Virus record (IMG/VR): IMGVR_UViG_3300047550_004989 | Coordinates: 1 to 42,492 of that record | Source of the DNA: a virus | DNA: 42,492 bases | Direction: 5' to 3' (one strand) | Part shown: positions 1 to 42,492 of the stretch, piece after piece | Numbering within the stretch: the stretch's first letter is position 1 | How the letters are laid out: every line of letters begins with the position of its first letter | The notes under the pieces: generated by a model | Databases searched by the model: none | What the model saw: only the letters and a program-made list of their open reading frames with translations | What the model was told of the DNA's origin: nothing | Translations under genes and position numbers: made by a program

Positions 1-2
1 TT

Positions 3-362
3 ATTTGTATACATTGTAATAAAAAAATTGAAACCTTAATAGGTTTAAGGTCACATTCGGCATTATCACATAATATGACATCTGAAGATGTTTATCTAAA
101 ATATGTGTGTAATGGTATTCCCCCCCTGTGTGAATGTGGTTGTGGTGAGACACCTAAATTTAAAAGTTTGGTAAAAGGTTATTGGAGATTTGTAATGGGT
201 CATCATAATCGGGTACCAGGAAAAAACAATTTCCATAAAAATCCTGAAACGCATAAAAAGGCTATCGAAACTCAAAAAAAGAATTGGAAGGAAGGTAAGT
301 ATCGTAGGTGGTGGGAAAAAAACGATGAGGAAACATTAAGGAAGATAGAAGGTATTAAATAA
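3..362 (+). CDS. C2H2 finger / Cys-cluster protein, homing-endonuclease-associated type (5' partial)
   Basis: The frame is open from the window edge through the internal ATG at 75 to the TAA at 360-362, so the gene starts upstream and is partial. Numbering from the first visible codon, Cys2, Cys5, His18 and His23 form a classical C-x2-C-x12-H-x4-H zinc finger. A second cluster follows (Cys43, Cys45, Cys47 in LCECGCGETPKF) and then a basic GHHNR segment near residue 66. This finger, then CxCGCG, then GH layout is familiar from small phage proteins linked to HNH-type homing endonucleases and mobile DNA-binding proteins. The rest is Lys/Arg-rich (KKNWKEGKYRRWW), as expected for a nucleic-acid binder. 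No complete HNH catalytic motif is visible, so it may be a DNA-binding relic or a diverged nuclease. It is unrelated in type to the tail genes that follow, which fits insertion by a mobile element. Confidence 0.6.
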   Translation: MCIHCNKKIETLIGLRSHSALSHNMTSEDVYLKYVCNGIPPLCECGCGETPKFKSLVKGYWRFVMGHHNRVPGKNNFHKNPETHKKAIETQKKNWKEGKYRRWWEKNDEETLRKIEGIK

Positions 363-399
363 AATTTGTGTTTATAAAAAAATAAAGATTTTTATATTT

Positions 400-433
400 A
401 ATCATAGGGTGTGTAAAGCCCTATGATTTTTTT
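400..433 (+). terminator. Rho-independent-type hairpin ending at the start codon of the tail chaperone gene
   Basis: A perfect 10-bp inverted repeat (AATCATAGGG at 400-409 and CCCTATGATT at 419-428) has a 9-base loop and runs into seven T residues (427-433). It looks like an intrinsic terminator for the upstream finger gene. The ATG of the next gene is at 434, directly after the T tract, so the hairpin could also act in the leader of the tail operon if transcription reads through. Confidence 0.75.
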
Positions 434-1183
434 ATGGAACAAAGTATGTACAACCCCAATCCACTAACATTACCACATGACATTGTAAAATTACCATCTC
501 AGGGTGTTTTTTATAAAAATAAAAAGAAAGCCCTTAAAGTTGGTTACCTTACCGCAGCGGATGAAAACGTATTAATGGGCGGAGGAAATAGTAAAGAAGG
601 TCTAATAATAACGTTGTTAAGGTCTAAGATTTATGAAACCGACTTTAAACCTGAAGATTTACTTCAAGGGGATATGGAAGCTCTATTAATTTTCCTTAGA
701 AATACAGCATTCGGACCTGAATATGTCATAACATTGACAGACCCTGAGACTAATAAAGAATTTACATCTACCATACTTTTGGACGAATTGTTTATAAAAG
801 AAACAACAATTAAGCCTGGTGAGGATGGTACATTTACAACAAAATTACCAAAATCGGATATAACTGTTAAACTAAGACCTTTGACTTTCGGTGAACTAAT
901 GGAATTAGACAAAATGGCGGAAAGTTATCCTGTGGGAAGACCTGTTCCGAGACAAACTTGGAAACTTAATAAAATGGTTGTAGAAATGAATGGTAATTCA
1001 GAGCCAGGTTTTATTGCTCAAAACATAGAACAATTACCGATAGCGGATGCCAAATTTATAAGAAACTTTATAGATGAAAATGAACCAAGATTAGATTTAA
1101 CAAAAATGGTAAAAGCCCCATCAGGAAAAGAGACAAAAGTTAACATTGTCTTTGGGGTTGAGTTTTTTCGGCCTTTCTTCTAA
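434..1183 (+). CDS. Tail assembly chaperone / baseplate hub protein, T4 gp26-like (gpG analogue)
   Basis: This 249-residue protein has the layout of the T4 gp26 (T4_baseplate) family: an N-terminal LPSQGVFY segment, a KVGYLTAADENVL region, an I-x2-L helix, a LLQGDMEALLIFLRNTAFG helix (residues about 77-95), and a TDPETNKEF turn where relatives have a Cys pair. The next gene downstream is the tape measure, so the position matches the gpG slot of other tailed phages, where this class chaperones the tape measure. The reading frame stops at 1181-1183 just after a T6 run, and a second frame continues with a plausible C-terminal domain (see 1146-1328). ATG 434 is the first start after the hairpin and no Shine-Dalgarno is present. 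The family call rests on pattern and synteny; a role in hub assembly like T4 gp26/gp51 is the alternative reading. Confidence 0.65.
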   Translation: MEQSMYNPNPLTLPHDIVKLPSQGVFYKNKKKALKVGYLTAADENVLMGGGNSKEGLIITLLRSKIYETDFKPEDLLQGDMEALLIFLRNTAFGPEYVITLTDPETNKEFTSTILLDELFIKETTIKPGEDGTFTTKLPKSDITVKLRPLTFGELMELDKMAESYPVGRPVPRQTWKLNKMVVEMNGNSEPGFIAQNIEQLPIADAKFIRNFIDENEPRLDLTKMVKAPSGKETKVNIVFGVEFFRPFF

Positions 1184-1328
1184 TTATCGACCATCCCAAT
1201 CGTGGGAATTTTATGTTTGTTCAAAACATTTGGGGGTTAACTATTCTGACTTCTTGAATCTACCTGTATTCTTGCGCCGATACATGATTAATGAACATTT
1301 GAAAGAGATTTCACCACCAGAAACTTAA
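1146..1328 (+). CDS. C-terminal extension of the tail chaperone, probably made by ribosomal frameshifting (gpGT-like)
   Basis: This frame overlaps the end of the gp26-like gene and has only a weak TTG as a possible independent start. From about residue 18 it reads RPSQSWEFYVCSKHLG and then LPVFLRRYMINEHLKE, the small helical domain typical of the second frame of tail chaperones (aromatic helix, 'NLP' turn, final Ile-Asn-Glu helix). The two frames meet at GAG TTT TTT CGG (1160-1171). A +1 slip of Phe-tRNA from TTT (1166-1168) onto TTC (1167-1169), with the rare CGG codon waiting, gives a 297-residue fusion; a -2 slip inside the T6 run gives 298. The sequence cannot tell a real frameshift from a homopolymer error or a separate gp51-like gene, but the position before the tape measure favours a gpG/gpGT pair. 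Confidence 0.55.
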   Translation: MSLGLSFFGLSSNYRPSQSWEFYVCSKHLGVNYSDFLNLPVFLRRYMINEHLKEISPPET

Positions 1329-1336
1329 TTCTATAC

Positions 1337-1344
1337 TATTTATA
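1337..1344 (+). promoter_or_regulatory. TATTTATA motif upstream of the tape measure gene
   Basis: An exact TATTTATA octamer followed by TAAAAA lies 17 bases before the ATG at 1362. The same octamer recurs before several other tail genes (3309, 14987, 22870, 33940, 41030). It may be a phage late-promoter element. It is the reverse complement of the T4 late TATAAATA box, but here it lies in the same direction as the genes. Confidence 0.4.
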
Positions 1345-1361
1345 TAAAAACCTAAAAACGA

Positions 1362-3302
1362 ATGTTACAAGATAAAGGTCAAGAAAAATTAATTGAAGAT
1401 AAAATTTATTCAATTGATACCTACATTCAAAGTATTGGAGATATGTTCTCCAATATACTTTCTAACATTCCATTACCAGGGACGGGTTTTTACGATGAAC
1501 TAAATAGTTCATTTTCGGTTATGGAATCGACTGTTTCCAAACTTGCATCTCAATTCGGTGGTACTCGAGATTTGGCGGTTGCGATTAAACAAAGTATGGC
1601 TGAGTCGGCTGCGAGTGTAATACAATTGGGGGGTACATTACAAGACATTGCAAACATTCAATTAAGTGTTGTAAAGGCAACTCAAACTCAAACAATACTT
1701 AACAAAGATTATTTCCAAGATTTATATGCCATAAGTTCTTTGGTAAGTGACACGGGTAAAGTAAGTGCTGAGACAACTAAAGAAATTGTTTCATCATTTA
1801 TTAATGCTGGTTATGGTTTATATAACATTAGTAGTGAAGTTTCAACAATTATTAATAACGCAAAAGAATTGGGTGTTACCACAAATTCGGTCTTTAAACA
1901 GGTTGCGGAAAATATGAATAAGTTAGCCCTTTATAATTTCAGTGACGGTGTACAAGGTATGGCCAAAATGGCAGCTCAGGCGGCCGCTTTGAGAATCGAT
2001 ATGAAAGATACTTTAACACTAGCCGACCAATTATTCAAACCTGAAAAGGCAATTGAAATGTCAGCGGCATTCAGAAGATTAGGTGTTAGTGTGACTGAGT
2101 TGTTAGACCCATATAAGTTGATGGATATGGCAAGAAATGACCCTGAAGAATTACAGAAGTCTATTTTAAATGCCACAAAATCATTGGTTGATTTTGATGA
2201 GAAAAATCAAAAAATGAGAATATTACCTGGTGCTCAAGGACAATTAAGAGAATTGGCTGAAGCTATGGGAATGCCTGCTGAAAAATTGGCACAAATGGCA
2301 TTGAATGCGGGTGATTTGGAAAGAAAAATGAGTCAAATAAGATTCCCATCACAATTTGCGGATGAAAAAACTCGAACAATGATTGCTAATATGGCACAAA
2401 TGAGTGGTGGGTCATATGTTGTACAATATGAGGATTTAAGAGGTGAAAAAGTTACTAAGTTAGTATCGGAGTTAAAAAAAGAAGATGTTGAGGCATTGCA
2501 AGCTATGAATGTTAATATGGGTAAGAGTGCAATGGAATTACAAAGAGAAGCTAATGGATATTTGAAAAGTATGGCTTTTGATTTGGCGGCACAAAGGGGT
2601 GTTGTACCAAGGGCGTTAGCCGCATCTCGAGGTTTCGAAACGATGCAAAAAAGAATTTATGAAACTGTAAAACCAGCATTGGATATACCAGCCACAGTTT
2701 TAGGTTTAAAAAGAGATGAAAGAACAGGAATGTACCAATCTACAGGTTCTGTAGAAAGGATAGTGGATAGTTTTGAAAAACTTGTTAGTGAAAAAGTGTC
2801 AGAAGCAATAAAAAGTGGTAAACAAATAGATTTTGGGGATTTGTTCAAAGGTATAAGAGAAAAATTGGATAAGGCAGGGATTAAATCTGACGCAAGTATT
2901 GAAGATTATTTGAAAAAGGCTAAAGAAACTATCAAAAATGTTTATGACCAATATAAACCAAGTGTTAGTTTTAGTAACCCAAGAATGGATGAAATTTCAA
3001 ATAGGTGGACTCAAACTAAAACTCAAGTTGCGGCACCAACTATGAAATCCGCGTTAGGTGCGGATAAAGTTGCGATGTTAGAAGCACCTACTCAGTCAAG
3101 AATTAGAGGTGACCAACAGTTAGGTACAGTTAAGGTAGATGGAAATATAAATCTAACAACACCAACAGACGGAATGATGAAAGATGCCATAGTAAGAACC
3201 TTAGATAGAAAAGAGGTTGCCGATAAAATAACTGCGATAGTATTATCGTCAACACAATTAAACGAGACGTTAAAAGGAAGTGGTAAAGCTAAAATTAGTT
3301 AA
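1362..3302 (+). CDS. Tape measure protein (T4 gp29 position)
   Basis: This 646-residue, largely helical, Ala/Met/Lys-rich protein is encoded directly after the gpG-like chaperone, the standard place of the tail tape measure. It fixes tail tube length and sits inside the tube. The middle part (about residues 200-270, containing MKDTLTLADQLFKPEKAIEM, FRRLGVSVTELL and NATKSLVDFDE) resembles the conserved core of tape measures of Bacteroidota phages. Repeated AMGMPAEKLAQMALNAGDLE-type helices follow. No transmembrane helix or hydrolase domain is seen, unlike many siphophage tape measures. The length is close to T4 gp29 (590 residues); at about 0.15 nm per residue it would specify a tail near 95-100 nm, which is an inference. 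The start at ATG 1362 follows an A-rich leader, not a Shine-Dalgarno. Confidence 0.72.
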   Translation: MLQDKGQEKLIEDKIYSIDTYIQSIGDMFSNILSNIPLPGTGFYDELNSSFSVMESTVSKLASQFGGTRDLAVAIKQSMAESAASVIQLGGTLQDIANIQLSVVKATQTQTILNKDYFQDLYAISSLVSDTGKVSAETTKEIVSSFINAGYGLYNISSEVSTIINNAKELGVTTNSVFKQVAENMNKLALYNFSDGVQGMAKMAAQAAALRIDMKDTLTLADQLFKPEKAIEMSAAFRRLGVSVTELLDPYKLMDMARNDPEELQKSILNATKSLVDFDEKNQKMRILPGAQGQLRELAEAMGMPAEKLAQMALNAGDLERKMSQIRFPSQFADEKTRTMIANMAQMSGGSYVVQYEDLRGEKVTKLVSELKKEDVEALQAMNVNMGKSAMELQREANGYLKSMAFDLAAQRGVVPRALAASRGFETMQKRIYETVKPALDIPATVLGLKRDERTGMYQSTGSVERIVDSFEKLVSEKVSEAIKSGKQIDFGDLFKGIREKLDKAGIKSDASIEDYLKKAKETIKNVYDQYKPSVSFSNPRMDEISNRWTQTKTQVAAPTMKSALGADKVAMLEAPTQSRIRGDQQLGTVKVDGNINLTTPTDGMMKDAIVRTLDRKEVADKITAIVLSSTQLNETLKGSGKAKIS

Positions 3303-3308
3303 TTAATC

Positions 3309-3316
3309 TATTTATA
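3309..3316 (+). promoter_or_regulatory. TATTTATA motif upstream of the OmpA-containing baseplate gene
   Basis: The octamer CTATTTATAATAAAA sits 8 bases before the ATG at 3325, in the 22-base gap after the tape measure gene. It is one of the recurring set and may be a late promoter or an A/T-rich translation-initiation element. Confidence 0.35.
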
Positions 3317-3324
3317 ATAAAAAG

Positions 3325-6300
3325 ATGCCAAGTTATTTAACTTTCCCATCAACGGAGCAATATAGAAAAGTATTAATGGCGAGAAATCTCGCACCATATA
3401 CTGTGCCTGGTGTTTATACCCCCAATGTTAACCAAATTAATTATGAGGTTGTTTTGAGGGATGAAAGTGTTGTGGATTCCCCTGATGAGTTAATAGCTAA
3501 AGACCCATTTGCTGATTTATTATATCCCTTGAACCCATTTGGACCTGAAGGTGGTTTTAGTAAAACCATCAATGCGGGTGGATTGGCGAATACAAAATCG
3601 AATTTAGGGCCATACGATGTACAAGATGCGAAATTACCTGAACTGAGTTTACCTTACGAGAAACAAATACCAACTAATAATGTTTATACTAGTGGTAGAG
3701 AAATACAGTTATATTCGGTAGACAGTGATTTATTTAATGGTAATCCGAGTTCCAAAAATTTATTTATACCTTATTACGAGCCATGGAGTTTTGTTCCATC
3801 AACCTATACGGCATATGATATATTACTTCAGGATGACCCAAATGGTGATATGGGTAAGTTATCACAAGATTCTTTTATTGCTCAATTAGGTGCAAGACAA
3901 TTAAAGAGTTTATTACAAGATAACAACGCCACACAATCACAAAACCGTTTGAATTCATTTAATGCGAATGTTTTAAGAGGTGTTGGTGCTGGTGCAACTT
4001 CATATTTAAGAGGTACTAGTAATCAACCATATACATCGTATAAAATAACTTTAGATGCCGATTATTTAGCGGGAAATTATTTAGGTAGATTATCGGGTTC
4101 TTATTCACCATCATCAACAATACCTGGGGATTATTTTGAGGATGAACAATATCTAAGATATCCTGGAACGGTAAATCAAATATCTAACGCACTTAACATT
4201 AAATCGATATTAGGTCCGATTAATCAATATTTGGGTCCTAAGGTTTTCAGAAGACAAACACCATCAGAAGTATTCATACAAAATACTGGGTCGGGACAAG
4301 TATCTCAATTATTTATTAGTTTAAACTATAACAAATACAAACCTAACTATAATAGAAACCTTTTACAAGACATTGGTCAAGGTGCTCTAAATGTATTGGG
4401 TTTATCAAGCCAAGTTGATGTTCCAACAAATTATTATGTGGGTTCATCGGTACAAGACCCAACTTTTATTGAGTCCCCATTAGGACAAGTACCTTATGAT
4501 AGTTTGGGTAGAGATACACAATCAATTGTTGTTGGTCCTACCGAAATGTCAAATCTATTCGAAAACAACTCAACGAATGCCTTAAAATTTGGTTTGAATG
4601 GTAAGGCGTTTGAAGATGGTGCGGGATTATCTGGTGGATTGGTATGGAGTTCTCCTAAATATAGTAACGCAGGTTATAGAGCGTTAATTGGGGGAGACCA
4701 AGGAACTGAAAGTCCATCATTTAATGAGGTTAAATCTAAAATAGATACTGAATTAAGTATTGAATACGGATTTAAAGAAGGTTCGATATTAGATATTACT
4801 CAAAAACTTTTGGATTCAACACCAAGAGGTGGAAAAAGATTATCACACGTTGGTAACGCAATCAACCAACTGAGTAAAGTTTTTAATGACGGTTATAAGG
4901 AAATTACTAAAGGTTCTAAAGTATTATCATATGTAGACCAAAATGGTGCTGTTGTAGGAACAGAATATTGTAGAGTATTCACTAAAGATACTCCATATTA
5001 TACATACCAAGATTTACAGAAGTATGATGGTAATATTAGAAAGTTCACTTATTCCGTATTGGATAATACCTTCAATTTGAATATCGCACCACTTAAAACA
5101 ACATCAACATCAAGTTCAACAAATATTGTTAATGGAAGTGTAAAAAAATATATGTTCTCAATAGAGAATTTGGCTTGGAGAACTTCTAATAGGCCAGGTT
5201 TTACCGTTTTAGATTTACCTGAGTGTGAAAGAGGTCCGAATGGTGGTAGAGTTATGTGGTTTCCTCCATATGATTTAGCATTTTCAGAAAACATTACACC
5301 TAATTTCGAATCAAATAACTTTTTAGGTAGACCCGAGCCTGTTTACACATATAAGAATACTCAAAGGTCAGGGACTTTAAGTTGGAAAATAGTTGTAGAC
5401 CATCCTTCAATATTAAATGTTATTGCGGATAAAGAATTAAAAAACTTAACCGACCAACAAATTAACGGTATTGTTGATTCATTTTTTGCGGGATGTAAGA
5501 AATATGATATCTATACGTTAGCGGCTAAATATAATACAATACCTATAAATGAATTGTATGCGATACAAGAAATAATTTTAAATGAAACCAGTTTAAAACC
5601 CGAGGACGTTGAAAGTATTTCTAATGTGGCATCAAAACAAACTGAAGATATTAAACAACAACCACCAAGTGTTGATTTAACAAAATATAATGGTTTGGCA
5701 TATTATTTTGATAATGATTCTCCTGACCCAAATTCAACATCGACAACAACAACGGCTGATTATCTTACATTGTATAATGAGTATATCGGAAATAAATCGA
5801 CATACGAGAATAATGCGCCAACAGAAAGTGATAAATCAAATATTGATAATTTCTTCACAAGTATTATTGAGACGAACTTTAAACAAAACGATGATTTATT
5901 AAATGATTTAGTGAAACTTTTTGAAGGTAATAGTACAGCAGATGGTAAAACAAATGCGTTTGTTACAATTACTTTACAAGGTAGTGCTTCGGCACCAGCC
6001 ACTGCGGGATACAATCAGAATTTATCTGAAAGAAGAGCGTCATCGGTAAAAAACTATTTTACAAATTGGAATAGTGGTAAACTTGCTAAGTATATAACAA
6101 GTAATAATTTGGTTATACAAACATCGGGGACTGGTGAACAAGTACCTAATTTAAAAGTTCCTAATGCACCATATATCACGGCAAGTAATTGTACTGATTT
6201 GAAACCAAACGCAACACAGTACGAAAAAATCTACTCACCAAATGCAATGGCATGTAGAAGAGTATCTATGAGTATTTCAAATCCTAAGATAAATCCACCA

Positions 6301-8244
6301 GAAAAAAACCCAACAAATGATAATACTCAAACAACTCCAACTTCAAAAACACCACCTGGATACACACCAGCACAGCCAGTTCCTGCTAATATATCAACTC
6401 AACAAAAATTAAGAGATGGTATTAGTAAGAAAATTTTAAGAACACTATTATCAGAATGTAGTTATTTCGAGGCAATTCAGAAAGAAGACCCAATGTTTTA
6501 TGGTTCTATTCAAAAACAATTAAAACATTTTAGTCCTGCTTTCCATGCGATTACGCCTGAAGGTTTGAACTCAAGATTAACTTTCTTACAACAATGTACT
6601 AGACCTGGAGATACTATCCCAACAATAGGTTTGGACGGTAAACCAAAATACACTAATTCAGTTAATACAAGTTTTGGTGCTCCTCCTGTTTTAATATTGA
6701 GGATAGGTGACTTCTATAATACAAAGATAGTTCCAACATCATTGAATATTCAATATGAACCGTTAGTTTTGGATATTAATCCTGAAGGTATTGGTGTTCA
6801 ACCTATGATAGCAAAAATATCTTTAAGTTTTAACTTTGTTGGTGGTTCAGGGTTGAAAGAACCCATTGACCAATTACAAAATGCGTTATCATTTAATTAT
6901 TATGCCAATACAGAAATGTACGATGAAAGAGCTGACGCTACAGACCCATCATATAAAAAAATAGATGCGGATGTTGTTAAAGCGATTTTAGACCAATCAA
7001 AAACATTGGGAGTAAATAATGTGAATAACAACATTAAAAATGATGGAGGAAAACCAATTGGTGACGTAGTTCAAATTGTACAATCGGATGCTGGTGCAAG
7101 TGGAAATACGACCTACCAAAAAATTATGGATGGTTTATTAACAAATGGTCAAAACTATATTAATTCGGTTTATAACAAAATAGTACAATTAACAAAAGAT
7201 AATAACTTCCAAGTTTATACTTGTTTTATACAAGATAGGAAATACTCAAGTGGGGTAACAAAAGAATTTACAACACCGAAAGATTTAAAGATTGTAGGTA
7301 AACCATACGACATAGAGTCAAGAATTACAAAATTATTTGATGATATTAATAATGATATTGATAATGTTAAGAACGATGGGGACGATGGATTAGATTTTAT
7401 CAAACAATTGTTTGTTCAAAACTATTCTAAGAACTCAGTGAAGAAAGTTAAGGAAAGTTTAAAAAATGCTGTCAATAAAAATAAAACAGATATTATAAAT
7501 TCAACAACTTCAGTTTTAAATGAGATAACGAATTCACAAACTGATTTAGTTAGAACATTTAGAAAATTAGATATTATTGATTCATTAACCGATGGTTATA
7601 TTCAAACAAATCAAAGTGCTGAAATCTATAATTTGACAGCAACAACTGAAGTACAATCAGGCGGAACATACGCAGATACCTACGCAGAATTAGTTGGGGA
7701 TTATGATTTGGCCGTTGATAGTTTAAGTTCCTTTTATAACGATTTGAAATCATCAGGATTTATTGAGATAGAATATAACACTGATAATTTAAGACTTTAT
7801 GATGATGGAAATACATTGGGTGTTGATTCTTGTTGTATAAATCAAGAAAAGAGATTTTATATGGCAATGTCAAAAGTGATACTTGACCCTAATAAATTGA
7901 ATTCATTTATAGAAGAAATTATACCTAAAGATATTCAGACACAAAATGTCGGTGGAAAATCTATTTTAGATTTCACCAAAGATTATTTTTCACAAAAAAG
8001 AAATTACTATCAAAGAGAGTATACAGCAGAACAAAAATTTGTGAAAAATTTTGAAACTACAAGTAATTATAAAGACAAGTACAAAACTTGGAAACCATTT
8101 GTTTCGGGTAAAGTTCGAAAATTCTTGTTCAGCGGTTATGTTGATGGAACATCCACACAAGTAACTTATTTACAGAATTTATATAAAGACGGAAACTCAA
8201 ATACAAGTGACCAAACATTCAACGGAAAAAATAAACTTAACTAA
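3325..8244 (+). CDS. Giant baseplate protein with tube-initiator-like regions and an OmpA-like domain
   Basis: This 1639-residue protein fills the place of the T4 tube-initiator/baseplate genes (48/54) between the tape measure and gp53. Residues about 614-695 hold GRVMWFPPYDLAFSE, then FLGRPEPVYTYKNTQRSG and VVDHPS, a pattern shared by large phage baseplate proteins. A second similar region is at about 1121-1205 (PTSLNIQYEPLVLDINPEG, IAKISLSFNFVGG). Between them residues about 836-989 resemble an OmpA_C peptidoglycan-binding domain: VTITLQGSASAPATAGYNQN, then LSERRASSVKNYF, and a final ACRRVSMSIS strand. A Pro/Thr linker (990-1025) follows. The first 600 residues and the last 430 are unrecognised; the C-terminus is helical and Asn/Asp/Lys-rich. 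The stop overlaps the next start (TAATG), indicating coupling. The gp48/gp54 relation is inferred from position and motif shape only; the OmpA-like call is firmer. Confidence 0.6.
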   Translation: MPSYLTFPSTEQYRKVLMARNLAPYTVPGVYTPNVNQINYEVVLRDESVVDSPDELIAKDPFADLLYPLNPFGPEGGFSKTINAGGLANTKSNLGPYDVQDAKLPELSLPYEKQIPTNNVYTSGREIQLYSVDSDLFNGNPSSKNLFIPYYEPWSFVPSTYTAYDILLQDDPNGDMGKLSQDSFIAQLGARQLKSLLQDNNATQSQNRLNSFNANVLRGVGAGATSYLRGTSNQPYTSYKITLDADYLAGNYLGRLSGSYSPSSTIPGDYFEDEQYLRYPGTVNQISNALNIKSILGPINQYLGPKVFRRQTPSEVFIQNTGSGQVSQLFISLNYNKYKPNYNRNLLQDIGQGALNVLGLSSQVDVPTNYYVGSSVQDPTFIESPLGQVPYDSLGRDTQSIVVGPTEMSNLFENNSTNALKFGLNGKAFEDGAGLSGGLVWSSPKYSNAGYRALIGGDQGTESPSFNEVKSKIDTELSIEYGFKEGSILDITQKLLDSTPRGGKRLSHVGNAINQLSKVFNDGYKEITKGSKVLSYVDQNGAVVGTEYCRVFTKDTPYYTYQDLQKYDGNIRKFTYSVLDNTFNLNIAPLKTTSTSSSTNIVNGSVKKYMFSIENLAWRTSNRPGFTVLDLPECERGPNGGRVMWFPPYDLAFSENITPNFESNNFLGRPEPVYTYKNTQRSGTLSWKIVVDHPSILNVIADKELKNLTDQQINGIVDSFFAGCKKYDIYTLAAKYNTIPINELYAIQEIILNETSLKPEDVESISNVASKQTEDIKQQPPSVDLTKYNGLAYYFDNDSPDPNSTSTTTTADYLTLYNEYIGNKSTYENNAPTESDKSNIDNFFTSIIETNFKQNDDLLNDLVKLFEGNSTADGKTNAFVTITLQGSASAPATAGYNQNLSERRASSVKNYFTNWNSGKLAKYITSNNLVIQTSGTGEQVPNLKVPNAPYITASNCTDLKPNATQYEKIYSPNAMACRRVSMSISNPKINPPEKNPTNDNTQTTPTSKTPPGYTPAQPVPANISTQQKLRDGISKKILRTLLSECSYFEAIQKEDPMFYGSIQKQLKHFSPAFHAITPEGLNSRLTFLQQCTRPGDTIPTIGLDGKPKYTNSVNTSFGAPPVLILRIGDFYNTKIVPTSLNIQYEPLVLDINPEGIGVQPMIAKISLSFNFVGGSGLKEPIDQLQNALSFNYYANTEMYDERADATDPSYKKIDADVVKAILDQSKTLGVNNVNNNIKNDGGKPIGDVVQIVQSDAGASGNTTYQKIMDGLLTNGQNYINSVYNKIVQLTKDNNFQVYTCFIQDRKYSSGVTKEFTTPKDLKIVGKPYDIESRITKLFDDINNDIDNVKNDGDDGLDFIKQLFVQNYSKNSVKKVKESLKNAVNKNKTDIINSTTSVLNEITNSQTDLVRTFRKLDIIDSLTDGYIQTNQSAEIYNLTATTEVQSGGTYADTYAELVGDYDLAVDSLSSFYNDLKSSGFIEIEYNTDNLRLYDDGNTLGVDSCCINQEKRFYMAMSKVILDPNKLNSFIEEIIPKDIQTQNVGGKSILDFTKDYFSQKRNYYQREYTAEQKFVKNFETTSNYKDKYKTWKPFVSGKVRKFLFSGYVDGTSTQVTYLQNLYKDGNSNTSDQTFNGKNKLN

Positions 8245-8567
8245 TGAGTGATTTATATTTCAATCGGTATAGAAACTTTCTTATTAATGGAGAACAAACA
8301 GTTGTTCCATTTGTAAAAGTCCCTGCAAAGGCAACTGATAAGAAATATTTTTATAAAGTTGGTGTAAGTAGGTTGGATAAAGTAAGCCAAGAGTACTATG
8401 GAACACCATTATTTGGATGGATTATCCTTTTGGCTAATCCTGAATATGGGGGATTGGAGTGGAACATTCCTGATAATGCTCTATTGACAATTCCATTTCC
8501 TTTAATAGCTTCAGTACAAGATTACGAAGCTGAGTTAAATAATTACTTCTTCTATTATGGTAGATAA
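8244..8567 (+). CDS. 53: Baseplate wedge protein gp53-like (LysM-like fold)
   Basis: This 107-residue protein carries the signature of the gp53 wedge family: KVSQEYYGTPLFGWIILLAN (residues 46-65) followed by a GLEWNIPDNALLTIPFP segment (70-86). The 'I-x-x-x-Y-Y-G-x-x-x-x-W-x-I-x-x-x-N ... I-P-x-G/D-x-x-L-x-I-P' pattern is the LysM-like core that clamps the inner wedge to the hub. T4 gp53 is about 196 residues, so this is a short form with only the core. The ATG overlaps the preceding stop by one base, and the end overlaps the next gene by 11 bases, so the three are translationally coupled. Confidence 0.82.
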   Translation: MSDLYFNRYRNFLINGEQTVVPFVKVPAKATDKKYFYKVGVSRLDKVSQEYYGTPLFGWIILLANPEYGGLEWNIPDNALLTIPFPLIASVQDYEAELNNYFFYYGR

Positions 8568-11500
8568 CAATGAAAATGTATTAGTAGAATATGACTATCA
8601 AAACGTTATATTAGTTGACCCCAACAAAGTTTTTGATAGTTTAGGTAACGTCAAAGAAAGGTTATTGAAACCTGAAAATTTGGTGTATTATGCTAATTTG
8701 GAATGCTCATTGTTTCCAAGAACAAGACTTGCGGTTTCATCAAGTGGGTATTATAATAATGAAACAATATCTATTGCGACTATTAATTTCATGAAACCTG
8801 GAGGTAAGAAGTTTTTAGATAATTCTTATTTAGATGAAATTACAGGATTAGATAGTACGAGGGGATTAGGACAAAATCAGACAATAGAAAGGGCATCAGA
8901 TGTTTCCAAAAGTACTAACTCAAAAGAAGATTATAATACAACTATTGGCAATCCGACAAACAATAATTTACTTTTAATTGAAAGTATAAGTATTGATACT
9001 CAATTGAACTTATTTCCGTTGGTTACAATCGAAATGCAAGACATTAGAGGACGTGCATTATTTGAACAAGGTGAAAATTCACCATACGCCGTATTTTTTA
9101 ATTATCCGTATCCACTTTTTTATTTAACGGTAAAAGGTTATTTAGGAAAGGCAATTAAATATCAATTAGCATTGAAAACGTTTAATGCAAGATTTGATAC
9201 TTCAAGTGGTAACTTTAGAGTTACCTGTACATTTATGGCTTACAAATATAATGTTTTAACACAATTGAAAATGGAATATTTGAAAGCGATTCCATATATG
9301 TACAAAAGTAATTATAAAATATCCCCATCGAATACAAGTGGTACTCAGACCGCATTAAATCAAGTTGGTAATACTATTGGAGATGTTGAAACTAAAATAA
9401 CTTTTAGGGGGTTAGAAAAAATTAAAGAGGTTTATTCTGATTACAAATCAAAAGGTTTAATTCCTGATGACTTTCCTGTTATCACATTACAAGATTTAAT
9501 TGTGAGATTAAATAAATTAGAGGAAGATATTTTAAATAGTTTTCAAACTGCGGATTTAATGCCATTGACAGATGGTGAAAATTTCAATTTAAATTTGGAT
9601 GAATTTGCAAATAAAGTATATTATAGTGGAGATAAGTCATGGTTCAGTACTTATTTAGATGAAACTAATTTTTTCATTCAAAAAAATACTAATCAGAAAG
9701 TTTACACTTTCAAAAAAGAAATATTAGAAGGAAAGAATAAAGATAATAGAGAGATTGCAATAACGAATTTGAAAGCGTTAATTGATGTTGCAAAAAAAGA
9801 TTTAGGTATTAATAAAACTTTTGGTAGCCAAGGTCAATACACTATTGGAAAACAAACTTTTCCATCTTCAATACCATTTTCAATCACGTATGAGAATATA
9901 CAAGTTAGAATGTCAGTAGATGATATTGACTGGGTGGCAACGTACCAACAAAGAACTGGGAGAGAAGGAACGGCAAGTGAAATTAGTGATTTTATATCTA
10001 AAAGTCAAACACAATTAAATTCAATAAAGCCAGATGGTAATCAGTCAAACAATTATTATTGGTTTACTTTTGAAGGTACTAATAATTTTGTGGGATTAAT
10101 ACAGATAATGAGAAATCTATTATCGGTTAAATTGGATGAAATACAAGGAAAACTAGCAACTATTTTATCAGAAAGACTTTCAGTTAAAGATAAATTTTTA
10201 GGATTTAAACCAACAATAAAAAATGTCATTGCTGTTATTTTGGCTAGTGCCGAGGCGTTTCTAAGGATTATGAATGATGTTCACGAAACAGCTTGGGATA
10301 AAAGAGAAAATAAGGATAGAATAAACGCGATATTAGGAGGAGATAAGTCAGCGGTATCTGTTGATGCTAAACAATCAGTAACAACAACTGACGGAAATTT
10401 AATACCTATATATCCTTGGCCACAATATTATATAGAAACAAATGATAGTAAAGGTAGGAATTTTGAATTAACATACCCTGGAGACCCAAAAGTGGCTCAA
10501 AAAACTAAAGGATATTTATTCGATGTTTGGCCTGAAATCGAATTTGTTGAGGAATATATTAGAGGTAGAGTAACCACAAAAAATATACCTAGCGTTAGTA
10601 CAGATTCGGTAAATTCTGACCAAATAATAAATAGAGTATCATTGAATGCTATTGATTTTCCAACGTCAAATGCTTTATTCAGAAATCGACAAGACGTTAA
10701 ATTCTTTTTTGAACTTTGGGAGAGAGTTTATTTATATGCTAACTATGAAAGATTTAGAGGTCCTGATGCCGAAAATAAAATCCAAGAAATTTTAGCCGAA
10801 ACCGAATTTATCAATATAAAAAATTCGTTAGGTGTAGATTCCCCTTTTTTGATTAAAAAACTTAAAAACTATGGATTTAATGCGACAAATATTATTCCAT
10901 ATCTTTTTAACATTACAAATCAAGGTATTGGGGAAAGTTGGCAAAAATATATAAGAGATATTTTTGTAACAGGATATATCCAATCAGAAGTTGAAAATAG
11001 TTTCGTTATATATTCAGAAGATGAAGTTTCATCTAATGTTAATATAGTACAACCCGAACCTAAAAATCTTTCTGGTGTTACAAGTTTTTTAAGTACCACT
11101 ACAACAAATGGTTTTGATTTATTGGACACATTCCCATATTCTATTGATGGATGGTATAAGAATAATTTGGCAAATGGAAACGGTACTACGTTCAGGGATA
11201 TAAATAACACATCAAAGGTTTATGTTGTTCATGAAAACAAAAAGTTAATATCTAACTTCAACATAACAACATCGAAAACCCAAAAAAGACCTGTAACCAA
11301 TTTTAACGTTTATACTCCTGTAACACCTAATCCATCTTTGGTAAATCTTAAAGATTTCTATGGTCAAAGAACGGGCGATAATGGTATAATTAGCCAACAA
11401 ATAACTGAAGGAAGTATTAACTATTTGAATTATAGTGGTAATGTAAAAAATTTACAAACAACATCTATGTTGAATACACCATTTTTTATTAATGCGGTTA

Positions 11501-14500
11501 CAGAAGGGGTGGATAAATGGTTAACAGGGGATACACACCCGTATGTTTCTGCTTCTTATTTATTCCTAAATAGTTTACCTGTTTCAACATTAAGAGAAAA
11601 ATACAAGACATTAGATGGTACTACGTCAACTGATTTGGATTATATTTCGGCAACATTAAAAAAATACGGTGCAATACATAGATTACCATATGCATTCATA
11701 TTGAAATACGGTTCAATTTGGCACAGATATAAAAGATATGTTAATGAAAATGTCGATATTTTAGATGATGTATGGAAAGACTTTGACTATGTTAAAAGTT
11801 TCGACCCCGTAACAAATGACCCCAACAAAATTTATTCATTAACGATACCAGGAAATTCCACACCTTCGAGTATTGTACTTGAAAATACGACTTTAGTTTC
11901 TCAAGGAACGGTAACACAATTGAATGTTGGTTTTTATCCTCAACTTATAAATAAGTTTAATATTTTTTATAGAGGTTATAGTTTATTTAGTGATTATTCA
12001 GATACAACAATACAAAATCAATTAGATAACACTAATAGCGGATTTACTTTAACTTTAAATGCTGATGCTCAAATAAACCTATCAACAGGATATAGTAACA
12101 GTAATTTATCAGATGTTTTGTCTGTTAATCCTTGGAGTGTAACCATATTTAACGCAACAGAAAAAAGACAGTTTATTATACCATCATTTGGTTCTAATTT
12201 AAATCAAGTAAAATACGAATGTTTTGATGACAAAGAAAAACTGATTGTGAATGTTAAATCTAATCCTGCTGTTTATAACGGTTCGGTTAGAGCGTTTTGG
12301 GCGTTACCAAATTACGGTTACTTTGACCAATCAAAAATAAGTAAGCCATTCCCAACAAAATATTTGAAAGAAGTTTTCAGTGGTATTTCTCAACAAGAGG
12401 CATTCTCATTTAGAAATAGTTCTGATTATACAACTATTGAAGAAATGTTTTCAGTTTTTAATAAAGATATTTTAGATACATTTGAAATTGAATTCTTGAA
12501 TTTTTCAAAATCTTTTTATGAATACGAGACAACACTTAGCGGTAGTCAAGTTTATAATAAGGTTGTCCCTGGTGAATTAACGTTAGACACAACTGCACCA
12601 TTTAAAAATTTCCAATTGTTAATGAGACAAATGATGGCAACGGATTATGTACCAACAACAGGGAATGATTCGTCAATTTTTATACAATCGGTAGAGGAAA
12701 AACAATTTTCACAAATAAATAATACTTTAAAAAATTTCTTAGAATATGATGTTGTTGTAAAATACGGTAATCCTGGTAATTTTAATAGAAGATTATTTGA
12801 TAGTTATGCGACAGTAAACAATATAGAAGATAAAATAACTTTCGGTTATTACGTCCAAAATAGTTTACCGACATCTGCTAATACAAGTTTGAGTTTATTC
12901 GATTATATAGCATTAAATCCTGATGCGTGGAAATCATTAGAAACTTATGTTGGATTTTCAACTCAAGACGGTATAAAATATACAAATACTGGGTCAACAA
13001 TAACTGATTTCTTTATTGATATGAATATTGAATTTACACAACAATCAGTTATAACATTAGCCCCATTGATAAGAATTTATGCTACGCAAAAGAAAATCAA
13101 TCCATCGTTAAATAGAGGTTCATTTATAACACTATTAAATAATTTCCTTAATGAAAATGCAACATTTTCTAATGGAGTTTTCAATTCATTAATGGAAAAA
13201 GTAAGGATAGGGTTACCAAATATTGATGAGTTACCTGAAAGAACAATAACCACTGAACTACAAGGAGAACAGACCAAATTGCAACTTTGGGATACTTTCA
13301 AAGGGTTGAATGATACTTGGATTGCGGGATATGATTACACACAAACGACATTTTTAGAAGATGTTTTGATTTTAGATAGGGCGAACAGAAACATATCAGA
13401 TGAGGTTTTAATTGACCCAATTAAGGTAAGAAATTTATTAAATGAAGGATTAAATTACGATTCTTCTGTTTATAGTTATGTTGAATCATTATTAGATATA
13501 CATAATTTTGTTTGTATGATGCATCCTGGTTATGTTAATTATTATAATGTTCAAACACCTCAAAAGAATTCTACACCTAAAATAGATAGTGCTCAAGATT
13601 TTGGAAATAATCTGTTTGGTACATATTTGAATGTTGATACAAGAGCGGCATCACCAAAACTTGTTTGTGTTTACGCTTCGATTCCGAGTGAACATTTGTA
13701 TACCGATAAAAACGATACTAATAAATTTAATTCCGATTCATTTAAATTTGAAAGAGTTAGTGATAGTCCTATAATTGAAAATCTACAAAACAAAACAGAT
13801 TGGGGATTATCAAATAGAGTCGTGGCATTTAATGTTGACGTAGGGGTAAGAAATCAAAATGTATTTCATTATTTTGATGTTTCTCAAGATTTGGGGAAAG
13901 AAACAAAAGAAAGTTTGGAATATATGAATAGGATGATAGAACAAAGTGGAGGTAGACAAGCGGCAACTCAAAATTCTTCATTATGGGAATTTTATAAAAA
14001 AAGGTCTTATCAATGTAAAGTAAGTTCATTAGGCAACATGATGATACAACCTACAATGTTCTTTAATGTTCGGTATGTTCCTATGTTTACGGGACCATAT
14101 AGAATTACGGAAGTGAAACATCAAATAACATCAGGAAGATTTGACACTACCTTCACAGGGATTAGAGAACAAATATTCACATATCCGTTTATTCAAAATT
14201 ACATGCAAATTTTGACCAAAAAATTATTCACGGAGATTTACGAAACAATAAAACAAAAAACAAATACAAATGTACAAAACGACCCTAACGCAAATCAAAA
14301 CCCAAATAACGTACCTAACAATACCCCTTCGAATAATGTTTTAACAAATAATAGTGATATTGTTCCTAATACATTCTCAATAGATAATCCGCAAAACTGT
14401 AAGACAAGTCTTAATAGTGGGTTTACTAATTATACTCAGGCAACAACCCAAGAAACTCGTTTATCAATTAAACAGGTCGTTGATTTAATTAATTCAAACG

Positions 14501-14961
14501 TGACAGTAGGAAACAATCTTCCGATAACTAAAATGTTGGCGTTTATAACTGTATATTTGGAATCGTATCAAAATAATGAATTTGTGTGTTGGAATAATAA
14601 CTTCTCGGGTGTTAAATTGAAGTATAAATGGCCGTCAGCGTTAGGTAATAGTTATTTTACTAAAACATACAACTGTCAATTAGATGAGAATGGTATGTCA
14701 AATCCTTATGCGGTATTTGATAGTCTTGATAAGACATTTAATTTCTTGGAGAAAAAGTGGGGTCCGATTTCAAACAATTATACCATGACGGCAGAATCAT
14801 TGGGTGAGGCGTGGATAAGATGTTGGAATAATGGTAATGGACAAAATTCAATGAGTGATACTGATTACAATAGTTTTAAAACAAATAATCAGACACGATA
14901 TCAAAATATAATTTCAGAAATAACTTCAGGAATGTCATTGGCAAAACAAATGGGACTATAA
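8557..14961 (+). CDS. Giant baseplate hub protein (gp27-like halves, large insertion) with C-terminal glucosaminidase-like domain
   Basis: This 2134-residue protein is the longest gene of the window. Residues about 151-240 match a gp27/gpD-type hub: LFPLVTIEMQDIRGRALFEQ, PYPLFYLTVKGYLGKAIKYQ, then a strand-rich SGNFRVTCTF. A matching C-terminal hub segment is at about 1828-1872 (FFNVRYVPMFTGPYRITEVK, HQITSGRFDTTFTGIRE). Some 1600 unrecognised residues lie between. An Asn/Pro linker (1904-1940) leads to a terminal domain (about 1980-2134) with YLESYQNN (Glu2002), WNNNFSGVKL and PYAVFDSLDKTFNFLEKKWG, the order of catalytic Glu, 'NN-F-GIK' and following helix in GH73-type glucosaminidases. T4 splits these roles between gp27 and the gp5 lysozyme, so this may be a fusion. 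The hub call is firm; the hydrolase call is moderate because the domain is diverged. The start lies inside the gp53 gene. Confidence 0.68.
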   Translation: MVDNNENVLVEYDYQNVILVDPNKVFDSLGNVKERLLKPENLVYYANLECSLFPRTRLAVSSSGYYNNETISIATINFMKPGGKKFLDNSYLDEITGLDSTRGLGQNQTIERASDVSKSTNSKEDYNTTIGNPTNNNLLLIESISIDTQLNLFPLVTIEMQDIRGRALFEQGENSPYAVFFNYPYPLFYLTVKGYLGKAIKYQLALKTFNARFDTSSGNFRVTCTFMAYKYNVLTQLKMEYLKAIPYMYKSNYKISPSNTSGTQTALNQVGNTIGDVETKITFRGLEKIKEVYSDYKSKGLIPDDFPVITLQDLIVRLNKLEEDILNSFQTADLMPLTDGENFNLNLDEFANKVYYSGDKSWFSTYLDETNFFIQKNTNQKVYTFKKEILEGKNKDNREIAITNLKALIDVAKKDLGINKTFGSQGQYTIGKQTFPSSIPFSITYENIQVRMSVDDIDWVATYQQRTGREGTASEISDFISKSQTQLNSIKPDGNQSNNYYWFTFEGTNNFVGLIQIMRNLLSVKLDEIQGKLATILSERLSVKDKFLGFKPTIKNVIAVILASAEAFLRIMNDVHETAWDKRENKDRINAILGGDKSAVSVDAKQSVTTTDGNLIPIYPWPQYYIETNDSKGRNFELTYPGDPKVAQKTKGYLFDVWPEIEFVEEYIRGRVTTKNIPSVSTDSVNSDQIINRVSLNAIDFPTSNALFRNRQDVKFFFELWERVYLYANYERFRGPDAENKIQEILAETEFINIKNSLGVDSPFLIKKLKNYGFNATNIIPYLFNITNQGIGESWQKYIRDIFVTGYIQSEVENSFVIYSEDEVSSNVNIVQPEPKNLSGVTSFLSTTTTNGFDLLDTFPYSIDGWYKNNLANGNGTTFRDINNTSKVYVVHENKKLISNFNITTSKTQKRPVTNFNVYTPVTPNPSLVNLKDFYGQRTGDNGIISQQITEGSINYLNYSGNVKNLQTTSMLNTPFFINAVTEGVDKWLTGDTHPYVSASYLFLNSLPVSTLREKYKTLDGTTSTDLDYISATLKKYGAIHRLPYAFILKYGSIWHRYKRYVNENVDILDDVWKDFDYVKSFDPVTNDPNKIYSLTIPGNSTPSSIVLENTTLVSQGTVTQLNVGFYPQLINKFNIFYRGYSLFSDYSDTTIQNQLDNTNSGFTLTLNADAQINLSTGYSNSNLSDVLSVNPWSVTIFNATEKRQFIIPSFGSNLNQVKYECFDDKEKLIVNVKSNPAVYNGSVRAFWALPNYGYFDQSKISKPFPTKYLKEVFSGISQQEAFSFRNSSDYTTIEEMFSVFNKDILDTFEIEFLNFSKSFYEYETTLSGSQVYNKVVPGELTLDTTAPFKNFQLLMRQMMATDYVPTTGNDSSIFIQSVEEKQFSQINNTLKNFLEYDVVVKYGNPGNFNRRLFDSYATVNNIEDKITFGYYVQNSLPTSANTSLSLFDYIALNPDAWKSLETYVGFSTQDGIKYTNTGSTITDFFIDMNIEFTQQSVITLAPLIRIYATQKKINPSLNRGSFITLLNNFLNENATFSNGVFNSLMEKVRIGLPNIDELPERTITTELQGEQTKLQLWDTFKGLNDTWIAGYDYTQTTFLEDVLILDRANRNISDEVLIDPIKVRNLLNEGLNYDSSVYSYVESLLDIHNFVCMMHPGYVNYYNVQTPQKNSTPKIDSAQDFGNNLFGTYLNVDTRAASPKLVCVYASIPSEHLYTDKNDTNKFNSDSFKFERVSDSPIIENLQNKTDWGLSNRVVAFNVDVGVRNQNVFHYFDVSQDLGKETKESLEYMNRMIEQSGGRQAATQNSSLWEFYKKRSYQCKVSSLGNMMIQPTMFFNVRYVPMFTGPYRITEVKHQITSGRFDTTFTGIREQIFTYPFIQNYMQILTKKLFTEIYETIKQKTNTNVQNDPNANQNPNNVPNNTPSNNVLTNNSDIVPNTFSIDNPQNCKTSLNSGFTNYTQATTQETRLSIKQVVDLINSNVTVGNNLPITKMLAFITVYLESYQNNEFVCWNNNFSGVKLKYKWPSALGNSYFTKTYNCQLDENGMSNPYAVFDSLDKTFNFLEKKWGPISNNYTMTAESLGEAWIRCWNNGNGQNSMSDTDYNSFKTNNQTRYQNIISEITSGMSLAKQMGL

Positions 14962-14986
14962 TATAGTACATTTGTTAACTAATGAA

Positions 14987-14994
14987 TATTTATA
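14987..14994 (+). promoter_or_regulatory. TATTTATA motif upstream of the 75-residue gene
   Basis: An exact octamer followed by ATAAAA lies 13 bases before the ATG at 15008, in a 46-base gap. The gap also has a short palindrome at the stop of the preceding gene (ACTATAATATAGT) without a T tract. Confidence 0.35.
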
Positions 14995-15007
14995 ATAAAA
15001 TAATAGT

Positions 15008-15235
15008 ATGAATAACGCAAAATTAATACTTGATAATTACTTAGGTAAAAACACAAGACATACTGAGAAAGATTTAGGTGACGGTACTAAACAAGTATGT
15101 GATTTGGATACTGGTGAATGTTATACCATTAAAATGAAAGATGGTTTAATTGAAAGAGTGGATAACACAATGAATCGTAATAAAAAAATTCAAGTTGAAA
15201 CACACAACGGTGTTAAACAATTATTAAACGGTTAA
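15008..15235 (+). CDS. Small protein of unknown function (75 residues)
   Basis: I do not recognise this protein. It is hydrophilic and mixed alpha/beta in character, with a CDLDTGEC segment near residues 36-43 that places two Cys seven residues apart, and a basic C-terminal half (MNRNKKIQVETHNGVKQLLN). No signal peptide or membrane segment is present. It follows its own TATTTATA motif and is five bases from the next gene, so the two probably form a transcript. Its position between the hub gene and the replication block gives no clear functional hint. Confidence 0.6.
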   Translation: MNNAKLILDNYLGKNTRHTEKDLGDGTKQVCDLDTGECYTIKMKDGLIERVDNTMNRNKKIQVETHNGVKQLLNG

Positions 15236-15240
15236 TAAAA

Positions 15241-15900
15241 ATGTCTGTAGATAAAAAGATTTTAGAGGAATTAAATAGGTATAATAAAATCAACAAATAT
15301 TTGTTGGAACAAGATGTTGCGGCAGCACCACCTACGGATGAGCCTGACCTTGCAATTCCTGCTGCGGGAGAAACAAGTCCTGATATGACAGGTGAAGTAA
15401 CTCCTCCTGTTGGTGATGAACCACAACCTGTGGATGTAACAACCGACCCTGATGTTGAAAAGGTTGATAACTCAGGAAAATCTGAAGAAAAAACAGATGA
15501 AGAAAGTGGAACCGAAGAATTGGATGTTACTGATTTAGTAGATGGTCAAAAAGAAATTCAAAAGAAACAGGATGACTATTTTACACAATTATTTGGACAT
15601 CTTGAAACACTTGAATCAAAATTAGGTGAAATGGATGAATTAATTAATAAGGTTAATTCATTGGAAGAAAAAATCGAAAAATACAGACCAAAAACTCCTC
15701 AAGAAAAACTTGAATTAAGAAGTTTGGATTCGGGTCCTTTCAATCAAAAATTATCCGACTTTTTCGTAGATAAAGAAGTTGATTTGGAAAAAACAGGAAA
15801 AAATGAATATGTCTTAACTAAAGATGATGTTGAAAACTATACTCCATCTGAAATAAGAGATACATTTAATATTGAAACAAAAAAGAATTTCGGTTTATAA
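15241..15900 (+). CDS. Acidic protein with disordered region and coiled coil, function unknown
   Basis: This 219-residue protein starts with a short basic helix (KKILEELNRYNKINKYLLEQ), followed by a long Pro/Asp/Glu/Thr-rich stretch (about residues 25-95) that is almost certainly disordered. A coiled coil covers about 100-145 (VDGQKEIQKKQDDYFTQLFG through VNSLEEKIEKY), and the last 70 residues look folded, with a LTKDDVENYTPSEIRDTFN segment. The helix-acidic linker-coiled coil arrangement is seen in phage capsid scaffold or virion-associated small proteins, but there is no motif to decide. The gap to the upstream gene is five bases, so both are probably co-transcribed. Real coding is supported by length, steady composition and A-rich start (AATAAAAATG). 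Confidence 0.6.
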   Translation: MSVDKKILEELNRYNKINKYLLEQDVAAAPPTDEPDLAIPAAGETSPDMTGEVTPPVGDEPQPVDVTTDPDVEKVDNSGKSEEKTDEESGTEELDVTDLVDGQKEIQKKQDDYFTQLFGHLETLESKLGEMDELINKVNSLEEKIEKYRPKTPQEKLELRSLDSGPFNQKLSDFFVDKEVDLEKTGKNEYVLTKDDVENYTPSEIRDTFNIETKKNFGL

Positions 15901-15934
15901 TTTGACATAAGAGATTATTAGGCTTATATTTTGG
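15901..15934 (+). promoter_or_regulatory. Candidate Bacteroidota-type promoter upstream of the ssDNA-binding protein gene
   Basis: TTTG (15901-15904) and TATTTTGG (15927-15934) are 22 bases apart, close to the Bacteroidota primary-sigma pattern TTTG ... TAnnTTTG with one mismatch in the -7 box. An E. coli-style reading (TTGACA at 15902, TATACT at 15935) has a 27-base spacer and is unlikely. The site would give a leader of about 20 bases for the replication cassette. This is the only gap in the window that looks like a host-type promoter. Confidence 0.4.
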
Positions 15935-15960
15935 TATACTAAAAATTTAAACTTAATATT

Positions 15961-16797
15961 ATGATGTCAACATTAGATTCAGTCTTAGCACAGTACGAGA
16001 AATCAAAACAGTCAAGTTCGGCAGGCACAAACAGAATGTCTCAGGAAGAGCGCATGAAAAAATATTTTGCCGCAATTCTTCCACAAAATCAAAATTCAGC
16101 TTCAAAAAGAATTAGAATTCTCCCAACTAAAGATGGTAGTTCACCATTCGTTGAAGCATGGTTCCACGAAGTTCAAGTCGGTGGTCAATGGAACAAATTA
16201 TACGACCCAGCAAAAAATGATAACGAACGTTCACCTTTAACTGAGGTTTACGAAGAACTTATCAGCACAGGTAAAGAATCCGATAAAGAACTAGCAAAAC
16301 AATACAAATCACGTAAGTTCTATATCGTGAAAGTTATCGATAGAGACCATCCTGAAGACGGTGTGAAATTCTGGAGATTTAAACATAATTACAAAAATGA
16401 AGGTGTTCTCGATAAAATCATTCCAATTTGGAGAGCAAAAGGTGATGTAACAGATTCTGAAAAAGGTAGGGATTTGATTATCGAATTAGCGAAATCTAAA
16501 ACACCAAACGGTAAGGAATATACAATTATTCAAACAGTTCTTCCTGATGACCCATCTCCATTACATGAAGATAAAGAACAGTTAAATGCTTGGGTTAACG
16601 ATGAGTTAACGTGGAGAGACGTTTATTCAAAAAAACCTGAAGATTATTTGGATGCGATTGCACAAGGTAAAACTCCAAAGTGGGATAGCGATGCGGGTAA
16701 ATACGTTTATAATGACGATATTTCAGAAGAAACAACAATGGGTGGTGCGAAAGGAGATTCTTCAAATGAAGAAGCTGACGATGACCTTCCCTTCTAA
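15961..16797 (+). CDS. 32: Single-stranded DNA-binding protein, T4 gp32-like
   Basis: This 278-residue protein fits gp32 in length, domain order and context (UvsX, RNase H and gp41 follow). An N-terminal helix with MSQEERMKKYFAAILPQ leads into the OB-type core: KRIRILP (50-56), EAWFHEVQVGGQW (66-78), KFYIVKVIDRDHPEDGVKFW (119-138), then RFKHNYKNEGVLDKII. These match the strand around the 'Y-x-x-N/V-L-V-V-x-D-x-x-x-P-E-x-x-G-K' signature of gp32. The T4 zinc site (one His, three Cys) is absent: the whole protein has no Cys. The C-terminus is a flexible acidic tail ending in ADDDLPF, very like the DDDIPF tip of bacterial SSB. It coats ssDNA during replication and recombination. Either of two adjacent ATGs (15961, 15964) can be the start. 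Confidence 0.8.
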   Translation: MMSTLDSVLAQYEKSKQSSSAGTNRMSQEERMKKYFAAILPQNQNSASKRIRILPTKDGSSPFVEAWFHEVQVGGQWNKLYDPAKNDNERSPLTEVYEELISTGKESDKELAKQYKSRKFYIVKVIDRDHPEDGVKFWRFKHNYKNEGVLDKIIPIWRAKGDVTDSEKGRDLIIELAKSKTPNGKEYTIIQTVLPDDPSPLHEDKEQLNAWVNDELTWRDVYSKKPEDYLDAIAQGKTPKWDSDAGKYVYNDDISEETTMGGAKGDSSNEEADDDLPF

Positions 16798-16810
16798 AAA
16801 TAAACTTATA

Positions 16811-16849
16811 TAGCATAGATGTGTCTTTTCATGTCTATGCTATTTTTTT
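16811..16849 (+). terminator. Rho-independent terminator after the ssDNA-binding protein gene
   Basis: Arms TAGCATAGA (16811-16819) and TCTATGCTA (16834-16842) pair perfectly, can extend by three wobble or Watson-Crick pairs, and are followed by seven T residues (16843-16849). It lies 14 bases past the stop and 12 before the next start, so it probably reduces transcription from the abundant ssDNA-binding protein gene into uvsX, as suits the different amounts needed. Confidence 0.82.
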
Positions 16850-16861
16850 AACTAAAATAAA

Positions 16862-17851
16862 ATGGCGATTAAAAAGAAAGAAGTTGTTGAGGTGAATTAT
16901 AAACAAAAATATTCATCTAAGACAAAATACAAACCATTAGAATTTTACAATTGTGGTGAGGCATTTTATAATGCTTGTGGTTTACCAGGGCCTGTAAAAG
17001 GAGCAATTAATATGTTCTTAGGGCACTCGAATAGTAGTAAAACAACAGCTATGATATTGTCAGCGGTGGACGCACAAAAAAAAGGAGAATTACCTGTTTT
17101 CATTATAACAGAGAAAAAATGGTCTTGGGAGCACGCGGTAGAGTTAGGTTTGGATGCTCATAAAAATGAAGATGGTGAATGGGAAGGGGATTTTATTTTC
17201 AATGATAGTTTTGATTATATAGAACAAGCCACGGATTTTATCAATGAATTATTAGACGCACAACAAAAAGGCGAGATACCTCAATCATTATGTATCTGTT
17301 GGGATTCTATTGGTTCTGTACCATGTAAAATGACATTCGAAGGGAAGGGAGGAAAAATGCATAACGCCTCAGCACTTTCAGATAAAATAGGTATGGGACT
17401 ACATTCGAGAATAGCAAATTCTAAGAAAGAAGATTTTCCATATTATAATACTATGATTATTGTTAACCAACCTTGGGTTGATTTACCAGATAGTCCTTTT
17501 GGACAACCTGAAATAAAAGGTAAAGGTGGTGAGGCTGTTTGGTTGGCATCGGCATTAGTTTTTTTATTCGGTAATCAGAAAAAATCAGGTATTAATCATA
17601 TAACGGCAACTAAAAATGGAAGAAGTATCTCTTTTGCAATTAGGACTAAAATTTCAGTACTAAAAAATCATGTTAATGGTTTAGGTTATAAAGACGGTAA
17701 AATTATTGCAACACCTCAGGGTTACATTGAAGATACTAAAGAAGCGATTGAAAAATATAAAAAAGAATATTCACAATATTGGAATGGTATTTTAAGTGGT
17801 GACGGTGAAATAACATTTAGCGATACGACTGAAGAAGGGGATGACGAATAA
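16862..17851 (+). CDS. uvsX: RecA-like recombinase UvsX
   Basis: This 329-residue ATPase forms filaments on ssDNA and drives strand exchange in T4-type recombination-dependent replication. The Walker A loop is GHSNSSKTT (residues 54-62); here Ser replaces the Gly before Lys that RecA has, a variation seen in UvsX proteins. IITEKKWSWEHAVELGLD (81-98) corresponds to the RecA segment after strand 2 with the Glu that activates water. Walker B is LCICWDSIG with Asp148. NTMIIVNQPW and GGEAVWLASALVFLF match the later core with the conserved Gln. A short acidic tail (TTEEGDDE) closes the protein, as in UvsX/RecA. It is smaller than T4 UvsX (about 390 residues). The stop abuts the next ATG directly, so the genes form one operon. 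Confidence 0.9.
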   Translation: MAIKKKEVVEVNYKQKYSSKTKYKPLEFYNCGEAFYNACGLPGPVKGAINMFLGHSNSSKTTAMILSAVDAQKKGELPVFIITEKKWSWEHAVELGLDAHKNEDGEWEGDFIFNDSFDYIEQATDFINELLDAQQKGEIPQSLCICWDSIGSVPCKMTFEGKGGKMHNASALSDKIGMGLHSRIANSKKEDFPYYNTMIIVNQPWVDLPDSPFGQPEIKGKGGEAVWLASALVFLFGNQKKSGINHITATKNGRSISFAIRTKISVLKNHVNGLGYKDGKIIATPQGYIEDTKEAIEKYKKEYSQYWNGILSGDGEITFSDTTEEGDDE

Positions 17852-18865
17852 ATGACAAGGACATTATTAGTAGATGGGAATAATTTATTGAAGATTGGAA
17901 TCCACGGTGTAAAAGATTTTTTTCATAAAAACGAACACGTAGGAGGTATATGGCATTTTGTTAATACTTTAAGGAGATTCATCGATGAATATAACTATGA
18001 TAAAGTAGTTGTTTTTTGGGATGGTCAAGAAAGTGTTACCAGTAGGAAAAAGATATATCCTCAATATAAAGAAAATCGTAGAACCGAATATATCGATGAA
18101 ACACAAACTGAGTCGTTTGTAAAACAACGAGAAAGAATCAAAGAATATCTTGAAGAAATGTTTGTAAGACAAATTGACATTCAAGGTAATGAGGCTGATG
18201 ACTTAATAGCGTATTATTGTCAAATTTCTATTGATGAAAGAAAAACAATCTTTTCAGGAGATAGAGATTTGACACAACTCATTTCAGAACAAGTCTGTAT
18301 CTATTCTCCTAACACAAAGAAATTTTATTATAATGGTGATAAAGTTAAACTTCATGAGTATGAATTTCCACATTATAATATAATGCCTATTAAGGTTTTG
18401 ACTGGTGATAAGTCCGATAACATAGATGGGATATATTATTTGGGTGAAAAAACATTAGTAAAATTTTTTCCTGAGGTACTTGAAAGTAAAATAAATATAT
18501 CCGATATTTTAACCAAAGCGGAACAGTTACTAAAAGAAAATAAAAGTAACACAGTGTTACAAAATTTATTATCAGGTAAAACCAAAACAGGTATATACGG
18601 ACAAGAATTTTTTGAGGTAAACGAAAAGATTGTCGACCTATCCAAACCACTACTCACTGACGAAGGAAAATCAATTGTTGAGCTTTATTACCGTGAAACA
18701 TTAGACCCCGATGGAAGAGGGTACAAAAACCTCATCAAAATGATGATGGAAAATGGTTTCTTCAAGTTTCTACCAAAAAAAGATGATGCTTGGACAGAAT
18801 TTATAAGACCATTTTTAAAATTGACAAGAAAAGAAAAAAGAAATTTTAACACACAAAAAAAATAA
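17852..18865 (+). CDS. rnh: 5'-3' exonuclease / flap nuclease, T4 RNase H-like
   Basis: This 337-residue FEN-family nuclease should remove RNA primers and flaps from lagging-strand fragments. All metal-binding acidic motifs are visible: LLVDGNN (Asp8), VFWDG (Asp57), NEADDL (Glu114, Asp116, Asp117), SGDRDL (Asp137, Asp139) and TGDKSDNI (Asp186, Asp189). The RRTEYIDETQ region would form the helical arch over the active site, with basic Arg/Lys nearby (KENRRTEY). The helix-hairpin-helix DNA-binding part after TGDKSDNI is present (DGIYYLGEKTLVKFF). The length is near T4 RNase H (305 residues). It starts on the base after the uvsX stop, with no Shine-Dalgarno. The basic Lys-rich end (KLTRKEKRNFNTQKK) may be a DNA or ssDNA-binding-protein contact, which is an inference. 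Confidence 0.88.
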   Translation: MTRTLLVDGNNLLKIGIHGVKDFFHKNEHVGGIWHFVNTLRRFIDEYNYDKVVVFWDGQESVTSRKKIYPQYKENRRTEYIDETQTESFVKQRERIKEYLEEMFVRQIDIQGNEADDLIAYYCQISIDERKTIFSGDRDLTQLISEQVCIYSPNTKKFYYNGDKVKLHEYEFPHYNIMPIKVLTGDKSDNIDGIYYLGEKTLVKFFPEVLESKINISDILTKAEQLLKENKSNTVLQNLLSGKTKTGIYGQEFFEVNEKIVDLSKPLLTDEGKSIVELYYRETLDPDGRGYKNLIKMMMENGFFKFLPKKDDAWTEFIRPFLKLTRKEKRNFNTQKK

Positions 18866-18871
18866 AAAAAA

Positions 18872-19324
18872 ATGAAAGAACAAGATGTAACAAAGATGGA
18901 ACTATTACTAACTCTTAATGATAGTATAATAGTTCAAAGGTTTTACAACGTAAGGAATTACAATTCTTCAGCAAAGAATTCGGTAGACCTTTACGAGTTT
19001 GTAAAGGAGTTTAAAGATGATTTGATGGAAGATTTGAAAAAGAGGACTGTTACCTACATGATGGATAACATGAATCAGATTATGGAGGATGATAGTGTTC
19101 TCAAAACGTCAATGACTGACGGTGCAGAAAATTTCAATATCTATATAAAGAATGGCGATGAGACACTTTGTCATAGACAGTTCGATGCGAAAATATATCC
19201 ACCTAAAATAAGATACACCGTAGATGTGCGTCCGCACCTAAAAAACGTACTTAAGGGTTTGACTGACATTTTTTCAGATGAAAATTTATCTTATGAATAC
19301 TTAGACATTCAGTTAGAGGCTTAA
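18872..19324 (+). CDS. Conserved-looking protein of unknown function between RNase H and gp41 helicase (150 residues)
   Basis: I cannot name this protein. It has a regular soluble alpha/beta character: an N-terminal strand MELLLTLNDSIIVQRFYNVR, a helix-rich KEFKDDLMEDLKKRTVTYMM middle and an IYPPKIRYTVDVRPHLKNVL segment near the end. No Cys pair, nucleotide-binding loop or membrane segment is present. In T4 a small gene (40) also sits directly before the gene 41 helicase, but I see no gp40 hallmark; similarity to the helicase loader gp59 is not evident either. Operon position between two lagging-strand enzymes suggests a role in replication. It begins after an A-rich run (AAATAAAAAAAAATG) six bases past the previous stop. 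Confidence 0.65.
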   Translation: MKEQDVTKMELLLTLNDSIIVQRFYNVRNYNSSAKNSVDLYEFVKEFKDDLMEDLKKRTVTYMMDNMNQIMEDDSVLKTSMTDGAENFNIYIKNGDETLCHRQFDAKIYPPKIRYTVDVRPHLKNVLKGLTDIFSDENLSYEYLDIQLEA

Positions 19325-19332
19325 TATTTATT
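19325..19332 (+). promoter_or_regulatory. TATTTATT variant upstream of the helicase gene
   Basis: One mismatch from TATTTATA, followed by AAAACA, 21 bases before the ATG at 19354, in a 29-base gap. If the octamer is a promoter, this is a weaker copy that would add a transcript for the helicase. Confidence 0.25.
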
Positions 19333-19353
19333 AAAACACAAACAATTTAGAGT

Positions 19354-20742
19354 ATGAGTTCTGACAAAAATTTCAATTATTTAGGTGAAACATTCCAATT
19401 ACAACTACTAAACCAAATTATAATAGACAAGGACTTTGCTCGTTCAATTATCGATGTTTTAGAACAAAATTATTTCGAAAATAAGTATTTTAAAATCATT
19501 GTTCAAATGATTAAAGAATACTTTTCGAAATATGAATCAAGCCCATCATTTGACACTCTTGAACAAATTACTAAGTCCGAAATTCAACAAGAATTGGCAG
19601 TAAAGATTGTTTTAGATACTTTGGTAAAGGTTAAAAACGTTCCTACTGAAGGTACTTTATTCGTTCAAGAAAAAGCTTTAAAATTCTGTAAACAACAAGA
19701 ATTACAAAAGGCGATAACCAAAGCTCAAAAGGTAATTGACAGTGGAGAATTTGAAAATTATGATGCTTTAGAACAAATGATTATCGAAGCATTACAGGTT
19801 GGTGAAATTGATAAAGGTACTGAAGATGTGTTTTATAACTTGGATGATGTATTGAATGATGATTTTAGACATCCAATCCCTATGGGAATACCTGGTATCG
19901 ATAAATTATTAAAAGGTGGTTTGGCAAAAGGTGAGATAGGAGTGGTTTTAGCACCTACAGGTGTTGGTAAATCAACATTATTAACAAAAATTGGTAATCA
20001 CGCATTTAACTTAGGTTATAATGTATTACAAATTTTCTTTGAGGACAATCCAAAGGTTATTCAGAGAAAACACTTCACACTTTGGACAGGAGTTGCCCCT
20101 GATGATATGGCAAATAAAAAAGAGGAAGTACTAACTAAGGTAAAGCACATCAAAGAAACGATGTCTAATAGTTTGATTTTGAAAAAGTTACCTTCCGATA
20201 CACACACAATGCAGCAAATCAAAAACCAAGTTAGGAAAATGATTGCTGAGGGTACTAAAATTGATATGATTTTGTTAGATTATATTGATTGTGTTGTACC
20301 AGAAAAGAACTTAGGTGATGAATGGAAAAGTGAGGGTTCAGTTATGAGGGCATTCGAAGCAATGTGTCATGAATTAAACCTTGCAGGATGGACGGCAACT
20401 CAAGGTAACCGTTCTTCAATTTCAGCTGAAGTTGTTACAACAGACCAAATGGGTGGGTCTATAAAGAAAGCTCAAGTAGGCCACGTTATAATTTCAGTGG
20501 CTAAGACTTTAACACAAAAAGAAATGAAATTAGCTACAATTGCGATTACCAAATCGCGAATCGGAACTGACGGTGTTGTATTTGAGAACTGTAAATTTGA
20601 TAACGAATTAATTGTAATAGATACGGAGAGTTCGGTAACATTTTTAGGTTTTGAGGAACAAAAAGAAGAACAACAAAGAAACAGAGTTCGAGAACTTCTT
20701 GAAGAAAGAAAAAAAAGAGAACAGAATAAACAAACAAATTAA
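19354..20742 (+). CDS. 41: Replicative DNA helicase, T4 gp41-like (DnaB family)
   Basis: This 462-residue hexameric helicase unwinds DNA at the fork and would recruit the primase. The N-terminal helical domain (about 1-150) is followed by the RecA-like motor. Walker A is APTGVGKST (residues 200-208), Walker B KIDMILLDYIDC with Asp309, and a GNRSS motif after TQ (near 357) marks the DnaB-type H4 region. The GMPGIDKLL-like element (GIPGIDKLLKGGL, 178-190) and GEIGVVLA lead into the P-loop as in gp41/DnaB proteins. The Arg-rich IAITKSRIGTDGVVF stretch contains the likely finger region. The end is a charged helix (ELLEERKKREQNKQ). Length matches T4 gp41 (475 residues). No DnaG-type primase is present in the window. 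Confidence 0.9.
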   Translation: MSSDKNFNYLGETFQLQLLNQIIIDKDFARSIIDVLEQNYFENKYFKIIVQMIKEYFSKYESSPSFDTLEQITKSEIQQELAVKIVLDTLVKVKNVPTEGTLFVQEKALKFCKQQELQKAITKAQKVIDSGEFENYDALEQMIIEALQVGEIDKGTEDVFYNLDDVLNDDFRHPIPMGIPGIDKLLKGGLAKGEIGVVLAPTGVGKSTLLTKIGNHAFNLGYNVLQIFFEDNPKVIQRKHFTLWTGVAPDDMANKKEEVLTKVKHIKETMSNSLILKKLPSDTHTMQQIKNQVRKMIAEGTKIDMILLDYIDCVVPEKNLGDEWKSEGSVMRAFEAMCHELNLAGWTATQGNRSSISAEVVTTDQMGGSIKKAQVGHVIISVAKTLTQKEMKLATIAITKSRIGTDGVVFENCKFDNELIVIDTESSVTFLGFEEQKEEQQRNRVRELLEERKKREQNKQTN

Positions 20743-20759
20743 TTGATTTAATTAAAATT

Positions 20760-22619
20760 ATGGACGCATCGCAAAAGATTTTGTCGGATTTAACTGTTTA
20801 TATGAAGTATGCTAAATACATACCTGAATTAAACAGACGTGAGACATGGGAAGAGTTGGTAACCCGTAATATGAACATGCATATTAAAAAATACCCACAC
20901 ATTAAAAATGAAATTATCGAGACATACAAATATGTTTATGATAAAAAGGTTTTACCCTCAATGAGGTCTATGCAATTTGGTGGTAAACCGATTGAGATTT
21001 CACCTAATAGAATTTACAATTGTGCTTATTTACCAATTGATTCTTTAGACGCATTTTCAGAAACTATGTTCTTATTGTTAGGTGGTACTGGCGTTGGTTA
21101 TTCAGTACAAAAACATCACGTAGAACAATTACCTGAAATTAGAAAACCAAATCCTAATAGGAACAGAAGATTTTTAGTTGCGGATTCAATAGAAGGTTGG
21201 GCTGACGCAATAAAAGTATTATTCAAATCATACTTTGGAGAACAGTTATCAACACCTGACTTCGATTTCTCTGATATCAGACCTAAGGGTGCTATGTTGG
21301 TGACTTCGGGTGGTAAAGCACCTGGTCCTCAACCATTGAAAGATTGTTTATTTAGACTACAATCAATGTTGGAAGCAAAAGAAGATGGTGATAAGTTAAC
21401 ACCAATCGAAGTACATGATATGATTTGTCATATTGCGGATGCGGTATTAGCAGGTGGAATTAGAAGAGCGGCTCTTATATCATTATTTTCGGCAGATGAC
21501 CATGAAATGATTGCTTGTAAGTCAGGAGCTTGGTGGGAACAAAATCCACAAAGAGGTAGAGCAAATAACTCTGCGGTTCTTCTACGTCACAAAATAACTA
21601 AAGAGTTTTTCATGGATATTTGGAAACGTGTTGAGGCTTCTGGTGCGGGTGAACCTGGTATATATTTTACGAATGATAAAGATTGGGGAACTAACCCTTG
21701 TTGTGAGATAGCACTCAGACCAAACCAGTTCTGTAATCTTTGTGAAGTAAATGTATCAGACATAGAATCACAAGAAGATTTAAATAATCGAGTAAAAGCG
21801 GCGGCCTTTATCGGAACACTCCAAGCAGGATATACTAACTTCCATTATCTAAGAGATATTTGGAAAAGAACAACTGAAAAAGAAGCGTTGATAGGTGTTT
21901 CAATGACAGGTATCGGTTCTGGTGTTGTACTTGGATATGATATGAAAGAGGCGGCTAAAATGGTTAAAGAGGAAAATGAAAGAGTTGCGGGACTTATTGG
22001 TATAAATAAATCAGCAAGAACAACAACTGTAAAACCAGCTGGAACAACATCATTAACTCTTGGTACATCATCTGGTATCCATGCTTGGCATAACGATTAT
22101 TACATCCGTAGAATTCGTGTTGGTAAAAATGAAGCTATCTATAGTTACTTGTTAGAAAACCACCCTGAATTAGTTGAGGATGAATACTTCAGACCACATG
22201 ATACTGCGGTTATTTCTGTTCCACAGAAAGCACCTGAAGGGGCGATATTAAGAACTGAAAGTCCGTTCCAATTATTGGAGAGAGTTAAGAAAGTAACTCA
22301 GGAGTGGGTGAGAAGTGGACATAGAAGTGGTTCAAATACACATAACGTATCTGCAACTATTAGTTTGAAAACAGAAGATTGGGATTTAGCGGGAGAATGG
22401 TTTTGGAATAACCGTGATTTTTACAATGGATTGTCGGTATTACCCCATGATTTAGGAACGTATGTTCAAGCTCCTTTCCAAGATTGTACAAAAGAAGAAT
22501 TTGAACAATTATTCTCAAAACTACACTCAATTGATTTAAGTAAAGTTATTGAATTATCAGATGAAACTGATTTGAGTGGTGAGTTAGCGTGTAGTGCGCA
22601 AGGATGCGAAATTAAGTAA
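20760..22619 (+). CDS. nrdJ: Class II (adenosylcobalamin-dependent) ribonucleoside-triphosphate reductase
   Basis: This 619-residue enzyme reduces ribonucleotides to deoxyribonucleotides for phage DNA synthesis. It matches the monomeric Lactobacillus-type RTPR: NCAYLP with Cys88 (first redox Cys), GGTGVGYSVQ (108-117), NPCCEIALRPNQFCNLCEV (312-330) with thiyl Cys314, Glu316 and redox Cys325 exactly 11 residues after Cys314 as in RTPR, the SARTTTVKPAGTTSLTLG phosphate-binding loop (about 416-433), and a C-terminal CSAQGC shuttle pair (Cys611, Cys616) followed by EIK. It is oxygen-independent and needs cobalamin, so it relies on the host or medium for B12. T4 uses class I NrdAB, so this is a different solution in the same genomic role. 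It is shorter than RTPR (739). It follows the helicase gene by 17 bases. Confidence 0.92.
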   Translation: MDASQKILSDLTVYMKYAKYIPELNRRETWEELVTRNMNMHIKKYPHIKNEIIETYKYVYDKKVLPSMRSMQFGGKPIEISPNRIYNCAYLPIDSLDAFSETMFLLLGGTGVGYSVQKHHVEQLPEIRKPNPNRNRRFLVADSIEGWADAIKVLFKSYFGEQLSTPDFDFSDIRPKGAMLVTSGGKAPGPQPLKDCLFRLQSMLEAKEDGDKLTPIEVHDMICHIADAVLAGGIRRAALISLFSADDHEMIACKSGAWWEQNPQRGRANNSAVLLRHKITKEFFMDIWKRVEASGAGEPGIYFTNDKDWGTNPCCEIALRPNQFCNLCEVNVSDIESQEDLNNRVKAAAFIGTLQAGYTNFHYLRDIWKRTTEKEALIGVSMTGIGSGVVLGYDMKEAAKMVKEENERVAGLIGINKSARTTTVKPAGTTSLTLGTSSGIHAWHNDYYIRRIRVGKNEAIYSYLLENHPELVEDEYFRPHDTAVISVPQKAPEGAILRTESPFQLLERVKKVTQEWVRSGHRSGSNTHNVSATISLKTEDWDLAGEWFWNNRDFYNGLSVLPHDLGTYVQAPFQDCTKEEFEQLFSKLHSIDLSKVIELSDETDLSGELACSAQGCEIK

Positions 22620-22641
22620 AATTAAAAAAAACTTGAATTTG

Positions 22642-22667
22642 AAAAGGACACTTATGTGTCCTTTTTT
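22642..22667 (+). terminator. Rho-independent terminator after the ribonucleotide reductase gene
   Basis: A perfect 10-bp inverted repeat (AAAAGGACAC at 22642-22651 and GTGTCCTTTT at 22656-22665) closes a TTAT tetraloop and continues into a T-rich tract (22662-22667, then ATTTTTATT). It should end the transcript of the replication cassette. Confidence 0.88.
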
Positions 22668-22691
22668 ATTTTTATTGATAGTATAATTAGA

Positions 22692-22862
22692 ATGAGTAAG
22701 AAAGATAAAAAACCCGATGAATATTATTATAATGAAAACGGATTGATTGTTTTCACAGAAAAATTTCATATTAATAGAGGTTTTTGTTGTGGTAATAAAT
22801 GCAGACACTGCCCTTATGTTCCTAAACATATTAAAGGGAATAAAAACACAAAAAAAGATTAA
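22692..22862 (+). CDS. Small Cys-rich protein, DUF5522-like
   Basis: This 56-residue protein reads, after a basic start, PDEYYYNENGLIVFTEKFHI and then RGFCCGNKCRHCPYVP. The 'YY-x-E-x-G-x-x-V-F-T-x-x-x-H-x-x-R-G-x-C-C-x-x-x-C-R-H-C-P-Y' pattern is that of DUF5522, a small family found mainly in Bacteroidota chromosomes. Cys residues at CC, C and C with a His probably bind zinc; function is unknown. I place the start at ATG 22692, because an upstream GTG in the same frame (22656) lies in the arm of the terminator hairpin. The gene sits alone between the terminator and the second tail block. It was probably taken from a host and suggests a Bacteroidota host. Confidence 0.75.
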   Translation: MSKKDKKPDEYYYNENGLIVFTEKFHINRGFCCGNKCRHCPYVPKHIKGNKNTKKD

Positions 22863-22869
22863 GTCCTAA

Positions 22870-22877
22870 TATTTATA
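22870..22877 (+). promoter_or_regulatory. TATTTATA motif immediately upstream of gene 25
   Basis: The exact octamer ends only three bases before the ATG at 22881. If it were a T4-like late -10 box, RNA would begin at or inside the start codon, so here it argues for a leaderless transcript or for a role in translation initiation. Confidence 0.3.
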
Positions 22878-22880
22878 TTT

Positions 22881-23336
22881 ATGTCAAACGGTATAACATA
22901 TGGTGTTGCGTTTCCTTTTGTTGAATCAACTGTGGGTGATTATGTAAAATTAACAGAAACTGCAAATGATGAAATAAGAGCCGATTTAATCAATCTTCTA
23001 TTGACAAGAAAAGGTTCAAGATATTTTTTACCTGACTTTGGAACAAGATTATACGAGTATATATTTGAACCATTGGATACACCAACGTTCGATAGTATTG
23101 AAGCCGAAATTAGAGAATCATGTGAAAAATATTTACCTAATTTAAAAATCACAAATATTTCTGTTAAAGCGTTAACTATGGATGAGGAAACATCTTATCT
23201 ATCAGGTGACACATCAAATAATAACTATAGTTTACCAGGAAAAAATACTTATGAGTATACAGCTAAAGTGAGAATTGATTATATTATTACTGATAGTGTT
23301 TTCGGAACTAAAGATTTCGTGATTTTAAATATTTAA
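22881..23336 (+). CDS. 25: Baseplate wedge protein gp25 (lysozyme-like fold)
   Basis: This 151-residue protein is a clear GPW/gp25 family member: ADLINLLLTRKGSRYFLPDF (about 34-53) followed by GTRLYEYIFEPLD, where the family's 'R-x-G-x-R-x-x-x-P-x-F-G-x-x-L' core binds sheath and wedge parts. The N-terminal YGVAFPFVESTVGDYVKLT segment is typical for the form in Bacteroidota phages. It joins the inner baseplate to the sheath. A loop insertion of about 20 residues (YLSGDTSNNNYSLPGKNTYE) lies near the end, relative to the shorter T4 protein (132 residues). It is separated from gp6 by five bases, as in T4-like phages, where these two are neighbours in function though not always in the genome. Confidence 0.9.
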   Translation: MSNGITYGVAFPFVESTVGDYVKLTETANDEIRADLINLLLTRKGSRYFLPDFGTRLYEYIFEPLDTPTFDSIEAEIRESCEKYLPNLKITNISVKALTMDEETSYLSGDTSNNNYSLPGKNTYEYTAKVRIDYIITDSVFGTKDFVILNI

Positions 23337-23341
23337 TATAA

Positions 23342-25183
23342 ATGGCTGAACAAAGAATATCATATACAGTAAGAGATTTCCAAGCAATTAGAACGGAGTT
23401 AATAAATTATACAAAGACTTATTATCCCGATTTAATTCAGAATTTCAATGATGCTTCCATATTCTCAGCGTTTATGGATTTAAATGCTGCGGTTTCCGAC
23501 AACTTACATTTTCATATTGATAGAAGTATACAAGAAACTGTATTACAATATGCTCAACAGAAATCATCTATTTTTAATATAGCAAGAACTTATGGTTTGA
23601 AATTACCAGGCCAAAGACCATCGGTTGCGCTAGTCGACTTTTCGATTACAGTTCCAGCAAATGGTGATAAAGATGATGAAAGATATGAAGGTGTTTTAAG
23701 AAGGGGTAGTCAAGTTACAGGTGCGGGACAAGTATTTGAAAACATTTATGATATTGATTTTTCTTCACCATATAATGCTGAAGGTTTTCCTAATAGATTG
23801 AAAATACCAAACTTTGATGGTAATAACAACTTAATTAATTATACAATTACAAAAAGAGAATTGGTTGTTAATGGTATCACAAAAGTTTACAAACAAGTTA
23901 TCACACCAACAGATGTTAGACCATTCTATGAATTATTTTTACCTGAAAAAAACATTTTAGGAGTTACCGCAGTTATTCAAAAAGACGGTACAAATTATGC
24001 TAACGTACCAACACCTCAGGAGTTTTTATCGCCTGTTGGTAAATGGTATGAAGTAGATGCCTTAGCCCAAGATAGAGTATTCATAGAAGACCCTACAAAA
24101 CCTACAGATAGACCTGGTGTGAAAGTTGGTAAATACGTTGTAACTAATAATAGGTTTATAACTGAATACACACCTGAAGGATTCCTTAAAATGACTTTTG
24201 GTGGTGGAAATACATCCGCTGATGACCAGCTGAGAAACTTTGCAAGAAGTGGTATTCAAACACAAAGTATGCAAACCTATCTAAATAACTTCTCTTTGGG
24301 TAGTACCTTAAAATCAAATACTACTATCTTTGTTCAATATAGAGTAGGTGGTGGTTTAGGAAGTAACTTAGGTGTGAATGTTATAAATCAAATCGGAACA
24401 GTTTCTTTCTTTGTAAACGGTCCTTCCGAAAGTACGAATACCGCAGTTGTTAATTCATTGAGATGTAATAACGTAACAGCGGCAATCGGTGGTGCGGGAT
24501 TACCAACATTAGAAGAAGTAAGAAATTATGTATCATTCAACTTCGCATCACAGAACAGAGCTGTAACTATAAACGACTATGAGGCGATTATAAGAAAGAT
24601 GCCTGGCCAGTTTGGAGCTCCTGCAAAAGTTGCGGTTGTTGAAGAAGATAATAAAATTAAAATCAAGATTTTATCATACGATAGTACAGGGGCATTAACG
24701 GCAATCGTATCAAATACATTGTTGAATAATTTGGCTGAGTACTTATCAAATTATCGTATGATTAATGACTATGTTTCAGTTGAAACGGCTGATGTTATCG
24801 ATTTATCAATTGAGGTGTCGGTAGTGTTAGACGCAAGTCAAAACCAAGGGGCTGTAATAGGTCAAATCATTAATACGGTTTCAGATTATTTTAACCCATC
24901 GACAAGACAATTAGGTCAAAATGTAAATCTATCCGAAGTTAATAGAGAGATACAATCATTGAATGGTGTTATATCTATGACCGATTTAAGAGTATTCAAT
25001 AATGTAGGTGGTCAATATTCGTCATCTGAAACATCTATGTCATATTCAGACCCTGCAACAAAACAAATCCAACCTCAAGATAATACAATATTTGCATTAC
25101 CTAATCAGGTTTATCAAATAAGATATCCGAATAAAGATATCACTGTTAAAGTTAAGAACTTCCAAACAGTAACGATAAGCTAA
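23342..25183 (+). CDS. 6: Baseplate wedge protein gp6-like (GpJ family)
   Basis: This 613-residue protein follows gp25 and matches the gp6/GpJ wedge family, which forms the ring around the hub and triggers sheath contraction. The N-terminus has TVRDFQAIRTELINYTKTYY and a long helical NDASIFSAFMDLNAAVSDNL segment. The middle contains AVTINDYEAIIRKMPGQFG (about residues 405-423), the characteristic 'T-x-x-D-Y-x-x-x-I' element, followed by an AKVAVVEEDNKIKIKIL strand and a NLAEYLSNYRMINDYVSV helix. The C-terminus has QIINTVSDYFNPSTRQLGQN and VNLSEVNREIQSLNGVIS, as in GpJ. T4 gp6 is 660 residues. Start ATG 23342 follows an A/T-rich leader overlapping the gp25 stop region, with no Shine-Dalgarno. 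Confidence 0.85.
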   Translation: MAEQRISYTVRDFQAIRTELINYTKTYYPDLIQNFNDASIFSAFMDLNAAVSDNLHFHIDRSIQETVLQYAQQKSSIFNIARTYGLKLPGQRPSVALVDFSITVPANGDKDDERYEGVLRRGSQVTGAGQVFENIYDIDFSSPYNAEGFPNRLKIPNFDGNNNLINYTITKRELVVNGITKVYKQVITPTDVRPFYELFLPEKNILGVTAVIQKDGTNYANVPTPQEFLSPVGKWYEVDALAQDRVFIEDPTKPTDRPGVKVGKYVVTNNRFITEYTPEGFLKMTFGGGNTSADDQLRNFARSGIQTQSMQTYLNNFSLGSTLKSNTTIFVQYRVGGGLGSNLGVNVINQIGTVSFFVNGPSESTNTAVVNSLRCNNVTAAIGGAGLPTLEEVRNYVSFNFASQNRAVTINDYEAIIRKMPGQFGAPAKVAVVEEDNKIKIKILSYDSTGALTAIVSNTLLNNLAEYLSNYRMINDYVSVETADVIDLSIEVSVVLDASQNQGAVIGQIINTVSDYFNPSTRQLGQNVNLSEVNREIQSLNGVISMTDLRVFNNVGGQYSSSETSMSYSDPATKQIQPQDNTIFALPNQVYQIRYPNKDITVKVKNFQTVTIS

Positions 25184-25188
25184 GGATT

Positions 25189-25258
25189 TATTTATTCTCT
25201 TACACCTTTATTATTAAGTAACGTGTCGTTTAGAAAAACGGCCAATTAACTATTTATC
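25189..25258 (+). promoter_or_regulatory. Gap with two TATTTAT(T/C) motifs upstream of the 1653-residue gene
   Basis: The 90-base gap from 25184 to 25273 has two near-copies of the octamer (TATTTATT at 25189-25196 and TATTTATC at 25251-25258) and a weak hairpin (CGTTT AGA A AAACG) without a T tract. It ends with AAAGGA five to six bases before the ATG at 25274, the only good Shine-Dalgarno-like site seen before any gene in the window. Confidence 0.35.
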
Positions 25259-25273
25259 TTTTAAAGGACAATA

Positions 25274-28200
25274 ATGGGAAATTCCTACAGAATTAAAACA
25301 ACACCAGGTCAAGACCAAAATATTACAGTTCAAATAGACCAAGATTTTGAACAATTAGAAATACTTTCACTTAAAATAAGACAAGATGAGGTTTATCTGA
25401 GAAATTGTTCAGACTATGGAGTTGTTGCGGGTAGAGTTTTTGCTAACAATGGGTACGGTATTCCAAACGCAAAACTTTCAGTGTTTGTTCCTGTTTCAGA
25501 TGAGGATTTAAATAACCCTGCCATTAGTGCAATATACAATTACAAATCATTAGAAGATACAAATGAAGATGGTTATAAGTTTAACTTATTACCTTATTTA
25601 CCTTCATATAGCCTCCATGTACCAACAGGTACATTTCCTTCGAGAACTGATGTATTGACTAATGAATTGGTTGGTAATCTATATCAAAAGTATTACAAAT
25701 ATACAGTACAGACAAATGAAAGTGGGGACTTTTTAATTTACGGTGTTCCTGTCGGTAGTCAGACATTAGTAATGAACTTGGACTTATCTGACATGGGACC
25801 TTTTTCTATGTCACCTCAAGATTTAGTTCGAATAGGTAGAGCAACTGAAGAACAATTTGACGGAAAAAAATTCAAGTCATCTCCAAACTTTGCAGAATTA
25901 CCTCAAATAGTTGTTATAAATAAAACAATTGAAGTTGTACCATTTTGGGGTGAAGAAGAAGTATGTCAAGTTGGTATAACAAGAACGGATTTCGATATTA
26001 CAGCTGAAGCGGGTATAACAATTTCTCCTGTGGCTGTTTTCTTGGGTTCAATCATAAGTCAAACAACTGATGCCGCAATCAAGAAAAGTTGTAAATCAAA
26101 AAAAATAACAGGTAACTTATGTAAGATGATTACAGGACCTGGTGAAATTATAGCCATAAGTCAAACGATTCAAAACGATTCCAACGGATTACCAATATTA
26201 AAAAAAGCTGCATTACCAAATGGTGGTAAATTAATTGATGCTGATGGAGCATGGATGTTTGATTTACCCATGAATTTCGATTATGTAACAACAAATGAAT
26301 TTGGAGAACAGGTAATATCGAAAGATGAGAAAGTTGGAGTTCCAACTAAGGCTAAGTATAGATTCAAAATTAAATGGCAACAAAGTAAAAACATATCTGA
26401 GGATTATAGAAGGGCTTACTTCTTAGTTCCAAATTTAAGGGAAATGGGGTGGTCTACATCAACTATCGACCCAGCATATACTTCTAATTTGGTTGAGAAA
26501 TCTTATGCGTTTGACTTAGATTGGTCGGGATATACTAACCCACCTTATAATGTTACCAACCAAGATTTATTGTCTTATATAAATTGTGAAGACAGATTTT
26601 ATGAATTTGATTATAATAAGGTTTATACGGTAGCAGGTCTAATTGATAACTATAAAGTACAAAGGGCAAGAGAAAATTTTCTTGGTATAAAGAGAATAGA
26701 TGATAACACTTGTGAAGATACAACAAATAAATTCCCAACGAATGAAGGGGTATTCCATAATAGTATAAATTTTGATATTAACATAATGTTAATCACTATT
26801 ATTGGAACAATATTGAGACCGTTTTTACTTCTTTATGAAATATCTGCTGCTATAACTTTAATTGTCAAAATTATTCTAATTTATACTATTTGTCCACTAA
26901 TAAAATTTGTGAATAAAATAGCGAATGCGATTAGAAGGTTTTTCGGTGGGAAACCACTTCCTGACCCCCCAATTTGTGATGTTAGTGAAGTCTTACGTTC
27001 CATTAAGTTACCTATGATAACTTTCCCTGATTGTGAATTTTGTAGTTGTTCAGATGCGGATACAGGTAACAGTGAAAGTTCGCCTACTAATTATTCTAAT
27101 ACTTATGATGGATTTATCTATCAATTTAATAATACTGAAAATTGGTCGGTATTATTAAATGATAATGATTTCTACACCTATTTTAATAGTAATTATTGGA
27201 ATACTGCGGATGATGCTGATACGGTAATAACCTTATTGGCGGGTAGACAAGATAATGATGAGTCTAAATATACTACGGGTACTTTGAATACGGTGAATGC
27301 TAGTATAACATGTAATGAATTACCGTTCGGTGAAAGAGTCAATTTATTTAATACTAAGAATCAATATTATTTGGGTAGAAATCAAATTAGTGTAACATAT
27401 GAACCAGATACAAACACATCTTCACATTTCGATAATACACTTACTTTTATATGTAATGCTGGAAACACAATATTAAGTGCTGGAACCATGTTTACATTGA
27501 CAGACCCAGCAAACTCTAAAGACCCTAACATAACGGGAAATACTTTAAATAGTTTTGGTACGAATAATACATTGGGGGTTACTAATTATTTGGCAAATGT
27601 TACTATCGATTATGCAAATCCTACGAGTCCTACAAGTGGTAATTTATCGGTTACTTATGCGACACCGATACTTTCTGCGTCAACAACTGACCAACTTTAT
27701 TTATATCCTTCTGATGTTGAATATTATCAAGTTATATCGGCAATGACGATAAGTCAATTCAGAAATATGATACCTTTTGGTACAAAATATCCTGAATCTT
27801 TTGGTGACATTATAGAAAGTAGTATGGAATTTATTAAATCATCACCATCCCATACACAACCATTTAAACCAATTGAAGTTATTGACCCTAATGCGATAGT
27901 AGTGATAGCTCAAAGAGGAGTTGACCCGTATTCACCTAAGATACCAACACAAATTGATTTAAGTCGAATCTGTGGTCATTCTACGACAGACCCGAATCTT
28001 GTTGTTAAAACTGATTTAAGATTAAATGTACCAATTAAAAATACTGTTTCATTAACATCATCCGAAATAATGTTTAATCATAATCCTGGTAGTCCATTAA
28101 CCAATGCAAGTACCAATAACGGTTTTGATTTATATTTTAATTCTTATATTTTTTCTCCTGACTCATCATATTTGAGTTATGTAACCAATGCTCATACTTA

Positions 28201-30235
28201 TTACTCGAGTCTTGATTACGATTTAATTTATAATAAATTATTCAGTATTAACAGTTCAAATACGGCTACCATATTGGATTCGAATACACCTCTACCAGTT
28301 ACAAATCCTAAAACATGGTTGGGTTCGGTAGGACAAAAATTTGTATCATCATCGAGTAATAGTTTTTATTATTCTGCGGTTACAGGTACTGCAAGATATT
28401 ATGGACCTGATGAAAGTATTGTTGGTGGCTCGTTTATGTGGGGATTGACGGTTGCACCGTATTCTAATTATTACTTTAGTCCTGTTTATTCATCAGGTAA
28501 TACTCTAACGATGAATAACAATAATAGAATTGTAATGAGAAGTGATAGATTACCATCATCTGATTTTGCGGAAACGAATTTAAATAACACTTATGTTTTT
28601 CAACAAAATCAACAATTTACCGCTTATCTTTTTCAAGACGGTACAAACACCATATACAAGACAAGTCAATATAATCAATCATTATCAGATAATGATAAAT
28701 CACCTAATAACTCAATTGAACAAAATGTTTTAACAACATTTGATTGTGGTAATATGCATTCTTTAAAATGTTATGATAAAGTGAATGGTCAAATTACTTT
28801 AATACCTAATTGTCCTGATGATGACGCAATTTATAAAATTGATAATAAAAGTACTGGTTGTTATGTTTTTTGTAAAGATTGTGATTTTCAAGCGGGTGAT
28901 AAATCGGCTTTGACTTCAGCCCCAGGAAAAATATTTAAAAATTTAGGTAATGATATTGTACATTTTGAAGAATATATATTTAGACTGAAATTCTTTTATG
29001 CTTTATGTCAGGGAGTGTTATCTGAAGTGTTTGTTAATAATTGGGTTAACGGAACTTTATTTGCTTACCCATTCAAAATAAATCATTACTTCAATTCAAA
29101 AAACCAAGTTTCAGACAGAAGTTATTGTAGGGATTTAGTTTATTTACATAATCCCTCAAATACATTTTATTATAGAAGTAGTCCTTGGGTCGGTACGATT
29201 AACAATGGAAATTATGTAGGTTCTGAAACATCAGGTTATGGGCAACCTGGTGAAAATGGAAGTAATTTTTCTAATTTGAAATATCCTACGACAATTATGA
29301 ATTTGGGACCTCGAGATGTGTTCTTACACGAAATTTCATTAAATGGTAATTATGATGGGTATGTAATGGATAAATTTAGTCAAACAACCTATAACGATAC
29401 TTCGGATATTACTAATTTATTCGCTTTTACAAGAATAATAGATGTTAGTTTCCTCCAACAACTGTTTGGTGCAAGACAATCTGAAAGAAGTATTTTACAG
29501 TTATTTAGTAGAGGTGGTAAACGAGTTGACGCTGATTTTGCTCAATCGGTTGCAATCAATTCTCAATTTGGTGTAGTTCCATTTGATGCTGAATTTTATA
29601 ATACAAGTGTTGTACCACCAAATACGGGCTCTGCTCAGATAGTTGTTGCCGATTATACAAAAGATGTTTATTTTAATGGAAATCTTGTAACATCTAAACC
29701 TTTTGCCATGATGGGAATATTCTTTGATTCTGGTAGTGAAGGTGTACAAATAAGAGATTATATTTCACCTGTAAGAACGATTAGATACAATCCAACAATA
29801 CAGATTTTTGGATATGATTATATACCCGTTAAATCTCAGAAAACACCAAATTACAGATGGACATTTACAAATCCAAATCAGGATAATTATAATTCAACAA
29901 CAATATTTGGTACTCAGAGAAATAATTGGGTGACAAGTTCTGCGGCGGTAACTGCATCATCTAATAAAAAATATCAAGAATTAGACAGATTTGATAGTAG
30001 TTTATATTCATATCAAAATGTACCATTGAGTAATCAATACAGTGCAAGAGGTTATATATATTCAGATGATTCAACTCAATTCCCAATAAGAAATTTGAAT
30101 CCATATGTTGTTGCTAATCCTCAAGACCAAATAGTTGGAGCACCGTGGTATTTTTATTTTGGTTTAGTTAAAGGTAGTTCAGCAATAAATAAATTTAGAG
30201 ATAAATATATAGGTGAGACAACATTAAATGAGTAA
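25274..30235 (+). CDS. Giant structural (baseplate) protein with carboxypeptidase-regulatory-like fold and hydrophobic segment
   Basis: This 1653-residue protein lies directly after gp6, in the place of T4 wedge gene 7. Residues about 45-75 (VVAGRVFANNGYGIPNAKLS) and about 150-180 (ESGDFLIYGVPVGSQTLVMN) read like the beta-sandwich 'G-x-V-x-d-x-x-G-x-P-L-x-x-a-x-V' fold of carboxypeptidase regulatory-like domains, common in Bacteroidota outer-membrane proteins. About residues 503-548 form a strongly hydrophobic stretch (IMLITIIGTILRPFLLLYEI, ITLIVKIILIYTICPLI) long enough for two membrane helices, followed by basic KFVNKIANAIRRFFGG and a Cys cluster FPDCEFCSCSD. A second cluster lies near 1150-1210. 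The rest is Asn/Ser/Thr/Tyr-rich and unrecognised. It is coupled to the next gene by an 8-base overlap. A baseplate role is inferred from position. Confidence 0.55.
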   Translation: MGNSYRIKTTPGQDQNITVQIDQDFEQLEILSLKIRQDEVYLRNCSDYGVVAGRVFANNGYGIPNAKLSVFVPVSDEDLNNPAISAIYNYKSLEDTNEDGYKFNLLPYLPSYSLHVPTGTFPSRTDVLTNELVGNLYQKYYKYTVQTNESGDFLIYGVPVGSQTLVMNLDLSDMGPFSMSPQDLVRIGRATEEQFDGKKFKSSPNFAELPQIVVINKTIEVVPFWGEEEVCQVGITRTDFDITAEAGITISPVAVFLGSIISQTTDAAIKKSCKSKKITGNLCKMITGPGEIIAISQTIQNDSNGLPILKKAALPNGGKLIDADGAWMFDLPMNFDYVTTNEFGEQVISKDEKVGVPTKAKYRFKIKWQQSKNISEDYRRAYFLVPNLREMGWSTSTIDPAYTSNLVEKSYAFDLDWSGYTNPPYNVTNQDLLSYINCEDRFYEFDYNKVYTVAGLIDNYKVQRARENFLGIKRIDDNTCEDTTNKFPTNEGVFHNSINFDINIMLITIIGTILRPFLLLYEISAAITLIVKIILIYTICPLIKFVNKIANAIRRFFGGKPLPDPPICDVSEVLRSIKLPMITFPDCEFCSCSDADTGNSESSPTNYSNTYDGFIYQFNNTENWSVLLNDNDFYTYFNSNYWNTADDADTVITLLAGRQDNDESKYTTGTLNTVNASITCNELPFGERVNLFNTKNQYYLGRNQISVTYEPDTNTSSHFDNTLTFICNAGNTILSAGTMFTLTDPANSKDPNITGNTLNSFGTNNTLGVTNYLANVTIDYANPTSPTSGNLSVTYATPILSASTTDQLYLYPSDVEYYQVISAMTISQFRNMIPFGTKYPESFGDIIESSMEFIKSSPSHTQPFKPIEVIDPNAIVVIAQRGVDPYSPKIPTQIDLSRICGHSTTDPNLVVKTDLRLNVPIKNTVSLTSSEIMFNHNPGSPLTNASTNNGFDLYFNSYIFSPDSSYLSYVTNAHTYYSSLDYDLIYNKLFSINSSNTATILDSNTPLPVTNPKTWLGSVGQKFVSSSSNSFYYSAVTGTARYYGPDESIVGGSFMWGLTVAPYSNYYFSPVYSSGNTLTMNNNNRIVMRSDRLPSSDFAETNLNNTYVFQQNQQFTAYLFQDGTNTIYKTSQYNQSLSDNDKSPNNSIEQNVLTTFDCGNMHSLKCYDKVNGQITLIPNCPDDDAIYKIDNKSTGCYVFCKDCDFQAGDKSALTSAPGKIFKNLGNDIVHFEEYIFRLKFFYALCQGVLSEVFVNNWVNGTLFAYPFKINHYFNSKNQVSDRSYCRDLVYLHNPSNTFYYRSSPWVGTINNGNYVGSETSGYGQPGENGSNFSNLKYPTTIMNLGPRDVFLHEISLNGNYDGYVMDKFSQTTYNDTSDITNLFAFTRIIDVSFLQQLFGARQSERSILQLFSRGGKRVDADFAQSVAINSQFGVVPFDAEFYNTSVVPPNTGSAQIVVADYTKDVYFNGNLVTSKPFAMMGIFFDSGSEGVQIRDYISPVRTIRYNPTIQIFGYDYIPVKSQKTPNYRWTFTNPNQDNYNSTTIFGTQRNNWVTSSAAVTASSNKKYQELDRFDSSLYSYQNVPLSNQYSARGYIYSDDSTQFPIRNLNPYVVANPQDQIVGAPWYFYFGLVKGSSAINKFRDKYIGETTLNE

Positions 30236-32009
30236 TTCAAATCAATATCATATAGTATTAGGTTCTTTACGTTATAAAACGGCAATAGATACAGATTTAA
30301 CGTTGAATATTCCGTTTGTAGGTCAAGAAAAAGAATTAAACGAGTACGATAGAAATAATGTTGTTAGTCTTGCTCAAGTTTTTGATGATGAAAGACAAGC
30401 ATCTTCAATATTCAGACCAACAGCAGATATTACATATGTTTTTTATAATGCTTATAGTGGTACAACAGGTATAAATGGTAATGATTATAAACCATTTACC
30501 AATAATTTATATTATTTGAATACTATAAATTCTTTCGGAACAAGTTTATGGTCAGGATTTCCACAATATACTGAATTTGATTTGGTTAGGACAGATAATA
30601 ATACACCTGGATACACTACAGGTGGTGGAAGTACACCGCCCCACATGTATTTTATAAATAAACTCTATGCCAAATATAATTGGATGTTTTATTTAAGTTA
30701 TGCGTATGAAAATGATTATACAAAAACTTTGGAATATTATAGTGGAACATCAAAGATAATTAGTTGGAGTTGTGGAGACGGAATCCCATTTGTTATTCAA
30801 AGACCATATAATCCTGATGGACAAGATTTGATATCATTTATCTGTCCTGCAAAACATGGATTGTCTGTTGGGGAATTTGTAGAATTAAACATTGCGGGTT
30901 GGAATGGATTTAATGGAAAAAAAGTTTTCGAGGTTTATTCATTGGGGCAAGAAGGTGCGGGTTCAGATGAATATATTTTCAATTTATACAATTACGGTTT
31001 TGGTTCTAGTTTGACTAATCAATCAAGAGGAACATTCAAGAGGATAATTGACTTGGTAAATTCTGCGGAGACTAAATCAATTTATTATGTAAGGAAAAAC
31101 AAGATTCTTACAAAAGTTGACGATGCAATTGTAACTAAAGCGGGATTTGAAATGAATGGTTTTGACAAACGAAGACAATATGAATATCCTACTTTGACAC
31201 CTGATGGTGTCGGAAGAGTAACAACAAAAGAAGCAAATAATTCATTTTTATTAAGTTTCTCAAGGGATGTTGATATTAGTACATTAGTTGATAATCTAAA
31301 AAGACCAATAACAGAACTTTATTTTACGATAATCAATAAGGGTTACTTTGGGTGGTTTAATCCACCATTAGATAATACAGTTCAATATTATCCTTCTTTG
31401 AGAGTTGGGTACGATTTTAATTTATCTACTCAAATATCTTCATATTGGAGACTAACAAACAGAGCGATTAATAAATCAAATATACCAACTGATAGTTACG
31501 TAAGAACTTTGGATGGAAAGTCATATAAATTCTACTTCAACCAAGATTTAAGTCAAGGTGATGTTATTGATGGGGACTTTTGTGAATTCAATTATTCAGA
31601 ACAGAAAGAAAGAGTGATATCTAATTGTTATCATAAGTTTGTTTTCAATAACTTACTTTTTAATGTTAATAAAAGTCCTTTACAAAGTGTTAATCCACAA
31701 GGTTATTATTATCAACCATATACACCAATTACTTTAAGAGTTTATTCGGATTATATTGAAGAAGGTAACGTAAATACAACTGAAGGTATACCTAACTATG
31801 CTTACTATTCGAAGTATAGAAACGCCATGATTTGGAGAGATTTGTATACTTATGGATATGTGGATAGTACTGGTTTGGGTGTGGATTACCCATTCTTAAA
31901 CGGAGCTCATTATCCATCAACTAAATTAATATTTAAAGTAATGCCTGAAGGGTATACTCATGAAAGTATTACAAATATTGCCGACCCGTTAATTGACCCT
32001 TGTGAATAA
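30228..32009 (+). CDS. Baseplate or tail structural protein of unknown family (593 residues)
   Basis: Its ATG lies inside the preceding gene (overlap ATGAGTAA), so translation is coupled. It is Tyr/Asn-rich and beta-like throughout, as are tail proteins. Readable segments are WMFYLSYAYENDYTKTLEYY, the AKHGLSVGEFVELNIAGWNG segment (about 211-230) that resembles the turn of tail-associated beta domains, TTKEANNSFLLSFSRDVDIS, and GLGVDYPFLNGAHYPSTKLI near the end. No enzyme motif or membrane segment is visible. It sits among baseplate genes 6 and the gp7/gpI-like gene, so it may be a wedge or fibre-attachment part. I cannot assign a T4 homologue (a gp8 or gp10 replacement is possible). Confidence 0.6.
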   Translation: MSNSNQYHIVLGSLRYKTAIDTDLTLNIPFVGQEKELNEYDRNNVVSLAQVFDDERQASSIFRPTADITYVFYNAYSGTTGINGNDYKPFTNNLYYLNTINSFGTSLWSGFPQYTEFDLVRTDNNTPGYTTGGGSTPPHMYFINKLYAKYNWMFYLSYAYENDYTKTLEYYSGTSKIISWSCGDGIPFVIQRPYNPDGQDLISFICPAKHGLSVGEFVELNIAGWNGFNGKKVFEVYSLGQEGAGSDEYIFNLYNYGFGSSLTNQSRGTFKRIIDLVNSAETKSIYYVRKNKILTKVDDAIVTKAGFEMNGFDKRRQYEYPTLTPDGVGRVTTKEANNSFLLSFSRDVDISTLVDNLKRPITELYFTIINKGYFGWFNPPLDNTVQYYPSLRVGYDFNLSTQISSYWRLTNRAINKSNIPTDSYVRTLDGKSYKFYFNQDLSQGDVIDGDFCEFNYSEQKERVISNCYHKFVFNNLLFNVNKSPLQSVNPQGYYYQPYTPITLRVYSDYIEEGNVNTTEGIPNYAYYSKYRNAMIWRDLYTYGYVDSTGLGVDYPFLNGAHYPSTKLIFKVMPEGYTHESITNIADPLIDPCE

Positions 32010-32805
32010 GTATAAATTTACATTACCGATAAATAATGACCAAGAGTTGGTTATTCCAATTGAAATTGATTGGGATTTTACCGATAAAACAGATGCATTG
32101 GCAGCATTTGAGACAAATGCGATTAAAGAAATTTTAAATGGTGATAAGGATTTTGAGGTAGAAAGATTTGCTCACGAAGGAATTGTGAATCAATATGGGT
32201 ATATCTCCGAAACCGATGTAAATTATGAATTTTATTTTACACCGTCATCGAATGTAAATAATGCCTTTTGGGCACCTTCATATACATCACAAGGATTTAC
32301 AAATAAAGAAATATACACCTATGCGAATTCATTTAAAAAATCTTTTTTTAAATTGGATTTGTATGATTCAACTGATTTAAAGACACAAACAATATATGCA
32401 ACAATAATAATTCCAACACAACAAGGAACAACAACGCCAGCAACCGTTGATTATCAAGTAGTGAATATAAAACAACCAATATTCCAACTTGATTATTTGG
32501 GAGATAAAGAAGGTTTCTTTATTTATTGGTTGAAGAGTAGAGATTTTTTAAACATAGATACTTTCTATATGACAGCCAAATTCTTTGATGGAAAAAGTGG
32601 AATATTTGTGAAGATGATGAATCGTAATCAAGATTCAATCAATGGTAACAAATATAATTTTCCCCAAGAAAAATATTTTTATTATAAAGTTGCTTTGAAC
32701 TATTCCAATTTTACATATAAGATATACGACATATCGAGTAACATCGAAGTACAAGTCGGTGATAAAAATAACCCAATCAGGTGGTACGAATATATTAATC
32801 CTTAA
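32002..32805 (+). CDS. Structural protein of unknown family (GTG start)
   Basis: This roughly 267-residue protein starts inside the upstream gene. A GTG at 32002 gives GTGAATAA, an 8-base overlap mirroring the ATGAGTAA overlap of the gene before, so I prefer it to the TTG at 31993. The protein begins YKFTLPINNDQELVIPIEID and continues with beta-rich, aromatic segments (FKLDLYDSTDLKTQTIYATI, IFQLDYLGDKEGFFIYWLKS, IFVKMMNRNQDSI). No catalytic motif, coiled coil or hydrophobic helix is seen. It is part of the coupled series 25274-33923 and probably a tail or baseplate component. Identity unknown. Confidence 0.58.
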   Translation: MNKYKFTLPINNDQELVIPIEIDWDFTDKTDALAAFETNAIKEILNGDKDFEVERFAHEGIVNQYGYISETDVNYEFYFTPSSNVNNAFWAPSYTSQGFTNKEIYTYANSFKKSFFKLDLYDSTDLKTQTIYATIIIPTQQGTTTPATVDYQVVNIKQPIFQLDYLGDKEGFFIYWLKSRDFLNIDTFYMTAKFFDGKSGIFVKMMNRNQDSINGNKYNFPQEKYFYYKVALNYSNFTYKIYDISSNIEVQVGDKNNPIRWYEYINP

Positions 32806-32807
32806 TT

Positions 32808-33923
32808 ATGGTAGATAACGAATATTATGTGAGAATATCACCCGAGGTAATTCAAGACGATATTTTTCAAGTATGTTACCCAAGTGGAACAACTTACCCA
32901 AGTGGTTGTACGTATGTTTACTCATCAATGACTGAAATTTTGTCAGGTGGAACGGGAGGAACGTCATTATTGACAGGTCTTACGATTCCAATTTTATTTA
33001 CACAATCAGGAGTTGATGTTGGGTACTATTCAATTTTTGATGGTGCGATATCTCAGGCCGATGTGGTAAGAAACTTTTTGTTTTCCGCAACCACTGGTTC
33101 ACCTAATAAAGTATACTTTTACAACACATCAGAAACTCAATATAAAAGTTATCTTCTTCTTTCATCATATACTGTTGATTGGGGAGATGGTAGTCCGATA
33201 CAGACAATAACAACAAACTCACCTAATTATATTACCCATGATTATTTGAATAATGGGGTGTATACAATAGTATTAAGTCAAAATAATCCTTGGGGTGTAA
33301 ATACCGTAAAGAAAACAGTTACAATACCATATACACCAACCACGATTACAAACCCTAATGGTACGGCATATTTTACACCAAATATAGGTTCTTGGTCGGC
33401 AACACCAATATCGTATGATTATATTTTTAGTGGAGATGCTATCAATTTAATTTCGGCTCAAACATCTGACAAATATGTTTCAGTACCATTTTTAATGAGC
33501 GGATATACAAAAAGTAGAGTTACTGAATTAGCGTCATATGGTACACCAAAATATCAATTAAATACACCGATTTATGATGTAAACAATCAAATCTATGGTT
33601 ACATAACTTCAATGACACCACAATTAACAGGTTATACAATTCAAGATGTAAACTATGTGGATTTTGTGGATGGTACGACTATTTTTATTCTTGACTCATA
33701 CGGATTAACTGCTGATTGGATGGTAGAAGAACCTATGGTCAAAGATGAGGCGTTATTGAACGTAGTAATGCAACCTGAAGTACAATCTGATATATTCATA
33801 GAGAGAGGTAAGAATGCGGTAATTGAAAAAATTGAAAGATTAGGGGAAGTAGATAATATTGGGGATTTAAAAAATTACGGTTATGGTTATTTTAATTTTA
33901 GAATAGCACAAAACCTAAGATAA
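32808..33923 (+). CDS. Structural protein with PKD-like domain (371 residues)
   Basis: The middle of the protein contains SSYTVDWGDGSPIQTITT followed by YITHDYLNNGVYTIVLS (about residues 122-165), which reads like a PKD-type beta-sandwich ('W-D-F/W-G-D-G-S ... H-x-Y-x-x-x-G-x-Y-x-V-x-L-x-x-x-N'). The C-terminal 45 residues (PEVQSDIFIERGKNAVIEKI then ERLGEVDNIGDLKNYGYGYF) form a separate helical motif that I associate with virion proteins of Bacteroidota phages. PKD domains are common in adhesins and in phage fibres. It is separated from the preceding gene by two bases. A wedge-to-fibre connector role is an inference; no T4 counterpart is evident. Confidence 0.62.
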   Translation: MVDNEYYVRISPEVIQDDIFQVCYPSGTTYPSGCTYVYSSMTEILSGGTGGTSLLTGLTIPILFTQSGVDVGYYSIFDGAISQADVVRNFLFSATTGSPNKVYFYNTSETQYKSYLLLSSYTVDWGDGSPIQTITTNSPNYITHDYLNNGVYTIVLSQNNPWGVNTVKKTVTIPYTPTTITNPNGTAYFTPNIGSWSATPISYDYIFSGDAINLISAQTSDKYVSVPFLMSGYTKSRVTELASYGTPKYQLNTPIYDVNNQIYGYITSMTPQLTGYTIQDVNYVDFVDGTTIFILDSYGLTADWMVEEPMVKDEALLNVVMQPEVQSDIFIERGKNAVIEKIERLGEVDNIGDLKNYGYGYFNFRIAQNLR

Positions 33924-33939
33924 AAAAAGATTAATAAAG

Positions 33940-33947
33940 TATTTATA
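33940..33947 (+). promoter_or_regulatory. TATTTATA motif upstream of the 302-residue gene
   Basis: An exact octamer followed by AAATAA lies 18 bases before the ATG at 33966, in a 42-base gap. This gap breaks the coupled gene series and may start a new transcript. Confidence 0.4.
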
Positions 33948-33965
33948 AAATAACAATTAAATAAA

Positions 33966-34874
33966 ATGGCAATAGGTACTTATGGAGTTGTAAGACCATC
34001 TGATGTATCACCTGAAGATGTGGAAATAATTTTAAATTATACTCCTTCGAGAGATGCGACAGACAATTTTGTGTTGAAAAAATTAGATGCGAAGACATTG
34101 TTGAGACCGTATTTTAATAATGCGGATACAGGTGGTAATGCTAATGTGGAAATATTAGGTGGTTTATATAATTTGAAGTTACCAGCAACTGAATTTAATA
34201 AGTTGGGAATTTATACGTTGTATATAAGACCAGCACAAATCAGAACAAAAATAAATGATTGTGGTGTTTTATCCGCACTTCCAAATATTAAAGGTATTAT
34301 CATCAATTTAGATGATGTTCCTACACAGTATAAGAATAAATTTGTTGCTCAAGGATTAGTTGGTTTTAGAGTGGAATATTTGAATGATGATGGAACAAAA
34401 ATTCCAAACTTTTTCAGAATTATAACTTCTAATTTTTATTGTGAGCCTGTGACACAGAATCTAACTAATACTGCTCAAAAGGCGATTAGATATAGATATG
34501 TGGATGGAGTTACAAACTTAATGTTCTGTACTCTTTCACCATCATCAGCACCGACAAATAAACCTAATGCAACACCGTTTATTGGTCAACCAGCACAAAA
34601 TATAATCATTACAAATACATTCTTTAATCCAATAACAATGGATATTGAGATTGCTGAACACGACTTCTCAACAATTGCGTTGGCACTTTACGGTAACCAA
34701 ACTAAATCAATTGATGACGGTATATACACAATCTACGATACTTCTAATAACATCTACAAACAATACAATCTTTATGAAATTAGAGATGAGTTTAACAAGT
34801 TGTTATATGAGGTTAGAGAAGATAGAGGTAATAATATTGATTTTAGTAAAAACTTCACAAGTATTACACAATAA
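33966..34874 (+). CDS. Structural protein of unknown family, baseplate region (302 residues)
   Basis: The N-terminus reads MAIGTYGVVRPSDVSPEDVE and then an ILNYTPSRDATDNFVLKKLD segment, followed by a beta-rich core with AQGLVGFRVEYLNDDGTKIP and a RIITSNFYCEPVTQNLTNTA stretch. I recall similar proteins in tail operons of T4-like phages of aquatic bacteria, but cannot name the family. The last third has IYTIYDTSNNIYKQYNLYEI and a charged helical end (EIRDEFNKLLYEVREDRG). No signal peptide, membrane helix or catalytic motif is present. Its stop overlaps the next ATG (TAATG), so it is coupled to the gp7/gpI-like gene and may be its partner. Confidence 0.6.
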   Translation: MAIGTYGVVRPSDVSPEDVEIILNYTPSRDATDNFVLKKLDAKTLLRPYFNNADTGGNANVEILGGLYNLKLPATEFNKLGIYTLYIRPAQIRTKINDCGVLSALPNIKGIIINLDDVPTQYKNKFVAQGLVGFRVEYLNDDGTKIPNFFRIITSNFYCEPVTQNLTNTAQKAIRYRYVDGVTNLMFCTLSPSSAPTNKPNATPFIGQPAQNIIITNTFFNPITMDIEIAEHDFSTIALALYGNQTKSIDDGIYTIYDTSNNIYKQYNLYEIRDEFNKLLYEVREDRGNNIDFSKNFTSITQ

Positions 34875-37855
34875 TGAGTAGAAAATTTTATAGATATCCC
34901 CCAAGACCGTCAAGTGGTGCTGGGACTTTCTCGGATGATTTAGTTGGTTTTCAGCTAGTCCAAGGGGGAGGTCTTACTCAAGGCAATTTCGAATTCACAA
35001 CAGGTATTGTTGAAAAGGTAAATCGAAATTTCCATATTGGTTCGTTTTCATCACCTATTTCATTAAACACTCTAAACATTACGAGTGTTTTAGAATCCAA
35101 ACAAATATTTGCGAAAGAATTTAGAGTTTACCCCAATTTCGATTTATCTGAAATTTCAAGGTTTACTTTATACGGACCTTTGACAAATAGGATGATTGCA
35201 TCAATTACTAAGATTATCCACTTTTTCCCTGGTGCAATCGAAATCAATAGTCTTAAACCTGATTCATCATCAGGTGTGACAGCATTTAACGCTGTCTATG
35301 ACCCTGTTGAAAATATAACAACGTTTGAGATTAATACTCAAACTTTCAGTAATCCTTTCGGGTTAGATTATAGTATTAATTCGACAAGAAATATTGCGTT
35401 ATTGGATTATGAAGTTTCACCTCTTAGAAATTTTACGGTTGAATACCCTAAATATTCTTTGTTTATCGGTGAAGAAGATTATCCATTGGTATTTTTACAA
35501 CCAACTCAAACTTTATATTCAGGAAATTTGGAAATTTCTGTTTCGGGAAATCCATTTTCAAGTCAATCAAGTTCAATAGAATATCTTGTTATCAGACCTA
35601 ATAATTATTATTCTGATAAATCATTAATTGAGCCATTCGATGAAGTGGAAAAATTCTTATTGAACAGGTTGGTATCACCAGCATATACTGCAAGTTTCAA
35701 AGTACCAAAACAATCCGAGGATGGTGTGACTTATGTGGATTATCAAACCGTTACTTGGCCATTGAATGGTAGATGGAACTTGGACATTGTTTCACCAGCA
35801 TATGATGAATATCTTGCTCAGGTGAGTGATATTGCGGAGTCGTTTGACTCATTCAGAACGAATTTGGTAACAAGATTTTTAACAACACAAGCCTTCAAAG
35901 ATTTTGATACATCAGACCAAAAAATACAGAAGATATTATCAATATACGGTAGAAGTTTTGATGAGATTAAAAAGTTCATCGATACTTTGGCTTTCATGAC
36001 ATCGGTTAACTACACGGTTAAAGATGATATTCCGTCACAACTTCTGAAAAATTTGGCCTACACATTAGGTTGGCAGATTAATGTTTCTCCGATTACTGAG
36101 GATGATTTCTTACAATCTGTATTTGGTAATGATAGTAAAATAGAATACCCTGGTTATTCAAGAGCCAATACCCCAACTGAATTAAACTATCAGTTTTATA
36201 GGAATCTTATATTGAACGCGGCATATTTGTTCAAATCAAAAGGTACAAGAAAATCGGTTGAGTTCATGTTAAGATTAATCGGTGCTCCTGAGGCTTTAGT
36301 AGAATTTAATGAGAACATTTATATTGCAGGACAGCGTATAAACATGGGGGATTTCGAGAAACAATATGCTCAAATCTCAGGTGGTACTTATAGTGTTGAC
36401 TTACCTGTTTATGATAGTGGTGTAACGTTTACAATCTTGTCAAATGTTTATACTGGTTTCACGTCACAAACGATTGTGTCAGACGCTGATGCAACTTTGG
36501 CGGATTATCCTGTAACAGCTGAAGGTTATCCAAAACCATTACCTAATACAGAGAATTATTTCTTTCAAAAAGGAGCAGGATGGTTTGAATTGGTTGAGGC
36601 TCACCAAAGTCCTCAAGAAGTTAATCAGACAACAAGTGTTTTCACTGGTCAAAACTTCAATATTCAAACACAATTTCAACCGTTTACTTATGGTCAAAAA
36701 TATTTGGAAAGATTCAGAACATTCCCTTACATGACGTTAGGTTTCAATCTAATTCGAACAATTGATAATAAGAAAAGTTGGCCGATTACGGACACTGGTT
36801 TAAGAATAGGTAGTGAGAGTGGAAATTATGGTGCATATTACTATGTTCCAACAGAAAAAGCAGTAATCAATGTAAAAAACATAGATTTATTTTTGAATCC
36901 AGCACAAGGTTTGTGTTATGATGTTTGGTATATGTCAAACAAATATGATTATCCAATACCAAGTACGGGATTAACATCACCATATCCACAACCAGGTGGA
37001 ATAGATTGGACTTTCATTGACCCGAAACCGAGTAAAAAAACATTTTTTGAATTTGCTCAGACGTTTTGGTTGAATATGATTAATACAAGAAACAGACAAT
37101 TCAGTACTGACGGTAAAACAAGTGGTTATCCGACATTACAGTCAATTTATTGGAAATATTTAACGTCTCAAGAGGCAATCAATATACCAAACGATAATTT
37201 CACTTATGAAACCATGATTAATTATGTTACTGGTTTGGGTGATTATTGGGTTAGATTGGCAGAACAAATGATGCCAGCATCAACATTATGGATGGGAGGA
37301 ACTAAATTTGAAAACTCAATTTTCCATAGACAAAAGTTTGTTTATAGATTACAAACAGGTTGTCAAATTCTACCATTACCATGTAATCCATGTGGTTTAC
37401 TTGGAAATATTTTCCCTTATGCTTGTGTTGAGGAACAACTTACTTGTAATGTTTATCCTTGGGATAATAACAATACAACTGTAACATCTTTTAACGATGT
37501 TTTATATCAAACATTATTAAGTTATTTGAATGCGAATTCGATATCTATATTTAACTGTTTGATGTCAACTTTGGAGACAACATGGTATTTGGATGTTAAG
37601 TTAGATGGAAGTACGATAATGCAATTACCATTCTATACAGGGTACGGTGTAAACGATGTACCTAGTACAGGTTTTTGGTTATACATTTTACAGAATAATC
37701 TTCCAAATTTATTAGTTGATTATGGATTGGGAATAACTTTTAATACGAGCGAAAACCCAACCTTTGTTATTTATAATTTAGGTTGTGACCCGAGATTTTA
37801 TGATAAAACCTTTGAATTAAACATAGGATTAGATTTTAATATTAATTGTAATTAA
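34874..37855 (+). CDS. Baseplate wedge protein with gpI-type motif (T4 gp7-like)
   Basis: This 993-residue protein is close in length to T4 gp7 (1032). About residues 375-475 contain IPSQLLKNLAYTLGWQINVS and then YLFKSKGTRKSVEFMLRLIG (around 450), followed by APEALVEFNENIYIAGQRIN. The 'L-L-x-L-A-x-x-L-G-W ... L-F-K-S-K-G-T-x-x-A/S-I/V-x-x-x-L-x-L-x-G' signature is that of P2 gpI and gp7-type wedge proteins, which link the inner wedge to the fibre network. The C-terminal third has FWLNMINTRNRQFSTDGKTS and Cys-rich RLQTGCQILPLPCNPCGLLG. It is encoded just before the adhesin-like genes, as gpI is before fibre genes in P2-like phages. Coupled to both neighbours by one-base overlaps. The gpI-type call is reasonable; exact equivalence to gp7 is inferred. 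Confidence 0.65.
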   Translation: MSRKFYRYPPRPSSGAGTFSDDLVGFQLVQGGGLTQGNFEFTTGIVEKVNRNFHIGSFSSPISLNTLNITSVLESKQIFAKEFRVYPNFDLSEISRFTLYGPLTNRMIASITKIIHFFPGAIEINSLKPDSSSGVTAFNAVYDPVENITTFEINTQTFSNPFGLDYSINSTRNIALLDYEVSPLRNFTVEYPKYSLFIGEEDYPLVFLQPTQTLYSGNLEISVSGNPFSSQSSSIEYLVIRPNNYYSDKSLIEPFDEVEKFLLNRLVSPAYTASFKVPKQSEDGVTYVDYQTVTWPLNGRWNLDIVSPAYDEYLAQVSDIAESFDSFRTNLVTRFLTTQAFKDFDTSDQKIQKILSIYGRSFDEIKKFIDTLAFMTSVNYTVKDDIPSQLLKNLAYTLGWQINVSPITEDDFLQSVFGNDSKIEYPGYSRANTPTELNYQFYRNLILNAAYLFKSKGTRKSVEFMLRLIGAPEALVEFNENIYIAGQRINMGDFEKQYAQISGGTYSVDLPVYDSGVTFTILSNVYTGFTSQTIVSDADATLADYPVTAEGYPKPLPNTENYFFQKGAGWFELVEAHQSPQEVNQTTSVFTGQNFNIQTQFQPFTYGQKYLERFRTFPYMTLGFNLIRTIDNKKSWPITDTGLRIGSESGNYGAYYYVPTEKAVINVKNIDLFLNPAQGLCYDVWYMSNKYDYPIPSTGLTSPYPQPGGIDWTFIDPKPSKKTFFEFAQTFWLNMINTRNRQFSTDGKTSGYPTLQSIYWKYLTSQEAINIPNDNFTYETMINYVTGLGDYWVRLAEQMMPASTLWMGGTKFENSIFHRQKFVYRLQTGCQILPLPCNPCGLLGNIFPYACVEEQLTCNVYPWDNNNTTVTSFNDVLYQTLLSYLNANSISIFNCLMSTLETTWYLDVKLDGSTIMQLPFYTGYGVNDVPSTGFWLYILQNNLPNLLVDYGLGITFNTSENPTFVIYNLGCDPRFYDKTFELNIGLDFNINCN

Positions 37856-39987
37856 TGGCGATAGCAAACGGATATAATGTTTTTATAACAGGAGATTGTC
37901 AAAGTTTAAATGTTGGTGTAATTGATTTATATCCAACTTTTGGTACGCCACCTTATACAGTTGATTGGGTATTACCGAGTTTAGGTATTGACCCATTGGT
38001 TACGAATTCGACAAGAACAGGTTTAAGTGCGGGTACATATAATATTTATGTTACCGATTCAACAACACCAGTCAATCAATATTTGGAAATAAATCTACAG
38101 ATATCTTCGGGTATTTGTTTAAATTTAGAGGTTACCTCAGACACTACTTGCGGTAATGATAATGGTTCTTTAATTGTTACTGCTACAACAACAACGTTAC
38201 CTATTGTTTATAACTTATACGGTTATTTAAGTGGTACGAGTTATTTAGTTAGTTCAACTACGGCATTTACAAATTCATTACCTTATTTCGGATTATCAGC
38301 AGGAACATATTATGTTGAAGCATTCGATAATGGTGGATGTTCAGGTTCTACTGGTACTTGTGTTATTAAAGATTCTACCAACTTTGATTATGGATTTTAT
38401 GTGGTTAATAATTCACCATGTATAAATGTCAATAACGGTGCGATTTATATAACAGGGTTGACAGGAAATCCGCCTTACACCTATACTTGGACTTCAGGAC
38501 AAACAACTCAGGTTATAACAGGATTAACAGATGGTATATATACTGTAACAGTTACGGATTTTTATGGTTGTACGGTAACGAAATCAACAACGGTTTCAAC
38601 GGCACCTACTTTAGGTATTGTTGGATTCTCAAACACATCACCAACTTGTTTTTCAAGTGATGGGATAGTTACAGTCAACATATCGGGAGGTACACCACCG
38701 TATTATTATCAATTTTCAAATGGAAGTAATAATATACAATACGGGCAAAGTATTACATATGTTGGATTATCTACAGGATTTTACACTGTAATAGTTACAG
38801 ATGCTGCTTTATGTTCAGTGACAGGTTCAACAAGTATTTATACACCAAATTCGTTTCAACAAGTTATAGTTGAACCAACAAATTCTCAATGTTCTGATTC
38901 AAGTGGAAGTATATTAGTTACTGTGGTAGGTGCATCACCACCGATAACGTTTGAATTAACAGATTCTTTAAATAATACAACTACTATAGTTGGAGGACCG
39001 AGTGCTTTCTTTACAGGACTAACCTCAGGTAATTATAATTTAGTAGTCTCCAACTCAGGACCTTGTGTATATACTCAGACTATAACGATACAAAACATAT
39101 ATGCGTTTAATATATCAACTTCGACAACAGGTACTACTTGCGGATTGAATAATGGTATAGTTGAAGTGTCGGTAGATACACCAGGAATTTATAACTATCA
39201 ATTAGGTTCAGCGTTGTATACTAATACCACAAATCAAAGTGTTATTTTTGATAACTTACAACCTGGGTATTATGTTGTTACAGTTTCAGATGCAAATCCT
39301 GATACATTACCTTGTGTACAAAATTATGGGTTTATAATATCAGGTTCTGAAAATGTAAATTTCACATTATCAAATACAGGATGTGGAACAGGTTCTGAAG
39401 GTACAATAACGACATTAATAACAGGTGGAGTACCACCATTCACTTATAGTTGGACACCAAGTGTCGCACCTCAGACAGGAATTTATATCACAGGTTTAAC
39501 AGCGGGAACTTATACATTAGTATTAACAGATTCTAATGGTTGTAGTGCGACAAAGAGTACAACAATAGTTTGTAGTTCAGGAATAAGTACATATGCGGTG
39601 TTCAATGTTTGTCAAAGTGAATTTACTGAAACAGCAGGTGAAAAACTTGAATTATTACAAATGTTAAATAATGGATATTATGCTCTTACATCAGGAGAAA
39701 CAGGGTGTTCTTTGACTAGTGCTGATTTTACGTTATTAGTAAATGTGGGTGGAACGGCTTATACAAACACATTTTACACGTCAACGTCATTATTAGATGT
39801 TCCGAGTGTTAGTACTTACGTATCTGTATTATCAGGTATTTTAAATACAATACCAGGGATGGGAACAGTTAATATAAATACTGAATTTAACACCATACAA
39901 TTAACCACTGATTGTGAATTAACCTTAGCCGACAAAAATGTGACAATACAAGTTGTTATTGATTATAATATCTGTTGCGATGCATGA
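37855..39987 (+). CDS. Tail protein with seven SprB-like adhesin repeats
   Basis: Seven beta-sandwich repeats of about 60-75 residues cover residues 13-560: at about 13-73, 94-165, 183-240, 258-320, 338-402, 421-486 and 500-560. Each has N-terminal 'C-x(2-5)-N/S-G-x-I/V', then G-x-P-P-Y/F (for example NPPYTYTWTSG, GTPPYYYQFSNG, GVPPFTYSWTP), then GLTDGIYTVTVTDFYGC or GLTAGTYTLVLTDSNGC. This is the SprB repeat of flavobacterial gliding adhesins. A different C-terminal domain follows (575-710: FNVCQSEFTETAGEKLELLQ to VVIDYNICCDA), perhaps for oligomerisation. There is no signal peptide, as expected for a virion protein and unlike cellular SprB, which is exported. Cys pairs bracket the repeats. 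Encoded right after the gpI-like gene, it is probably a fibre or receptor-binding arm. The start overlaps the preceding stop (TAATG). Confidence 0.75.
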   Translation: MAIANGYNVFITGDCQSLNVGVIDLYPTFGTPPYTVDWVLPSLGIDPLVTNSTRTGLSAGTYNIYVTDSTTPVNQYLEINLQISSGICLNLEVTSDTTCGNDNGSLIVTATTTTLPIVYNLYGYLSGTSYLVSSTTAFTNSLPYFGLSAGTYYVEAFDNGGCSGSTGTCVIKDSTNFDYGFYVVNNSPCINVNNGAIYITGLTGNPPYTYTWTSGQTTQVITGLTDGIYTVTVTDFYGCTVTKSTTVSTAPTLGIVGFSNTSPTCFSSDGIVTVNISGGTPPYYYQFSNGSNNIQYGQSITYVGLSTGFYTVIVTDAALCSVTGSTSIYTPNSFQQVIVEPTNSQCSDSSGSILVTVVGASPPITFELTDSLNNTTTIVGGPSAFFTGLTSGNYNLVVSNSGPCVYTQTITIQNIYAFNISTSTTGTTCGLNNGIVEVSVDTPGIYNYQLGSALYTNTTNQSVIFDNLQPGYYVVTVSDANPDTLPCVQNYGFIISGSENVNFTLSNTGCGTGSEGTITTLITGGVPPFTYSWTPSVAPQTGIYITGLTAGTYTLVLTDSNGCSATKSTTIVCSSGISTYAVFNVCQSEFTETAGEKLELLQMLNNGYYALTSGETGCSLTSADFTLLVNVGGTAYTNTFYTSTSLLDVPSVSTYVSVLSGILNTIPGMGTVNINTEFNTIQLTTDCELTLADKNVTIQVVIDYNICCDA

Positions 39988-40017
39988 TTAAAAATTTTTT
40001 TTAGATAATTATACATA

Positions 40018-41022
40018 GTGGCATCATCTATAACAATATCGAGCGTAACAGGAACATCACCGTATGACATTTATGTTTGCGATGTGTTAGGACAACATTG
40101 TTTTTTGGTACAATCGGGAGCAACGATTATTCCAACAACAATTACATTACCTGTTTATTTTGATTTTGCACCTGCGGTGATGATTTCAATTATAGATTCA
40201 AATGGATGCGAAACGTTTCATATCGTTGATTGTAATCTATTACCACCTACTCCAACACCTACTCCAACACCTGGTTTATCACCTACACCTACTCCGACAG
40301 TAACACCAACGGAAACTGTAACACCAACTCCTACACTTACTCCAACGATAACGCCAACAGAAACTTCAACACCTACTCCAACTCCGACACCTACTCCGAC
40401 ACCTACTCCTGCAGCGTTCTACGCTTATTTATTCCCTGAACCACAAGACTCGACATCACTTACTGATATCGGTACGTATATGTATAACAATGGTTCAACT
40501 AGCTTTTTAGGTTATGGTAACGGTGGTGTACCAAATACAACAGATTATTCCAATAACCTTGATATCTACGCCCACTACTCAGGTTTTACAGGAGTACCGT
40601 TGACAAATTTTGTGACACCTGTAACATCACTATCTTCACCAATACGACAATTACCTGGTGTTGGTGTTGATACTTATGGTTGTCCAGTAAATCAATACAC
40701 TTTTGGTACTATTGAAGTAACAACGAGCGATATTAATCCTAACATAGAATATTTCTACAGTATTTGGATTCCATTGAATGGTGTTGGTGGTACAATGAAT
40801 AATATGACAGTTGATGCGGGTGTTGGTATTGCTTGTTCAACTAACATTATATACAATGGTATACCAGACCCTACGTTAGCATCGATAGATGTTACCGTTA
40901 CATCGGGAGCAGCAATCCCTGCTGGAACATATAGAGTTTTATGGATTACACCACACCTACTACAACCACCAATACCACCTCAAGTAAACTCAATTTTTAT
41001 AAAAGGTAACGTAAAAAGTTAA
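40018..41022 (+). CDS. Tail fibre or adhesin protein with Pro-Thr linker (GTG start)
   Basis: The only start available upstream of Met54 is GTG at 40018; a stop in frame lies 12 bases further up. Residues 1-72 are a small beta domain ([20 protein letters not shown], ending in [15 protein letters not shown]) that resembles a shortened SprB-like repeat. Residues about 77-131 are almost only Pro and Thr ([25 protein letters not shown]), a stiff extended linker. The C-terminal 200 residues ([20 protein letters not shown] to [10 protein letters not shown]) form a beta-rich domain that could bind a receptor. Pro-Thr linkers like this join domains in surface proteins and phage fibres. It follows the SprB-like gene by 30 bases with no hairpin and probably shares its transcript. 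The function is inferred. Confidence 0.62.
40246..40410 (+). repeat. Pro-Thr codon repeat region
   Basis: Hexamers such as CCTACT, CCAACA, CCGACA and CCTACA alternate to encode (Pro-Thr)n with Val, Glu, Ile, Leu or Ser interruptions. Synonymous codons vary between units, so the repeat is maintained for its protein property rather than being a recent DNA slippage product. Confidence 0.85.
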
Positions 41023-41029
41023 AAAAATA

Positions 41030-41037
41030 TATTTATA
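41030..41037 (+). promoter_or_regulatory. TATTTATA motif directly upstream of the Gly-X-Y fibre gene
   Basis: An exact octamer lies in the 16-base gap after the preceding stop and ends one base before the first ATG (41039) or four before the second (41042). It is one of the recurring set and, with gene 25, among the cases with the shortest spacing. Confidence 0.3.
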
Positions 41038-41038
41038 A

Positions 41039-42492
41039 ATGATGTCAAGTTTACCTTATAAAAATCCGATAAGTGCTGACCAATTATCAGGACCTCAAAG
41101 TGTTGTAAGACAAGTTACTTACGGCACAAATTTTTCTGTGTCTTCTGTTGGTGGTTACATGGAAGTGTACAACCTTTCGGATTTAGATTTAACGTTAACT
41201 GCGGCATCATATCCTTCTTTAATTGAACTTACGGCTAATACAATCCCTATTACTTTTACAAAAGGTAATAATACCTTTTTAGCACCTGATTATATAACGC
41301 TTAACTCTGATAATATATCATCTGGTAGAAGAAGATTAGGTATGTTAGTTTACGTTAAAGAAACTGATTTAGTATACCAATATGTAATACCAAACTATGA
41401 TACACTATGGGCGGCATTAACAGGGTTGACAGGTTTTTCGGCAATAACGGAAAGTGCTTACTCAACGGTTGTTAATAATCGTTCGCAAGCAGGTCAGGAT
41501 TTTATAGATGCTTGGACGGCATCAACTATCGAAGGTATTTCAGGGTATACAAGTTCAAATGCAAGATGGAGAATTTTTCATGGTACAGATACCTTTGTTA
41601 CAGGCGGTACTTATTATTCGGGTTCAAGTATTTTAGATTTATATAGAAATGATGGTGTTACGGTAAGTATAACAGGTGTAACGGCAGGTACATCAGGTGT
41701 GAATGGTACATCAGGTACAAGTGGTACGGATGGTAGTTCAGGGACTGACGGTAGTTCTGGTACGGATGGTAGTTCTGGAACAAGTGGAACCTCTGGTACT
41801 AGTGGAACATCAGGTTCATCAGGTACAGATGGTAGTTCAGGTACTAGTGGGACTTCAGGAACTGATGGTAGTTCTGGTACAAGTGGAACATCGGGTACTA
41901 GTGGAACTTCTGGAACATCAGGTACTAGTGGAACTTCAGGTTCATCAGGAACTGACGGTAGTTCGGGTACTAGTGGAACTTCAGGTTCGTCAGGAACTTC
42001 AGGTACTAGTGGAACTTCAGGTTCATCAGGAACTGACGGTAGTTCGGGTACTAGTGGAACATCAGGAACATCAGGTTCGTCAGGAACTGACGGTAGTTCA
42101 GGTACTAGTGGAACATCAGGTACGAGTGGTTCATCTGGTACAGATGGTAGTTCAGGTACTTCAGGAACATCAGGTACTAGCGGTACTTCAGGAACATCAG
42201 GTACGAGTGGTTCATCTGGTACAGATGGTAGTTCAGGTACTAGTGGAACATCAGGTACTAGCGGTACTTCAGGAACATCAGGTACGAGTGGTTCATCTGG
42301 TACAGATGGTAGTTCAGGTACTAGTGGAACATCAGGTACTAGTGGAACATCAGGAACTTCAGGTTCATCAGGAACTGATGGTAGTTCGGGTACTAGTGGA
42401 ACATCAGGTACTTCAGGTACAAGTGGTTCATCTGGAACTGACGGTAGTTCTGGTACATCAGGTACTAGCGGTACATCAGGTTCGTCAGGTTC
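41039..42492 (+). CDS. Gly-X-Y repeat fibre protein (3' end beyond the window)
   Basis: The frame is open from ATG 41039 (or the next codon, ATG 41042) to the end of the window: at least 484 codons, so the gene is 3'-truncated. From ATG 41042, residues 1-215 form an N-terminal domain (LPYKNPISADQLSGPQSVVR, MEVYNLSDLDLTLTAASYPS, RRRLGMLVYVKETDLVYQYV) with a conserved-looking GRRRLGMLVYV segment of a kind seen in phage collar or fibre proteins. From 41687 on the protein is uninterrupted glycine triplets, at least 89, nearly all GTS, GSS or GTD. Collagen-like repeats in phage fibres usually form trimeric stalks, but this one has no proline. It lies at the end of the adhesin cluster and probably codes for a long stalk tipped by a downstream domain not seen here. 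Confidence 0.75.
   Translation, partial: MMSSLPYKNPISADQLSGPQSVVRQVTYGTNFSVSSVGGYMEVYNLSDLDLTLTAASYPSLIELTANTIPITFTKGNNTFLAPDYITLNSDNISSGRRRLGMLVYVKETDLVYQYVIPNYDTLWAALTGLTGFSAITESAYSTVVNNRSQAGQDFIDAWTASTIEGISGYTSSNARWRIFHGTDTFVTGGTYYSGSSILDLYRNDGVTVSITGVTAGTSGVNGTSGTSGTDGSSGTDGSSGTDGSSGTSGTSGTSGTSGSSGTDGSSGTSGTSGTDGSSGTSGTSGTSGTSGTSGTSGTSGSSGTDGSSGTSGTSGSSGTSGTSGTSGSSGTDGSSGTSGTSGTSGSSGTDGSSGTSGTSGTSGSSGTDGSSGTSGTSGTSGTSGTSGTSGSSGTDGSSGTSGTSGTSGTSGTSGTSGSSGTDGSSGTSGTSGTSGTSGTSGSSGTDGSSGTSGTSGTSGTSGSSGTDGSSGTSGTSGTSGSSG
41687..42492 (+). repeat. 9-bp-period Gly-Thr-Ser / Gly-Ser-Ser / Gly-Thr-Asp coding repeat
   Basis: At least 89 consecutive 9-bp units encode Gly-X-Y with X = Thr or Ser (one Val) and Y = Ser or Asp (one Asn). 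The Asp unit is always GTD followed by GSS, 13 times in this stretch, and from the fourth on is usually preceded by GSS. Units 54-62 (42164-42244) and 63-71 (42245-42325) are a perfect 81-bp tandem duplication. The array continues past the window. Confidence 0.92.

Follow-up and report, generated by a model that had tools for sequence, protein, structure and literature searches.

A conserved SprB-family protein in the baseplate gene cluster of uncultured tailed phages: a putative tail arm

SprB of Flavobacterium and other SprB-repeat proteins of Bacteroidota contain repeats with a G-x-P-P-Y motif and a closing cysteine, and the same repeat family occurs in a protein encoded by a virus. What does a phage do with repeats of a gliding-adhesin type, and where would it carry them? 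Arrays of Ig-like domains are known on phages, for example in the Hoc head decorations. The DNA considered here, called the window, is a linear IMG/VR fragment of 42,492 nucleotides (IMGVR_UViG_3300047550_004989; Table 1). The reading that we favour, with moderate confidence, is that the protein forms an arm of a contractile tail, in which its C-terminal domain would serve as anchor and seven Ig-like domains of the SprB family would project and make weak contact with the host. It is referred to as the arm protein below.

Table 1. Features of the window that bear on the arm protein
Feature	Position	Strand	Remarks
T4 base plate protein family	434..1183	+	PF12322, E = 4.6e-7
gp25-like baseplate wedge protein	22881..23336	+	PF04965, E = 1.2e-11
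gp6-like baseplate wedge protein	23342..25183	+	phrog_219, E = 1.3e-18
Baseplate-region protein, 993 aa	34874..37855	+	homology of residues ~290-480 to gp109 of Flavobacterium phage immuto and to its Microcystis phage Mel-JY01 counterpart
C-terminal domain of 993-aa protein	37421..37852	+	aa 850-993; paralogous to arm C-terminal domain
SprB-type arm protein, 710 aa	37855..39987	+	seven Ig-like units and C-terminal domain; ORF, Pfam, AlphaFold2
Ig-like unit 1	37855..38112	+	aa 1-86; Cys15 conserved, possibly paired with Cys88 at the unit 2 border; scored alone, no Pfam match
Ig-like unit 2	38113..38382	+	aa 87-176; Cys99/Cys162; Ig_7 24.9 bits, below cut-off
Ig-like unit 3	38383..38604	+	aa 177-250; Cys189/Cys239; SprB 20.8 bits
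Ig-like unit 4	38605..38850	+	aa 251-332; Cys265/Cys320; SprB 35.6 bits, above cut-off
Ig-like unit 5	38851..39099	+	aa 333-415; Cys346/Cys404; SprB 28.6 bits, above cut-off
Ig-like unit 6	39100..39348	+	aa 416-498; Cys429/Cys487; no SprB match alone
Ig-like unit 7	39349..39576	+	aa 499-574; Cys510/Cys563; SprB 27.3 bits; with unit 3 the most conserved
C-terminal alpha/beta domain of arm protein	39607..39984	+	aa 585-710; putative tail anchor; homologous to C-terminal domain of upstream protein
Next gene	40018..41022	+	short conserved beta domain, Pro-Thr linker and exchangeable distal domain; possible arm partner
Collagen-like (GTSGTSGSSGTDG) fibre	41039..42490	+	conserved N-terminal domain of ~200 aa; runs off the window

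The seven-unit array

The reading frame of the arm protein is intact and opens with ATG. In a Pfam search with the whole protein, SprB (PF13573) matched at 71.3 bits (E = 4.8e-20), far above its cut-off of 28, whereas SprB matched neither of two shuffled controls nor the 574-aa array when reversed; the family was also found in all 29 aligned homologues. The assignment to SprB made in a sequence-only reading of the window was thus borne out, and the outcome that would have spoken against it, scores with generic Ig-like or PKD families only, did not occur, since SprB outscores these families on the repeats. The same reading had counted seven repeats. By sequence, four of the seven are recognisable as SprB: the Pfam matches form four stretches, located in domains 3, 4, 5 and 7. 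When units were scored singly, 4 and 5 exceeded the SprB cut-off and 7 and 3 stayed under it; units 1, 2 and 6 gave no SprB match, the closest Pfam family of unit 2 being Ig_7 ("CHU_C associated"), itself under the cut-off. By structure, the count of seven holds. Structure prediction of the repeats and the C-terminal part, which had been proposed as a check, gave an AlphaFold2 model (mean pLDDT 82, 29-row alignment) with seven Ig-like beta-sandwich domains, including units 1, 2 and 6, followed by a disordered linker (residues 574-597); residues 598-708 form an alpha/beta domain whose elements run H-E-E-H-E-E-E.

Each unit has one near-invariant cysteine pair, present in 26-29 of the 29 sequences, and a further pair (618/708) lies inside the C-terminal domain. 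Each Ig-like unit is probably stapled by one disulfide; such bonds, if formed, would require post-lysis or assisted formation. Eight cysteine pairs are unexpected in a protein synthesised in the cytoplasm, and this counts against the arm. The 574-aa array has four lysines and arginines against 29 aspartates and glutamates.

Is the protein exported like a cellular adhesin? In agreement with the sequence-only reading, its N-terminus does not resemble a signal peptide: the first 40 residues hold no lysine or arginine, a strongly hydrophobic stretch is missing and the first beta strand starts from residue 7. Por_Secre_tail, which would indicate T9SS sorting of the kind expected for surface export of an SprB-type gliding adhesin, found no match in the arm protein in Pfam, and neither a gliding component nor a T9SS signal was found in it. 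The arm protein thus differs from cellular SprB in lacking a signal peptide and T9SS sorting, in having exactly seven units and a virus-specific C-terminal domain, and in being encoded in a baseplate gene cluster. Its best fold match in the PDB is to fragments of GhpA (E = 2.4e-19), a Bacteroidota surface protein known as the grappling hook protein of Aureispira. GhpA has tandem Ig-like domains at 15-20% identity and was missed by a PDB sequence search; it is a bacterial surface filament, unlike the arm. A full-length homologue was found by Foldseek in an uncultured Caudovirales phage (A0A6J5LD72 in UniProt and BFVD; 36% identity over 714 aa, E = 8e-62), where it bears the name "SprB repeat".

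The baseplate neighbourhood and a shared C-terminal domain

The T4-baseplate, gp25 and gp6-like wedge genes, together with genes for a UvsX-like recombinase, SSB, DnaB helicase and ribonucleotide reductase, identify the virus as a myovirus. The baseplate-cluster position of the arm gene, pointed out in the sequence-only reading, is conserved across relatives and holds in over a hundred viral contigs, and it is strengthened by the shared C-terminal domain described below. The same cluster encodes a protein with a PKD-like domain (32808-33923; 22.4 bits, cut-off 27). Elsewhere, a cluster of phage structural genes includes one for a 1639-aa protein with an OmpA-like domain (3325-8244; 26.6 bits, cut-off 27.2).

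The gene directly upstream had been labelled gpI-like. This label found little support, as Tail_P2_I scores 12.2 bits against a cut-off of 20.6 and appears in none of 22 relatives at E<=0.01. Going by sequence, the 993-aa product is best called a baseplate-region protein: gp109 of phage immuto, which is homologous to its middle part, sits close behind the baseplate wedge gene of that phage. T4 gp6-gp11 gave no match to it. The full model of the protein reached a mean pLDDT of 51, and a fold search with this low-confidence model returned nothing significant. Because of the poor model and the lack of a match to T4 gp6-gp11, we infer the site at which the arm is anchored.

The models of the arm protein and the 993-aa protein end with the same order of elements. 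In hhalign, their C-terminal domains are homologous with 96.6-96.9% probability (E 3e-10 to 5e-10), against at most 2.4% for 12 other stretches of the 993-aa protein, and an HMM built from either domain detects the other in nearly every relative shown. This shared domain is the strongest argument for assigning the arm to the tail. It also suggests, tentatively and with less assurance than we attach to the arm itself, how the protein came about: an Ig array of an adhesin family may have been fused to a duplicated C-terminal domain of the baseplate-region protein, which would act as a docking domain holding the arms a set distance away from the baseplate, with the homologous domains pairing in the virion.

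Could the Ig string instead decorate the capsid or neck? The arm protein matches phrog_2973 "Hoc-like head decoration" (E = 4.8e-12), and its profile matches "putative neck whiskers protein gp24" (9occ, E = 2e-6) as well as decoration proteins. Its overall plan, with Ig-like domains strung on an alpha/beta anchor at the C-terminus, is the same as that of Hoc of T4-like phages, which is thought to bind bacterial surfaces (PMC10385173). However, these profile matches all fall in the Ig units, which the AlphaFold2 model likewise presents as a Hoc-like string, and the anchors are unrelated: against an alignment of seven Hoc C-terminal domains, the arm C-terminal domain reached 0.79% in hhalign with the capsid-binding domain, and its relative is the domain of the 993-aa protein. 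Moreover, Hoc resides on the capsid and varies in unit number, whereas the arm is fixed at seven and its gene, in a tail cluster, adjoins that of the baseplate-region protein in all relatives examined. A head or neck decoration is therefore improbable, and a position on the tail is preferred.

Constancy and age of the array

How constant is the module? The figures from 160 further IMG/VR loci, fetched by the arm C-terminal domain or unit 4 in overlapping searches, concern the nearest relatives of the window and thus describe this clade. At least three units and the upstream gene are present in all 160 loci, and the C-terminal domain follows in the same frame in 156, the remaining four being cut by the contig end. 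The upstream and arm genes are directly adjacent in 155 of the 156 complete cases, and 155 of the 156 complete arm proteins have exactly seven units. These 156 amount to 105 different sequences, which fall into 44 clusters at 70% identity and 14 at 50%. Relatives picked by the upstream gene carry SprB repeats in 34 of 36 cases; one relative found by this route that is without SprB is L063. Among uncultured viral contigs, some of them near 300 kb, 312 have the arm C-terminal domain and at least 493 have unit 4. In annotated phage records, a similar array was found only in the 642-kb uncultured LR756502.1, where a 1675-aa frame (L065 7304-12331) contains some 15 SprB-like units but lacks the C-terminal anchor domain. 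In bacterial and archaeal genomes, no relatives of the 993-aa protein were found, nor any of the arm by one C-terminal-domain pattern, so that this route provides no prophage and no link to a host.

The more alike two upstream genes are, the more alike are the arrays (Spearman 0.63, p = 0.004) and the C-terminal domains (Spearman 0.69); the distal domain encoded by the next gene shows no such tracking (rho -0.46, p = 0.29, n = 7). Judged from sequence comparison, and for the next gene from few loci, the array seems to be standing equipment, and the exchangeable part seems to be the next gene. Within the window gene itself (40018-41022), similarity of the distal domain to relatives is out of step with the remainder of the genome and looks like module exchange.

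A constant of this kind also suits the main rival of an adhesive arm, namely a structural strut whose Ig domains brace the baseplate or link long fibres without adhesion, binding being left to the downstream fibres. The fixed number of seven and the tracking of the upstream gene, not shared by the distal domain of the next gene, both speak for it. Yet the cellular proteins for which the family is best known are adhesins of the surface, a surface hook protein ranks first among the fold matches, and many relatives append extra modules, often Pro-Thr-linked, to the arm protein. We consider a strut a good deal less probable than an arm in contact with the host, to which we hold.

Several relatives encode other proteins of related build. 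L043 (12982-22929) and L053 are exceptions among the relatives picked by the upstream gene: they have a giant protein of more than 3300 aa that contains Pro-Thr-linked modules and closes with an SprB unit and an arm-type C-terminal domain. In L019 (16827-18173) and L041 (16261-17589), a second SprB protein is shorter, at about 440-450 aa, and lacks the array of seven units. Downstream of the arm gene, L014 (16748-17725), L019 (15819-16796), L033, L041 and L045 encode a 321-325-aa protein that bears an HDADI motif. It is possibly a glycosyltransferase and might modify Pro-Thr linkers; the L014 copy has no Pfam match.

Did the array come from a host adhesin? The sequence-only reading had pointed to gene flow from Bacteroidota surface proteins and had suggested a phylogeny of each repeat. 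As a recent event, such flow is not borne out by the result. In a tree of 113 units over 81 columns, positions 1-5 and 7 each form a single clade (SH-aLRT 96-99 for five of them, 88 for unit 5), and position 6 nearly, not quite, does so. Each unit of the window is on average closest to the unit in the same position of other viruses, not to its neighbours, so that the seven types were already distinct in the ancestor of the clade, and the seven-unit array is common to deeply divergent viruses. As positions 1-5 and 7 form clades of their own, the array predates the spread of the clade; on this sequence evidence it is old in these viruses and not a recent capture from a host adhesin. A recent capture of the gliding-adhesin repeats of the host, serving to compete for polysaccharides or to hitch a ride on the gliding track, could appeal to the genuine SprB homology and to units 3 and 7, which Spirosoma repeats match as strongly as their own paralogues do. 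In the cellular comparison, built on plasmid copies of SprB repeats (Runella, Spirosoma, Aureispira and others, ~25-40% identity to the arm), cellular units in general score about as well against the window units as do paralogues within the protein, which again argues against recent flow. With the viral clades of unit positions, the sharing of the array across divergent viruses and the lack of a T9SS signal or gliding component, we regard such a capture as very improbable. One of these plasmids, from Aureispira (L069 3251-5722), encodes an SprB-repeat protein between an RHS protein and a tail-fibre-domain protein.

A putative arm and its host

An outline of how the arm may work is as follows. 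The alpha/beta C-terminal domain would anchor it on the tail, perhaps by pairing with the adjacent 993-aa protein. The seven Ig-like domains, presumably disulfide-stapled, would project outward as an arm of fixed length, about 25-30 nm by our estimate, and very low charge. By analogy with the SprB family and the Hoc-like plan, from which a weak contact with the host surface is deduced, the putative arm would touch surface glycans or cell-surface proteins weakly and reversibly. Such contact would keep the phage near the cell until the downstream Pro-Thr-linked and collagen-like fibres find a specific receptor; relatives of the collagen-like GTSGTSGSSGTDG fibre reach lengths of over 2000 aa.

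Which cells would be touched? The nearest cultured phages by wedge protein are immuto and Mel-JY01 (26-28% identity). Immuto (Immutovirus), at 27.9% over 99%, shares the middle region of the 993-aa protein and, like the window, has no Shine-Dalgarno signals to speak of; neither an SprB arm nor the shared C-terminal domain was found in its baseplate region. Shine-Dalgarno-like signals precede one of 23 starts in the window, against one of 68 in immuto and 15 of 44 in Mel-JY01. On the coding strand, a Bacteroidota-type promoter motif shows no enrichment (1 found, 0.9 expected). The few Shine-Dalgarno signals and the presence of a Flavobacterium phage among the nearest by wedge make a Bacteroidota host likely and lend indirect support to the host suggested earlier. 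The carriers are probably a clade of large phages infecting Bacteroidota.

A phage homologue named "SprB repeat" in UniProt was already known; what is new is the tail module and how constant it is, together with the C-terminal domain that the two proteins share. The literature searched, mostly outside subscription journals, held no paper describing SprB repeats in virions and none on A0A6J5LD72, for which the database name stands alone. In hundreds of uncultured viral contigs, an Ig array of the type of a Bacteroidota adhesin forms a constant component of a tail module. The group of aquatic tailed phages concerned is uncultured and widespread, and its members carry what is probably an arm fixed to the tail that aids contact with the host. 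If this is true, the arm would give a handle on how large Bacteroidota phages hold their hosts, its docking domain would be open to biochemical tests, and it would be a case in which to study disulfide-stapled virion proteins.
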